This document shows positions 1-47,831 of a stretch of DNA of 47,831 nucleotides, piece by piece (positions within the stretch are counted from its first letter, which is position 1; every line of letters starts with the position of its first letter). The stretch comes from Melioribacter roseus (lineage in GTDB: Bacteria; Bacteroidota; Ignavibacteria; Ignavibacteriales; Melioribacteraceae). A program made the translations under genes and the position numbers. The stretch spans positions 1 to 47,831 of the forward strand of contig DYLP01000019.1 of assembly GCA_020722005.1 (NCBI GenBank). Reading direction: 5' to 3'. Below the pieces are notes generated by a model. The model worked only from the letters and a program-made list of their open reading frames with translations. It did no database searches and was not told where the DNA came from.

Positions 1-454
1 GTTTAAAAGTTTCATCAGCGTGAGAATAAGTACAAACGGATAAACTATTTTTGCCTGGTCCTAAACCTTTGGTTGCTTCAAAATTTAATTTTGGTCCTGT
101 GGCATTAATCAAGTAATCATAACTTATTTTTTCTGTTTGCCCAATTTTGTCTTCACTTGTGTACTCAATAGTAACATAAGGTTTGGATGAAGTTGTATCA
201 CCTTCAGGATGAATGCTTACTGCTTTTGCCTGGTGAAATGTTATATCGGTTTTTTTGTAAACAGGTGCTAAGGGAAAAGTTACCTGTTCAGGTTTCATAT
301 AGCCAATACCCACCCAAATATTTGATGGAATCCAGTTCCATTTGCTGTTAGGAGAAACGACTACAACCTCGTGTTTACTACTTAATTTGCGGCGCGCATG
401 AAGTGCTGCAGTTTGTCCTGCTATTCCAGCCCCCAGTATAAGAAGACGAGACAT
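1..454 (-). CDS. sqr: Sulfide:quinone reductase-like FAD oxidoreductase (N-terminal 151 residues, runs off the window)
   Basis: The reading frame opens at an ATG (454) and stays open to the window edge, so only the N-terminal part is present. It begins MSRLLILGAGIAGQ, a dinucleotide-binding fold with the GxGxxG motif at residues 8-13. A WNWIPSNIWVG stretch follows near residues 40-50, and a SVCTYSHA segment puts a cysteine at residue 141. That cysteine in a S-V/I-C-T-x-x-H-A setting is typical of one of the redox cysteines of sulfide:quinone oxidoreductases, which oxidise sulfide and reduce membrane quinone. The active-site region further downstream is missing, so a type II NADH dehydrogenase or another SQR-family flavoprotein is not excluded. 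It lies just downstream of psiE-like and cydBA genes on the same strand, which fits a quinone-linked role. Confidence 0.7.
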   Translation of the reverse strand, partial: MSRLLILGAGIAGQTAALHARRKLSSKHEVVVVSPNSKWNWIPSNIWVGIGYMKPEQVTFPLAPVYKKTDITFHQAKAVSIHPEGDTTSSKPYVTIEYTSEDKIGQTEKISYDYLINATGPKLNFEATKGLGPGKNSLSVCTYSHADETFK

Positions 455-470
455 ATAATACCGCCTTACT

Positions 471-899
471 TTATTTGTTTTTAATTTTTCTTAACAGTAC
501 AAGCGAAATTACAAAAATTAAAATCATTCCGCTCAGCACACTAATTTCGAGCATGTACATATTGATTTTTTCCTGATAATAAGCAGTCTCAACACTTATA
601 ATTAGAATTCTTCTGATTGCTGCTATTAAGCCAACAATCAGGAACGGTTCAGCACAAAGCACATGCTCTTTAATTGTTATACGAATTGTGTACAAAATTT
701 CAAGAACCATAATTAACAAAAGAGTTTTAGAAATTATCTCAATTATAGTTTGTACCTGATTTTCAGCTTTGAAAAATGCAGGGAATGAAAGTATTTCATT
801 GTAAACCAGCAATATTGCACTTGCTACAAGCAATAACGCCACAATGAAATAAATTACATTTTCAATAACAACCAACGAATCGATATTTAGCTTTTTCAT
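471..899 (-). CDS. PsiE-like four-helix membrane protein
   Basis: This 142-residue protein has four predicted membrane helices (about residues 11-31, 54-72, 84-103 and 117-137) and a basic C-terminus. The pattern of an acidic residue in helix 2 (LEILYT) and the RRILIISVE motif at the third helix matches the phosphate-starvation-inducible PsiE family. The biochemical function of that family is not established. The start is the ATG at 899. It sits 16 nt upstream of the SQR-like gene and downstream of cydB, separated from cydB by a perfect hairpin (911-944). Its position between a quinone-reducing enzyme and a quinol oxidase suggests a respiratory or membrane-stress context rather than phosphate starvation, but this is inference. 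Confidence 0.75.
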   Translation of the reverse strand: MKKLNIDSLVVIENVIYFIVALLLVASAILLVYNEILSFPAFFKAENQVQTIIEIISKTLLLIMVLEILYTIRITIKEHVLCAEPFLIVGLIAAIRRILIISVETAYYQEKINMYMLEISVLSGMILIFVISLVLLRKIKNK

Positions 900-910
900 C
901 AGATTTTAAT

Positions 911-944
911 AACTGTCATCCTGCAGAAGTTCAGGATGACAGTT
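911..944. repeat. Perfect 13-bp inverted repeat (REP-like palindrome / possible terminator) after cydB
   Basis: Arms 911-923 (AACTGTCATCCTG) and 932-944 (CAGGATGACAGTT) are exact reverse complements with an 8-nt loop. On the minus strand it follows the cydB stop by 29 nt, but only a weak T-run follows the stem, so it is a poor intrinsic terminator. The core TCATCCTGAACTT...CAGGAT resembles dispersed intergenic palindromes that I recall from Bacteroidota-type genomes. Only one copy is present in this window. Confidence 0.6.
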
Positions 945-973
945 TAAATAAATTATTTTTTCAGAACTCTTTT

Positions 974-1987
974 TTAATATTCCATTTTTTGCTTAGTTGA
1001 AATTCTTTTTCTAAATATCCAATAGGACCAGGCTTGATAAGCAAGAACTATCGGAACAAAAATAACTGCAACTATACTCATTACTTTTAATGTATAAGGA
1101 CTTGAAGAAGCATTGTAAATAGTCAGACTCCAATCCGGATTGGTGCTCGAAACCATTACACGAGGAAACAAACCCATAAAAATTGTAATAGTCGAGAAGA
1201 CTATTGTTAATCCTGTCATTACAAATGCCCAACCTTCTCTTTTAATCTTCAAAAAGTAACCGACAGATAAAATTGCCAAGCCAGCAAGAATTGGAATAAC
1301 TCCTGGATTTACACCAAGTTTACTGAACATATCAGTATCATAATATCCAAAAATTACATAGATAAATAGTAAAATGACAGAAGGCAGCCAGAGTTTTTTA
1401 GCAAATTTTCGGGTTCCTTCTAATAGTTCATCTGTTAATTTTAAGGAAAGGAAAATTGAGCCGTGCAATGTAAATAAAACCAGCGAAGTTAATCCACCCA
1501 GCAAAGAATAGGGATTCAGTAAAGTGAAAAAATTCCCGGTAAAATTCATATTCTGATCGATAGGAACGCCGCGGATTATATTTGAGATAGCCACACCCCA
1601 AAGTAATGCAGGTACAAAGCTGCCGATGAATATCACCCAATCCCACCTGTTGCGCCAAACAGGGTCGTCTTTTTTACTTCTGTATTCAAAAGCAACACCA
1701 CGTGCAATTAGTGCAAGCAGCATAATAACCAAAGCAAGGTAAAAGCCGCTGAATAATGTTGCATACCAATTTGGGAATGCAGCAAACATTGCACCGCCAG
1801 CTGTTATCATCCAAACTTCATTGCCATCCCAGAAAGTTCCTATAGAATTGATAATTGCTCGTCTTTCGCGATCTTCTTTACCAAGAAATGGCAGGAGAAT
1901 CCCAACGCCGTAATCGAATCCCTCTAAAAAGAAGAATCCAATAAATAATACGGCTATAAGTATAAACCAGATAGTGTTAAGATCCAT
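974..1987 (-). CDS. cydB: Cytochrome bd quinol oxidase subunit II
   Basis: CydB pairs with CydA to form the cytochrome bd oxygen reductase in the cytoplasmic membrane. It oxidises quinol and reduces O2 to water without pumping protons. The 337-residue, many-helix protein carries the family hallmarks FLEGFDYGVG (residues 20-29) and WDGNEVW (53-59), and its length is close to the usual subunit II. The start is the ATG at 1987. It follows cydA with a 9-nt gap, so the two are cotranscribed. No cydX-like small ORF is evident: the only space after it is 74 nt holding a hairpin. Confidence 0.96.
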   Translation of the reverse strand: MDLNTIWFILIAVLFIGFFFLEGFDYGVGILLPFLGKEDRERRAIINSIGTFWDGNEVWMITAGGAMFAAFPNWYATLFSGFYLALVIMLLALIARGVAFEYRSKKDDPVWRNRWDWVIFIGSFVPALLWGVAISNIIRGVPIDQNMNFTGNFFTLLNPYSLLGGLTSLVLFTLHGSIFLSLKLTDELLEGTRKFAKKLWLPSVILLFIYVIFGYYDTDMFSKLGVNPGVIPILAGLAILSVGYFLKIKREGWAFVMTGLTIVFSTITIFMGLFPRVMVSSTNPDWSLTIYNASSSPYTLKVMSIVAVIFVPIVLAYQAWSYWIFRKRISTKQKMEY

Positions 1988-1996
1988 TTTGTCCTC

Positions 1997-3379
1997 CTAT
2001 GCCTTACTTAAAACTGAGTTATCAACTTCTGCTTCTTCTTTTTCTATTTCATCAACATCTTTAGAAGCATATTTTTTAATTAAAGATATCATAATTATCA
2101 TTAGAACTGCGTATAAAACCGTATATGCTATTAAAGAAAACAGAACTTCACCGGCAGAAACAGTGTTAGAAACAGAATCCGCTGTTTTGAACAATCCAAA
2201 AACTGTCCATGGTTGTCTTGCGATCTCTGTAAATAACCATCCTGTTGTATTTGCAATAACTGGCAACAGCACTGACCAAAAAGTTATTTTATAACCAAAA
2301 GAACTAAACTCTAATTTTTCTTTATAAGCTTTTATTGTAGATAATATTGCGATGAATAACATTAAGAATCCAGCACCAACCATGATTCTAAAAGACCAGT
2401 AGGAAACTGCTACTGGCGGGACATAATCACCCGCACCGTATTTTTGTTCAGCTTCTTTCTGAAGATTTTTAATCCCTTTTACTTCGCCTTCAAATTTATT
2501 GTAAGCAAGAAAACTTAAAGCACCAGGAATTTTAATTGCAAAAACATCTTTTTGATTTTTCTCGTCACCGAAAGTGAATAAAGACATTGAAGCTGGATTC
2601 TCACTTTCCCATAAAGCTTCGGCTGCAGCCATTTTCATTGGTTGTACTTTAACCATATATTGTGCTTGAGTATGGCCGACTAAAATTACAAGTAAAGAAC
2701 CAATCAGAGCATATACAGCACCAAATTTAAAGGACTTCTTAAATACTTCGTGTTTACCCTTTTTAACTAATTGATAAGCACTAATAGATAAAATTAAAAA
2801 TCCTGCAGTTGCAACTGCGCCAAAAAATACATGAGGAAATTGAACCCAAAGATGACCATTAGTTATGATTGCAAAGAAATCAGTCATTTCTGCACGACCA
2901 TTTCTTATAACATAACCAACAGGTTGTTGCATAAACGAATTTGCTGCGAGTATCCAGATTGCAGAAAGATTCGAGCCGATCGCAACGAGCCAGATTGATG
3001 CCAGATGAGCTTTCTTTGGAATTCTATCCCAACCAAAAATCCATATTCCAAGAAATGTTGATTCCATAAAGAATGCAAGCAGTGCTTCAATTGCAAGTGG
3101 AGCTCCAAAAATATCTCCCATAAATCTTGAATATTGCGACCAGTTCATACCAAATTGAAATTCCTGAACAATACCAGTCACAACCCCAATTGCAAAATTG
3201 ATTAAGAAAAGTTTTCCCCAGAATTTTGTCATTTTCTTGTATGCTTCATTACCAGTTCTGTAATATGCTGTTTGCATAATTGCCACAGCAATTGAAAGCC
3301 CTAAGGTAATTGGCACGAAGAAAAAATGATAGACAGTTGTTATTGCGAACTGCCATCGTGATAAAGTTAATACATCCAT
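1997..3379 (-). CDS. cydA: Cytochrome bd quinol oxidase subunit I
   Basis: This catalytic subunit carries haems b558, b595 and d. Candidate ligands are in place: His18 (VYHFF), Glu98 and Glu106 (APLAIEALLAFFMEST), His183 (FPHVFF) and Met333 (SFRIMVG). The quinol-binding loop residues Lys249 and Glu254 lie in QPMKMAAAEALWE. At 460 residues it is shorter than the E. coli protein, so it has the short Q-loop type. The usual GRQPW motif reads ARQPW here. The start is the ATG at 3379, 31 nt after the stop of the Rrf2 gene, so regulator, cydA and cydB probably form one transcript. Bd oxidases are known to resist sulfide, nitric oxide and cyanide, which fits the nearby SQR-like gene. Confidence 0.97.
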   Translation of the reverse strand: MDVLTLSRWQFAITTVYHFFFVPITLGLSIAVAIMQTAYYRTGNEAYKKMTKFWGKLFLINFAIGVVTGIVQEFQFGMNWSQYSRFMGDIFGAPLAIEALLAFFMESTFLGIWIFGWDRIPKKAHLASIWLVAIGSNLSAIWILAANSFMQQPVGYVIRNGRAEMTDFFAIITNGHLWVQFPHVFFGAVATAGFLILSISAYQLVKKGKHEVFKKSFKFGAVYALIGSLLVILVGHTQAQYMVKVQPMKMAAAEALWESENPASMSLFTFGDEKNQKDVFAIKIPGALSFLAYNKFEGEVKGIKNLQKEAEQKYGAGDYVPPVAVSYWSFRIMVGAGFLMLFIAILSTIKAYKEKLEFSSFGYKITFWSVLLPVIANTTGWLFTEIARQPWTVFGLFKTADSVSNTVSAGEVLFSLIAYTVLYAVLMIIMISLIKKYASKDVDEIEKEEAEVDNSVLSKA

Positions 3380-3410
3380 TTTTACCTCATATTTAATGAG
3401 ACATAGTTAA

Positions 3411-3836
3411 CTAAGTGTTTTGTTCTTTAAGAATATATTCAGAAATCTTTTGGCTTTTTAATTTATCTATCAATAGTTTTTCCTCATTCACCCAGAATGA
3501 ATGAAACTTACAACCGAACATTAACTCGCAAACATAATTTTCATTCAAGCAATCATTAAACTTCACCTTGAAACCTATAGTATTCAACACATCATACATT
3601 GAAAGCTTTTTTGCATCTGCTTTAAGAAAAATTCCGCCGTACTTGCCCTGTATTGAACCTGTAATATTAGCTTTATTTAATTTATGAATAATCCGGGCTG
3701 CGAATTTTGGTGAGATAAATAATCTTTTTGATAGTTCTTTAATGGAAATGTATTCTTTTTTTGGTAAGCCTGCCAGATAAGCTATCATCCTTAATGCATA
3801 ATCCTGTTCACGAGATATGAAACTGTTTCTACGCAT
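3411..3836 (-). CDS. Rrf2-family transcriptional regulator with three candidate Fe-S cysteines
   Basis: This 141-residue winged-helix protein opens with the Rrf2 pattern SREQDYALRMIAYLA, then a helix-turn-helix (SIKELSKRLFISPKFAARIIHKL, shown here only as a location, residues 31-53) and the GKYGGIFL wing (residues 64-71). Three cysteines, Cys96, Cys103 and Cys109, occupy the loop that holds the [2Fe-2S] or [4Fe-4S] cluster in IscR, NsrR and RsrR, with spacing C-x6-C-x5-C. This makes sensing of O2, NO or redox state likely. It is the first gene of the cydAB transcript, so it probably controls its own operon. An 18-bp dyad at 3920-3937 is a candidate operator. Confidence 0.88.
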   Translation of the reverse strand: MRRNSFISREQDYALRMIAYLAGLPKKEYISIKELSKRLFISPKFAARIIHKLNKANITGSIQGKYGGIFLKADAKKLSMYDVLNTIGFKVKFNDCLNENYVCELMFGCKFHSFWVNEEKLLIDKLKSQKISEYILKEQNT

Positions 3837-4392
3837 TTAAATATTACCTAAAAGGTTATGTTTAAAATAATTTTTTCCTTTACTATTTCCAAAACATATT
3901 TTAGATTTTTTTTGCCAGCCGAATAAGAGTTTATTCGTATTATAAATATTGGAATCAATCATTCTCAATAAATGCATCGATAATTTCTTCTTTGATAATG
4001 TTCATTTGCGTTGAATTTTAATGATTCATCCGCTCAAATAGCAATAATATATTAACCCAAAATTATCATTAGAAATTGATTTAGTATTATTAAAAATATC
4101 ACGGGAAAGATAAATAGCCCAATTTTGATAAAGCCACAAGTTTGGCATCCCATTTATCCCGAATTTATAGATAACAAACAGTAGTATCTGAAAATTGATT
4201 TATTTGGGCAGGGACGTTTTTTAGTTGCTTCACAATTGTTGTCAATCAAAAGGGAAGATAGTTTTTTATGTTTACCAAAGTCACATTAACTAAATCTTGA
4301 ATTGATTCTGTGAACGAATCATGAATTCAATCATTCCAACATAGAGTCTCGGCCATAATTTACAATTATGATAACTTGATAATCTTGACAAA
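3837..4392. other. 556-nt gene-poor spacer upstream of the Rrf2-cydAB operon
   Basis: No ORF with convincing coding character fills this interval. It holds the promoter region of the Rrf2 gene and the 3' end of the large nadK operon. Visible elements are the 18-bp dyad (3920-3937), an FNR-like half-matched sequence (4236-4249), several AT-rich palindromes near 4320-4370 and a 16-codon minus-strand ORF (3955-4005; MNIIKEEIIDAFIEND) that reads like the start of a lost gene. No GC-rich terminator hairpin is visible after the 4393-4890 gene. Confidence 0.6.
3920..3937. promoter_or_regulatory. Candidate operator: 7-4-7 dyad upstream of the Rrf2 gene
   Basis: CGAATAA (3920-3926) and TTATTCG (3931-3937) are exact reverse complements around a 4-nt spacer. 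The dyad lies about 85 nt upstream of the Rrf2 start codon, a plausible place for autoregulation or for a CRP/FNR-type activator. It has no T-run, so it is not a terminator. Assignment to a particular regulator is inference. Confidence 0.35.
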
Positions 4393-4890
4393 CTAATTAA
4401 GAATTTTCAACAAATCTTTTTCGAGTGTTTCATCAGGCACTTCAATAATTCTTCCTTTTTCTTCGCCGCTTTTGTATACAATGAAAGTGGGAACAAGATG
4501 AATTTTTTTATCGCCGATGTCGACACTTCCTGCTGTTTTATTTCTGTCAACTGCGATCATTCTGACATTTTCTTCAGGAAAGCTACATAGATCGAGAATT
4601 TTCAAGAATCTCGGTACTTCCCTCCGGCTATCGCTGCACCATGTACCGAAGATAATCTCAAACTTGCAATCTTTTAATTTATTTTTGAGCGTATCGATTG
4701 CGAGTGTATCGGGCAAGTAATTTTCATATTCGTCTTTGAACCATACTGAATAAACAGTGTCCATAAAGTCTTCTCTTTCAATCTTCCCTATTATAATTTT
4801 TTTACCGGATTTTTCGTCGAATGTAAAGTTGCATTTTTCCTGTGAATATAGAACGTTAGCAAGGAATAAAAAAAATAGAAGAATTTTCAT
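4393..4890 (-). CDS. Secreted thioredoxin-fold protein with a WCSDS motif
   Basis: This 165-residue protein starts with a signal peptide (MKILLFFLFLANVLYS, cleavage probably near residue 16). It continues into a thioredoxin-like fold: a beta strand leading to GTWCSDSRREVP (Trp84, Cys85), then a cis-proline at VPT (133-135) and the TFIVYKSGEEKGRI strand-turn. The second active-site cysteine of CxxC is Ser88 here. Classical dithiol-disulfide exchange is therefore unlikely, and a monothiol, isomerase-like or peroxidase-partner role is possible. Its start overlaps the nadK stop by 4 nt (ATGA), making it the last gene of the eight-gene operon. No specific function is assigned. Confidence 0.75.
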   Translation of the reverse strand: MKILLFFLFLANVLYSQEKCNFTFDEKSGKKIIIGKIEREDFMDTVYSVWFKDEYENYLPDTLAIDTLKNKLKDCKFEIIFGTWCSDSRREVPRFLKILDLCSFPEENVRMIAVDRNKTAGSVDIGDKKIHLVPTFIVYKSGEEKGRIIEVPDETLEKDLLKILN

Positions 4891-5777
4891 TTCGCTCCCA
4901 TGTTTATGTTTCTGATATCGAGTCCCCAGAAAAGCTTGTTCCTGAGAATTTCAAAGTAGTTGGATTTATTCGAATGAACGAGATTAAAGCTGTTTTTACC
5001 TCTGGTTATTTCAATTGTAACTGGTGTATTGCGAGAAATTGTACGCTGACCATCACTGTTAATGTTTACTTTTCCATAGAGTGAACGTGCAACGATCGTA
5101 ATCTTCTGTTCGCCTGATATTACGAGAGGTCGCATTGTAAGTATATGAGGCGCAATAGGACTCAATGTAATTGCTTTGGTTTTCGGATTGACAATTGGTC
5201 CACCGGCGGCTAAAGAATAACCAGTACTTCCAGTTGGAGTTGCAACTATAAGGCCATCTGCAGAAAAGGTAGAAACATAATCGTTGTCAATTTTAATTGT
5301 GAGTTCGATTAATTTTGCCCACGAGCCTTTATCGATTACAATGTCGTTAATTGCGTATAATTCTTCATCGACCCCCTCGATTTTGCCTCGCAAGGTCATT
5401 CTTTTTTCGACGAGATAACTTCCTTTTTTCAGATCGTTTAGAAGCTCTTTGAACGAATCGACATCGAACTCAGCAAGGAATCCCATCTTACCAAGATTTA
5501 CTCCAATTATAGGCTTTTCGGTATTTCTAATTGAATAAGCGGTCGATAATATTGTTCCGTCGCCTCCAATCGAGACAATTAAATCAGAAAATTTTATTAA
5601 TTCATCCAGAGGCAGAAAATTCGAATTCTTTATAGAATCAGGAAACTCATCGTGCATGCCCAGCATTATATTCGATAATCCATATTCCATGCCCGCATCA
5701 TTGATTTGAGTTACTAGCAAATCAATTGTTTTAATAATATCCTCTTTCGATATATTCGGAATAAGACCTAATTTCAT
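4887..5777 (-). CDS. nadK: NAD kinase
   Basis: NAD kinase phosphorylates NAD to NADP in the cytoplasm. The GGDGT motif is at residues 71-75 (SIGGDGTILS), with Asp73 the catalytic aspartate, and the second signature TPTGSTGYSLAAGGP is clearly present. With the ATG at 5777 the protein has 296 residues, normal for the family. A GTG further upstream (5795) would add six residues, but the ATG at 5777 overlaps the stop of the preceding glycosyltransferase as ATGA, the usual coupling in this operon, so I prefer it. The downstream thioredoxin-fold gene also overlaps by 4 nt. Confidence 0.95.
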   Translation of the reverse strand: MKLGLIPNISKEDIIKTIDLLVTQINDAGMEYGLSNIMLGMHDEFPDSIKNSNFLPLDELIKFSDLIVSIGGDGTILSTAYSIRNTEKPIIGVNLGKMGFLAEFDVDSFKELLNDLKKGSYLVEKRMTLRGKIEGVDEELYAINDIVIDKGSWAKLIELTIKIDNDYVSTFSADGLIVATPTGSTGYSLAAGGPIVNPKTKAITLSPIAPHILTMRPLVISGEQKITIVARSLYGKVNINSDGQRTISRNTPVTIEITRGKNSFNLVHSNKSNYFEILRNKLFWGLDIRNINMGAK

Positions 5778-6529
5778 TTTCGATTCATTTCCCACAATTT
5801 TACGTATTTTGTAAATACATAGAGAGACGAAAAAACAGATAGTATTAAACCGTGAATACCATCCAGAAATCCAAGACGCAATATATACATTTTGATAAAT
5901 AGAAATGGTGGACGCAGCAAAATATCCGTAATAGCAGCTCTTTTGCCATTATTGTATAATTCTTCAGCAGCCAGCGAAGTATAATTATTAAACTTATCGA
6001 AATAATGCTTTACGTTCGGATCGGTGTAGTGATTCAAATCATTTTTAAGATAACCTTTTTGTCCTTCAACTTGCAAACCTTCATGAACATTCTTAGTATC
6101 AAAACGCGTCTTGTTTTTATCGAAAAGGCGTATTACGTAGCCGGGATACCAGCCACAATGTTTAATCCACCTTCCTAAAAAAAAAGCTCTTCGTTTTATG
6201 TAATACGCATCGTACGGCGGATTACCTGTCTTGAAATTTTCTAATTCTTCTTTCAATTCAGGAGTCAACTCTTCATCGGCATCGACCCAGAGGACCCAAT
6301 CAAATTTTGCTTTGGTCAGTGCATAATTTTTAGTTGGTCCGTAACCCATCCAATCGACGACTTCGTAATTTATGTTCGGGAAAGACCTCACAATTTCCTC
6401 TGTTCTGTCCGTCGTTTTTGAATCGATCAGTACAACTATGTCGTCAATAACACCGGACAGGCTATTTAAACATCTGCCGATATTATATTCTTCGTTGTAG
6501 GCAATTATAATAGCTGATAAATTAATCAT
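5774..6529 (-). CDS. Family 2 glycosyltransferase, WaaE/KdtX-like
   Basis: This 251-residue cytoplasmic GT-A enzyme contains the nucleotide-sugar motif SAIIIAYNEEYNIGRCL near the N-terminus, an early aspartate cluster (DSKTTDRT) and the metal-binding DxD at residues 83-85 (WVDADEELT). The layout (GYGPTKNYAL, then a FDTKNVHEGL segment) matches the subfamily that includes the LPS inner-core beta-1,4-glucosyltransferase WaaE/KdtX. The C-terminus has a hydrophobic stretch that may lie on the membrane. It follows the MsbA-like exporter by 2 nt and overlaps nadK, so a role in making the lipid-linked glycan that the exporter handles is plausible but not shown. Confidence 0.85.
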   Translation of the reverse strand: MINLSAIIIAYNEEYNIGRCLNSLSGVIDDIVVLIDSKTTDRTEEIVRSFPNINYEVVDWMGYGPTKNYALTKAKFDWVLWVDADEELTPELKEELENFKTGNPPYDAYYIKRRAFFLGRWIKHCGWYPGYVIRLFDKNKTRFDTKNVHEGLQVEGQKGYLKNDLNHYTDPNVKHYFDKFNNYTSLAAEELYNNGKRAAITDILLRPPFLFIKMYILRLGFLDGIHGLILSVFSSLYVFTKYVKLWEMNRK

Positions 6530-6531
6530 AG

Positions 6532-8394
6532 TCAGGCAATATCTCTGAACTGGAGTTCATATAATTTTTTATAAATACCATTTTCATTCTTAATCAAATC
6601 TTCATGTTTGCCGTCCTGAACAATTTTACCATGTTCGAGTACGAGAATTCTATCGGCATTGCGAATTGTGCTGAGACGATGCGCAATAACAAAGACGGTA
6701 CGGCTCTGAAGTAATCTTTCAATGGCCTCCTGTACGAGAACTTCCGATTCATTGTCGAGCGAAGAAGTGGCTTCGTCGAGAATCATAATAGGAGGATTTT
6801 TGAGGATTGCCCGGGCAATTGATATCCTCTGACGTTGACCGCCGGAAAGTTTTGTTCCTTTTTCTCCTATAATCGTATCGTATTGATGAGGTAATTCCAT
6901 TATAAATCTATGTGCATTGGCTGCTTTGGCAGCTTCAATAATTTTTTGATCGCTGCAGTCTGTTAGTCCATACGCAATATTACTTCTCACCGTATCGTTG
7001 AAGAGCACTGTTTCCTGAGTAACTATCCCCATCAGTTTTCTCAGGTCTTCAATTTTGAAAGAACGGATATCGACACCGTCGAGCAAAATTGAACCTTCGA
7101 CAGGGTCGAAAAATCTGGGAATCAAATCGACAAGTGTAGTTTTGCCAGCTCCACTACTTCCAACGATTGCTATAATTTTTCCTTTATCGGCTGTAAAACT
7201 AATACTATCGAGCACAAGCGAATCGGAGTCTTCGTAATGAAATGATACATTTCGAAATTCAAGTTTATCATTGAATTCTTTCAGCGGGACAGGATTATCC
7301 GGATCTTTTATTGACGGTTCGGTATCAATTATCTCGAAGATTCTATCGGCAGCTGCACTCGACTCTTGAATTCTATTGTTAACACTGCTCAGTTCTTTGA
7401 CTGGTGGCATCAGCTGAAAAATGGCAAATAGGAATCCAATGAATTGACTTGCAGTAATTGATTTATCGACGAGTACAAGCTGAGCTCCGAAATAAATAAT
7501 TACCACGCCAACAATAACGCTTAGAAATTCAGTAGTGGGACTCGAAATATTTCTTATACGGGTAATTTTTAAGGATAGTTTGAAAAAACTTTCGGTTTCG
7601 TCTTCAAATTTTTTGTTTTCATATTCTTCCATACCAAAAGCTTTTACAATTTTGATTCCAGTAATGGTTTCGTGAAGACGATTAGTAAGATCGGCAATTT
7701 TCTGTTGTAGCAAGCCGCTTTGCTTTCTAATAATTAATCCGATATAACTAATTACAACCAGTGAGAAAGGTAGAACAACGAGAGAAAAAAGAGTTAGTTT
7801 CCAGCTAATAGCAATAGCAATACCCAGGAAAACAATTATCTTTAACGGTTCTCGGATAAGGTTCAGAAAGACGGCGGAAATACTTGAATTGACAGCATTG
7901 ACGTCATTCATGATTCTGGAAATCAGGTTGCCAGTCTTTTCATTCTTGAAATAACTCATTGGCAATTTATGCAGATGTCGATAAGCCTGATTCCGCAAGT
8001 CTTTTATTACGCCCTGCTCAACGAACGCAAGGAAATAAGCCTGCAGATAACCGAATAAATTTTTCCCCAGGAAAGCGATGATTATAAGCAGACAAATTTT
8101 AATCAACACTTCGGAAACGGAACCCCCAAAAATAAACGTTTGTATTTCATTCAAAAGTCGATTCACTTCCTGCACAATCCAGAAATCGCCGTTTGAATTT
8201 ATTCCACTCTTTTGAAGAGCCACAGATGAACCTTCGCTCACGCCTTTTTGCTGGAACAGTGTATCGAGCAATGGAATCGACAAATAAATCGACGCTCCGT
8301 CTAACAAAGCAGAAAATATCGTAAAGACGATTGAAGCTGTCAGATGTTTCCAGTAGGGTTTAAGATAACCAACAATTCTAAAATATGTTCTCAT
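6532..8394 (-). CDS. MsbA-like ABC lipid/glycolipid exporter
   Basis: This is a half-transporter of 620 residues with a six-helix membrane domain (about 15-335) fused to an ATPase domain. The ATPase has Walker A GSSGAGKTT (412-420), signature LSGGQ (516-520), Walker B MILDE (537-541) and the switch histidine in VIAHRLST. Family members of this architecture flip lipid A-core (MsbA) or other amphiphiles, and multidrug export is an alternative. A hydrophilic insertion of about 35 residues lies between the first two helices. Its ATG overlaps the stop of the upstream lipoprotein gene by 4 nt, and a glycosyltransferase follows by 2 nt, favouring an envelope-glycolipid substrate. Confidence 0.9.
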   Translation of the reverse strand: MRTYFRIVGYLKPYWKHLTASIVFTIFSALLDGASIYLSIPLLDTLFQQKGVSEGSSVALQKSGINSNGDFWIVQEVNRLLNEIQTFIFGGSVSEVLIKICLLIIIAFLGKNLFGYLQAYFLAFVEQGVIKDLRNQAYRHLHKLPMSYFKNEKTGNLISRIMNDVNAVNSSISAVFLNLIREPLKIIVFLGIAIAISWKLTLFSLVVLPFSLVVISYIGLIIRKQSGLLQQKIADLTNRLHETITGIKIVKAFGMEEYENKKFEDETESFFKLSLKITRIRNISSPTTEFLSVIVGVVIIYFGAQLVLVDKSITASQFIGFLFAIFQLMPPVKELSSVNNRIQESSAAADRIFEIIDTEPSIKDPDNPVPLKEFNDKLEFRNVSFHYEDSDSLVLDSISFTADKGKIIAIVGSSGAGKTTLVDLIPRFFDPVEGSILLDGVDIRSFKIEDLRKLMGIVTQETVLFNDTVRSNIAYGLTDCSDQKIIEAAKAANAHRFIMELPHQYDTIIGEKGTKLSGGQRQRISIARAILKNPPIMILDEATSSLDNESEVLVQEAIERLLQSRTVFVIAHRLSTIRNADRILVLEHGKIVQDGKHEDLIKNENGIYKKLYELQFRDIA

Positions 8395-9602
8395 AATATT
8401 AATTTAAGACCGCAACCGCCGGGAATATTAATTCGGTCGTATATTTTATCGTTTACAAAATCGTATATTCCGATTCCGGATATACCGTTATTTTTTTCGT
8501 CAAAAAATAATAAGTTCCCACGAACTAATAAATTCATGAAAGAAGGTCCGTGAAAAGTTTGTTGTATGCGCATTGCATAATTGTCAATAACTATCAACTC
8601 CGATTTTATATTATTTTCAGGAGATTCAAATATAAGAAAGAGATATCTATCGTCAGGTGTCCATACGTTTCGGAACAATTTTCCTTTATACTCCTTAATT
8701 AGGATTTCTTTATTCTCTTCGATGCTCTTCAGATAAATAAAACTCGTGCTATCCTCATAAACGCATCTTAAGTGGAATCTAACTTTTGGGGAAATCGAAA
8801 CAGGTCTTAAGGACGACGGCGCTGGAAATCCGTCCTTCGTTAAGTTAAATTTTCTTTCTGATAATCTCTTTGAATTACCTTCTTTGTCAAAAGAATAGAT
8901 AGTCTGAATGAATATTTGAGTATTCAAAGTATCTGGTTTTGTAAAATTAACTTTGAACGTGTCCTTATTTTCCCAGTAAGTATAAATTTGCATCCCCCTA
9001 CCGAAATAAAAGATTTCATTTAGATCATCACTCTGATTTTTATAGTGATATAACCTTGCATCTTTAACGAAAGGGAACTCCCCTTTTATACCCCAACTTA
9101 ATGCGGTAACAACAAACGCATAATTCCAGTCATTAGAATAACTGAGGGAAAGAACCTTTCTACCCCAACGACTCCAGTAATGAGTCGATTTCTTTTTTAC
9201 CAAATCGTATTTGTATAGCGATTGTCTTCCCTGATAATACCCGATAAATAATATTGTACGATAATTATCATTTACAAACCTATTTTTATAATAAATTTTG
9301 TAGTTATTGATCCCAAATTTTCTGAACAAGTTAAATCCAGCTTTCCCGGCTTCGAATATTGTTGGATAATTGCCTGATAATAAAAGATAACTGCCCGATA
9401 GTTTTTTTTTCACCTTGTAATCTGTCAATACAGAATCACCGAGTTTTTCAGCATAATGAATTAACTTTAGAGGGTCCCGGGATTCCTTTAACACAATGGA
9501 ATAACCATCTTGAACTTTAATTTCTTTTTCAGTACTGCAACTTATTGCCAGAACAACAATTGAAAATATCAGGAGTAATATTTTAATTAGCTTTACATAC
9601 AT
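8391..9602 (-). CDS. Lipoprotein of unknown function
   Basis: This 403-residue protein has a lipoprotein signal peptide ending in LAISC, so Cys22 is probably lipidated. The mature part is rich in aromatic beta-strand segments of the form YLFLIFESPENN and YNYAFVVTAL-like repeats, with N-terminal YKYDLVKKK and late ELIVIDNYAMRIQQ stretches. This suggests a beta-propeller-like (TolB/WD-type) periplasmic domain, but I do not recognise a named family. The start is the ATG at 9602, 3 nt after the xerD stop, and the stop overlaps the MsbA-like gene. Its place between recombinase and exporter is conserved only as far as this window shows, so no function is assigned. Confidence 0.75.
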   Translation of the reverse strand: MYVKLIKILLLIFSIVVLAISCSTEKEIKVQDGYSIVLKESRDPLKLIHYAEKLGDSVLTDYKVKKKLSGSYLLLSGNYPTIFEAGKAGFNLFRKFGINNYKIYYKNRFVNDNYRTILFIGYYQGRQSLYKYDLVKKKSTHYWSRWGRKVLSLSYSNDWNYAFVVTALSWGIKGEFPFVKDARLYHYKNQSDDLNEIFYFGRGMQIYTYWENKDTFKVNFTKPDTLNTQIFIQTIYSFDKEGNSKRLSERKFNLTKDGFPAPSSLRPVSISPKVRFHLRCVYEDSTSFIYLKSIEENKEILIKEYKGKLFRNVWTPDDRYLFLIFESPENNIKSELIVIDNYAMRIQQTFHGPSFMNLLVRGNLLFFDEKNNGISGIGIYDFVNDKIYDRINIPGGCGLKLIL

Positions 9603-9605
9603 AAA

Positions 9606-10496
9606 TTATCCACGTGGATGGTGGTCTCGGTGCATTTGCTTGACAAATTCCCTATCGACATGCGTATAAATCTGGGTTGTGGAAATATCGGCATGACCGA
9701 GCATCTCCTGTACAGCTCTCAAATCGGCACCTCCCTCAATCAGATGCGTGGCGAATGAATGTCTGAAAGTATGGGGATGAATTTCTTTTTCGATGCCCGC
9801 TTCTTTTGAATAACGTTCAAATATTTTCCAGATCCACATCCTTGATAATTTTGTCCCGCGTCTACTCAAGAAAACAAAATTTTCTGACCTGACTTGATTC
9901 TTTAAAAAAGGTCGGCCCTTTATAAGATATTCGTTAATCCAGTAAACGGCACTTTTACCTACCGGTACAAATCTTTCTTTTGAACCTTTGCCAAGCACTC
10001 TGATTACTTCATCTTCAAAAAGCAGATCGGTCATCCTCAAATTGATTAATTCAGATACACGCAAACCCGAAGAATAGAACAATTCGAGAATGGCTCGGTC
10101 CCGTAAACCTATAGGCGTTGAAGCATCGACACTCTCTAATATCAAATCAATCTCTTCGACGGAAAGGACGGAAGGAAGTTTTCTTGATTTTTTGAGTCCT
10201 GTAAGTTTTTCTGTTGGGTTTGACGAAACATAATTCATATTTTCAAGAAAACTCCAGAAACCTCTTAATGCCGACATATATCTTGCTGAAGTAGAAGAAT
10301 CGATACCGAGCTGTCTTATTTCTTCAAAATATTTTGAAATAACTTCAGAAGTAACTTCGTCGAGGTCGGAAACATTTTCTCTGTATAGAAAATCGAAAAA
10401 TTTTTTCAAATCGGATTGATAACTGCTGACGGTATTTTCTGAAAGGTTCTTTTCATACAAAAGAAGAGTCAGATATTCTTTAAGAAAAGACTCCAT
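9606..10496 (-). CDS. xerD: Tyrosine recombinase XerD/XerC type
   Basis: Xer recombinases resolve chromosome dimers at dif, usually with FtsK. The protein has 296 residues with an N-terminal SAM-like core-binding domain (1-90) and a C-terminal catalytic domain. All six catalytic residues are visible: Arg146 (SGLRVSEL), Lys170 (LGKGSKERF), His242 and Arg245 (HTFRH), His268 (LGHADISTTQ) and Tyr277 (IYTHV). The length and motifs fit a chromosomal Xer protein rather than an integron or phage integrase. It sits in a housekeeping operon with no flanking repeats. Whether it is XerC or XerD is less certain, and ftsK lies elsewhere in the window (26824-29277). Confidence 0.93.
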   Translation of the reverse strand: MESFLKEYLTLLLYEKNLSENTVSSYQSDLKKFFDFLYRENVSDLDEVTSEVISKYFEEIRQLGIDSSTSARYMSALRGFWSFLENMNYVSSNPTEKLTGLKKSRKLPSVLSVEEIDLILESVDASTPIGLRDRAILELFYSSGLRVSELINLRMTDLLFEDEVIRVLGKGSKERFVPVGKSAVYWINEYLIKGRPFLKNQVRSENFVFLSRRGTKLSRMWIWKIFERYSKEAGIEKEIHPHTFRHSFATHLIEGGADLRAVQEMLGHADISTTQIYTHVDREFVKQMHRDHHPRG

Positions 10497-10499
10497 CTC

Positions 10500-12683
10500 C
10501 TAACCCTCTTTCTTATTGTTTTCCATTTCGTCCTGTTTCGGGTATCGGATTCTTTTGTGATGCTGACCCAAAAGAATGTTTTTAAATGACTCTTTTATTT
10601 TTTTTATGTCCCTGAAAGTTAAATTAGAGTTATCCAATTGACCGTCGTTGATTCGGTCTTCTATAATATTATCGATAACATTTTCTATTTTAATCGGAGT
10701 GGGCTCAGTAATAGCGCGAATTGTCGATTCACACGCATCGGCAATCATAACTAATGCAGTTTCTTTCGTATTTGGTTTTGGACCTTTATATCGAAATTCA
10801 TTGATGTTCACATTTGCTTCGCCGTATAATTCCTTAGCTTTTTCATAAAAGTATTTAAGTACAATTGTTCCGTGGTGCATTGGTATGAAATCGATTATTT
10901 CCTGAGGCAAATTATATTCTTTTGCCAGTTCAATTCCTTTTGTAACGTGTTCAACAATAATTTTTACGCTTTCTTCTGGTTTCAATTTATCGTGAATATT
11001 TTCGGAAGCAGATTGATTTTCAACAAATGCCGTCGGTTTTATTAATTTACCAATATCATGGTAATAAGCTCCAACTCGTGCAAGTATTGGATTGGCAGAA
11101 ATTTCCACGGCGGCTGATTCAACCATTGTTCCAATTATCATTGAATGATTGAATGTGCCGGGAGCTTTTCTGGCAAGTTCTTTTAATAACGGATGATTGA
11201 AATCCGTCAGTTCCAGCAATGTAAGGTCCGTTGTTATGGCAAATATTTTTTCGATAAAAATAATAAGTCCATACGTAAGCACCGGACTTATCAGCGCATT
11301 TGATGCGGCATAAATTAAACTGAATCCCATTTGATTCAGAGTATCGAATCTTTCGAGTCCGAATGCCACAATGCTTACAAAATATCCTACAAGTATAAAA
11401 AAGAAGGAACGGAAGATCTGACTCCGATTTTTGATATCCCTTACGGTATATGCAGTAAGAGCTCCTGCAACTATATTCATAACGGCAAAAATATAATCGT
11501 TGCCCCTCAATCCAGCCACAATCAATGAAGTTACAACTGTCCCGTAAAATCCTACACGAGAATCAAAAATTATCGTTAACAACATCGATGCAACTGCAAC
11601 TGGCACTAGTAATTCAGCTCCTACAGGCAAATTAAGCTGATAAATCGAGTATGCAAAAAAGCTTATGAAAAGAAATATAATCGAGATCAGTAGTATTCTA
11701 ACGTTATCATTAAAAATTTTTTTTCTGAATAGATAGATGTACAAAATGAAAGGCAGCAAGATAATTCCAATATGAAGAAATTTTCCGATGCCTTGTGTAA
11801 TCTTTCCTGAAAAAGTTATTTCTTCACCTTTAGCAATTCGGTAAGAATCGATTTTTTGTTTTATTTCAGGAGTTATCCGATCGTGTTTGGCTACTATTCT
11901 TTCGTTTTCATTTACTATACCAACGACTTTGGGTACGCGGTCTATAGCAGTCTGAATTGCTAACTGTGTTTCGTCGTAGCTGTAATTAATGTTCGGTTTT
12001 AAAAAGTAGAATATATACTCCGTAAGAGCCGAAATAAGCTCGTCGTCATTTCCCACATTTGCTCTTAAAAAACTTTCTATAAATTTACTCACAGACGAAA
12101 TGTCGAAATAAAATGTTTTTGGATTTATCCTTTCATATTTACCCTGTCGCACAGTTATGCTATCTCTGTTAATATCGGCGTACTGCTGGTCAATTAATCC
12201 GCGATTATAAATTCTTTTTATTAGTTCTTCTGTCAATTTAAGCAAGCTTCTGAACGAATTGATATGCAAATTGTTGAATGATGCCGGATTTCTTTTTAAA
12301 CGATAAAAGATTTCTGCAGACGAATTGCTAAGCGGAATATATTTGAAAAATTCTTCCCTGGATAATTTTTGCTGAAGAAATTTATTATACCTCTTTAAGG
12401 AATCAAGGCTCGACTCGATAACATTATCGTCCCTGGTGAAAACTGGCAATACTTTAGATGAAGCAGCCTGGCTTTCTTTTCTGTAAGTTTCTGGGTCTTT
12501 AAGAATTTCAAAAGTCTTCGATGCAATAAGGTCATCCTGAATCCAGATCGAGCCAACATTTACTTCCGATTCTATAGTTTCCCCTGTTGGAAACATAAAG
12601 GCAATAAGCAATACCGTCCCAAAAGCTATTAAAAGCTTTATCTTGAAGTCAGTTTTAAAATTTCTGTTTTTAAAGAAACTCAT
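10500..12683 (-). CDS. pgpH: 7TM-HD family phosphohydrolase, PgpH-like c-di-AMP phosphodiesterase
   Basis: This 727-residue membrane protein has one N-terminal helix (about 16-31), a large extracytoplasmic domain (32-300), a seven-helix bundle (about 303-480) and a cytoplasmic HD domain. The HD metal site is visible as FNHS (His513), AYYHDIGK (His542-Asp543) and two later histidines in IVEHVTKG and MHHGT. This architecture is that of Listeria PgpH, which hydrolyses cyclic di-AMP. That substrate is inferred from family knowledge. The gene lies 3 nt from each neighbour (HAD phosphatase and xerD). No diadenylate cyclase gene is in the window. Confidence 0.9.
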   Translation of the reverse strand: MSFFKNRNFKTDFKIKLLIAFGTVLLIAFMFPTGETIESEVNVGSIWIQDDLIASKTFEILKDPETYRKESQAASSKVLPVFTRDDNVIESSLDSLKRYNKFLQQKLSREEFFKYIPLSNSSAEIFYRLKRNPASFNNLHINSFRSLLKLTEELIKRIYNRGLIDQQYADINRDSITVRQGKYERINPKTFYFDISSVSKFIESFLRANVGNDDELISALTEYIFYFLKPNINYSYDETQLAIQTAIDRVPKVVGIVNENERIVAKHDRITPEIKQKIDSYRIAKGEEITFSGKITQGIGKFLHIGIILLPFILYIYLFRKKIFNDNVRILLISIIFLFISFFAYSIYQLNLPVGAELLVPVAVASMLLTIIFDSRVGFYGTVVTSLIVAGLRGNDYIFAVMNIVAGALTAYTVRDIKNRSQIFRSFFFILVGYFVSIVAFGLERFDTLNQMGFSLIYAASNALISPVLTYGLIIFIEKIFAITTDLTLLELTDFNHPLLKELARKAPGTFNHSMIIGTMVESAAVEISANPILARVGAYYHDIGKLIKPTAFVENQSASENIHDKLKPEESVKIIVEHVTKGIELAKEYNLPQEIIDFIPMHHGTIVLKYFYEKAKELYGEANVNINEFRYKGPKPNTKETALVMIADACESTIRAITEPTPIKIENVIDNIIEDRINDGQLDNSNLTFRDIKKIKESFKNILLGQHHKRIRYPKQDEMENNKKEG

Positions 12684-12686
12684 TTA

Positions 12687-13529
12687 CTACCTAACTTTTA
12701 AGAGTAGATGAAGGAATTCATTGATACCCCCATTATTATTATCACTCTTAGTAACCATGTCTGCCAATTTTTTTAATTCGGGTATTGCATTTGCCATGGC
12801 GATTTTCACTGCGTTCGTTTCAAACAGGGAAATATCATTGTACCAATCTCCTATTACTGCCGTTTCCTTAAGGCTGATTTTTAATTTACGGCAAAGTTTG
12901 AGCAATCCTTTGCCTTTACTCGATCCGATATTTCTAATTTCAAGATAATAGATTCCTCCGTGGTTGTGCGATTTATAATAATTGCTACGAATGCCGTAGA
13001 CATAAGGGAAACTCATCTTATGAGCTAACTTTGTAATATTATCCCTGAAATCGTTCATCATTACTATTTCAAGTACGTCGGAAACATAATCTTTATAATC
13101 GTCAACTTTCTTAAAAATTGCGCCGTATTTCTCCAATAATTCCAATGCAACAGAGTTTCTTGTAGTGTAAAAAACTGCGTCGGTACTGCACAGCACATGA
13201 GTCATGGAATATTTTGCCGCAAGCGAAAGTGCACGTTTAACATGCTTTTCTTTAATGCACGACTCATATATAATTTCATTGTTAAGAGGATTTACAATAT
13301 GGGTACCGTCCAGTGCTATTATCGGTATTTTGATGCCGAGATTCAAAATGTGCGTTACAACAGTGTTTGCCAAACGCCCCGTTGCAATTGTAAACATTAC
13401 ACCCTTTTCTTCGAGCAACTTTACAAGTTTAATTGTATCTTCATTTAATCTGTCATTATTATCGACAACTGTACCGTCAAGATCGAAAACCACAAGTTTG
13501 ATTTTTCTTAAGATATCCGGATTAATCAT
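12687..13529 (-). CDS. Cof-type HAD-superfamily phosphatase
   Basis: This 280-residue cytoplasmic hydrolase has the HAD motif I nucleophile VVFDLDGTV (Asp16, Asp18), motif II TIATGR (48-52), Lys205 before a KGKGLL helix and motif III GDWYND (Asp228, Asp232). A C2B-type cap occupies the middle (about 85-195), as in the Cof/YbiV group, which dephosphorylates sugar phosphates, FMN or other small metabolites. The substrate cannot be read from sequence. It is the first gene of the eight-gene operon ending with the thioredoxin-fold gene. A TTGATA-N17-TATATA promoter-like sequence precedes it. Confidence 0.85.
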   Translation of the reverse strand: MINPDILRKIKLVVFDLDGTVVDNNDRLNEDTIKLVKLLEEKGVMFTIATGRLANTVVTHILNLGIKIPIIALDGTHIVNPLNNEIIYESCIKEKHVKRALSLAAKYSMTHVLCSTDAVFYTTRNSVALELLEKYGAIFKKVDDYKDYVSDVLEIVMMNDFRDNITKLAHKMSFPYVYGIRSNYYKSHNHGGIYYLEIRNIGSSKGKGLLKLCRKLKISLKETAVIGDWYNDISLFETNAVKIAMANAIPELKKLADMVTKSDNNNGGINEFLHLLLKVR

Positions 13530-13553
13530 AATTATTGGAACATTTGATATTTA

Positions 13554-13582
13554 TATATAGGAATTTGATAAACATATATCAA
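13554..13582 (-). promoter_or_regulatory. Candidate promoter for the HAD-pgpH-xerD-msbA-nadK operon
   Basis: On the minus strand TTGATA (13577-13582) and TATATA (13554-13559) are 17 nt apart, and about 25 nt lie between the -10-like box and the ATG. The region is very AT-rich, so chance matches are likely. Confidence 0.35.
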
Positions 13583-13624
13583 TAAATTTATTGAATTCTA
13601 TTTGATTGAGTTTTTGAGAACGGC

Positions 13625-13984
13625 TCAGTCCTGCTGAAGTTCTTTCAAAGCTTCTTCGACTGTATCGTGAATATATAGTACCCTGTCGAGTTGAGAGATT
13701 TGAATTAAAGCTCTTACGTTTTTTGTGGGAGCTGCCAGTTTAAGTATGCCGTTATTTGCCTGAAGAATTCGGTATGCTAACAATATTGCACTAAGTCCAG
13801 AACTATCGCAGTAGTCTACTTCTGAAAGGTCGATTATAAGTTTATTGATATCGCCTGTGTGTAGCAGAATAGTAAATTCACCTTTAACAAAACCTGCAAT
13901 TGATGTATCTAAACGCTTTTCGTTGAGCTTAATAATTGCTATATCTTTTATTTTTTTTAATTCGTAATTAATATTTTCATTCAT
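13625..13984 (-). CDS. STAS-domain anti-sigma factor antagonist
   Basis: This 119-residue single-domain STAS protein follows the SpoIIAA/RsbV pattern: KKIKDIAIIKL strand, then VDYCDSSGLSAILLAYR with the regulatory serine at 61 or 62. Such proteins bind anti-sigma kinases (SpoIIAB/RsbW type) and are switched off by serine phosphorylation. The start is the ATG at 13984. A TAGATTTG box (14010-14017, minus strand) lies about 26 nt upstream and resembles the -7 element of this group, but a good upstream partner is lacking. No kinase gene lies next to it. It is separated by 64 nt from the unknown gene upstream. Confidence 0.88.
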   Translation of the reverse strand: MNENINYELKKIKDIAIIKLNEKRLDTSIAGFVKGEFTILLHTGDINKLIIDLSEVDYCDSSGLSAILLAYRILQANNGILKLAAPTKNVRALIQISQLDRVLYIHDTVEEALKELQQD

Positions 13985-14048
13985 TCTAATATCTTCTCTT
14001 TCTCATTTACAAATCTAATAATTCATCCAATTATTAAAAAGAAATATG

Positions 14049-14573
14049 TTAAAACATATTAAAAAAACTAATTAAACTTCTGTAGAACACAGCTGGTTCT
14101 TTTGTACTTGAACAATAGTAGAAATTATAGAATTCCATAAGCTCGCCGTTGTCAGAAGCAAATCGGATTCTGCCATTTATCGAATTAGAAACAGCTGCGT
14201 AGAAAAGTTTACCCGGACGATTTAAATCAATTACAAGATCACACACAATATTATTAAGTTTATCAATCAATTGCTTTGATGGCAAATTCAATCTTGTAAT
14301 ATCATTATCATCGTATTCAATTTTTGCAACATTATCAGATATTTTTTCCGATAGTTTCCTGTTAACAAATACAGTCGTTTCTTTCCCGTGTATTGTAAAG
14401 TATCTTACTACATCAAGTGCTTCGTCGAACTCTGTAAGTTTCTCAGGCATTATTATAAATATTTTCTTCGATTTTCTTATTAGTCCGTTGAATACTGATT
14501 GTTCTTTCGGATTTTTCTTCAATTTCAATTTGAGTAGAAACTTGCCGATGTTATATTTTAATTTTTCCAGCAT
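14049..14573 (-). CDS. Conserved-looking protein of unknown function (174 aa)
   Basis: I do not recognise this gene with confidence. The protein has no signal peptide. It begins with a basic amphipathic segment and continues in an alternating strand/helix pattern with KIFIIMPEKLTEFDEALDVVRYF (about residues 37-59) and LVIDLNRPGKLFYAAVSNS (about 112-130). That outline looks like half of a Rossmann/GT-B fold such as the N-terminal domain of family 9 glycosyltransferases, or the DUF6913-type small proteins of Bacteroidota. It is too short for a complete GT-B enzyme. It starts 5 nt after the ligA stop, so it is cotranscribed with DNA ligase. Confidence 0.65.
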   Translation of the reverse strand: MLEKLKYNIGKFLLKLKLKKNPKEQSVFNGLIRKSKKIFIIMPEKLTEFDEALDVVRYFTIHGKETTVFVNRKLSEKISDNVAKIEYDDNDITRLNLPSKQLIDKLNNIVCDLVIDLNRPGKLFYAAVSNSINGRIRFASDNGELMEFYNFYYCSSTKEPAVFYRSLISFFNMF

Positions 14574-14578
14574 ATAAA

Positions 14579-17411
<2,833 letters not shown>

Positions 17412-17420
17412 TTTAAATCT

Positions 17421-18794
17421 CTATTTGATTTTTATTAATTTCGCCGCGAACGACCCATCGACTCCATGAATATGCGGGAATGTACTTACACAACCATTTT
17501 CGTCTACATAATCTTCTGCAATTATGTCGCCTGCAGATACTAATTGAAAATCGGGATTATTGTCTAAGAATTTTTTTATCAGTTCGTAATTTTCCTCCGG
17601 TTCGATCGTACAAGTGCTATAGACAAGACTGCCTCCGGGTTTGAGCAACGATGCACCTTTAGTCAATAAATTGTATTGAATATTAACAATTTTTCTGATA
17701 TCTCCCAAATCTTTCTTCCATTTAAGGTCGGGTTTTTTGGTTAGAGTTCCCAGCCCTGAACACGGCGCATCAACAAGCACTCTGTTAAATAGCTGTTCAT
17801 CTTCGTATTCGAGTGCGTCGATGGCTTTTGTGTGAACGTTGGTCACTTTGAGTCTTGAAAGATTCTTTTCCAAAATTTTCAATCTGCTTTCAAAACGATC
17901 GAGTGCCACAATTTCGCCTTCGTTTTTCATCAAATCTGCTATAAAGGCGGACTTGCCGCCCGGGGCAGCGCACAAATCCAATACTCGCATACCTGGCTCG
18001 GGATTTAATAATTTTACCGGCAGCCCTGTACTTTCGTCTTGTACGGTAAAATATCCGAGTTTGAAATATTTCCAGTCAGTAATATTTACAAGATTATTTA
18101 ATCTAATAAATTCAGGTAACAGTTTGCTGTCGGTGTATTTCAATTCAACTTCGTCGAGAAGTCTCTTTAATTCTTCTTTTGTGGTTACGAGGTTGTTAAC
18201 ACGGAGAGCCAGTACTGGTTTGTTGTTGTTGGCAGCAAGTAATTTTTCTGTACTTTCTCTGCCATATCGTGCCAGCCATCTTTTAACCATCCAGGTTGGA
18301 TGGGAATAATAAGTACTTAAATAGGCAACCAGGTCTTCTTCGGGATTTGGATATCTGATAGATTCCTTGTTTCTAATTATATTTCTCAGAAGTGCGTTTG
18401 TAAGGTCGGCATATTTTTGTCCCTGCAATTTTTTTACGAATTCAACCGCTTCATTGACTGCAGCATAATCAGGGACTTTATCCAGAAAAAGGATCTGATA
18501 GAGAGCCACTCTCAGTGCGTTTTTTACATTTGGAACACACTTTGAAAACTGTCCTTTAAAGAAACCTGTTAAAATCCAATCGAGTCGCTCCATCCATCTC
18601 ATCACACCATGTACAATTTCAAAAAGAAGCGCTTTGTCTAAGCTGTTTAAATTGGAATTTTTTAATTCAATCTCCAGTAATTTGTCCAGATACGCATCGG
18701 TTCTATCGACACGGTTGAGTATTTTTATTGCTTCTCCTCTTACACCTTCGAACAGGTTGGAACCCATTAGATTTATTGTGGTCGATTCATTCAT
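17421..18794 (-). CDS. rsmB: 16S rRNA m5C967 methyltransferase with NusB-like domain
   Basis: RsmB methylates C967 of 16S rRNA using S-adenosylmethionine. The protein has an N-terminal NusB-type RNA-binding domain (about 17-145) followed by a methyltransferase domain. The latter has a SAM motif LDLCAAPGGKS (272-282) and the two catalytic cysteines of the family, Cys345 in DAPCSG and Cys395 in YSTCT. The length of 457 residues is usual. The start is the ATG at 18794. It opens the rsmB-rodZ-ligA group and lies directly downstream of the rpmE terminator, so its own promoter should lie within the preceding 50 nt or transcription must read through. Confidence 0.94.
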   Translation of the reverse strand: MNESTTINLMGSNLFEGVRGEAIKILNRVDRTDAYLDKLLEIELKNSNLNSLDKALLFEIVHGVMRWMERLDWILTGFFKGQFSKCVPNVKNALRVALYQILFLDKVPDYAAVNEAVEFVKKLQGQKYADLTNALLRNIIRNKESIRYPNPEEDLVAYLSTYYSHPTWMVKRWLARYGRESTEKLLAANNNKPVLALRVNNLVTTKEELKRLLDEVELKYTDSKLLPEFIRLNNLVNITDWKYFKLGYFTVQDESTGLPVKLLNPEPGMRVLDLCAAPGGKSAFIADLMKNEGEIVALDRFESRLKILEKNLSRLKVTNVHTKAIDALEYEDEQLFNRVLVDAPCSGLGTLTKKPDLKWKKDLGDIRKIVNIQYNLLTKGASLLKPGGSLVYSTCTIEPEENYELIKKFLDNNPDFQLVSAGDIIAEDYVDENGCVSTFPHIHGVDGSFAAKLIKIK

Positions 18795-18828
18795 AGTTTT
18801 AAAGGTAAATTATAACAGGAAGGTTTTT

Positions 18829-18859
18829 AAAATTAAAAAGGGCTGCCGTCCTACAGCCC
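18829..18859 (-). terminator. Intrinsic terminator after rpmE
   Basis: On the minus strand GGGCTG (18854-18859) pairs with CAGCCC (18840-18845) around an 8-nt loop. A TTTTTAATTTT tract follows. It lies 19 nt after the rpmE stop. Confidence 0.82.
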
Positions 18860-18878
18860 ACTTTAAACACAGAAAAAA

Positions 18879-19085
18879 TTATGCTTCTTTAATGCCGTAT
18901 TTTTTCTTAAACTTTTCCACGCGACCTGTAGAGTCGACGATCTTCTGTTTACCAGTAAAAAATGGATGGCATTCAGAGCAAATTTCGAGTTTTATACTGC
19001 TTACAGTTGACCGCGTAATAAACGAATTACCGCAAACACAGGTAACTTCACATTTTCTGTAAGTTGGATGTATTCCTTTTTTCAT
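18879..19085 (-). CDS. rpmE: Ribosomal protein L31
   Basis: This 68-residue 50S protein contains the L31 pattern MKKGIHPTY, a zinc-type cysteine set (Cys12, Cys16, Cys18, then CSECHPF with Cys36 and Cys39) and the [16 protein letters not shown] core. I start it at the ATG at 19085, where homologues begin. A TTG frame 33 nt upstream would add a non-conserved extension that overlaps the promoter. The cysteines mark the zinc-containing form, which in many bacteria is swapped under zinc starvation. It is monocistronic, with its own promoter (19116-19147) and terminator (18829-18859). Confidence 0.95.
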
Positions 19086-19115
19086 CTCAGGACCAATTAA
19101 TTTAATTTTAGATAA

Positions 19116-19147
19116 CAAATTTAACTATGATAAATGAAAAAACCAAA
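19116..19147 (-). promoter_or_regulatory. rpmE promoter of Bacteroidota type
   Basis: On the minus strand TTTG (19144-19147) is followed after exactly 20 nt by TAAATTTG (19116-19123), matching the TTTG / TAnnTTTG elements of Bacteroidota primary-sigma promoters. It places the transcript start about 20-25 nt before the rpmE ATG. Confidence 0.68.
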
Positions 19148-19152
19148 TTCAC

Positions 19153-19806
19153 CTACTTCAATTCCTTTTGTAATTGAGACGAATCGGCAGCTTTTTTAAG
19201 GGAATCGATCATTTTCCTGTATTTTCTAATCATTTCCGGGTTAGGATTCCGACGCACGAAAAATCCGTCGAATTCAGGAATTTCATCACCGGCTTTGACA
19301 ACGCTTCCCTGTAATAAATTAGAACGTTTATAATTCTTACCGGCAATATAATCGTCTAGTTCTACTGACCTTCCAGGCAAAATGGGATAATTATGCACAT
19401 TACCCTCCTGCCCTTCGATTTTGTCGGTATAATTATCTTCCTGAGATTGTAATTCATTTTCTTTCGGACTTTCCTTTTTTTGAGTCAAAGGAGCTGACTG
19501 GTGATTAAGTTCGCTTACAATTACCTGTGGTTCGGACCTCAATGGGTCTTCGTAATTTTGTTCACCTGGAAGGAAAAGAACAAATAGTATTATAACCGTA
19601 ATCACAACAGCCGTTGGAGCAAGAAAACGGATTAGTCCAAACTGCATTCTCTCGCTTTGGTTTGCATTTCCGAAATTACCGTTCTTAATACGTGTCATAA
19701 GAACGTATTCGAAATTATCATCGGCTTTGATGCGAGGAAGTTGCCTGAGGTCTTCAATTAGTTTTGAATATTTTTGCTCTTCATCATTGTAACGGTTTAC
19801 TTCCAT
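19153..19806 (-). CDS. Membrane-anchored putative anti-sigma partner of the ECF sigma factor
   Basis: This 217-residue protein has a cytoplasmic N-terminal part with DLRQLPRIKADDNFEYVLMTRI (about 19-40). That pattern is common in small proteins encoded next to ECF sigma factors in this group. One membrane helix follows (about 61-80), then a hydrophilic, glutamine- and glutamate-rich region and a C-terminal tail that would lie outside the cytoplasm. No zinc-binding HxxxCxxC anti-sigma motif is visible. Its ATG lies 3 nt after the sigma gene stop. The anti-sigma role is inferred from position and topology. Confidence 0.65.
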   Translation of the reverse strand: MEVNRYNDEEQKYSKLIEDLRQLPRIKADDNFEYVLMTRIKNGNFGNANQSERMQFGLIRFLAPTAVVITVIILFVLFLPGEQNYEDPLRSEPQVIVSELNHQSAPLTQKKESPKENELQSQEDNYTDKIEGQEGNVHNYPILPGRSVELDDYIAGKNYKRSNLLQGSVVKAGDEIPEFDGFFVRRNPNPEMIRKYRKMIDSLKKAADSSQLQKELK

Positions 19807-19809
19807 AGG

Positions 19810-20400
19810 CTACTCGTTATATATGTTTTTTAATAATTTTTGTAATTGGTTTCTTCCGCGATTAATTCTCGATTTTACTGTACCGAGTGATACATTTGTA
19901 ATTTCGGAGATTTCTTCATAACTGAGACCTTGAATATCCCTGAGAATTACCATCTGCCGATAGACTGGTTTAATTTTCATCAAAGCTTTCTGGATATAAT
20001 CATTCTTAATCTTGCTGTCGGTTATACGGTCTGGGAGGTGAAACGATTTATCTTCTACCTGGATTTGTTTATCCTCATCCGAATTTGTAATCGAGAGTAT
20101 CGACCGACGACGTCTTCTCTTTAGTTCATTTTTTGCCAGATTTCCCGCAATCGTATAAATCCACGTGGAAAATTTCGCGAACTCTCTGTATGAATCTTTA
20201 TTTAAATAAAATTTTATCATTGTATCCTGAACTATATCACTACATACATCCCGGTCGCCTACAAATCGATATACAAAGTTCATTAAAGGATCCTTATAAC
20301 GTTTAACGAGAATTTGATACGCTTCCAGATCATTTGTTTCCTGAAACCGTTTAATTAATTCTTCGTCTGTAAGTTCATTTAATATACGATCGTTAGGCAA
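19810..20400 (-). CDS. ECF-type RNA polymerase sigma factor
   Basis: This 196-residue sigma-70 relative has region 2 (ECF pattern, RYKDPLMNFVYRFVGD through FSTWIYTIAGNLAKNELKRR, residues about 29-95) and region 4 (LRDIQGLSYEEISEITNVSLGTVKSRINRGR, residues about 148-178). Regions 1 and 3 are absent, as expected for an ECF factor. The start is a TTG at 20400 lying right after an in-frame TAA, and the first internal ATG would delete half of region 2. The TTG or another non-ATG start is therefore needed, and this start is uncertain. A membrane partner gene follows 3 nt downstream. The signal is not evident. Confidence 0.9.
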   Translation of the reverse strand: MPNDRILNELTDEELIKRFQETNDLEAYQILVKRYKDPLMNFVYRFVGDRDVCSDIVQDTMIKFYLNKDSYREFAKFSTWIYTIAGNLAKNELKRRRRRSILSITNSDEDKQIQVEDKSFHLPDRITDSKIKNDYIQKALMKIKPVYRQMVILRDIQGLSYEEISEITNVSLGTVKSRINRGRNQLQKLLKNIYNE

Positions 20401-20493
20401 TTATACTCGTCCATTATTGAGTTTGTTTCAAAAAATATTTTGATAATTGGCTCAAAAATAATGAAATAATATTAGTTAATAGGTAAAAATTTT

Positions 20494-21504
20494 TCAACCG
20501 ATAATTTTAGCCAGAAGTTGTGTTACAATATCTTTCGGCTCGGTTTGAGTAGTTTTAACTGCAAGATCGGCTTCGTATAAAGCTTTTGCTGCTTTTCTCA
20601 GGCGGCTTTCGTTTAATAGAAATTTCGCCTTTTTACAATTTATATAGTAGAACCAGCTAATTCCCAATTTAGAAGAGGCTTCCCTGTCACTTAAGTTCAT
20701 GCGCATAAGCTCTATTGTTTGAGTAATTGTCGATACATATTTGGATATCATATTTATTAGCGTTGCTATTTCCATATTAGAATCGAGCAGATTGAAAGAA
20801 ATTTCGAGAGCCCGGGCAATATTACCCACACCAATAGCATCCTGTAAATCAAAAATGGTATAAGTCTTTGTTGGATTAATTAATTTCTTAACTTCTTCGA
20901 ATTCCGCATCCGGTTTAGAAATGAGGTAATCAGCTATTTTGTCGAGCTGAGAATTTAAGAGCGATTTATTTTCACCCACAATTTCGATAATAATGCGAAT
21001 TTGTTCCTCGCTAAAATTAAGATTCAATTTCTTCATACGATTGGTTAACCAGTTTACGAGGTCCTCGCCACTTTCTTCCATAGCTTCATATAAATAACCT
21101 TTCTCATTCAGTAATTTAAACGGTTCTTTGTTGAGTTCAGTTTTATCAGCATATTGAAGAATTACTAATATTGTAAAATCGGGGGGATTTTCGAGATAGT
21201 TAATTAATTCTTTTTTACTGTTAATATTTTCAAAATTTTTTATGATTAATAATTTTTTACCACCACCGAAAGGGAAAGCCAGAGCCAGGTCAATTATCCT
21301 GTTTATATCCTCGCCCTTTTCTACTGCTATTATCTCTTTATCGAATTCAGAATTGATTTGTGGCGCCAACTGCTTCTGAAGATAATCGACAGCTGCACCG
21401 AGCGAATACTGGTCGTTGCCGCATAAATAATAAACTGGTTGAAAAATTCCTTTTTTAATCTCTTGTATTATTTGATTTACGGATTTAGTCGATTTTATTG
21501 CCAT
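20494..21504 (-). CDS. holA: DNA polymerase III delta subunit
   Basis: The delta subunit opens the sliding clamp within the clamp-loader complex. The protein (336 residues from the ATG at 21504) has the HolA order: an AAA-like N-terminal domain with PVYYLCGNDQYSL, a KLLIIKNFENINSKKELINYLENPP strand-helix segment, a middle lid and a C-terminal collar helix bundle. The frame extends 19 codons further to 21561, but that part is low in conservation and is better explained as the out-of-frame overlap with a small gene (21485-21607). The ATG at 21504 gives the conserved start. It is the last gene of the fsa-ftsK-uppP run. Confidence 0.9.
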   Translation of the reverse strand: MAIKSTKSVNQIIQEIKKGIFQPVYYLCGNDQYSLGAAVDYLQKQLAPQINSEFDKEIIAVEKGEDINRIIDLALAFPFGGGKKLLIIKNFENINSKKELINYLENPPDFTILVILQYADKTELNKEPFKLLNEKGYLYEAMEESGEDLVNWLTNRMKKLNLNFSEEQIRIIIEIVGENKSLLNSQLDKIADYLISKPDAEFEEVKKLINPTKTYTIFDLQDAIGVGNIARALEISFNLLDSNMEIATLINMISKYVSTITQTIELMRMNLSDREASSKLGISWFYYINCKKAKFLLNESRLRKAAKALYEADLAVKTTQTEPKDIVTQLLAKIIG

Positions 21505-21607
21505 TGCTATTCTTAATTTTTTCTTTTTTAATTGCTTGCCACAAAAAATACAAAAAGCCACCCCACAAAATTAAAATTACGAACGCTCCATAAAAAAACG
21601 CTAACAA
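21485..21607 (-). CDS. MetS-like small subunit of the NSS transporter
   Basis: This 40-codon frame starts at a TTG one nucleotide after the transporter stop. A good AAGGA ribosome-binding site (21616-21620) lies 8 nt upstream, inside the transporter's 3' end. The peptide has one membrane helix with the pattern FYGAFVILILWGGFLYFLW followed by a basic KKEKIK tail. That is the character of the small subunits (MetS type) encoded right after sodium:neurotransmitter symporters, which are required for transport by MetP in Corynebacterium glutamicum. The 3' end overlaps the start of holA by 20 nt in another frame. Identity is from pattern and context only. Confidence 0.7.
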   Translation of the reverse strand: MLAFFYGAFVILILWGGFLYFLWQAIKKEKIKNSNGNKID

Positions 21608-21608
21608 T

Positions 21609-23078
21609 TTAATAATCCTTAACTTTTTTGTAATTGTTATATAAACCGTTCAAAATAATTAGCAAAATTATTGCACTACCCCACTGAAATAAACACGTAC
21701 CTAGATTATCTCGATGGAAAGGATGCCACCATTGTGGATCCCAGGAAGTTGATGAAAATAACCACCATGAAATCAAAACAATAACTTCAGCAGGTATGAC
21801 GAATTTAATCAAAAAGTTGAACCATTTACCAACTTTCAAATCGCTATCGGTGTTATTGAGTATACCACCTCTGAATCTATTTACGCCGTATTTATTTATA
21901 GCCATTGCAATGAAAGCTCCGCTGATCAAAAGAGCAATACCCCAGACCCAATCCTGATTTATTAAAAAGTCGACATTTAACGCCGAAGGAATTCCAAAGA
22001 GGAATACCACTGAACCAACAGTGAATATCGATTTTTTACGTTCCAGTCCTACATCGTTCAAACTTTTAGCAGCCAGCTCGACCATAGAAATTAAGGAAGT
22101 TAATGCTGCGAAGGAGAGAGCCATAAAAAAGAGAATCGCAAAGATTCTATTGAGCCAAACATAATTGGACATTTTAGTGAACAATGACGGCAAATAGATA
22201 AATGTCAGTCCGGTATTTGCAGGTCCGGGCTCTGAAATTATTGCAAGTGGAGAATCGCCACCCAAAGCAAAAACTGTCGAGAAAATAATCATTCCAGACA
22301 ATAATGAAATAGAATTATTACCAAAACCGATCAGCGCTCCGTTAAGCGTAACGTCTTCTCTCTTTTTCATATAGATTGCATAAGTCATAATCAAGCCCCA
22401 TCCCGCTCCTGTATCCCATGCATTTTGAGTTAGTGCATTTAGCCAGACGCGGTAATCGAGTAGATACTTTTTTTCAGGAGTAAAAAAGAATTTCAGTCCT
22501 TCAACAGCGCCAGGCAATGTAACGGCTCTGACCAGGAGAATAATAAGCACTGCCACCAGCGAGGTTACAAGTACTCTGTTGACCTTTTCAATTCCTGCTG
22601 TTATTCCTCTGTAAATTATAGCGGAGCTAAGTAGCACAGCAATTAAATGAAACAACAAAGGTAGAAATCCAGAATTGAAATTATTCCAGTAATTTAGGTA
22701 GTCTGTAGTAATAAAAAGCCTACCGGTTAAAGAAGAAAAAAAATAATAAAAAGCCCATCCTGAAACTACTGAATAATAAAACATTATAGCAGTTGATACA
22801 AATGCAACGAAGGCACCCATCCAGCCGTTCTTTTCTCCTGCAAAGTACCGAAATGCAAAGAAAGGAGATTTTCTGGCAGTTTTACCGAATGCAAATTCAG
22901 ATATTATAAGAGGCAAAGACCATAAGAATAAAAAAATAAGCCACGGTATTAAAAATGAACCGCCACCATTTGTGGCCACTATTCGCGGGAATCGCCATAT
23001 ATTTCCTGTACCTACTGCTATTCCAAGAGTAGAAATTATTAGACCCCACCTTGAAGAGAAAAATTCTTTTTGACTCAT
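21609..23078 (-). CDS. Sodium-dependent transporter of the NSS/SNF family
   Basis: This 489-residue inner-membrane symporter has about 12 helices and a LeuT-like fold. The first helix carries the unwound Na+/substrate segment AVGTGNIWRFP (21-31), and TM6-8 segments such as ALTQNAWDTGAGWGLIMTYAIYM are recognisable. Members of this family import amino acids with sodium. The substrate cannot be determined here. The start is the ATG at 23078, directly after the stop of the cyclophilin gene. The following 40-codon MetS-like gene is expected to be its partner. Confidence 0.93.
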   Translation of the reverse strand: MSQKEFFSSRWGLIISTLGIAVGTGNIWRFPRIVATNGGGSFLIPWLIFLFLWSLPLIISEFAFGKTARKSPFFAFRYFAGEKNGWMGAFVAFVSTAIMFYYSVVSGWAFYYFFSSLTGRLFITTDYLNYWNNFNSGFLPLLFHLIAVLLSSAIIYRGITAGIEKVNRVLVTSLVAVLIILLVRAVTLPGAVEGLKFFFTPEKKYLLDYRVWLNALTQNAWDTGAGWGLIMTYAIYMKKREDVTLNGALIGFGNNSISLLSGMIIFSTVFALGGDSPLAIISEPGPANTGLTFIYLPSLFTKMSNYVWLNRIFAILFFMALSFAALTSLISMVELAAKSLNDVGLERKKSIFTVGSVVFLFGIPSALNVDFLINQDWVWGIALLISGAFIAMAINKYGVNRFRGGILNNTDSDLKVGKWFNFLIKFVIPAEVIVLISWWLFSSTSWDPQWWHPFHRDNLGTCLFQWGSAIILLIILNGLYNNYKKVKDY

Positions 23079-23690
23079 CTAATACTTTCTTTTTTCTACG
23101 GTAACATTTTTTATCGACACTGGAATTATTGGTCTGTCACTTTCATTTGTAGGCACCATGTTGATTTTTTCGACAACGTCCTGACCTTTACGGACTTTCC
23201 CAAAAACGGTATGCTTAAAGTTGAGCCAGGGCGTTGCTGCTACAGTTATAAAAAACTGGCTCTTGTTAGTATTTGGACCTGAATTAGCCATCGAAACAGT
23301 ACCAGGCGAGTCGTGCTTCAAATCCGCCGAGAATTCATCTTCAAATGCTCTACCGTAAATACTTTTGCCTCCCATTCCCGTTCCTGTAGAGTCACCTGTT
23401 TGAATCATAAATCCTTTAATAACCCGATGAAAAATCACACCGTTATAATATTCCTCTTCGGAGAGACTAACAAAATTTCGAACAGTTCTGGGTGCTGCAA
23501 AAGGGAATAATTCTATTTCGATTGTTCCTAAATCGGTATTAAGTATTGCAAACAATTTTTCATTATTGTTTAGAGCCAAGAGACTATCGATTTTATCCGG
23601 TTGTGCAACGTCTGATTTTTCTTCCGGTCTGCAAGCGATTAATATGAATACTCCAAGTAAAATCAAGAATATTGTTTTTGTCTTTTTCAT
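23079..23690 (-). CDS. Cyclophilin-type peptidyl-prolyl isomerase, lipoprotein
   Basis: This protein catalyses proline isomerisation in the cell envelope. It starts with a lipoprotein signal ([19 protein letters not shown], lipid-carrying cysteine at residue 20). The cyclophilin domain follows, with [22 protein letters not shown], a FFITV segment and a late HTVFGKV strand. The FxxQ/FFI active-site cluster is present as SQFFITVA. The ATG at 23690 (203 residues) lies 1 nt after the uppP stop. A TTG 12 nt further upstream is less likely. The membership of a lipid-carrier phosphatase, an isomerase and a transporter in one run appears to be a housekeeping arrangement, not a pathway. Confidence 0.92.
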
Positions 23691-23691
23691 A

Positions 23692-24558
23692 TCACCCGAC
23701 AATAAATTGGAAATGCAATAACAAAAATATTATTATTCCAGCGCAGATACGATAAACTACAAACAGGAGTGTGGTTTTCTTCTTAAGATATCGGAGCAAA
23801 AATTCGATTGAAAAATACCCCACAATTGCAGAGGAAAGAGTTGCCACACCCATATTAATTATTTGCTGCATATCGATGTACTCGAGCGCAGAATATAATT
23901 CATAAAGACCACTAGCAAAAACAGCCGGAATACTCATTAAGAAAGAAAATCGAGCCGCTGTCTCTCTTTTCAATCCGAGGAAAAGTCCGGCGGTTATTGT
24001 GGTACCCGATCGGGAAGCGCCCGGAATTAAAGCAATTGTTTGAGCCAATCCGATAATCAGCGCATCGTACCATTTTAAATCTTTCATACCTCGTTTGTAT
24101 TTACCAGTTTTATCGGCTATGAAAAGGATAATTGCCAGCACAATAAGGTTGGTAGCAATTACATAAAGATTCTTTGTAAATACACCTTCTATAAAATCCT
24201 TGAACAATAATCCGACAACTGCAACGGGAACTGTAGCCAGTATAAGGTACCAACCCATCTGAGAATTTTCAGATTGAGTAGAAAGACTAAACTTTGACTT
24301 ATTATTAAAGAATACAACAATATTCTCTTTTATAAAATCAGAGGCTATTCGTTTAATATCATTGTAAAAATAGACTAAAACTGCCAGCATTGTTCCAAGT
24401 TGAATAACAGCTATAAAAGCAGTCCAGCGCTCGGGATTCTCTATTGATATCAGATTCATTAATTTGCCAGCAACAGTTAAATGTCCGGTACTGCTTATCG
24501 GTAAATATTCGGATAAGCCTTGAATAATTCCCAGTACAATCGATTCTATAATATTCAT
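23692..24558 (-). CDS. uppP: Undecaprenyl-diphosphatase
   Basis: UppP (BacA) dephosphorylates undecaprenyl pyrophosphate to recycle the lipid carrier for peptidoglycan and other polymers. The 288-residue polytopic protein has the two family motifs: Glu17 with PISSTGH (20-26) and PGASRSGTT (179-187; Arg183). The length is typical, with eight or so helices. The start is the ATG at 24558, 8 nt after the beta-barrel gene, and the stop is followed 1 nt later by the cyclophilin gene. Confidence 0.96.
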
Positions 24559-24566
24559 AAAACTCC

Positions 24567-25214
24567 TTAGAATGAATAAACAATACCCAATTTAATTCCT
24601 CCGGAAACAGAATTTAAATCCACAGCATCGCCATTAACAAAGTTGATAATTTTTTTATCAAATTCCTCATTGTACAATTCATTAAAGAAATCGTATCTCA
24701 AATCGATACCGACCGACACGTAAATATTTCCATCAATTTTTGTAACCCCTTCGGTTTTAATTATGATGCCGTACCCGCTTGAATGATATCTGGTCTCTGT
24801 AATAATTTTTTCTGTAAATTCTATGAATCTTACTCCTCCCCCAAAACCGAATTTGAATTTATAACCCTCTCCTTCAACCTTATAAAAACCCAGCAAGGAA
24901 GGACGATGTATCAAATACGACAGCTCGTTTGCTCCGCCTACCAGTGTGACGGTATATGAATCGATCAACAAACTGTATTCAATTCCGGGTTGAAACTTTT
25001 TCAAGCCTGCATAATCCAGTTCAACAGAAAAGTTAGCAGCGGAAGAAAATGTGGATAATTTTTTCCCGTAAGGACCATAAACTGCATTGACGTAGTCTCT
25101 GTAATCCGGAGCCGATTTGAAATCCACTCCCATCGAAACGCCTAAATCCCATTGTGCATTAACAGTGGCTGCAAAAATTATTATAAAAATTAAAAATAGA
25201 TTATGCTTTTTCAT
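24567..25214 (-). CDS. Putative outer-membrane beta-barrel protein, unknown function
   Basis: This 215-residue protein has a signal peptide (KKHNLFLIFIIIFAATVNA, cleavage before QWDLG). It ends in an aromatic residue (KLGIVYSF), as expected for an outer-membrane strand. The rest alternates hydrophobic and polar residues (GYKFKFGFGGGVRFIEF, IYVSVGIDLRYDFF), typical of a small beta-barrel. The ATG at 25214 is preferred over a TTG at 25238. It overlaps the 3' end of the upstream flippase-like gene by 14 nt. I do not recognise the family. Confidence 0.72.
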   Translation of the reverse strand: MKKHNLFLIFIIIFAATVNAQWDLGVSMGVDFKSAPDYRDYVNAVYGPYGKKLSTFSSAANFSVELDYAGLKKFQPGIEYSLLIDSYTVTLVGGANELSYLIHRPSLLGFYKVEGEGYKFKFGFGGGVRFIEFTEKIITETRYHSSGYGIIIKTEGVTKIDGNIYVSVGIDLRYDFFNELYNEEFDKKIINFVNGDAVDLNSVSGGIKLGIVYSF

Positions 25215-26262
25215 GATTACTTTTGAAAACTGACACAAAATTTTCCTTAGGTTCCCCTCTTTGCTTTCTTAATTTATTTATCAATAATAATATTAAAGCC
25301 GTTCCACCAACAAACACAATGTATTGGATAAAGTGGGTAAGAATAGCATAAGCAGCACTAATTTCAAAATTGAAATTATACAATTGTGTTAGGACGAAAA
25401 TGGAAACCATGTGGTAAGAGCCAGTGCCACCAGGCGTAGGTACTAAGGTACCGAAAGCGCTTATTGCCATAAATACCCATGCCATTTTAAAATCGATTAC
25501 GCCGTAGGATTCCATTCCCAGCATATAGAAACCAACCAGTGTATTGAGAGCATAGAGATAAAACATCAATACAGTAAAGCCGATTATTTTTGAAATGTTT
25601 TTTTTACCTTTGATTGTTGCGAATCCTTCAACAAGTGTCTGGAAGCCGTCGTCGATTTTATTCTTAAACTCAGGACTCATCCTATCGAGAAATTTGAATA
25701 ATTTGTCGGAAAAATGAGACTGGAATTTTACGAGTGCATAGAGCAGTAATACTGCAACAACAATAAAAACAAAACCGATAGTGAGTGCCGGTCTTAACCA
25801 CGGTATTTTTGTATATAAATCGCCTGAGTAAAAATAGACGCTCAATATTGAAGCAATACCAAAAGCGGCAATATCGATAACGCGTTCGACGACGATTGAG
25901 CCAAGCATCGTACTGCGCGATATCTTTTCCCATTTCCCGAGAAATAATCCTCTGTATAGTTCGCCCAATCGTGGCAGAACACAATTAACTCCGTATCCTA
26001 ACATAACTGCGCCAAAAATATTCAGTGAAGAAGCATCATTTTTTATAGGTTGAATCATAATTTTCCATCTCAATGCCCGGACATAATGAGACAACACGAA
26101 AATCAGAATATAAATGGCAAGCCAGATAAAAGAAGTATCCGCTATTAAGCCGAAGGCTTTCCGAAGGTCGATTCCCCGAAATGCTAAATAAAGAAATGCA
26201 ACCGTTAAAACCGCAGATATTACGTAACCGCTGTATTTGCTATTTTTTTTATCGAAGATCAA
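25201..26262 (-). CDS. Flippase-like lysylphosphatidylglycerol synthase TM-region family protein (UPF0104/AglD type)
   Basis: This integral membrane protein of about 353 residues has eight or so helices and the family marker LPRLGELYRGLFLGKWEKISRS in the middle, followed by VVERVIDI and the late STFGTLVPTPGG-type turn. Relatives include the membrane part of MprF and AglD-like proteins, linked to lipid flipping or glycolipid export. The substrate is unknown. The frame has no ATG near its start: a TTG at 26262 with an AAAGGG ribosome-binding site about 10 nt upstream is preferred, and a longer TTG start at 26289 would overlap lolA by 41 nt. It lies between lolA and a beta-barrel gene. Confidence 0.8.
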   Translation of the reverse strand: MIFDKKNSKYSGYVISAVLTVAFLYLAFRGIDLRKAFGLIADTSFIWLAIYILIFVLSHYVRALRWKIMIQPIKNDASSLNIFGAVMLGYGVNCVLPRLGELYRGLFLGKWEKISRSTMLGSIVVERVIDIAAFGIASILSVYFYSGDLYTKIPWLRPALTIGFVFIVVAVLLLYALVKFQSHFSDKLFKFLDRMSPEFKNKIDDGFQTLVEGFATIKGKKNISKIIGFTVLMFYLYALNTLVGFYMLGMESYGVIDFKMAWVFMAISAFGTLVPTPGGTGSYHMVSIFVLTQLYNFNFEISAAYAILTHFIQYIVFVGGTALILLLINKLRKQRGEPKENFVSVFKSNHEKA

Positions 26263-26824
26263 TAATCCGTATCCCTTTCGGAGGAACAAATGTAAAGATT
26301 TCTTCTTTTATATTGACGTCGGTCTTTATATTATTAAACTCGATAATATGCGTCTGTCCATTTATGTCGGTTAGTTCAATTTTTCTAAAGAAATCTTTTG
26401 AAGTTTCGATTGTAATTTTCTTAAAATCTTCTTCTATTTTTGGCACTAAAACGAGATAACTTTTGCCCGACTTATCTTTGAAACTACTCACTTTGCAATT
26501 CTGCGGTAAATCGAATAAATATTTTTCAATTGAAAAAGACGATGGCTCTTTGCTAATGTCGCTGATAATTACTCTTTTGCCCTTAATATCGTAATTCCAG
26601 AGTGAACTGGCATCTGACACAATTTTTCGCGTGTCTGAATTGATAACAAATTTATTGTGTTTTTTGTAGAAAATTTTTCCGTTAATATTAGTGGTAGGGG
26701 AATTAAATTGAAAGTCCGCCGTGAAATTATCAATCGAATTAAATCTGTCCTGTAATTTTTTCAAGACGGGATCGGATTGAACGAATAGCAAAACAAGTAA
26801 AAACAATAATAAAGAGCGCAGCAT
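26249..26824 (-). CDS. lolA: Outer-membrane lipoprotein carrier protein LolA
   Basis: LolA ferries lipoproteins across the periplasm from the inner-membrane LolCDE complex. The 191-residue protein has a signal peptide (MLRSLLLFLLVLLFVQS) and the unclosed beta-barrel pattern: NFTADFQF near the N-terminus, KFVINSDTRKI and LWNYDIKGKRV in the middle, and the C-terminal FTFVPPKGIRIIDL that is diagnostic of LolA-type folds. Its ATG overlaps the ftsK stop by one nucleotide (TAATG), so translation is coupled. No LolB gene is present, as is common in this group. Confidence 0.9.
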   Translation of the reverse strand: MLRSLLLFLLVLLFVQSDPVLKKLQDRFNSIDNFTADFQFNSPTTNINGKIFYKKHNKFVINSDTRKIVSDASSLWNYDIKGKRVIISDISKEPSSFSIEKYLFDLPQNCKVSSFKDKSGKSYLVLVPKIEEDFKKITIETSKDFFRKIELTDINGQTHIIEFNNIKTDVNIKEEIFTFVPPKGIRIIDLR

Positions 26825-29277
26825 TAGATTGACCTTAGAATAGTTTCAAGTTGTTCTTCACTTTCGACAATAACCTCACGGGCTTTGCTTCCTTCGGATG
26901 GACCTACTATGCCAACCTGCTCCAGCTGGTCGATAATTCTGGCGGCTCGAGAGTAGCCTAATTTTAATCTTCTTTGCAACAACGACACAGAACCCTGCTG
27001 ATGCCGTACGACTACACGTGCCGCTTCTTCGAACATCGGATCGAGCTCGGCAAGCAAGTCGTATGCTTCAGATTTTTGTTTTTCCTGTAAAGAAGGCAAG
27101 AAATATCTTTTCGAATAGCCTCCCTGCAGATAGATATAATTAACTACTTCTTCGACTTCCTCTGTTGATATGAAAGCATTTTGAATTCTTATTGGTTTTG
27201 GCATGCCCGTCGGTAGAAAGAGCATGTCGCCTCTTCCCAATAATTGTTCGGCACCGTTCATATCCAGTATTGTACGAGAATCAATTTTTGATGCTACCTG
27301 ATATGCAATACGGGAGCTGAAATTGGCTTTAATGACACCGGTAATAACATTAACTGAAGGTCTTTGTGTTGCAAGGATAAGATGAATGCCCACCGCTCGT
27401 GCCAGCTGTGCCAGTCTCGCAATTGGTTCCTCAACTTCCTTACCAGAAGTTATCATAAGATCAGCTAACTCATCGATGATAACAATTATGTAGGGAAGTT
27501 TATGATGTTTCATCTCTTCGGTATCTTTCGGTTTGGTTCGTGGATTCAATACTTTTTTATTATAGTCCATTATGTTGCGCACGCCGGCTTTGGCAAGTTT
27601 GTCGTATCTTTTTTCCATTTCAAATTCAACCGCTTTCAAGGCGAGCAATGCATTGGAAGGATTCGTGATAATTTCCTCATTCAGATCCGGCGATACGGCA
27701 AGAAAATGCTTCGATAATTTTTTGTAGAAAGAAAGTTCAATCTTCTTCGGATCAATAATTACAAATTTGATATCAGAAGGATGTTTTGTATAAAGCAGAC
27801 TGTTGATAATCATATTAATGCCGACGCTCTTTCCTGAACCAGTTGAGCCTGCAATGAGGAGGTGAGGCATTGTCGCCAGGTCTGATACGAAGACGTCGCC
27901 AGAAATAGTTTTACCCAACGCCAAAGGCAATTCGGCTTTGGAGCTATCAATTTTGCTGAGTACAGAATAAGCTCTCACTAACGAAGCTTCGGCATTTGGG
28001 ATTTCGACACCGATGGCGCTCTTTCCAGGAATTGGAGCAATTATTCGAATTCCTCTTGCAGCCAATGCAAGTGCAATATCGTGTTCAAGACTAACTATTC
28101 TGCTAATCTTAACTCCCGGTGCTGGGACAATTTCGTAAAGCGTGACTACCGGTCCGGGAGTAACTGTAATGTCTTCAATTTGTATATCGAAAAGAGCAAG
28201 CTTATCTCTAAGTAGTTGTGCGTTCCGTTTAAGTTCGCTTTCGTGAACTTTTATCTCTTCTTCTTCAGGCTTCTTTAGCAATTCGAGTGTAGGAGGATTG
28301 TAATTAATTTTTTCTTCCCACTGGTCTGGCAAATCGGCTTCATTACCAAAATCCGTAGTTTCTTCCGACTCAATTTCTTTAGCTTCCTTCGATTTTTTCT
28401 TCTCGATTATTTCAACTTTTTCACCAGATTCATTCTCGATAGGAAATTCTTCTTTTTTTAAAATTTTAATGCGCGTTTCAGGTACAACTTCATCAAATTC
28501 TGCAGATTGTTTTTCTTCAGGCTCTTTCTCTTTTTTTCGTAATAATTTTTTCAGAGGGCTTTCCTTAGAATCGTAAACCTCCGCTTCTTTATTTATTTTA
28601 ACTTCCACATCGTTTTCTTCATTAGCTTTTGTAACTTCAAAATATTGGAGCAATTTATTATATAAAGCACCCAGTTTTATGTCAAATGAAATTATTAGAG
28701 AGGCAATCAGTAGCGCTAATAAGAATATAATGCTTCCGAGTCCTCCCATAAGTCTGCTCAAAACCATCCCCAGGAATTTTCCGATATTGCCCGATAACTC
28801 GTAAACACCGGGGAATAATTCAATTTCCGGAGCGGATTGTAACACTCCGAAAAACGTCGAAAGAATCAATCCAGCAGCGATAAGAAAATTTGTAACATAG
28901 ATCGAAAGTTTAACTTCTGTTGCTTTCAAGACCGTATAGCCCCAAAGAAAAATTACAACTGGAAAGACCAACGAGAAATATCCGATAGTAGAATGAATAA
29001 AGAAATAAGCCAGATAGGCTCCTATAATACCCAACCAGTTATGAGAATTTGCAATATTCTTGCTTAGTTCTGCACCTGGGTTTAAAAATTCATAGAGATC
29101 TTTGAAGGTGTATGAAAAGGCAGATTCGTCTGCACGTGAGTATGATAGAATACTTAGAAATAAGAAAAGCGAAAATACGATCAGGAATAATCCCAGTAGC
29201 TTTTTCTTTTTTCTGGGAGTAATTATAAAATATTCTTTCTCGGAGTTATTGTTTTTTTTTGTTTTCTTTTTACTCAT
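26824..29277 (-). CDS. ftsK: DNA translocase FtsK/SpoIIIE
   Basis: FtsK pumps DNA at the division septum and activates Xer recombination at dif. The 817-residue protein has an N-terminal set of membrane helices (about 27-47, 82-117, 126-146, 179-199) and an acidic/lysine-rich linker (about 220-340). The RecA-like motor follows, with Walker A GSTGSGKS (477-484), Walker B IVIIDELADLM and LATQRPS. The C-terminal winged-helix gamma domain recognises oriented sequences (VSLLQRRLKLGYSRAARIIDQLE region, about 753-775). It is shorter than E. coli FtsK because of the shorter linker. Xer is encoded 14 kb away in this window. Confidence 0.96.
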   Translation of the reverse strand: MSKKKTKKNNNSEKEYFIITPRKKKKLLGLFLIVFSLFLFLSILSYSRADESAFSYTFKDLYEFLNPGAELSKNIANSHNWLGIIGAYLAYFFIHSTIGYFSLVFPVVIFLWGYTVLKATEVKLSIYVTNFLIAAGLILSTFFGVLQSAPEIELFPGVYELSGNIGKFLGMVLSRLMGGLGSIIFLLALLIASLIISFDIKLGALYNKLLQYFEVTKANEENDVEVKINKEAEVYDSKESPLKKLLRKKEKEPEEKQSAEFDEVVPETRIKILKKEEFPIENESGEKVEIIEKKKSKEAKEIESEETTDFGNEADLPDQWEEKINYNPPTLELLKKPEEEEIKVHESELKRNAQLLRDKLALFDIQIEDITVTPGPVVTLYEIVPAPGVKISRIVSLEHDIALALAARGIRIIAPIPGKSAIGVEIPNAEASLVRAYSVLSKIDSSKAELPLALGKTISGDVFVSDLATMPHLLIAGSTGSGKSVGINMIINSLLYTKHPSDIKFVIIDPKKIELSFYKKLSKHFLAVSPDLNEEIITNPSNALLALKAVEFEMEKRYDKLAKAGVRNIMDYNKKVLNPRTKPKDTEEMKHHKLPYIIVIIDELADLMITSGKEVEEPIARLAQLARAVGIHLILATQRPSVNVITGVIKANFSSRIAYQVASKIDSRTILDMNGAEQLLGRGDMLFLPTGMPKPIRIQNAFISTEEVEEVVNYIYLQGGYSKRYFLPSLQEKQKSEAYDLLAELDPMFEEAARVVVRHQQGSVSLLQRRLKLGYSRAARIIDQLEQVGIVGPSEGSKAREVIVESEEQLETILRSI

Positions 29278-29300
29278 CTCTCAATTTTCTATCGGAATTT

Positions 29301-30020
29301 TCATAGTCTTTTCATCGTTCCGGAAACATAGTATGGAATAACGTCGGTAGAACCAATTTTTGAACATACTAGTATATCGTCTTCAAATCCATTTTCTATT
29401 AATAACCTTCCGTGTTCAGTGCTGCAAAGGAAATTGAAAAGATTCTTCGTATTGCTATTACTTAGAATAAGACTTGCATTTGCCGAATCCGAGAGTTCGG
29501 GATTTTCTGTTAGTTTTTTAATTTGATTAATTAAGACACCTGCACAAACAGCGTCTTCCAGATTAAACAGGCCGTTTGTTCCGGCACAAATTATTTCGAA
29601 ATCTTCATTAAGTTGAATCATATGACGTGCAATTGCAGGCAAATTATTAAAAGAACATGCAAACAGGTTTTTACTGAATTTAGCTTTAACAATAGCTTTG
29701 CTTCCGTTCGTAGTATAAAAAATAATTGATTTTCCAGCAACTACTTCGGGACGGTATTCCAGTGGAGAATTTCCCAGGTTAAAGCCTTCTACCATTTTTG
29801 TGTTTCTTTCACCACAAAGGAGTGTTTGACTTCTAAATGCGTCACCCGAAATTTTCATTGCAAAATCGAGTGTACTTACTGGAATAATTTCTCGTGCCCC
29901 ATTTGCAAGTGCAGTTGTAATTACAGTAGTTGCCCGCAGCACGTCGATCACCACAACCGTTTTGCCGGTAAAATAGAGTTCATCTAAAAACAAGTTCGAA
30001 AAGAGTACGTTAATTTTCAT
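29301..30020 (-). CDS. comB: 2-phosphosulfolactate phosphatase family protein (ComB)
   Basis: This 239-residue protein has the ComB family motifs VVVIDVLRATTVI (22-34), CGERNTKMVEGFNLGNSP and TTNGSKA. ComB dephosphorylates 2-phosphosulfolactate in methanogen coenzyme M synthesis, but homologues are widespread in bacteria that do not make coenzyme M. The real substrate here is therefore open: sulfolactate metabolism or another phosphatase role are both possible. No other com gene is present. It starts 1 nt after gcvT and is followed by ftsK at 23 nt. Confidence 0.85.
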   Translation of the reverse strand: MKINVLFSNLFLDELYFTGKTVVVIDVLRATTVITTALANGAREIIPVSTLDFAMKISGDAFRSQTLLCGERNTKMVEGFNLGNSPLEYRPEVVAGKSIIFYTTNGSKAIVKAKFSKNLFACSFNNLPAIARHMIQLNEDFEIICAGTNGLFNLEDAVCAGVLINQIKKLTENPELSDSANASLILSNSNTKNLFNFLCSTEHGRLLIENGFEDDILVCSKIGSTDVIPYYVSGTMKRL

Positions 30021-30021
30021 A

Positions 30022-31104
30022 TCAGTTTTTGATAAATGGTAATTTAGTTACTGTAGCTGGTATTTCTTTACCTCTTATAAGAAAATTAACCTTCGTACCT
30101 TCAGTAGCATAGTCGATATCAACATATCCGAGCGCTATGGCTTTTTCGATTATCGGACTAACCGTCCCGCTTGTTACTTTACCTATAATATTTCCGTTGG
30201 CTGTAATTTCATAACCGTGACGTGGAAATGCTTTTTCCTGTGAAAGTATGGGTATTAGTTTCCTTTTCAAACCATTTTCTTTTATTTGAAGAAGTGCTTC
30301 TTTGCCGATGAAATTATTCTTCTTTAATTTGACTACCCATCCAAGGCTCGCTTCAAGAGGGTTGGTGGATTTGTCGATATCGTTGCCATAAAGGCAATAT
30401 CCCATTTCAAGACGCAGAGTATCTCTCGCACCCAACCCCACAGGTTTGATATTGTATTCACTGCCGGCTTCGAAAATTGACTCCCAAATTTTTAACGCTA
30501 CTTCTTCGTCGCCTTTGAAATAGATTTCATATCCTAGTTCACCTGTGTATCCAGTTCTCGATATTAAAGTGTCAATTCCTGCAATCCTTGCATAGAAAAA
30601 GTGATAATATTCAAGATTGAGTTCACGGTCACAAATTATCTGAAGCACCGCTTTTGAATTTGGTCCCTGAACTGCCAGTAGAGAGTATTCATCGCTTTCA
30701 TCTCTAATTTCGACATCGTATTTATTATTTCTCAATAGCCAATCGTAATCTTTATCTTTATTAGCGGCATTAACCACAAACATATACTCATTTTGATTGA
30801 TGCGATAAACCAGCAGGTCGTCAACTATACCGCCGTCCTCATAGCACATTAAAGAATACTGAACGCGCCCGTTTGTAAGAACTGCTGCATCGTTAGTGGT
30901 TACATATTGAACGAAATCAAGTGCATTATCACCTTTAATTATAATCTCCCCCATATGCGAAACGTCAAAAACACCGACATTGCTTCTGACAGTTTTATGT
31001 TCTTCAATAATTGATGAATATTGAATAGGCATTTTAAAGCCGGCAAAATCGACAATTTTTGCGTTAAGTTTTTGATGAATCGGATAAAATTTTGTGGTTT
31101 TCAT
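30022..31104 (-). CDS. gcvT: Glycine cleavage system T protein (aminomethyltransferase)
   Basis: GcvT transfers the methylene group of the lipoyl-bound aminomethyl intermediate to tetrahydrofolate and releases ammonia. The 360-residue protein matches the family throughout: FYPIHQKLNAKIVDFAGFKMPIQYS at the start, VFDVSHMGEI, SRTGYTGELGYE and LGARDTLRLEMGYCLYGND (catalytic aspartate in ARD). The other parts of the glycine cleavage complex (GcvH, GcvP) are not in the window. It sits between fsa and comB with 1-nt gaps on both sides. Confidence 0.96.
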   Translation of the reverse strand: MKTTKFYPIHQKLNAKIVDFAGFKMPIQYSSIIEEHKTVRSNVGVFDVSHMGEIIIKGDNALDFVQYVTTNDAAVLTNGRVQYSLMCYEDGGIVDDLLVYRINQNEYMFVVNAANKDKDYDWLLRNNKYDVEIRDESDEYSLLAVQGPNSKAVLQIICDRELNLEYYHFFYARIAGIDTLISRTGYTGELGYEIYFKGDEEVALKIWESIFEAGSEYNIKPVGLGARDTLRLEMGYCLYGNDIDKSTNPLEASLGWVVKLKKNNFIGKEALLQIKENGLKRKLIPILSQEKAFPRHGYEITANGNIIGKVTSGTVSPIIEKAIALGYVDIDYATEGTKVNFLIRGKEIPATVTKLPFIKN

Positions 31105-31105
31105 G

Positions 31106-31753
31106 TTATTTATTCTCTAGTTTTTTCCAGTCGCTTAAGAATTTTTCAAGACCAATATCTGTCAAAGGATGTTTAAATAACTTTTCGATCACATCAAAAG
31201 GAATCGTAGCCACATCTGCACCCATCATAGCTGCTTCGACCACATGGAGTGGGTTACGAATACTTGCTACCAGCACCTGTGTTTTGAAATTATAATTTCT
31301 GTAGATCTGAATTATCTGTTCTATTAAATCCATACCGACATGACTAATATCGTCTAGTCTTCCTACAAAAGGGCTTATGTATGTAGCCCCAGCTTTTGCA
31401 GCAAGGAGAGCTTGTGTAGGCGAAAAGCAAAGTGTCACATTTGTTTTAATTCCTTCTTGCGAAAGTGTTTTAACGGCTTTAATTCCTTCTTTGATAAGAG
31501 GAACTTTAACCACAATATTATGATGGATCTTTGCCAGTTGTCGGGCTTCTTTAAGAATTCCCTCATAGTCTGTAGCAACCACTTCTGCACTGACAGGACC
31601 ATCTACGATCTGAAGAATTTCATTGAGCAGTTCGATAAAGTCCCTCCCTTCCTTAGCAACAAGCGAAGGATTGGTAGTAACACCGTCGAGCAACCCGTAG
31701 GAAGCAGCCTCCTTTATTTGCTCGATATTGGCAGAATCGATAAAAAACTTCAT
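31106..31753 (-). CDS. fsa: Transaldolase/fructose-6-phosphate aldolase, small TalC/FSA type
   Basis: This 215-residue TIM-barrel enzyme carries the short transaldolase pattern: [13 protein letters not shown] at the N-terminus, GVTTNPSL (24-31) and the Schiff-base lysine Lys83 in NIVVKVP. Family members act as transaldolases of the pentose phosphate pathway or as fructose-6-phosphate aldolases, and sequence alone does not decide between them. The missing active-site serine/tyrosine distinctions would need alignment. The ribosome-binding site AGAGGA is about 6 nt before the ATG at 31753. It heads the run that leads to gcvT, comB and ftsK. Confidence 0.93.
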
Positions 31754-31796
31754 TGCATCCTCTCATTATTAAATGAAAAATTTTATTGACATAAAA

Positions 31797-33350
31797 TTAA
31801 GCAAATTCTTCGGTTAAATCCTCACCGGTTTTTTTAGAATAAATTTTGAACATCTGAGGATTCATCTTTTCGTCTTCTTTAATCTTAAGCCTGATAAAAT
31901 ATTTTAGTTGAATTTTTGTCAAGGGTGAAATGAAGCCGTCCCGCATTTTTTCTGCTGTTATTGGGTGAACATGAAGAACTAAGAATTTATTTTTCCCTTC
32001 GAGGCGATAACGCTGCAACCATTTTTCGATTTCATGAATAACACTCGAAGTTTTTGTTAGTAATCCTGTTCCATTACAGTAAGGACACGGTTCGGTCATC
32101 GACTGCACAATATTTTCGCGCACGCGCTGGCGGGTAATCTGCATCAAACCGAATTCAGTCATTGGCAACAATGCAGTTTTAGCCCGGTCTTTGCGGAATT
32201 CTTTCTTAAGTTCGTCGTAAATTTTTTTTCTATTCTTCTCATCTTCAAGGTCAATAAAATCGACCACAATCAGACCTCCGATATCGCGAAGTCTAAGCTG
32301 ACGCACAATTTCTCTGGCAGCTTCGAGGTCTGTTTTTAATGAATTGAGTTCCTGTTCTTTTTTAGCGGCATATCTACCGCTGTTTACGTCGATGACCGTC
32401 ATTGCTTCGGTATGCTCAATTACGATATGTCCTCCGCTTGGCAGCGGAATACGGCGTCCCATCAATAGTTTTATCTGTTCGTCGATTTTGAATGTTGAAA
32501 ATATTGGCTCTTCGCCTTTGTAGTATTCTATTCTATCGAGCAACGAGGGTTGTACAAACTGGACATAATTCCGAATTTCCTTCCAGAGCTTTTTCGAATC
32601 GACAAACACTTTCGAAACGTCAGCTGTAAAGAGATCTCGTATTACGCTTATTGTCGTACTTAAATCTTTATAAAGTAGTGCTGGAGGTTTCTGTTTTTTT
32701 GCTTCTTCCTCGATATCCTTCCATATTTTCACCAGATATTTCAGGTCGGCAGAAAGAGCTTCTTCATCTTGATCTTTTGCTGCGGTTCTTATGATCAGTC
32801 CACAGTTATCGGGAAGAATTTCACGTGCAATTCTACGAAGCCGTTTTCTTTCCTTGATATCCGTAATTTTTTTAGAGACGCCAATTTTGTCGTCCATAGG
32901 CAGGAGGACGCAAAATCTGCCTGGTATGGAAATAGACGATGTTACTCTTACACCTTTGTCTTTGACAGGTTCTTTCAAAATCTGAATTAAAATTTCCTGC
33001 CCTTTATGAAGACGAACGAAAGTTTTTTCTTTCTTTTCGGGTTTTTCGATTTCTTCGCCGTTATTATTTTCGTCGGCATCCAATTCATCGTCGTCTTCGA
33101 ATATTCCCTGAAGAGCCTCTGTCCTTTCTCCTATGTCCGAAAAATGAAGAAATGCATCGTGCTTCAATCCGATATCAATAAATGCCGCACGAATTCCGGG
33201 TAAAACTCTGGCTACCTTACCGAGATAGATATTGCCAACCATTCTTTGTTTTTCAGGATGATCGACAAAAAAATCGACAAGGTTTCCGTCTTCTGTAATT
33301 GCCACCCTATTTTGAGTGGTCGAGCTACTGATAATAATTTCTTTTTTCAT
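31797..33350 (-). CDS. rng: Ribonuclease G/E family endoribonuclease
   Basis: This 517-residue protein resembles RNase G: an S1 RNA-binding domain (about 38-130) with an acidic insertion (82-108), the RNase H-like and DNase I-like catalytic part with Asp321 (VIDVNSG) and Asp364 (IVVDFIDLED), and the zinc-link CPYC (422-425). RNase G/E cleaves single-stranded RNA, matures 16S rRNA and starts mRNA decay. The long C-terminal scaffold of E. coli RNase E is absent, as in RNase G. It follows a dus gene by 21 nt and precedes fsa by 43 nt. Confidence 0.95.
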   Translation of the reverse strand: MKKEIIISSSTTQNRVAITEDGNLVDFFVDHPEKQRMVGNIYLGKVARVLPGIRAAFIDIGLKHDAFLHFSDIGERTEALQGIFEDDDELDADENNNGEEIEKPEKKEKTFVRLHKGQEILIQILKEPVKDKGVRVTSSISIPGRFCVLLPMDDKIGVSKKITDIKERKRLRRIAREILPDNCGLIIRTAAKDQDEEALSADLKYLVKIWKDIEEEAKKQKPPALLYKDLSTTISVIRDLFTADVSKVFVDSKKLWKEIRNYVQFVQPSLLDRIEYYKGEEPIFSTFKIDEQIKLLMGRRIPLPSGGHIVIEHTEAMTVIDVNSGRYAAKKEQELNSLKTDLEAAREIVRQLRLRDIGGLIVVDFIDLEDEKNRKKIYDELKKEFRKDRAKTALLPMTEFGLMQITRQRVRENIVQSMTEPCPYCNGTGLLTKTSSVIHEIEKWLQRYRLEGKNKFLVLHVHPITAEKMRDGFISPLTKIQLKYFIRLKIKEDEKMNPQMFKIYSKKTGEDLTEEFA

Positions 33351-33371
33351 CTATAAAAACTCTGTTAGTTG

Positions 33372-34439
33372 TTACAATAAAGCTTCGAATTCATCTGTTT
33401 CGAGCCAGTATAAAACTTTTTTTCTGAACCGATGGTCAATATCAGTATTTATAAAACTATTTACGCCCGTTTTTTTAACGCGCTCTACGTGCTGGTCTAC
33501 AACCTCGAATAGTTCGTCAAAAATTAAAACGCCAAATATTTTTTTGAGAATTGATTCCAGTTCAGGATAAAACCTGAAGTACCAGAGTATTTGCTTTTTT
33601 CCTTTATCGAGTGCGTTAACTGGACCGTACTCATTTTCGAGCAATTTTAAATGTTCCTTCAAAACACTGGCTGCTGTAGTGATATCCGGATGATCAGGGT
33701 CAAAACCTTCGGAAGAGAGTTTATTATATCTCTCAAAAATAAATGGATTGCCGAGAGCACCCCGAGCAATCATTGCCGAATAACAACCGGTAATTTCCAT
33801 CATTTTTTTTATTTCATTTGGACTGAACAAAGACCCGTTTCCTATTACTTTCAAATTTGTGGATTCTCTAATTTTTCGAATCCATCCCCAATCAACTTCC
33901 GAGTCGTATCTTTGTTTTTTCGTTCTTGCATGAACGATAATGAACGAAGCACCGTTGCTTTCGACTGCCCTAATAATATCGAGGATATCGATATTTTTGT
34001 CGTCATAACCGAGTCGGATTTTAACCGAAACGGGTATGCCGCTCGAATTTTTAGCCATTGAGCCGACAATTTTTCCAATTCTTTTGGGATCGTTCAGAAG
34101 CGCTGCGCCCATATTGCACGAAGTAACTTTGTCGACAGGACAACCACAGTTGAGGTCGATAATATCGGGTTTATAACGGACAATTTCTTTGACCGCTTCG
34201 CCAACAATGGAAGGATCGTTGCCCAGAATTTGAACACCAATTGGTTTTTCTGCCCTGTCAAATACCAGATACCTCAGAGTATTAAAGTCGCCTTCGACAA
34301 CTCCCAGCGCACTGACCATCTGTGTAAATACAATTCCAGCGCCGTGTTTTCTAGCTATCCTTCTGAACGGTGAGTCGGTAATCTCTGCCATTGGAGCCAA
34401 AAAAAGTCGATTTTCCAGATCGAGATTACCGATTTCCAT
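33372..34439 (-). CDS. dus: tRNA-dihydrouridine synthase (DusB-like)
   Basis: This FMN enzyme reduces uridine to dihydrouridine in tRNA D-loops. The 355-residue protein has FLAPMAEITDSPFR (FMN binding, 13-26), the catalytic cysteine Cys100 in LNCGCP, GASFIIVHART and IGNGSLFS, and a C-terminal helical tRNA-binding domain. DusB is the likely subtype from the VDKV motif after the cysteine, but the subtype is not firm. It lies directly downstream of the pnp terminator and 21 nt upstream of rng. Confidence 0.95.
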   Translation of the reverse strand: MEIGNLDLENRLFLAPMAEITDSPFRRIARKHGAGIVFTQMVSALGVVEGDFNTLRYLVFDRAEKPIGVQILGNDPSIVGEAVKEIVRYKPDIIDLNCGCPVDKVTSCNMGAALLNDPKRIGKIVGSMAKNSSGIPVSVKIRLGYDDKNIDILDIIRAVESNGASFIIVHARTKKQRYDSEVDWGWIRKIRESTNLKVIGNGSLFSPNEIKKMMEITGCYSAMIARGALGNPFIFERYNKLSSEGFDPDHPDITTAASVLKEHLKLLENEYGPVNALDKGKKQILWYFRFYPELESILKKIFGVLIFDELFEVVDQHVERVKKTGVNSFINTDIDHRFRKKVLYWLETDEFEALL

Positions 34440-34459
34440 TTAATCACTCATATTTATTT

Positions 34460-34488
34460 AAAAAACGACGCCGGTTCATCACCGGCGT
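34460..34488 (-). terminator. Intrinsic terminator after pnp
   Basis: On the minus strand ACGCCGGT (34481-34488) pairs perfectly with ACCGGCGT (34468-34475) around a 5-nt loop. A TTTTTT tract follows at 34465-34460. It lies 4 nt after the pnp stop and 20 nt before the dus start, so dus either has a promoter overlapping it or depends on read-through. Confidence 0.92.
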
Positions 34489-34492
34489 AACA

Positions 34493-36613
34493 TTACTTTT
34501 CGGAGGGTACCGATGTGTCTGTAGTTTCTCCTTCATCTTTTTCTTTCAACAATACTTTTCTCGAAAGCGAGTACTTATTTCCTTCAATACTCAGCAGTTT
34601 TACCCGAACGATATCTCCTTCTTTCAATACATCACTAACTTTGTCGACCCTCTTATTGTCAATCTGGGATATATGCAACAATCCCTGAACACCAGGCAGT
34701 ATTTCGACGAAAGCACCGAAGTCGGCAAGTCGAACTACTTTTCCGTTGTAATTCTTACCAACTTCAGGGTCTGCTGTAAGCCATTTTATATATTCACGCG
34801 CTTCTTTAGCAAGCTTCGAATCGTTACCCGAAATATTCACGGTTCCGTCTTCTTCGATTGCAATTTCCACATTATAGTCTTTCTGTATCTTCTGAATAAC
34901 TTTACCTCCGGGTCCAATAACCGAACCGATTTTGTCGGTTGGAATCTTTGTCGTCAGGAGTGTAGGTGCATACGGAGAAATTGCGGTACGAGGCTCTGCA
35001 ATCACTTCGTTCATCTTTTCCAGGATATACATTCTTCCATCCCTTGCCTGTGCAAGCGCTTTTTCCATAATTTCATAGGAAATACCCTGAATTTTAATAT
35101 CCATCTGGAATGCAGTGATGCCGTCTTTTGTTCCAGCTACTTTAAAGTCCATATCACCCAGATGGTCCTCATTGCCTAAAATATCTGAAAGAATTGCATA
35201 TTTGTCGCCTTCTTTGATTAATCCCATAGCAATACCTGCAACTGCTTTTTTAATCGGCACACCGCCATCCATCAAAGCCAACGAACCGGCACAAACCGTA
35301 GCCATCGAAGACGATCCGTTTGATTCAAGAATGTCGGAATTAAGTCTAATCATATACGGAAATTGATCCTCTGGTGGAATTAGATTTTTCAGAGCTCTTT
35401 CTGCAAGGTTACCATGACCGATTTCACGTCTGCCAACTCCCGAATACTTGCCAACTTCACCAACGCTGAAGGGGGGAAAATTATAGTGGAGTATAAAACG
35501 TTTTCTGAACTCTGTCACCAGTCCATCAATTATTTGCTCGTCCTGTTTGGTACCGAGCGTTAAAGTTGTAAGACTTTGTGTTTCGCCGCGTGTAAAAAGT
35601 GCCGAACCGTGTGGACGTGGCAGAAGCCCCACTTCAATCGAAATTGGACGAATTTCAGTAGTTCTCCTACCATCGAGTCGTAAACCTTCAGCAAGTATCC
35701 TCTGGCGCATCAATTCTTTTTCCATATCATGGAGGATTGTTTTAATTACCTTCTCCTGCTCGGGGAATTTTTCGCTGAGTTGCTCAATAACTTCTTCTTC
35801 GAGTTCTTTATTTTTTTGTGAACGTTCTTCCTTCGTAAGAACCGACGCCACTATTGTTTTCATTTTATCGTATGCCAGATGATTGACTTCGTCTACAAGA
35901 TTCTGATCCAGTTCAACCTGAGGCACTTCAATTTTGGGTTTTCCACAGAGTTCACGGAGTTCATTCTGAATCGCCACAATCTTTTTGATTTCTTGATGAG
36001 CGAATTTCAATGCATTGAGCATATCTTCTTCGCTAACTTCCCTGGCTTCTCCTTCAACCATCATAATCGATGATTCTGTACCAGCTACCACAAGTTCGAT
36101 ATCGCTTTCTTCAATCTCCTGAAGGGACGGATTGATTACGAACTGACCTTTAATCCTACCGACTCTTACCTCTCCAATTGGCTCAAGGAAAGGAATATCT
36201 GAAATGACCAAAGCAGCCGAAGCACCACAGGCAGCGATAACATCGGGGTCGTTTTCATTGTCGAATGAATAAACAAAGGCAGCCACTTGTGTATCGTTGT
36301 AATAATTTTTCGGGAAAAGGGGTCTTATCGGCCGATCGATTAATCGAGCGCTTAGAACTTCTTTGTCGCTTGGGCGTCCTTCGCGTTTAATGAAGCCTCC
36401 CGGAATTTTACCTGCAGCAAACGATTTCTCGCGATATTCGACACTCAATGGGAAAAAATCGACATCGTCGCGTAAATCGCCTGCAACAGCCGTAACGAGT
36501 ACCATCGTATCGCCATAACTTACCATTACAGCGCCGTTTGACTGCTTGGCTAATTTTCCCGTTTCAAATTTTAATTTATGTCTACCAATTTGTACTTCTT
36601 TAGTATAAACCAT
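34493..36613 (-). CDS. pnp: Polyribonucleotide nucleotidyltransferase (PNPase)
   Basis: PNPase degrades RNA 3' to 5' with phosphate and takes part in the degradosome. The 706-residue protein contains two RNase PH-like domains (about 1-215 and 305-550) joined by a helical linker, a KH domain with IGPGGKVI (about 556-620) and a C-terminal S1 domain (about 620-690). The phosphate-binding segment GSSSMATVCAG is in the second domain. The C-terminus is acidic and short. It follows rpsO by 10 nt, the same order as in E. coli. Confidence 0.97.
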   Translation of the reverse strand: MVYTKEVQIGRHKLKFETGKLAKQSNGAVMVSYGDTMVLVTAVAGDLRDDVDFFPLSVEYREKSFAAGKIPGGFIKREGRPSDKEVLSARLIDRPIRPLFPKNYYNDTQVAAFVYSFDNENDPDVIAACGASAALVISDIPFLEPIGEVRVGRIKGQFVINPSLQEIEESDIELVVAGTESSIMMVEGEAREVSEEDMLNALKFAHQEIKKIVAIQNELRELCGKPKIEVPQVELDQNLVDEVNHLAYDKMKTIVASVLTKEERSQKNKELEEEVIEQLSEKFPEQEKVIKTILHDMEKELMRQRILAEGLRLDGRRTTEIRPISIEVGLLPRPHGSALFTRGETQSLTTLTLGTKQDEQIIDGLVTEFRKRFILHYNFPPFSVGEVGKYSGVGRREIGHGNLAERALKNLIPPEDQFPYMIRLNSDILESNGSSSMATVCAGSLALMDGGVPIKKAVAGIAMGLIKEGDKYAILSDILGNEDHLGDMDFKVAGTKDGITAFQMDIKIQGISYEIMEKALAQARDGRMYILEKMNEVIAEPRTAISPYAPTLLTTKIPTDKIGSVIGPGGKVIQKIQKDYNVEIAIEEDGTVNISGNDSKLAKEAREYIKWLTADPEVGKNYNGKVVRLADFGAFVEILPGVQGLLHISQIDNKRVDKVSDVLKEGDIVRVKLLSIEGNKYSLSRKVLLKEKDEGETTDTSVPSEK

Positions 36614-36623
36614 TTTTGTTTTC

Positions 36624-36893
36624 CTACTTTCTAATGTTTAACTCTTTAATTATTGCGCGATATCTTTCAATATCTTTTTTCATCAAATAATCGAGCAATC
36701 TTCTTCTTTTACCTACAATTTGCATTAGACCTCTGCGAGAAGCGTGGTCCTTTTTATGTTGGTCGAAGTGGGCTGTAAGATTATTGATTCTTTCTGTTAA
36801 GATAGCAATCTGAACTTCAGTCCTACCACTGTCTTTTTCGTTCATACCATATTTCTTAATTAGCTCCTGCTTCTTTTCGTTTGAAATTGACAT
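36624..36893 (-). CDS. rpsO: Ribosomal protein S15
   Basis: This is a standard 89-residue 30S protein: [15 protein letters not shown] at the start, the [23 protein letters not shown] motif (shown only by location, about 22-44) and [11 protein letters not shown]...RRRLLDYL in the middle, which binds 16S rRNA. A strong AAGGAG ribosome-binding site lies 7 nt before the ATG. It starts the rpsO-pnp pair. The preceding 93 nt are AT-rich with no clear promoter match. Confidence 0.98.
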
Positions 36894-36986
36894 TTTGTTA
36901 CTCCTTTTAATTTGTTTTACAATGTAATCCCAGTCGCAACCGGAATTAATTAGTTATTTTTCAATAAAATAAATAAATTATAAAGT

Positions 36987-37952
36987 TTAATTTATCGATT
37001 TATCCTCAAATTTGCTCAATATTTGGAGCGCTGTTTTTTTGTCGTCTTCTATTTGTTTAATCAACTTATCCACACTGTCGAATTTGATTTCTTTTCTAAT
37101 TCTTTCAATCACTTCCACTTTGAGTCGTTCTCCATAGATATTTTTTTCGTATTTACTGAAATCTTTGTTTAGCAAATGAACTTCAATTGTAATTTCCGGT
37201 TTTTCTTCGAAAGTTGGTCTTAAACCAATATTCATAATTCCCATTAAAGAATTACCATTTAGAAAAGCGCTGACCGCGTAAACTCCGTTATCAGGAAGAG
37301 CCTTTTGAATATTGTCGAGCTTAATGTTTGCAGTAGGGAATCCCAATCTCCTTCCCCTTTGGGCACCTTTAACTACAATTCCTTCAAACGAGTAATTCCT
37401 TCCGAGGAATAGATTTGCCTTCTCAATATTTCCTTCAGCAAGGGCATTTCTAATTTTTGTACTGCTTACAACTTCGCCATTGCATTTTTCGGCTTCGACT
37501 GCAGTTACTTCAAAACCGTATTGTTTGCCAAGTTGTCTCAATTTTTCGGCGTCGCCCATTCGATCCCTGCCAAATTTGTGGTCGTGCCCAATCACAATAT
37601 GCGACAGATTCAATTGATTCACAAGTATTTGATAAATAAATTCTTCTGACGTCATTTCAGAAAATTCACGGCTGAATTTCTGGACTATCAGGTTATCGAG
37701 TTTTGTTTTGTTCAAAATATCAATTTTCTCATTCAGTGTTGTAAGCAACCTAATTTCGTAATCTTTTGAAATAACTAGACGCGGATGTGGTTCAAATGTA
37801 AAAAGGACCGATTCACAACCGCACTGTTCCGATATATCGAACACACGGGACAATATTTTACAATGCCCCAGATGGAGACCGTCGAAACTACCTACTGTAA
37901 CTACAGTCTTTCTATTTTTTTCAAATGAGAAAGATTCTTTATATATATTCAT
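36987..37952 (-). CDS. ribF: Bifunctional riboflavin kinase/FAD synthetase
   Basis: RibF turns riboflavin into FMN and then FAD. The 321-residue protein has the FAD-synthetase nucleotidyltransferase domain with GSFDGLHLGH (22-31) and a C-terminal flavokinase domain with GRRLGFPTANI and a FDSVDKLIKQIEDDKK tail. The length and domain order are normal. The ATG at 37952 overlaps truB's 3' end by 14 nt. Confidence 0.96.
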   Translation of the reverse strand: MNIYKESFSFEKNRKTVVTVGSFDGLHLGHCKILSRVFDISEQCGCESVLFTFEPHPRLVISKDYEIRLLTTLNEKIDILNKTKLDNLIVQKFSREFSEMTSEEFIYQILVNQLNLSHIVIGHDHKFGRDRMGDAEKLRQLGKQYGFEVTAVEAEKCNGEVVSSTKIRNALAEGNIEKANLFLGRNYSFEGIVVKGAQRGRRLGFPTANIKLDNIQKALPDNGVYAVSAFLNGNSLMGIMNIGLRPTFEEKPEITIEVHLLNKDFSKYEKNIYGERLKVEVIERIRKEIKFDSVDKLIKQIEDDKKTALQILSKFEDKSIN

Positions 37953-38661
37953 TATCGGTTAAATTCATTGCGAAATTTTCAAACTCTTCGATCCCAAAGG
38001 CATCTTCGACCGAATAAGGACCGATTTTAGTTCTTCTCAAAGTTTTGAGATAAGATCCACATCCAATTTTCTGTCCAAACTCGTGTGCAATTACCCGAAT
38101 ATATGTACCTGGTGTAACTTCAATTTCGAAATGGATATCGGGCATATCGATTCTTTTGATATCAAATCGGAAAACTTCTATTTCTCTTTCTTTGCGTTCT
38201 ACTCGAATGCCTTTGCGCGCATATTTGTATAATGCACGTCCGTTTTTTTTAACAGCTGAGTACATCGGAGGCAGTTGAAAAGATTTCCCAATAAAGTTTT
38301 TGGCAGTTTTGTAAATAATCGTCTCGTCAATACCTGAAATTTCTTTGACTGAGTCGAATTCTGTTTCGAGGTCGTATGACGGAGTTGTTTTGCCGAGCGA
38401 TATAATTCCCGTATAAACTTTATTTAATTTCGATAACTCAGAAATTTTTTTCGTAAATCTGCCTGTACAAATAATTAACAAGCCAGTTGCCAGAGGGTCA
38501 AGAGTACCGGCGTGCCCGACTTTTTTAACATTTACAGCTTTACGAACTCGATGAACAATATCGAAAGAAGTTTTGCGAATCGGTTTGTCTATAAGAAGAG
38601 CCTCCCCGTTCAGAAAATCTGGAATATAATCATTAACCATTTTCCTTGTTATCACTTTCAT
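37939..38661 (-). CDS. truB: tRNA pseudouridine-55 synthase
   Basis: TruB makes pseudouridine 55 in the T-loop of tRNA. The protein has [12 protein letters not shown] with catalytic Asp55, [10 protein letters not shown] and the late [22 protein letters not shown] region. From the ATG at 38661 it has 240 residues and overlaps rbfA by 29 nt. A second ATG at 38640 (233 residues), close to an AAGGA, would reduce the overlap to 8 nt, so the start is uncertain. It lies in the usual infB-rbfA-truB-ribF order. Confidence 0.95.
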
Positions 38662-38992
38662 GAATCTTCTTTAATATCGTCTCAATTTTTTCAACATAAT
38701 CGAGTGTATCGTCGATAAAGAATTCAAGTTCGGGCACAAATCGAACTCTTATTCTGCCTGCCAGCTGTGTACGAATCCAGCTTTTCAATTCATTCACTTT
38801 AGTAAGAACTTCTTCTCTTTTCTCTTTTTCGTAAACCGACAAATAGACTTTAGACAATTTGAGGTCGGGACTCAACTTTACGCTTGTAATAGTTATCAAG
38901 CTGAGACTTGGATCCTGAATCTTATGCAAAAAGATTAGACTCAGTTCCTCTTTAATCATACTGGCAACTTTATCGATCCTGTATGAATTCAT
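38633..38992 (-). CDS. rbfA: Ribosome-binding factor A
   Basis: RbfA helps mature the 30S subunit and the 16S rRNA 5' end. The 119-residue KH-like protein contains RIDKVASMIKEELS at the start, ITITSVKLSPDLK in the core and RIRVRFVPELEFFIDDTLDY at residues about 77-97. It begins 1 nt after the infB stop, and its end overlaps truB. Confidence 0.95.
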   Translation of the reverse strand: MNSYRIDKVASMIKEELSLIFLHKIQDPSLSLITITSVKLSPDLKLSKVYLSVYEKEKREEVLTKVNELKSWIRTQLAGRIRVRFVPELEFFIDDTLDYVEKIETILKKIHESDNKENG

Positions 38993-38993
38993 C

Positions 38994-41642
38994 TTAATTC
39001 AACGTTTTCTTTGTTTCGACAATTTTATATACTTCAATAACATCGGCGACTTTAATATCGTTGAAATTTGCAATATTGAGTCCGCATTCGAATCCTTTTT
39101 CAACTTCTCTTACATCATCTTTGAAACGTTTGAGGGATTCGAGCTGACCTTCATAAATAGCAATGCCTTCCCTATAAAGTCTTATCTTACCGTTTCTGGT
39201 AATTTTACCATCCGTCACATAACAACCGGCTACAGTACCGATTTTAGGTACTTTGAAAATCTGGCGCACTTCGGCTGTGCCGACCAGTTCCTCGGAGACA
39301 ACCGGCGAAAGAAGCCCTTCGAGTGCCGATTTAACGGCATTGATTGCATCGTAGATGATATTATAAAGTCTGATATCGACTTTTTCGGATTCAGCTAATT
39401 TTCTTGCATTATTATTCGGACGCACATGGAAACCGATTATAATAGCACCCGATGCAGCAGCCAATAAGACGTCCCCTTCCGAGATTGCTCCAACGCCTTT
39501 GTGAATTACCCTTACAGAGACTTCATTATTCGACAGTTTCATGAGAGAGTCCGAAAGAGCTTCTACAGAACCATCGACGTCTCCTTTGACGATTATTGGT
39601 AATTCTTTCAATCCGCCCGAAGATATCTGACTTGCAATTTCTTCAAGCGTAATATGTCGCACCTGCCTATGTTCTTGTTCGCGTTTAATTTGCATTCTTT
39701 TAATGCTAATTTCACGCGCTTCTTTTTCCGAATCAACCACGACGAAAGTATCGCCCGCTTGCGGCGCCGATTCAAAACCGAGGACAAGCACTGGCGTTGA
39801 AGGGGGCGCCTCTTTAACTTTGTTACCTCTTTCGTCGAACATTGCGCGAACTCTTCCATAAGCCGTTCCTGCTATGAAAGGATCGCCTATTTTAAGAGTA
39901 CCTTTTTGAACAAGAATTGTTGCGGTGATTCCTCTTCCTTTATCGAGCTGCGATTCGATTACTGCGCCGCGAGCCGGTCTTTCTGGATTAGCTTTCAGAT
40001 CGAGCATTTCTGCTTCGAGCAATATTTTTTCGAGCAAGAGGTCGATGTTTTTTCCTGTTTTAGCCGAAATTTCTACGCTTTGATATTTACCACCCCAGTC
40101 TTCAACCAGAACGTTTCGTTCCGCCAATTGTTGTTTAATTTTTTCAGTATTGGCATTTGGTTTATCAATTTTATTAATCGCCACGACTATCGAAACATTT
40201 GCAGCCAGAGCGTGATTAATAGCTTCGACCGTTTGAGGCATTACAGCATCGTCGGCTGCCACAACTAATACTACGATATCAGTAACCTGAGCTCCTCTTG
40301 CGCGCATAGCAGTAAAAGCTTCGTGGCCGGGAGTATCGAGGAATGTGATTTCTTTTCCGTCTTCGAGGACTACTTTGTAAGCACCGATGTGCTGCGTAAT
40401 ACCGCCAGCTTCGCCTGCTACAACATTTGTTCTTCTGATGAAATCGAGCAGTGATGTCTTACCGTGATCAACGTGCCCCATTATAGTGACGACCGGTGGA
40501 CGCGGCATTAAGAATTCTTCTGGCTCGCTCTCTTCTTCGACCAATTCGCTCAGATATTCTTCTTCGAGTTCCACTTCGAATCCGAAATCGGAAGCAATCA
40601 ATTCGATTGTCTCGATATCAAGTCGCTGATTGATCGAAACCATCAGTCCAAGGCCAATACACTTTTGTATTACTTCGTTTACCGAAACACCCATTAAGTT
40701 CGCAAGTTCGCCAACGGCAATATATTCAACAACTTTTAGTTTCTTCTTTTCGAGTTGTTTTTGTTCAATGTATTTTTCGAGCTGCTCCTGTTTTTCTTTC
40801 TTTTTCTTTTTTCTGAGCGAGGCGCGTTCAGATATGGACGAATCGTCCATGCTCATCAGCGTTCGCTTAATTGCTTCTTCAACTTCTTTTTTGTCTACCT
40901 GAAATTTTTTAAGTTTTCTTTTTTTCTTTGAGACTGCTTCATCAACTTTGTCTTCTTTTCCTTTCCCCTTGGTTTTTAATTTTTTCTTCTTTTTCTTTTT
41001 AACGGGTTCTTCTGTTTTTTCGTCCTCTGGCTTTGTTTTTTTATCTTCGAGTACCACTTGAGGTTCTATCGGTTTTTCGGCTTCGGATTTTTCTTCTTTT
41101 TTCTTTTTCTGTTCCTTTTCAAGTTCAATCTTACCGACAATTTTTAAGCCTTTATTCCTGTTTTCAAGTTCTCTTTCTGCCGGAGTTTTGAATTTATCGC
41201 TTTCTGCTGGAGTTTCCTCTTCTGTTATAGTTTCAACTGGTTCAGGTTGTGTAACTTCCTCTACGTTAGCAAATTCTTCAGCTTGTGGTTCCGGAATTTC
41301 TTCGATTTGAACTATTTCAGGAATATTTTCTTTTTCAGGCTCTTTAACTTCTTTGGGTTCTACATTTATGGCAGTTTCGGTTTTCTCTTCCAGTTTGGGT
41401 TCTTCGCCGCCACCTCGTTTCTTCTGGAATTCGGATATCTTTTTATAGTGTTGTTCTGCTTTTTCGATATCTTTCTTGAAATGTTCGCGTATATCGCTTT
41501 CCATTTCGTCGCTCAAAATCGACATATGATTTTTTACATCGTATCCTTTCTTCTGAAGAAATTCAATAATCTGGTTTGTAGGCAAATTATATTCAGAAGC
41601 GAACTTGTAAATCCTTAATTTTTTATTTTTTACTTCCGGCAT
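38994..41642 (-). CDS. infB: Translation initiation factor IF-2
   Basis: IF-2 is the GTPase that brings initiator tRNA to the ribosome. The 882-residue protein has an N-terminal IF2_N segment (about 1-60), a long Lys/Glu-rich region (about 70-300), a second IF2_N-like segment (about 303-355) and the GTPase domain with GHVDHGKTS (389-397), DTPGHEAF and NKIDKPN. The C-terminal OB folds follow. The charged region contains runs of lysine and glutamate and is the least conserved part of the family. It lies 17 nt after nusA. The tRNA-fMet at the right edge is its substrate. Confidence 0.97.
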   Translation of the reverse strand: MPEVKNKKLRIYKFASEYNLPTNQIIEFLQKKGYDVKNHMSILSDEMESDIREHFKKDIEKAEQHYKKISEFQKKRGGGEEPKLEEKTETAINVEPKEVKEPEKENIPEIVQIEEIPEPQAEEFANVEEVTQPEPVETITEEETPAESDKFKTPAERELENRNKGLKIVGKIELEKEQKKKKEEKSEAEKPIEPQVVLEDKKTKPEDEKTEEPVKKKKKKKLKTKGKGKEDKVDEAVSKKKRKLKKFQVDKKEVEEAIKRTLMSMDDSSISERASLRKKKKKEKQEQLEKYIEQKQLEKKKLKVVEYIAVGELANLMGVSVNEVIQKCIGLGLMVSINQRLDIETIELIASDFGFEVELEEEYLSELVEEESEPEEFLMPRPPVVTIMGHVDHGKTSLLDFIRRTNVVAGEAGGITQHIGAYKVVLEDGKEITFLDTPGHEAFTAMRARGAQVTDIVVLVVAADDAVMPQTVEAINHALAANVSIVVAINKIDKPNANTEKIKQQLAERNVLVEDWGGKYQSVEISAKTGKNIDLLLEKILLEAEMLDLKANPERPARGAVIESQLDKGRGITATILVQKGTLKIGDPFIAGTAYGRVRAMFDERGNKVKEAPPSTPVLVLGFESAPQAGDTFVVVDSEKEAREISIKRMQIKREQEHRQVRHITLEEIASQISSGGLKELPIIVKGDVDGSVEALSDSLMKLSNNEVSVRVIHKGVGAISEGDVLLAAASGAIIIGFHVRPNNNARKLAESEKVDIRLYNIIYDAINAVKSALEGLLSPVVSEELVGTAEVRQIFKVPKIGTVAGCYVTDGKITRNGKIRLYREGIAIYEGQLESLKRFKDDVREVEKGFECGLNIANFNDIKVADVIEVYKIVETKKTLN

Positions 41643-41659
41643 TTGAGTACCTAAATTTT

Positions 41660-42907
41660 TTATTCTTCTTCTTCAAACTGGTTTTCGAGAATTTGAATTA
41701 TCTCTTTAGCTTTTTCTTCGCCGATGCCTTCAATATTTTTTAGTTTATCGACGCCGGCTTTAAGAACTTCAACAGCAGTTTCAAAGCGATTACTAATAAG
41801 AATGTCGACAATATCACTGCCAAGTTCATCTCTGAGTTCAGGTAGTTCGATATCTTCTTCGTATTCGTCGAGTTGTTTTTCCTGACGGAGGACTTCAATA
41901 TCGTAGCCCGTCAGTTTCATTGCCAGGCGAATATTAACACCGTTTCTACCGACGATTAAAGAGATCTGGTCGGTATCTGCTGTTACAGTACATTTTTTAT
42001 TTTCCTCGTCAATTTCAATCTGACGTAATTTAGCTGGGGCAAGACACCTTTGAATGAATACCACCGGGTCGTCCGAATAATTTATTACGTCAATATTTTC
42101 ATTATTCAATTCGCGCACGATGGCATGAATACGAACGCCTTTCATACCGACGCATGCACCTACGGCGTCGATACGTGCATCCTGTGATTCAACGGCAACT
42201 TTGGCTCTTTCGCCTGGTTCTCTTGCAATTCCTTTGATTTCGATAACGCCGTCGTAAATTTCGGGAATTTCAATTTCGAATAAACGACGCAGGAACATAT
42301 TGTCGGCGCGTGATATGATTATAACCGGACCGTTTTGATTCTTTTTGACTTCTTTAACAACAGCGCGGATGGTTTCGCCTTTTTTATATTTTTCACGCGG
42401 AATTTGTTCATTCCTCGGCAGAATCAATTCGTTCTTGTTATGATTAACAAGCACGTCATTTCTTCTAACCTGATAAATATCGCCCACAACAATTTCACCA
42501 ATCATTTCTTTGTATTCATTGTAAACAATATCTTTTTCGATTTCTCTAATTTTTTGATTGAGATTCTGACGAGCAAGATTAATAAGTCGCCTTCCGAAAT
42601 GGGACAATTCTATTTTTTCGACGTAGTCGTCACCTATTTCGAGTTCTTCTTCGTTACCTCTTTCATTAACTTCGTCTATGCTGATTTCAGTAGAGGGATT
42701 TTCAACTTTTTCGACGATTGTACGTTCCAGAAAAATTTCAATATCGCCTTTGTCCATATTGACCACGACATCGTATCTGGCATCATTACCGAATTTCTTT
42801 TTAACGAGAAGACCGAATATTTCCTCCATAATGCCTGCGAGAACGTCTTTGTCGAGACTTTTTTCCCGCACCATTTGGGCAAACGATTCGACTATTTCTG
42901 GGTTCAT
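41660..42907 (-). CDS. nusA: Transcription termination/antitermination factor NusA
   Basis: NusA modulates pausing, termination and antitermination. The 415-residue protein has the N-terminal polymerase-binding domain (about 1-125), an S1 domain (about 130-200), two KH domains with GVRIHAIV and GRNGVNIRLA, and a short C-terminal helix-hairpin-helix tail (about 365-410). It has no E. coli-type acidic repeats. The ATG at 42907 is 16 nt after rimP. It is a plausible regulator of the hairpin that precedes rimP. Confidence 0.97.
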   Translation of the reverse strand: MNPEIVESFAQMVREKSLDKDVLAGIMEEIFGLLVKKKFGNDARYDVVVNMDKGDIEIFLERTIVEKVENPSTEISIDEVNERGNEEELEIGDDYVEKIELSHFGRRLINLARQNLNQKIREIEKDIVYNEYKEMIGEIVVGDIYQVRRNDVLVNHNKNELILPRNEQIPREKYKKGETIRAVVKEVKKNQNGPVIIISRADNMFLRRLFEIEIPEIYDGVIEIKGIAREPGERAKVAVESQDARIDAVGACVGMKGVRIHAIVRELNNENIDVINYSDDPVVFIQRCLAPAKLRQIEIDEENKKCTVTADTDQISLIVGRNGVNIRLAMKLTGYDIEVLRQEKQLDEYEEDIELPELRDELGSDIVDILISNRFETAVEVLKAGVDKLKNIEGIGEEKAKEIIQILENQFEEEE

Positions 42908-42923
42908 TTATTATTCCTCCAAA

Positions 42924-43388
42924 TCAAAAGCTAATTAAAGCTTTGGCTTTATTTATATCTTTAAAATTTATTACGTATTCGTCGTTTTCTTTTGCAGATT
43001 TTGACTTAACTTCAAAAATTAATTTGTCGTCTTCAATCCGAATTAATTTACCATTAATCATGAGTTTTTCATCTCCTGCCTGAAAATGAACTTCAAAATT
43101 TCTGTTGATGTGCTTATAATACTGTTCAAGAAATTTAAGAGGACGTTCGATTCCAGGAGAAGAAACATCCAAACGATAATTTGAATCAATCAATTTCTCT
43201 TCTTCGATCTTATCCTTGATAATTCTACTTAGTTCTGCGCAAACAGAAGTAGTTACAGGTTCCTTTCCGTCGATAAAAATTTCAATTATCCTTTGTTTCT
43301 TATCTCCTCGCAATATTAATTCTATTAGGAAAAAACCTTTTTGAGAGATAATATTATCAATTTTCTGTTTTAATATTTCTTTTTCCAT
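42924..43388 (-). CDS. rimP: Ribosome maturation factor RimP
   Basis: RimP is needed for 30S maturation. The 154-residue protein begins MEKEILKQKIDNI and contains the RLDVSSPGIERPLKF signature (about 86-100). I chose the ATG at 43388 over a TTG at 43436. The longer version would start within the promoter -7 box and run through the hairpin, and the family is about 150 residues. No Shine-Dalgarno sequence is visible: the leader between the U-tract and ATG is 11 nt of ATTTGTGTATT. Confidence 0.94.
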   Translation of the reverse strand: MEKEILKQKIDNIISQKGFFLIELILRGDKKQRIIEIFIDGKEPVTTSVCAELSRIIKDKIEEEKLIDSNYRLDVSSPGIERPLKFLEQYYKHINRNFEVHFQAGDEKLMINGKLIRIEDDKLIFEVKSKSAKENDEYVINFKDINKAKALISF

Positions 43389-43399
43389 AATACACAAAT

Positions 43400-43422
43400 A
43401 AAAATCGCCCACTAAGGGGCGA
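43400..43422 (-). terminator. Hairpin plus U-tract between hemW and rimP (terminator or attenuator)
   Basis: On the minus strand TCGCCC (43417-43422) pairs with GGGCGA (43405-43410) around a 6-nt loop, followed by TTTTT (43400-43404). It could end hemW transcription. It also lies just downstream of the apparent rimP promoter and 11 nt before the rimP ATG, so it would sit in the leader of the rimP-nusA-infB mRNA. Confidence 0.7.
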
Positions 43423-43433
43423 ATGAGAGTATG

Positions 43434-43465
43434 CAAATCTATAAATATTTAGTGCAATAAGCAAA
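43434..43465 (-). promoter_or_regulatory. rimP-nusA-infB promoter of Bacteroidota type
   Basis: On the minus strand TTTG (43462-43465) is followed after 20 nt by TAGATTTG (43434-43441), a full match to TTTG / TAnnTTTG. It begins 8 nt after the hemW stop. The predicted transcript would start near 43427, immediately before the 43400-43422 hairpin. Confidence 0.65.
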
Positions 43466-43472
43466 TTCTGGA

Positions 43473-44606
43473 TCAGAAAATGAAATTTAACAGGATCTCG
43501 TCGCAGAGCAGATAACCTTTTTTCGTAAGACGAATAAAGCCGTTTTCAATATTCAAGAAGCCGTTTGATTTAAGGTTCTCTAAAATCGGTTGATTATCAT
43601 CAAGCCATTTCTTACCGAAACGATTCTTTAATGCAGCAATGTCAATGCCATCGCTTCTTAGCGCCAGCATTACAAATTCTTCGAGCATCATATTCGGAGT
43701 TAAAACTTCGCTGCCTGCAATGGCATGCCCTCTTTCGTTGACTGCTCTGTTATAAAATTCGAGACTCGAATAATTCCACCACCTTTTATTTTTTATGAAC
43801 GAATGCGAAGAGGTTCCAAAACCGAGATAATCGCCATATTGCCAGTATGCCTTGTTGTGAACAGATTCGTAACCTGGTTGTGCAAAGTTGGAAACTTCGT
43901 ATTGAAGGAATCCTTTCGATTCAAGAAAATCGATTGTCGTTTCGTAAAGTTCGGCGTCGTAATCCTCGTCCTGAAGAGTAACTTTGCCGTCGAGAACCAT
44001 CTTATTCAGTATAGCTCCTTTTTCCAGAATAAGGCTGTATGCCGAAACGTGCCTGACGGGCAATTTAACAGCTTCATTCAGATTGGTCAGCCATTTTTCT
44101 ATGCTCTGACCGGGTAGATTGAAAATTAAATCGACACTAATATTTTCGAAGCCAGCATCAAAGGCTTTCAGTACGCATTCTTTTGCCGTCTCGGCGTCGT
44201 GTATCCTGGTTAAAAAATTAAGTTCATCCTTGTCGAACGATTGAATACCAACGCTCATGCGATTAATTCCGGCATCAAGAAAACTGCCGAGTTTTTTATC
44301 ATCAACAGTACCGGGATTTGTTTCAAGCGTAATTTCCACATCGTTCGAAATCTGGAAAGATTGTTCGATTTGCTTAAGTATTGCAGAAATATATTCGGGG
44401 GAGACGAATGAAGGTGTGCCCCCGCCGAAATAGATCGAATTAACTTTGTAATCATCTGAATACAAATTTGCATAATGCAAAATTTCTTTTTTTAAGCAAT
44501 CTAAGTAAGTCCCTTCGTTTTTATAATTCGTAATTGAATAAAAATCGCAATAAATACATTTATGGTCGCAAAAGGGTATATGAACATAAATTGCTAATTT
44601 ATTCAC
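43473..44606 (-). CDS. hemW: HemW-like radical SAM haem chaperone
   Basis: HemW is a radical-SAM relative of HemN that is thought to insert or carry haem in respiratory enzymes rather than oxidise coproporphyrinogen. The 377-residue protein starts with HIPFCDHKCIYCDF, giving Cys13, Cys17 and Cys20 of the 4Fe-4S cluster. It continues with YFGGGTPS and GINRMSVGIQSF. The C-terminal HemN-type domain is present. True HemN has an extra N-terminal cysteine-containing region that is absent here. It ends 8 nt before the rimP promoter and starts 13 nt after a DUF6588-like gene. Confidence 0.9.
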   Translation of the reverse strand: MNKLAIYVHIPFCDHKCIYCDFYSITNYKNEGTYLDCLKKEILHYANLYSDDYKVNSIYFGGGTPSFVSPEYISAILKQIEQSFQISNDVEITLETNPGTVDDKKLGSFLDAGINRMSVGIQSFDKDELNFLTRIHDAETAKECVLKAFDAGFENISVDLIFNLPGQSIEKWLTNLNEAVKLPVRHVSAYSLILEKGAILNKMVLDGKVTLQDEDYDAELYETTIDFLESKGFLQYEVSNFAQPGYESVHNKAYWQYGDYLGFGTSSHSFIKNKRWWNYSSLEFYNRAVNERGHAIAGSEVLTPNMMLEEFVMLALRSDGIDIAALKNRFGKKWLDDNQPILENLKSNGFLNIENGFIRLTKKGYLLCDEILLNFIF

Positions 44607-44619
44607 GGTGAATTATCTC

Positions 44620-45687
44620 TTAAAATCCGATTACCAATCCCAAAGTAGCTGTATTGGTTTTTGCCATTTTATAGTCGGCTACGATATCAAAAACTATAAG
44701 ACTCAAGTTAAAACCAACGGTTAAAGCGCTCGAGTTATCGCCTTCGAGGTCGAATGAAACTCTCGTAGGAGGAACGGGTACACCGTTAACAGTTTCATTC
44801 GACTGATAATCGTAATTTACTGTGGTTTTAGAAGATTCGAGCGTCAAGCCTGCAAAAGGTGTAATTGAAACTAACATTCCGAACTTTTTACTGGCAAAAA
44901 TACCATACTGTGTTGCTTTAGTTTCAAAAATGTCGCCTACTTTCAATTGCTGATAAAAAGCAGCAATGGATAAATCCAGCGGCAAAGGATTGCTGAAAAA
45001 TACATTTAAATTGTGAATTGCACCCAAACCCCAGAATGTAAATTTACCCATGTCTTTGATATCAATAGAAGGTAAATATCTTAGAGAGAAATTAGTACCA
45101 AGTATGGTTCCAACATTCAATTGAACTGCTGCAGTTGGGAAAGCCGGCAATTCATCAAGGAACCCCTTTACTTCTTCGATTGCTATTTCATATGGCTTGA
45201 GATCATAACGACCGTTATAAAAACTGCCGCCCTCAAATTTAACTTTCAGAAATTCGTTTTTACTTCCTACAATTGTTGGACCTGAGAATTTTACATTGAA
45301 CTTTTTGCCCATAATTTCTTGCTTCAAATTATCATAATCCGGATTGGAAGGATCGATTCCCGAATTGGCAAGAATCTGTTCTGCTTGTGTATCATTAAAA
45401 TAAAAATCACCGGTTGCAGAGAATCGTTTTACATCGTCAGAAAATAAAGAACCCATTCCCACCACTTTCAAATTAAGTTTGAAGCCAAGAATTTTTGCTT
45501 CGGGAATGTCTGATATCCATCCAGAATTTAAATTAGAACCGAATGCCGATACTACAGGAGCCACATAAGCTTCGCCAACAGTCGACGATAAATTCGAAAC
45601 AGTTTCTGAGAGAGACTGCGCTCTAATCTGAACAGACAACAAAATTAATGACCATACAACTACTAAAAGTTTTTTATTGATACGCAT
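44620..45687 (-). CDS. Exported DUF6588-like protein
   Basis: This 355-residue protein has a signal peptide (NKKLLVVVWSLILLSVQIRAQS, cleavage near A-Q at 23-24) and a beta-rich mature part. GSNLNSGWISDIPEAKILGFKL follows the signal, and TFWGLGAIHNLNVFF and SKKFGMLVSITPFAGLTLESSKT come later. It ends NTATLGLVIGF. This fits the outer-membrane beta-barrel-like DUF6588 family seen in Bacteroidota, a name I recall rather than verify. The function is unknown. A GAGGAG ribosome-binding site precedes the ATG at 45687. It lies between recN and hemW. Confidence 0.75.
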   Translation of the reverse strand: MRINKKLLVVVWSLILLSVQIRAQSLSETVSNLSSTVGEAYVAPVVSAFGSNLNSGWISDIPEAKILGFKLNLKVVGMGSLFSDDVKRFSATGDFYFNDTQAEQILANSGIDPSNPDYDNLKQEIMGKKFNVKFSGPTIVGSKNEFLKVKFEGGSFYNGRYDLKPYEIAIEEVKGFLDELPAFPTAAVQLNVGTILGTNFSLRYLPSIDIKDMGKFTFWGLGAIHNLNVFFSNPLPLDLSIAAFYQQLKVGDIFETKATQYGIFASKKFGMLVSITPFAGLTLESSKTTVNYDYQSNETVNGVPVPPTRVSFDLEGDNSSALTVGFNLSLIVFDIVADYKMAKTNTATLGLVIGF

Positions 45688-45753
45688 TTGTTTTCTCCTC
45701 TTAATTGATAATTCAATTTAACCAAAATTCCTTTATTAAAGCTGTGAGTCAAA

Positions 45754-47460
45754 TCAATTTTTACTTTTCATCAGCTCCCGTGCTCCGTCAAGCGCCGCCT
45801 CGGTAATTTCTTCACCACTGATTAATTTAGCCACTTCTCTAAGTTTTTCATCGTCGTTCAGAATTTTGATAGTGCTGATAATTCTGCCATTCGATTTTTT
45901 CTTTTCGACAGCGTAATGATGATCTGCCAGACCCGCAATCTGGGGCAGGTGGGTTATAGCAATTATTTGATGAGAGGAAGCAAGTTCTTTCAGAGCAAAG
46001 CCTACTTTCTGGGCAATCGAACCACTGATGCCTGTATCGATTTCGTCAAATATTAGAATTGGGAGTCGATCAGATTTAGCAAGGATCGATTTGAGCGCCA
46101 GCATAATTCTGGAAATTTCGCCTCCCGATGCAACTTTTGTCAATGGTTTTGGATCTTCACCCAAATTAGTGGAAATAAAGAATTCAATTTTATCAATGCC
46201 TCTTTCGTTATAACCAGTTCTCTCCTGGTCAATCAATAAGTAGTTATTATCATTTTCAAGCCTTTCTCTTTCGATCTTAACCTGGAAATTGCTGTTAGGG
46301 ATACCCAGATTTTTGAGAGCTTGTTCGATTTCCTTTTTAATCTTTGGTATAACTTTTTTACGAGCTTCCGATAAGGCAATTGATAGCAAGCCGCATTCTT
46401 TTCTGAGGGATTCGATTTTTTTCAGAAGCTCTTCTTTCAAGCTAGAGAAATTTTCGGTAGTCTGAATTTCGGCTGCAATTTTGTCTCTGTATTCTAAAAC
46501 TGAATGAATTGAACCACCGTACTTTTTTTTCAATAATTTAAAAGCGTTCAGACGCTGTCGTATATTTTCAAGTCGTTCAGGATCGATATCAATTTTATCT
46601 TTATAACTTCTGAAGAAGTTAGAAACTTCTGCAATAATAATGGAGGCTGACTCAATTTCGTTTAGTTTATCGCTCACGGAAGAATCAATCCTCGTCAATT
46701 CAGCAATACGGTTTTTAATATAATTGATACGATCGTGTACCGAATTTTCCTCTTCGTAGAGCAGATGATAAATCTCTTCGGAAAGTTCAATCAATTGTTC
46801 ACTGTTTTCGAGTAGATTCAATTCTTTTTCCAGTGCTTCCTCTTCATCAGGTTGAGGGTCTACTTCATTTATCTCCTTTAATTGAAAACTATAGAGTTCA
46901 TATTTTTCTTTCAGTGCATTTTCTTTCGAAACAAGCTCTTCGTATTTAATTATTTCTTTCTTGAGTAGAATTAAGTTTTGTTTGTAATTATTGAGCATCG
47001 ATTCATTTCTGGCAAATTCGTCGACCAGTTCAATGTGAGTTGAAATTCTGAGAAGTGACTGATGTTCGTGCTGACCGTGTAAATCGACAAGGTAATTCCC
47101 AATATCTTTAATTAGAGATAGTGATACTGGTGAATCATTCAGGAAACATCTATTCGTACCCTTTACTGAAATTTCTCTTCGTACAATCAAATCATCATAA
47201 ATATCGATTTCATTCTCAGAGAGCAAGCTGATTACTTTTTGATGCCCTCTGATATCGAATATTCCTTCCACGATTGACTTAATTGCTCCTTTTCGGACGA
47301 CTTCCGAAGAAGCTCTGTCGCCTAAGAGTAGACCCATTGCATCAATAAGAATCGATTTGCCGGCACCTGTTTCACCCGTTATGATATTCAAACCACCGTG
47401 AAATTCAATTTCAATCTCTTCTATAAGTGCATAATCTTTTATATAAAGACTCTTCAACAT
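45754..47460 (-). CDS. recN: DNA repair protein RecN
   Basis: RecN is an SMC-like ATPase that acts in double-strand break repair. The 568-residue protein has Walker A GETGAGKS (29-36) at its N-terminus, a long coiled-coil middle (about 155-385), the signature ASGGEISR and Walker B LIFDEIDTGISG toward the C-terminus. It starts at the ATG at 47460 and diverges from the tRNA gene. A TTTG-N18-TACTTTTG promoter is placed about 50 nt upstream. Confidence 0.96.
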   Translation of the reverse strand: MLKSLYIKDYALIEEIEIEFHGGLNIITGETGAGKSILIDAMGLLLGDRASSEVVRKGAIKSIVEGIFDIRGHQKVISLLSENEIDIYDDLIVRREISVKGTNRCFLNDSPVSLSLIKDIGNYLVDLHGQHEHQSLLRISTHIELVDEFARNESMLNNYKQNLILLKKEIIKYEELVSKENALKEKYELYSFQLKEINEVDPQPDEEEALEKELNLLENSEQLIELSEEIYHLLYEEENSVHDRINYIKNRIAELTRIDSSVSDKLNEIESASIIIAEVSNFFRSYKDKIDIDPERLENIRQRLNAFKLLKKKYGGSIHSVLEYRDKIAAEIQTTENFSSLKEELLKKIESLRKECGLLSIALSEARKKVIPKIKKEIEQALKNLGIPNSNFQVKIERERLENDNNYLLIDQERTGYNERGIDKIEFFISTNLGEDPKPLTKVASGGEISRIMLALKSILAKSDRLPILIFDEIDTGISGSIAQKVGFALKELASSHQIIAITHLPQIAGLADHHYAVEKKKSNGRIISTIKILNDDEKLREVAKLISGEEITEAALDGARELMKSKN

Positions 47461-47510
47461 AGTTTGCTCTATTGTTCAACAAAACTTCTACCCAAAATTA
47501 TTACAATAAA

Positions 47511-47540
47511 CAAAAGTATCAAGCTTTTTAAATAAACAAA
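47511..47540 (-). promoter_or_regulatory. recN promoter of Bacteroidota type
   Basis: On the minus strand TTTG (47537-47540) is followed after 18 nt by TACTTTTG (47511-47518), again matching TTTG / TAnnTTTG. It lies about 50 nt upstream of the recN ATG, in the divergent spacer shared with the tRNA promoter. Confidence 0.6.
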
Positions 47541-47571
47541 GGACAAAAAATGATAATTTTTTACGATAAGA

Positions 47572-47602
47572 TTGACAACTAATCGACAGTTTTCTATATT
47601 TG
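47572..47602 (+). promoter_or_regulatory. tRNA-fMet promoter
   Basis: TTGACA (47572-47577) and TATATT (47595-47600) are separated by 17 nt, an ideal sigma-70-type promoter. The extended box TATATTTG (47595-47602) also fits the Bacteroidota TAnnTTTG element, 20 nt after TTG. The transcript would include the tRNA-like relic before the intact tRNA. Confidence 0.75.
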
Positions 47603-47636
47603 TAGTCCAAAATTTGAAACGACTCCAAGATTATTT

Positions 47637-47692
47637 CGCGGAGTGGAGTCCCGCAAGATCGGGAGTAGCTCGTACGGGGCTCATAAGCTTAA
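47637..47692 (+). pseudogene. Degenerate 5' half of an initiator tRNA (tRNA-fMet-like relic)
   Basis: The segment starts CGCGGAGTGGAG and later has AGTAGCTCGT and GGGCTCATAAGC. These match the acceptor 5' strand, D-arm and anticodon arm (CAT) of the intact tRNA-fMet that starts 79 nt downstream. The D-loop is expanded by about 10 nt containing a TCCCG/CGGGA hairpin (47649-47653 with 47660-47664). No T-arm or 3' acceptor strand follows, only an A-rich stretch. It is therefore most likely a truncated duplicate, though a leader element that mimics the tRNA cannot be excluded. Confidence 0.6.
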
Positions 47693-47715
47693 GAGAAAAA
47701 ATTAAAAAATTATAT

Positions 47716-47788
<73 letters not shown>

Positions 47789-47798
47789 CAAATAAACT

Positions 47799-47831
47799 AA
47801 GCCTCGGTAAACAACTGAGGCTTTTCTTTTT
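47799..47831 (+). terminator. Intrinsic terminator after tRNA-fMet
   Basis: AAGCCTC (47799-47805) pairs with GAGGCTT (47817-47823) and the stem can be extended inward by a G-T, a G-C and a T-A pair. A T-rich run (TTTTCTTTTT) continues to the window edge. Confidence 0.88.

Follow-up and report, generated by a model that had tools for sequence, protein, structure and literature searches.

Among the transporters of the NSS class, the closest described precedent for the gene pair analysed here is the MetPS system of Corynebacterium glutamicum, whose small subunit, MetS, is reportedly needed by MetP, a result said to go back to Trotschel et al. in 2008. Genes for MetS-like subunits are typically found directly beside that of an NSS symporter. 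LeuT and MhsT, solved bacterial members of the class, are not known to need a small subunit; in animals, the SLC6 transporter B0AT1 has a one-helix partner, ACE2 or collectrin. In the literature, the Corynebacterium system is called a two-subunit NSS member in PMC3219685; passages of PMC8140960 contain no mention of MetP or MetPS. A partner complex of a further animal SLC6 transporter, SIT1-ACE2, is treated in PMC11217458. The animal complexes resemble the locus presented below in the one-helix partner of an NSS/SLC6 transporter, an analogy of working alone; unlike the bacterial peptide, their partners are animal proteins with a large outer domain.

The window, namely the whole stretch of 47,831 nucleotides of Melioribacter roseus DNA that was analysed, carries a 40-codon frame that is very probably a real gene, encoding a one-helix partner of a sodium-driven transporter, of the MetS kind. 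As in the MetS family (MetS of MetPS; models NF033493 and NF033494, Pfam PF16951), a one-helix protein of 30-60 aa is encoded right after an NSS symporter. The window peptide differs from MetS in its shorter length (40 aa, against models of 53 and 60 positions), its scores below the cut-offs, its TTG start and its overlap with holA. The features involved are the following:

21609..23078, minus strand: NSS (SNF) symporter gene, 489 aa, with 12 TM helices in the model (PF00209, E 1.4e-60; AlphaFold2; Foldseek)
21681..21752, minus strand: NSS residues 443-466, the conserved outer loop with the head of the twelfth helix (S..WD.EWWNPF..EN.GT..QW), from the alignment and per-site conservation
21616..21620, minus strand: AAGGA, a possible ribosome-binding site within the end of the NSS gene, 8 nt 5' of the TTG, read from the sequence
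21485..21607, minus strand: metS-like gene, 40 aa, proposed small subunit of the NSS symporter (open reading frame, match to a profile built without itself, sub-cut-off NF033493 match, conservation in 45 loci)
21557..21565, minus strand: W-G-G, codons 15-17, in the middle of the helix of the metS-like peptide
20494..21504, minus strand: holA, DNA polymerase III delta, 336 aa from the ATG at 21504 (TIGR01128, E 2.7e-59; start conserved in relatives)

A small gene behind the symporter stop

The membership of the larger protein in the NSS/SNF symporters is seen in its PF00209 score (205.9 bits against a cut-off of 27) and in the LeuT fold of its AlphaFold2 model (alignment of 26 rows; pLDDT 86.7, pTM 0.89), which Foldseek matches best to LeuT (E 5.1e-20). 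The last helix of the model comprises residues 459-488, giving 12 helices by our own count. MhsT, the best solved relative by sequence (E 1.5e-77), has the same fold and aligns to profile positions 4-435 only, leaving out the last loop and helix of the window protein.

The earlier note had placed a TTG frame right behind the symporter stop, the strand being unstated, and this holds on the minus strand: a single base separates the two genes, because the NSS stop codon, TAA, occupies 21611-21609 and the metS-like frame starts with TTG at 21607-21605, to run for 40 codons and a stop ending at 21485. The peptide, MLAFFYGAFVILILWGGFLYFLWQAIKKEKIKNSNGNKID, displays a single hydrophobic stretch, which contains W15-G16-G17 and leads into KKEKIKNSNGNKID; K and R are absent from residues 1-26, and K is found at 27, 28, 30, 32 and 38. 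Read from its sequence, it is thus the one-helix protein with WGG and a basic C-terminal end that had been proposed. The frame across the same bases on the opposite strand is interrupted by a stop. The AAGGA that had been described as well placed is indeed present; it is, however, not linkable to an anti-Shine-Dalgarno sequence, because neither the window's assembly (G000) nor the one-contig genome of a congener (G001) yielded GGATCACCTCCTT, the 3' end usual for 16S rRNA, and a loose purine site lies 5' of the start in just 16 of 45 loci. The absence of GGATCACCTCCTT from both genomes may reflect rRNA missing or withheld from the data, or an unusual 16S end.

A search with the NSS protein returned 25 loci, 24 of them close and one a Lachnospiraceae outlier, and a WGG frame is found immediately 3' of the symporter stop in 22 of the 24 close loci; in the remaining two, the contig ends at that point (L014) or an inserted gene precedes the small gene (L015). 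The W, G and G are invariant in all 23 rows of an alignment of the small proteins, and a leave-one-out profile, made from 22 relatives with the window excluded, ranks the metS-like frame first of the 1511 segments from the six-frame translation of the window (E 2.8e-12; runner-up 0.49). Conservation of the helix in this frame among relatives, which the earlier note had offered as a check, is therefore borne out, and the reading of the frame as a spurious ORF is rejected by the WGG invariance together with the leave-one-out value.

The layout was compared in 45 distinct loci, with the window included and L014, whose contig ends before the WGG, dropped; the contig-derived and genome-search sets overlap, and identical loci were removed for this count. 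The start codon of the small gene is ATG in 39 loci, TTG in 5 and GTG in 1, and the TTG of the window is therefore a local feature. The start lies between -11 and +15 nt relative to the NSS stop in 43 of the 45 loci, and at -4 in 14. The congener G001, the sole other genome of the genus examined, has the identical layout, with TTG, 40 aa, a 1-nt gap and a 20-nt overlap with holA. Between the window and this congener, dN/dS amounts to 0.30-0.34 for the metS-like ORF (few sites), 0.06 for holA and 0.05 for the NSS gene; the small ORF is under constraint, far looser than that on its two neighbours. In a 198-genome draw of the phylum, small genes of this type (type A) were present in 14 genomes, of which 12 belong to the window's order and one is from further in the class, the last lying elsewhere and having no NSS gene upstream. 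One lineage (L015/L142) has a gene of ~137 codons (GxxExxY-like by eye) between the symporter and the small gene, which are 486 nt apart; the retention of the small gene there speaks for the subunit reading.

With regard to known families, the NCBIfam model MetS_like_NSS (NF033493) matches the window 40-mer over the helix with significant similarity (E 2.5e-4; residues 11-28 on profile positions 13-30 of 30), yet its 20.7 bits lie below the curated cut-off of 25. In a six-frame search of the whole genome with NF033493, the best place is the metS-like frame (E 0.0034); as a control, this search was positive in 7 of 14 named genomes, including C. glutamicum, and above cut-off in 3. Every one of the 23 alignment rows gives an NF033493 match at E<=1, the strongest at 2.5e-9, while NF033494 matches 15 of the 23 and Pfam MaAIMP_sms 16 at E<=1, the window not being among the latter; no Pfam model matches the window peptide. 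When ten relatives were scored singly, nine matched NF033493 at E<=0.01 and three passed its cut-off (29.9, 36.7 and 34.5 bits), while none reached the Pfam cut-off; the small peptide of the congener gave no match to NF033493 at E<=0.01. NF033494, the equivalog model for MetS of a methionine/alanine importer (cut-off 70 bits), gave no match to the window at E<=10, and its best score among the ten relatives was 24.1 bits. Among solved structures, the small protein has no relative at E<0.1 (best E 0.1). In view of these sub-cut-off and partial scores across relatives, the window clade lies at the margin of the described family. The earlier claim of a MetS-like protein stands with respect to similarity but does not extend to curated membership or to NF033494; by its model scores, the label that holds is 'MetS-like' rather than 'MetS', and the gene is, as far as sequence comparison goes, a new, divergent relative of the known MetS kind.

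Transporter clades with and without the small gene

A PF00209 search of 58 related genomes identified 72 NSS genes, which split into three clades in a quick tree (SH-aLRT 99-100), clade A being separated by a branch with SH-aLRT 100. A small gene (E<1e-3) lies downstream of 28 of the 29 clade A genes; the 29th, L152, labelled clade A in the quick tree, is on a contig that ends 41 nt past the NSS stop, inside a frame with a similar beginning (E 1.7e-4). In contrast, no small gene accompanies any of the 23 genes of the short, 11-helix clade, whose proteins end after helix 11 according to sequence alignment rather than fold. Type-A genes are also missing from the third clade, of 20 NSS genes (best E 0.044). 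Throughout the 58 genomes, a single type-A profile match at E<=0.001 occurs without a clade A NSS gene (G005, E 9.8e-4); it falls in a cysteine-rich frame of 73 residues and looks spurious. In these related bacteria, small partner genes accompany 12-helix NSS transporters and not 11-helix ones.

The 443-466 segment of the NSS protein is absent from the 11-helix paralogues. Within it, clade A shows almost no variation at W446, W450, P453, N458, T461, Q465 and W466, and the remainder of helix 12 is variable; one may speculate that this segment serves as a docking site for the small protein. The short-clade loci display an arrangement of their own: at L063 (1057-2427) and others, a membrane ORF of at least 232 codons, AGCS-like by eye, lies within ~50 nt downstream of the 11-helix NSS gene, as a conserved transporter pair; among the 12 loci inspected out of the 23, 11 have this arrangement.

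We regard it as highly likely that the 40-codon frame is genuinely coding and that its product is a MetS-like small subunit of the NSS symporter encoded next to it. This subunit would pack against the 12-helix transporter, be needed for its stability or activity, and be translated by re-initiation. The small protein would span the membrane once, with its N-terminal end outside and its lysine-rich tail inside, as expected from the positive-inside rule, and its contact with the transporter would perhaps be close to helix 12 and to the outer loop before it; it would keep the symporter stable or active. The ribosome would begin on the small gene straight after the symporter, re-initiating where the stop and the start abut or overlap, and abutting genes would yield matched amounts of the two proteins. 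Computation establishes the gene, its conservation, its layout and its link to one NSS clade; the topology, the contact, the need for the small protein, the translational coupling and likewise any substrate are matters that we infer.

The clade pattern that surrounds the metS-like gene is worth more than the gene alone. The split between 12-helix transporters with and 11-helix transporters without a small gene, across 58 genomes, makes the role of helix 12 and of the small subunit directly testable, since it names the transporters expected to need a partner, those that are not, and a conserved outer loop for contact. Gene finders and family cut-offs overlook genes of such size, and studies in which an NSS protein of this kind is expressed alone may therefore lack a subunit.

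A second type of companion helix

The third clade (clade B), also of 12-helix transporters, has companions of another type, since 13 of its 20 genes are followed by a frame for a one-helix protein of 34-42 codons, which lacks WGG in 12 of the 13:

Just 3' of the NSS stop (at +284 in L154): type-B genes of L153, L156, L162, L163, L164, L138, L137, L122, L158, L154, L157, L165 and L161

The reach of NF033493 into type B is weak, with matches at E<=0.1 for 6 of the 27 members (best 5.1e-4); none of the Pfam and NCBIfam models matches this type at cut-off. Comparison of the type-A and type-B profiles yielded a probability of 95.1 and a score of 32.6, while 60 column-shuffled controls reached at most 21.5, none being as high; these values make a distant kinship of the two types, as judged from the profiles, likely.

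A type-B match is present in all 19 genomes with a clade B NSS gene and in 2 of the 39 other genomes; 13 of the 19 supplied peptides for the type-B profile (A2), and thus match by construction. The independent part of this result consists of the six genomes that have a clade B NSS gene without an adjacent peptide, all of which match, as against the same 2 of 39 without such a gene. In these six, the type-B peptide is encoded elsewhere, in five of them next to a gene judged by eye to be phosphofructokinase-like. The Fisher values for co-occurrence (6e-14 and 2e-13) overstate the association, because the relatives are not independent. In the 198-genome draw, an NSS gene lies directly upstream in 16 of 18 further type-B loci. 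Type-B-like peptides were also observed, with the partner genes named by eye, after SulP-like (L181, L183) and AGCS-like (L187) transporter genes, and beside phosphofructokinase-like genes (L176, L178, L180, L182, L185, L189); such peptides away from NSS genes possibly belong to a wider family of companion helices.

It is rather likely that bacterial NSS transporters of the 12-helix kind generally have a one-helix subunit, of at least two anciently diverged types: A, with WGG, in one clade, and B, mostly without it, in the other 12-helix clade, which extends across Bacteroidota. The 11-helix transporters have none. Type B would be able to part from its transporter gene while persisting in the genome, and similar peptides lie beside other transporters; a larger family of companion helices may therefore be unannotated. 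The second type also allows an equivalent test in a further clade, whose members include Bacteroidota distant from the genus of the window. A literature search that covered mainly open-access work returned no open paper dealing with MetS-like subunits in Ignavibacteria or with the second type, which is weak evidence of absence.

Type B also bears on another reading, in which the small protein is a real membrane protein of the operon that either serves some other partner or regulates more generally, for instance as an adaptor for proteolysis of the transporter. In the 58 genomes, 15 of 28 type-B matches do not adjoin an NSS gene, which counts against a strict NSS role, and several ways are known in which transporters are modulated by small proteins of about this length (PMC10710835); however, the link of type A to one NSS clade (28 of 29) and not to the other (0 of 23) makes such a role improbable.

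The overlap with holA and the wider window

The first 20 nt of holA overlap the end of the metS-like gene, as had been claimed, because the conserved holA start is the ATG at 21504. Among the 45 loci, holA is downstream of the small gene in 41, and its first ATG precedes the end of the small gene in 34 of these; of the four loci without holA, three have little or no remaining sequence, and L023 has 2833 nt downstream in which holA is absent. The frequency of the overlap could be taken as a sign that the small frame is a translated leader that couples holA to the symporter, the peptide itself being immaterial. This is more improbable still than another partner, considering that the helix and WGG of the peptide are conserved, that the small gene tracks the NSS clade rather than holA, being absent beside 11-helix NSS genes, and that it is present at L023 without holA.

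Least probable of all is a holA start at GTG 21561, which would turn the stretch into the N-terminal part of holA and leave the small frame unused: the holA frame can be extended across the small gene, as the earlier note had pointed out, being open back to about 21570, and the congener shares the identical opening (-86), but in 37 of the 41 holA loci the frame opens just 0-56 nt upstream of the small-gene end (the window and G001, at -86, L124, at -83, and L139, at -77, are those further upstream), changes between the window and G001 in the upstream stretch are not biased to the third positions of the holA frame (7, 10 and 12 by codon position), and TIGR01128 aligns to the extended protein from residue 43 on. 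An extended holA N-terminus is thus not what is conserved here, and it was rejected on the distribution of its opening. The reading of the frame as the gene for a MetS-like subunit of the symporter is the one we retain.

In the rest of the window, the sole match to known RNA families is one tRNA (47716-47788). Promoter-like sites number 15, against 15.7 in shuffled sequences, that is, no excess, while terminator-like sites number 7, against 2.8. Finally, the stretch at 19153-20400, on the minus strand, contains a sigma-factor-like gene of 196 aa that starts with TTG and, behind it, a 217-aa ORF with a single hydrophobic segment; by eye, the two are perhaps an ECF sigma/anti-sigma pair.
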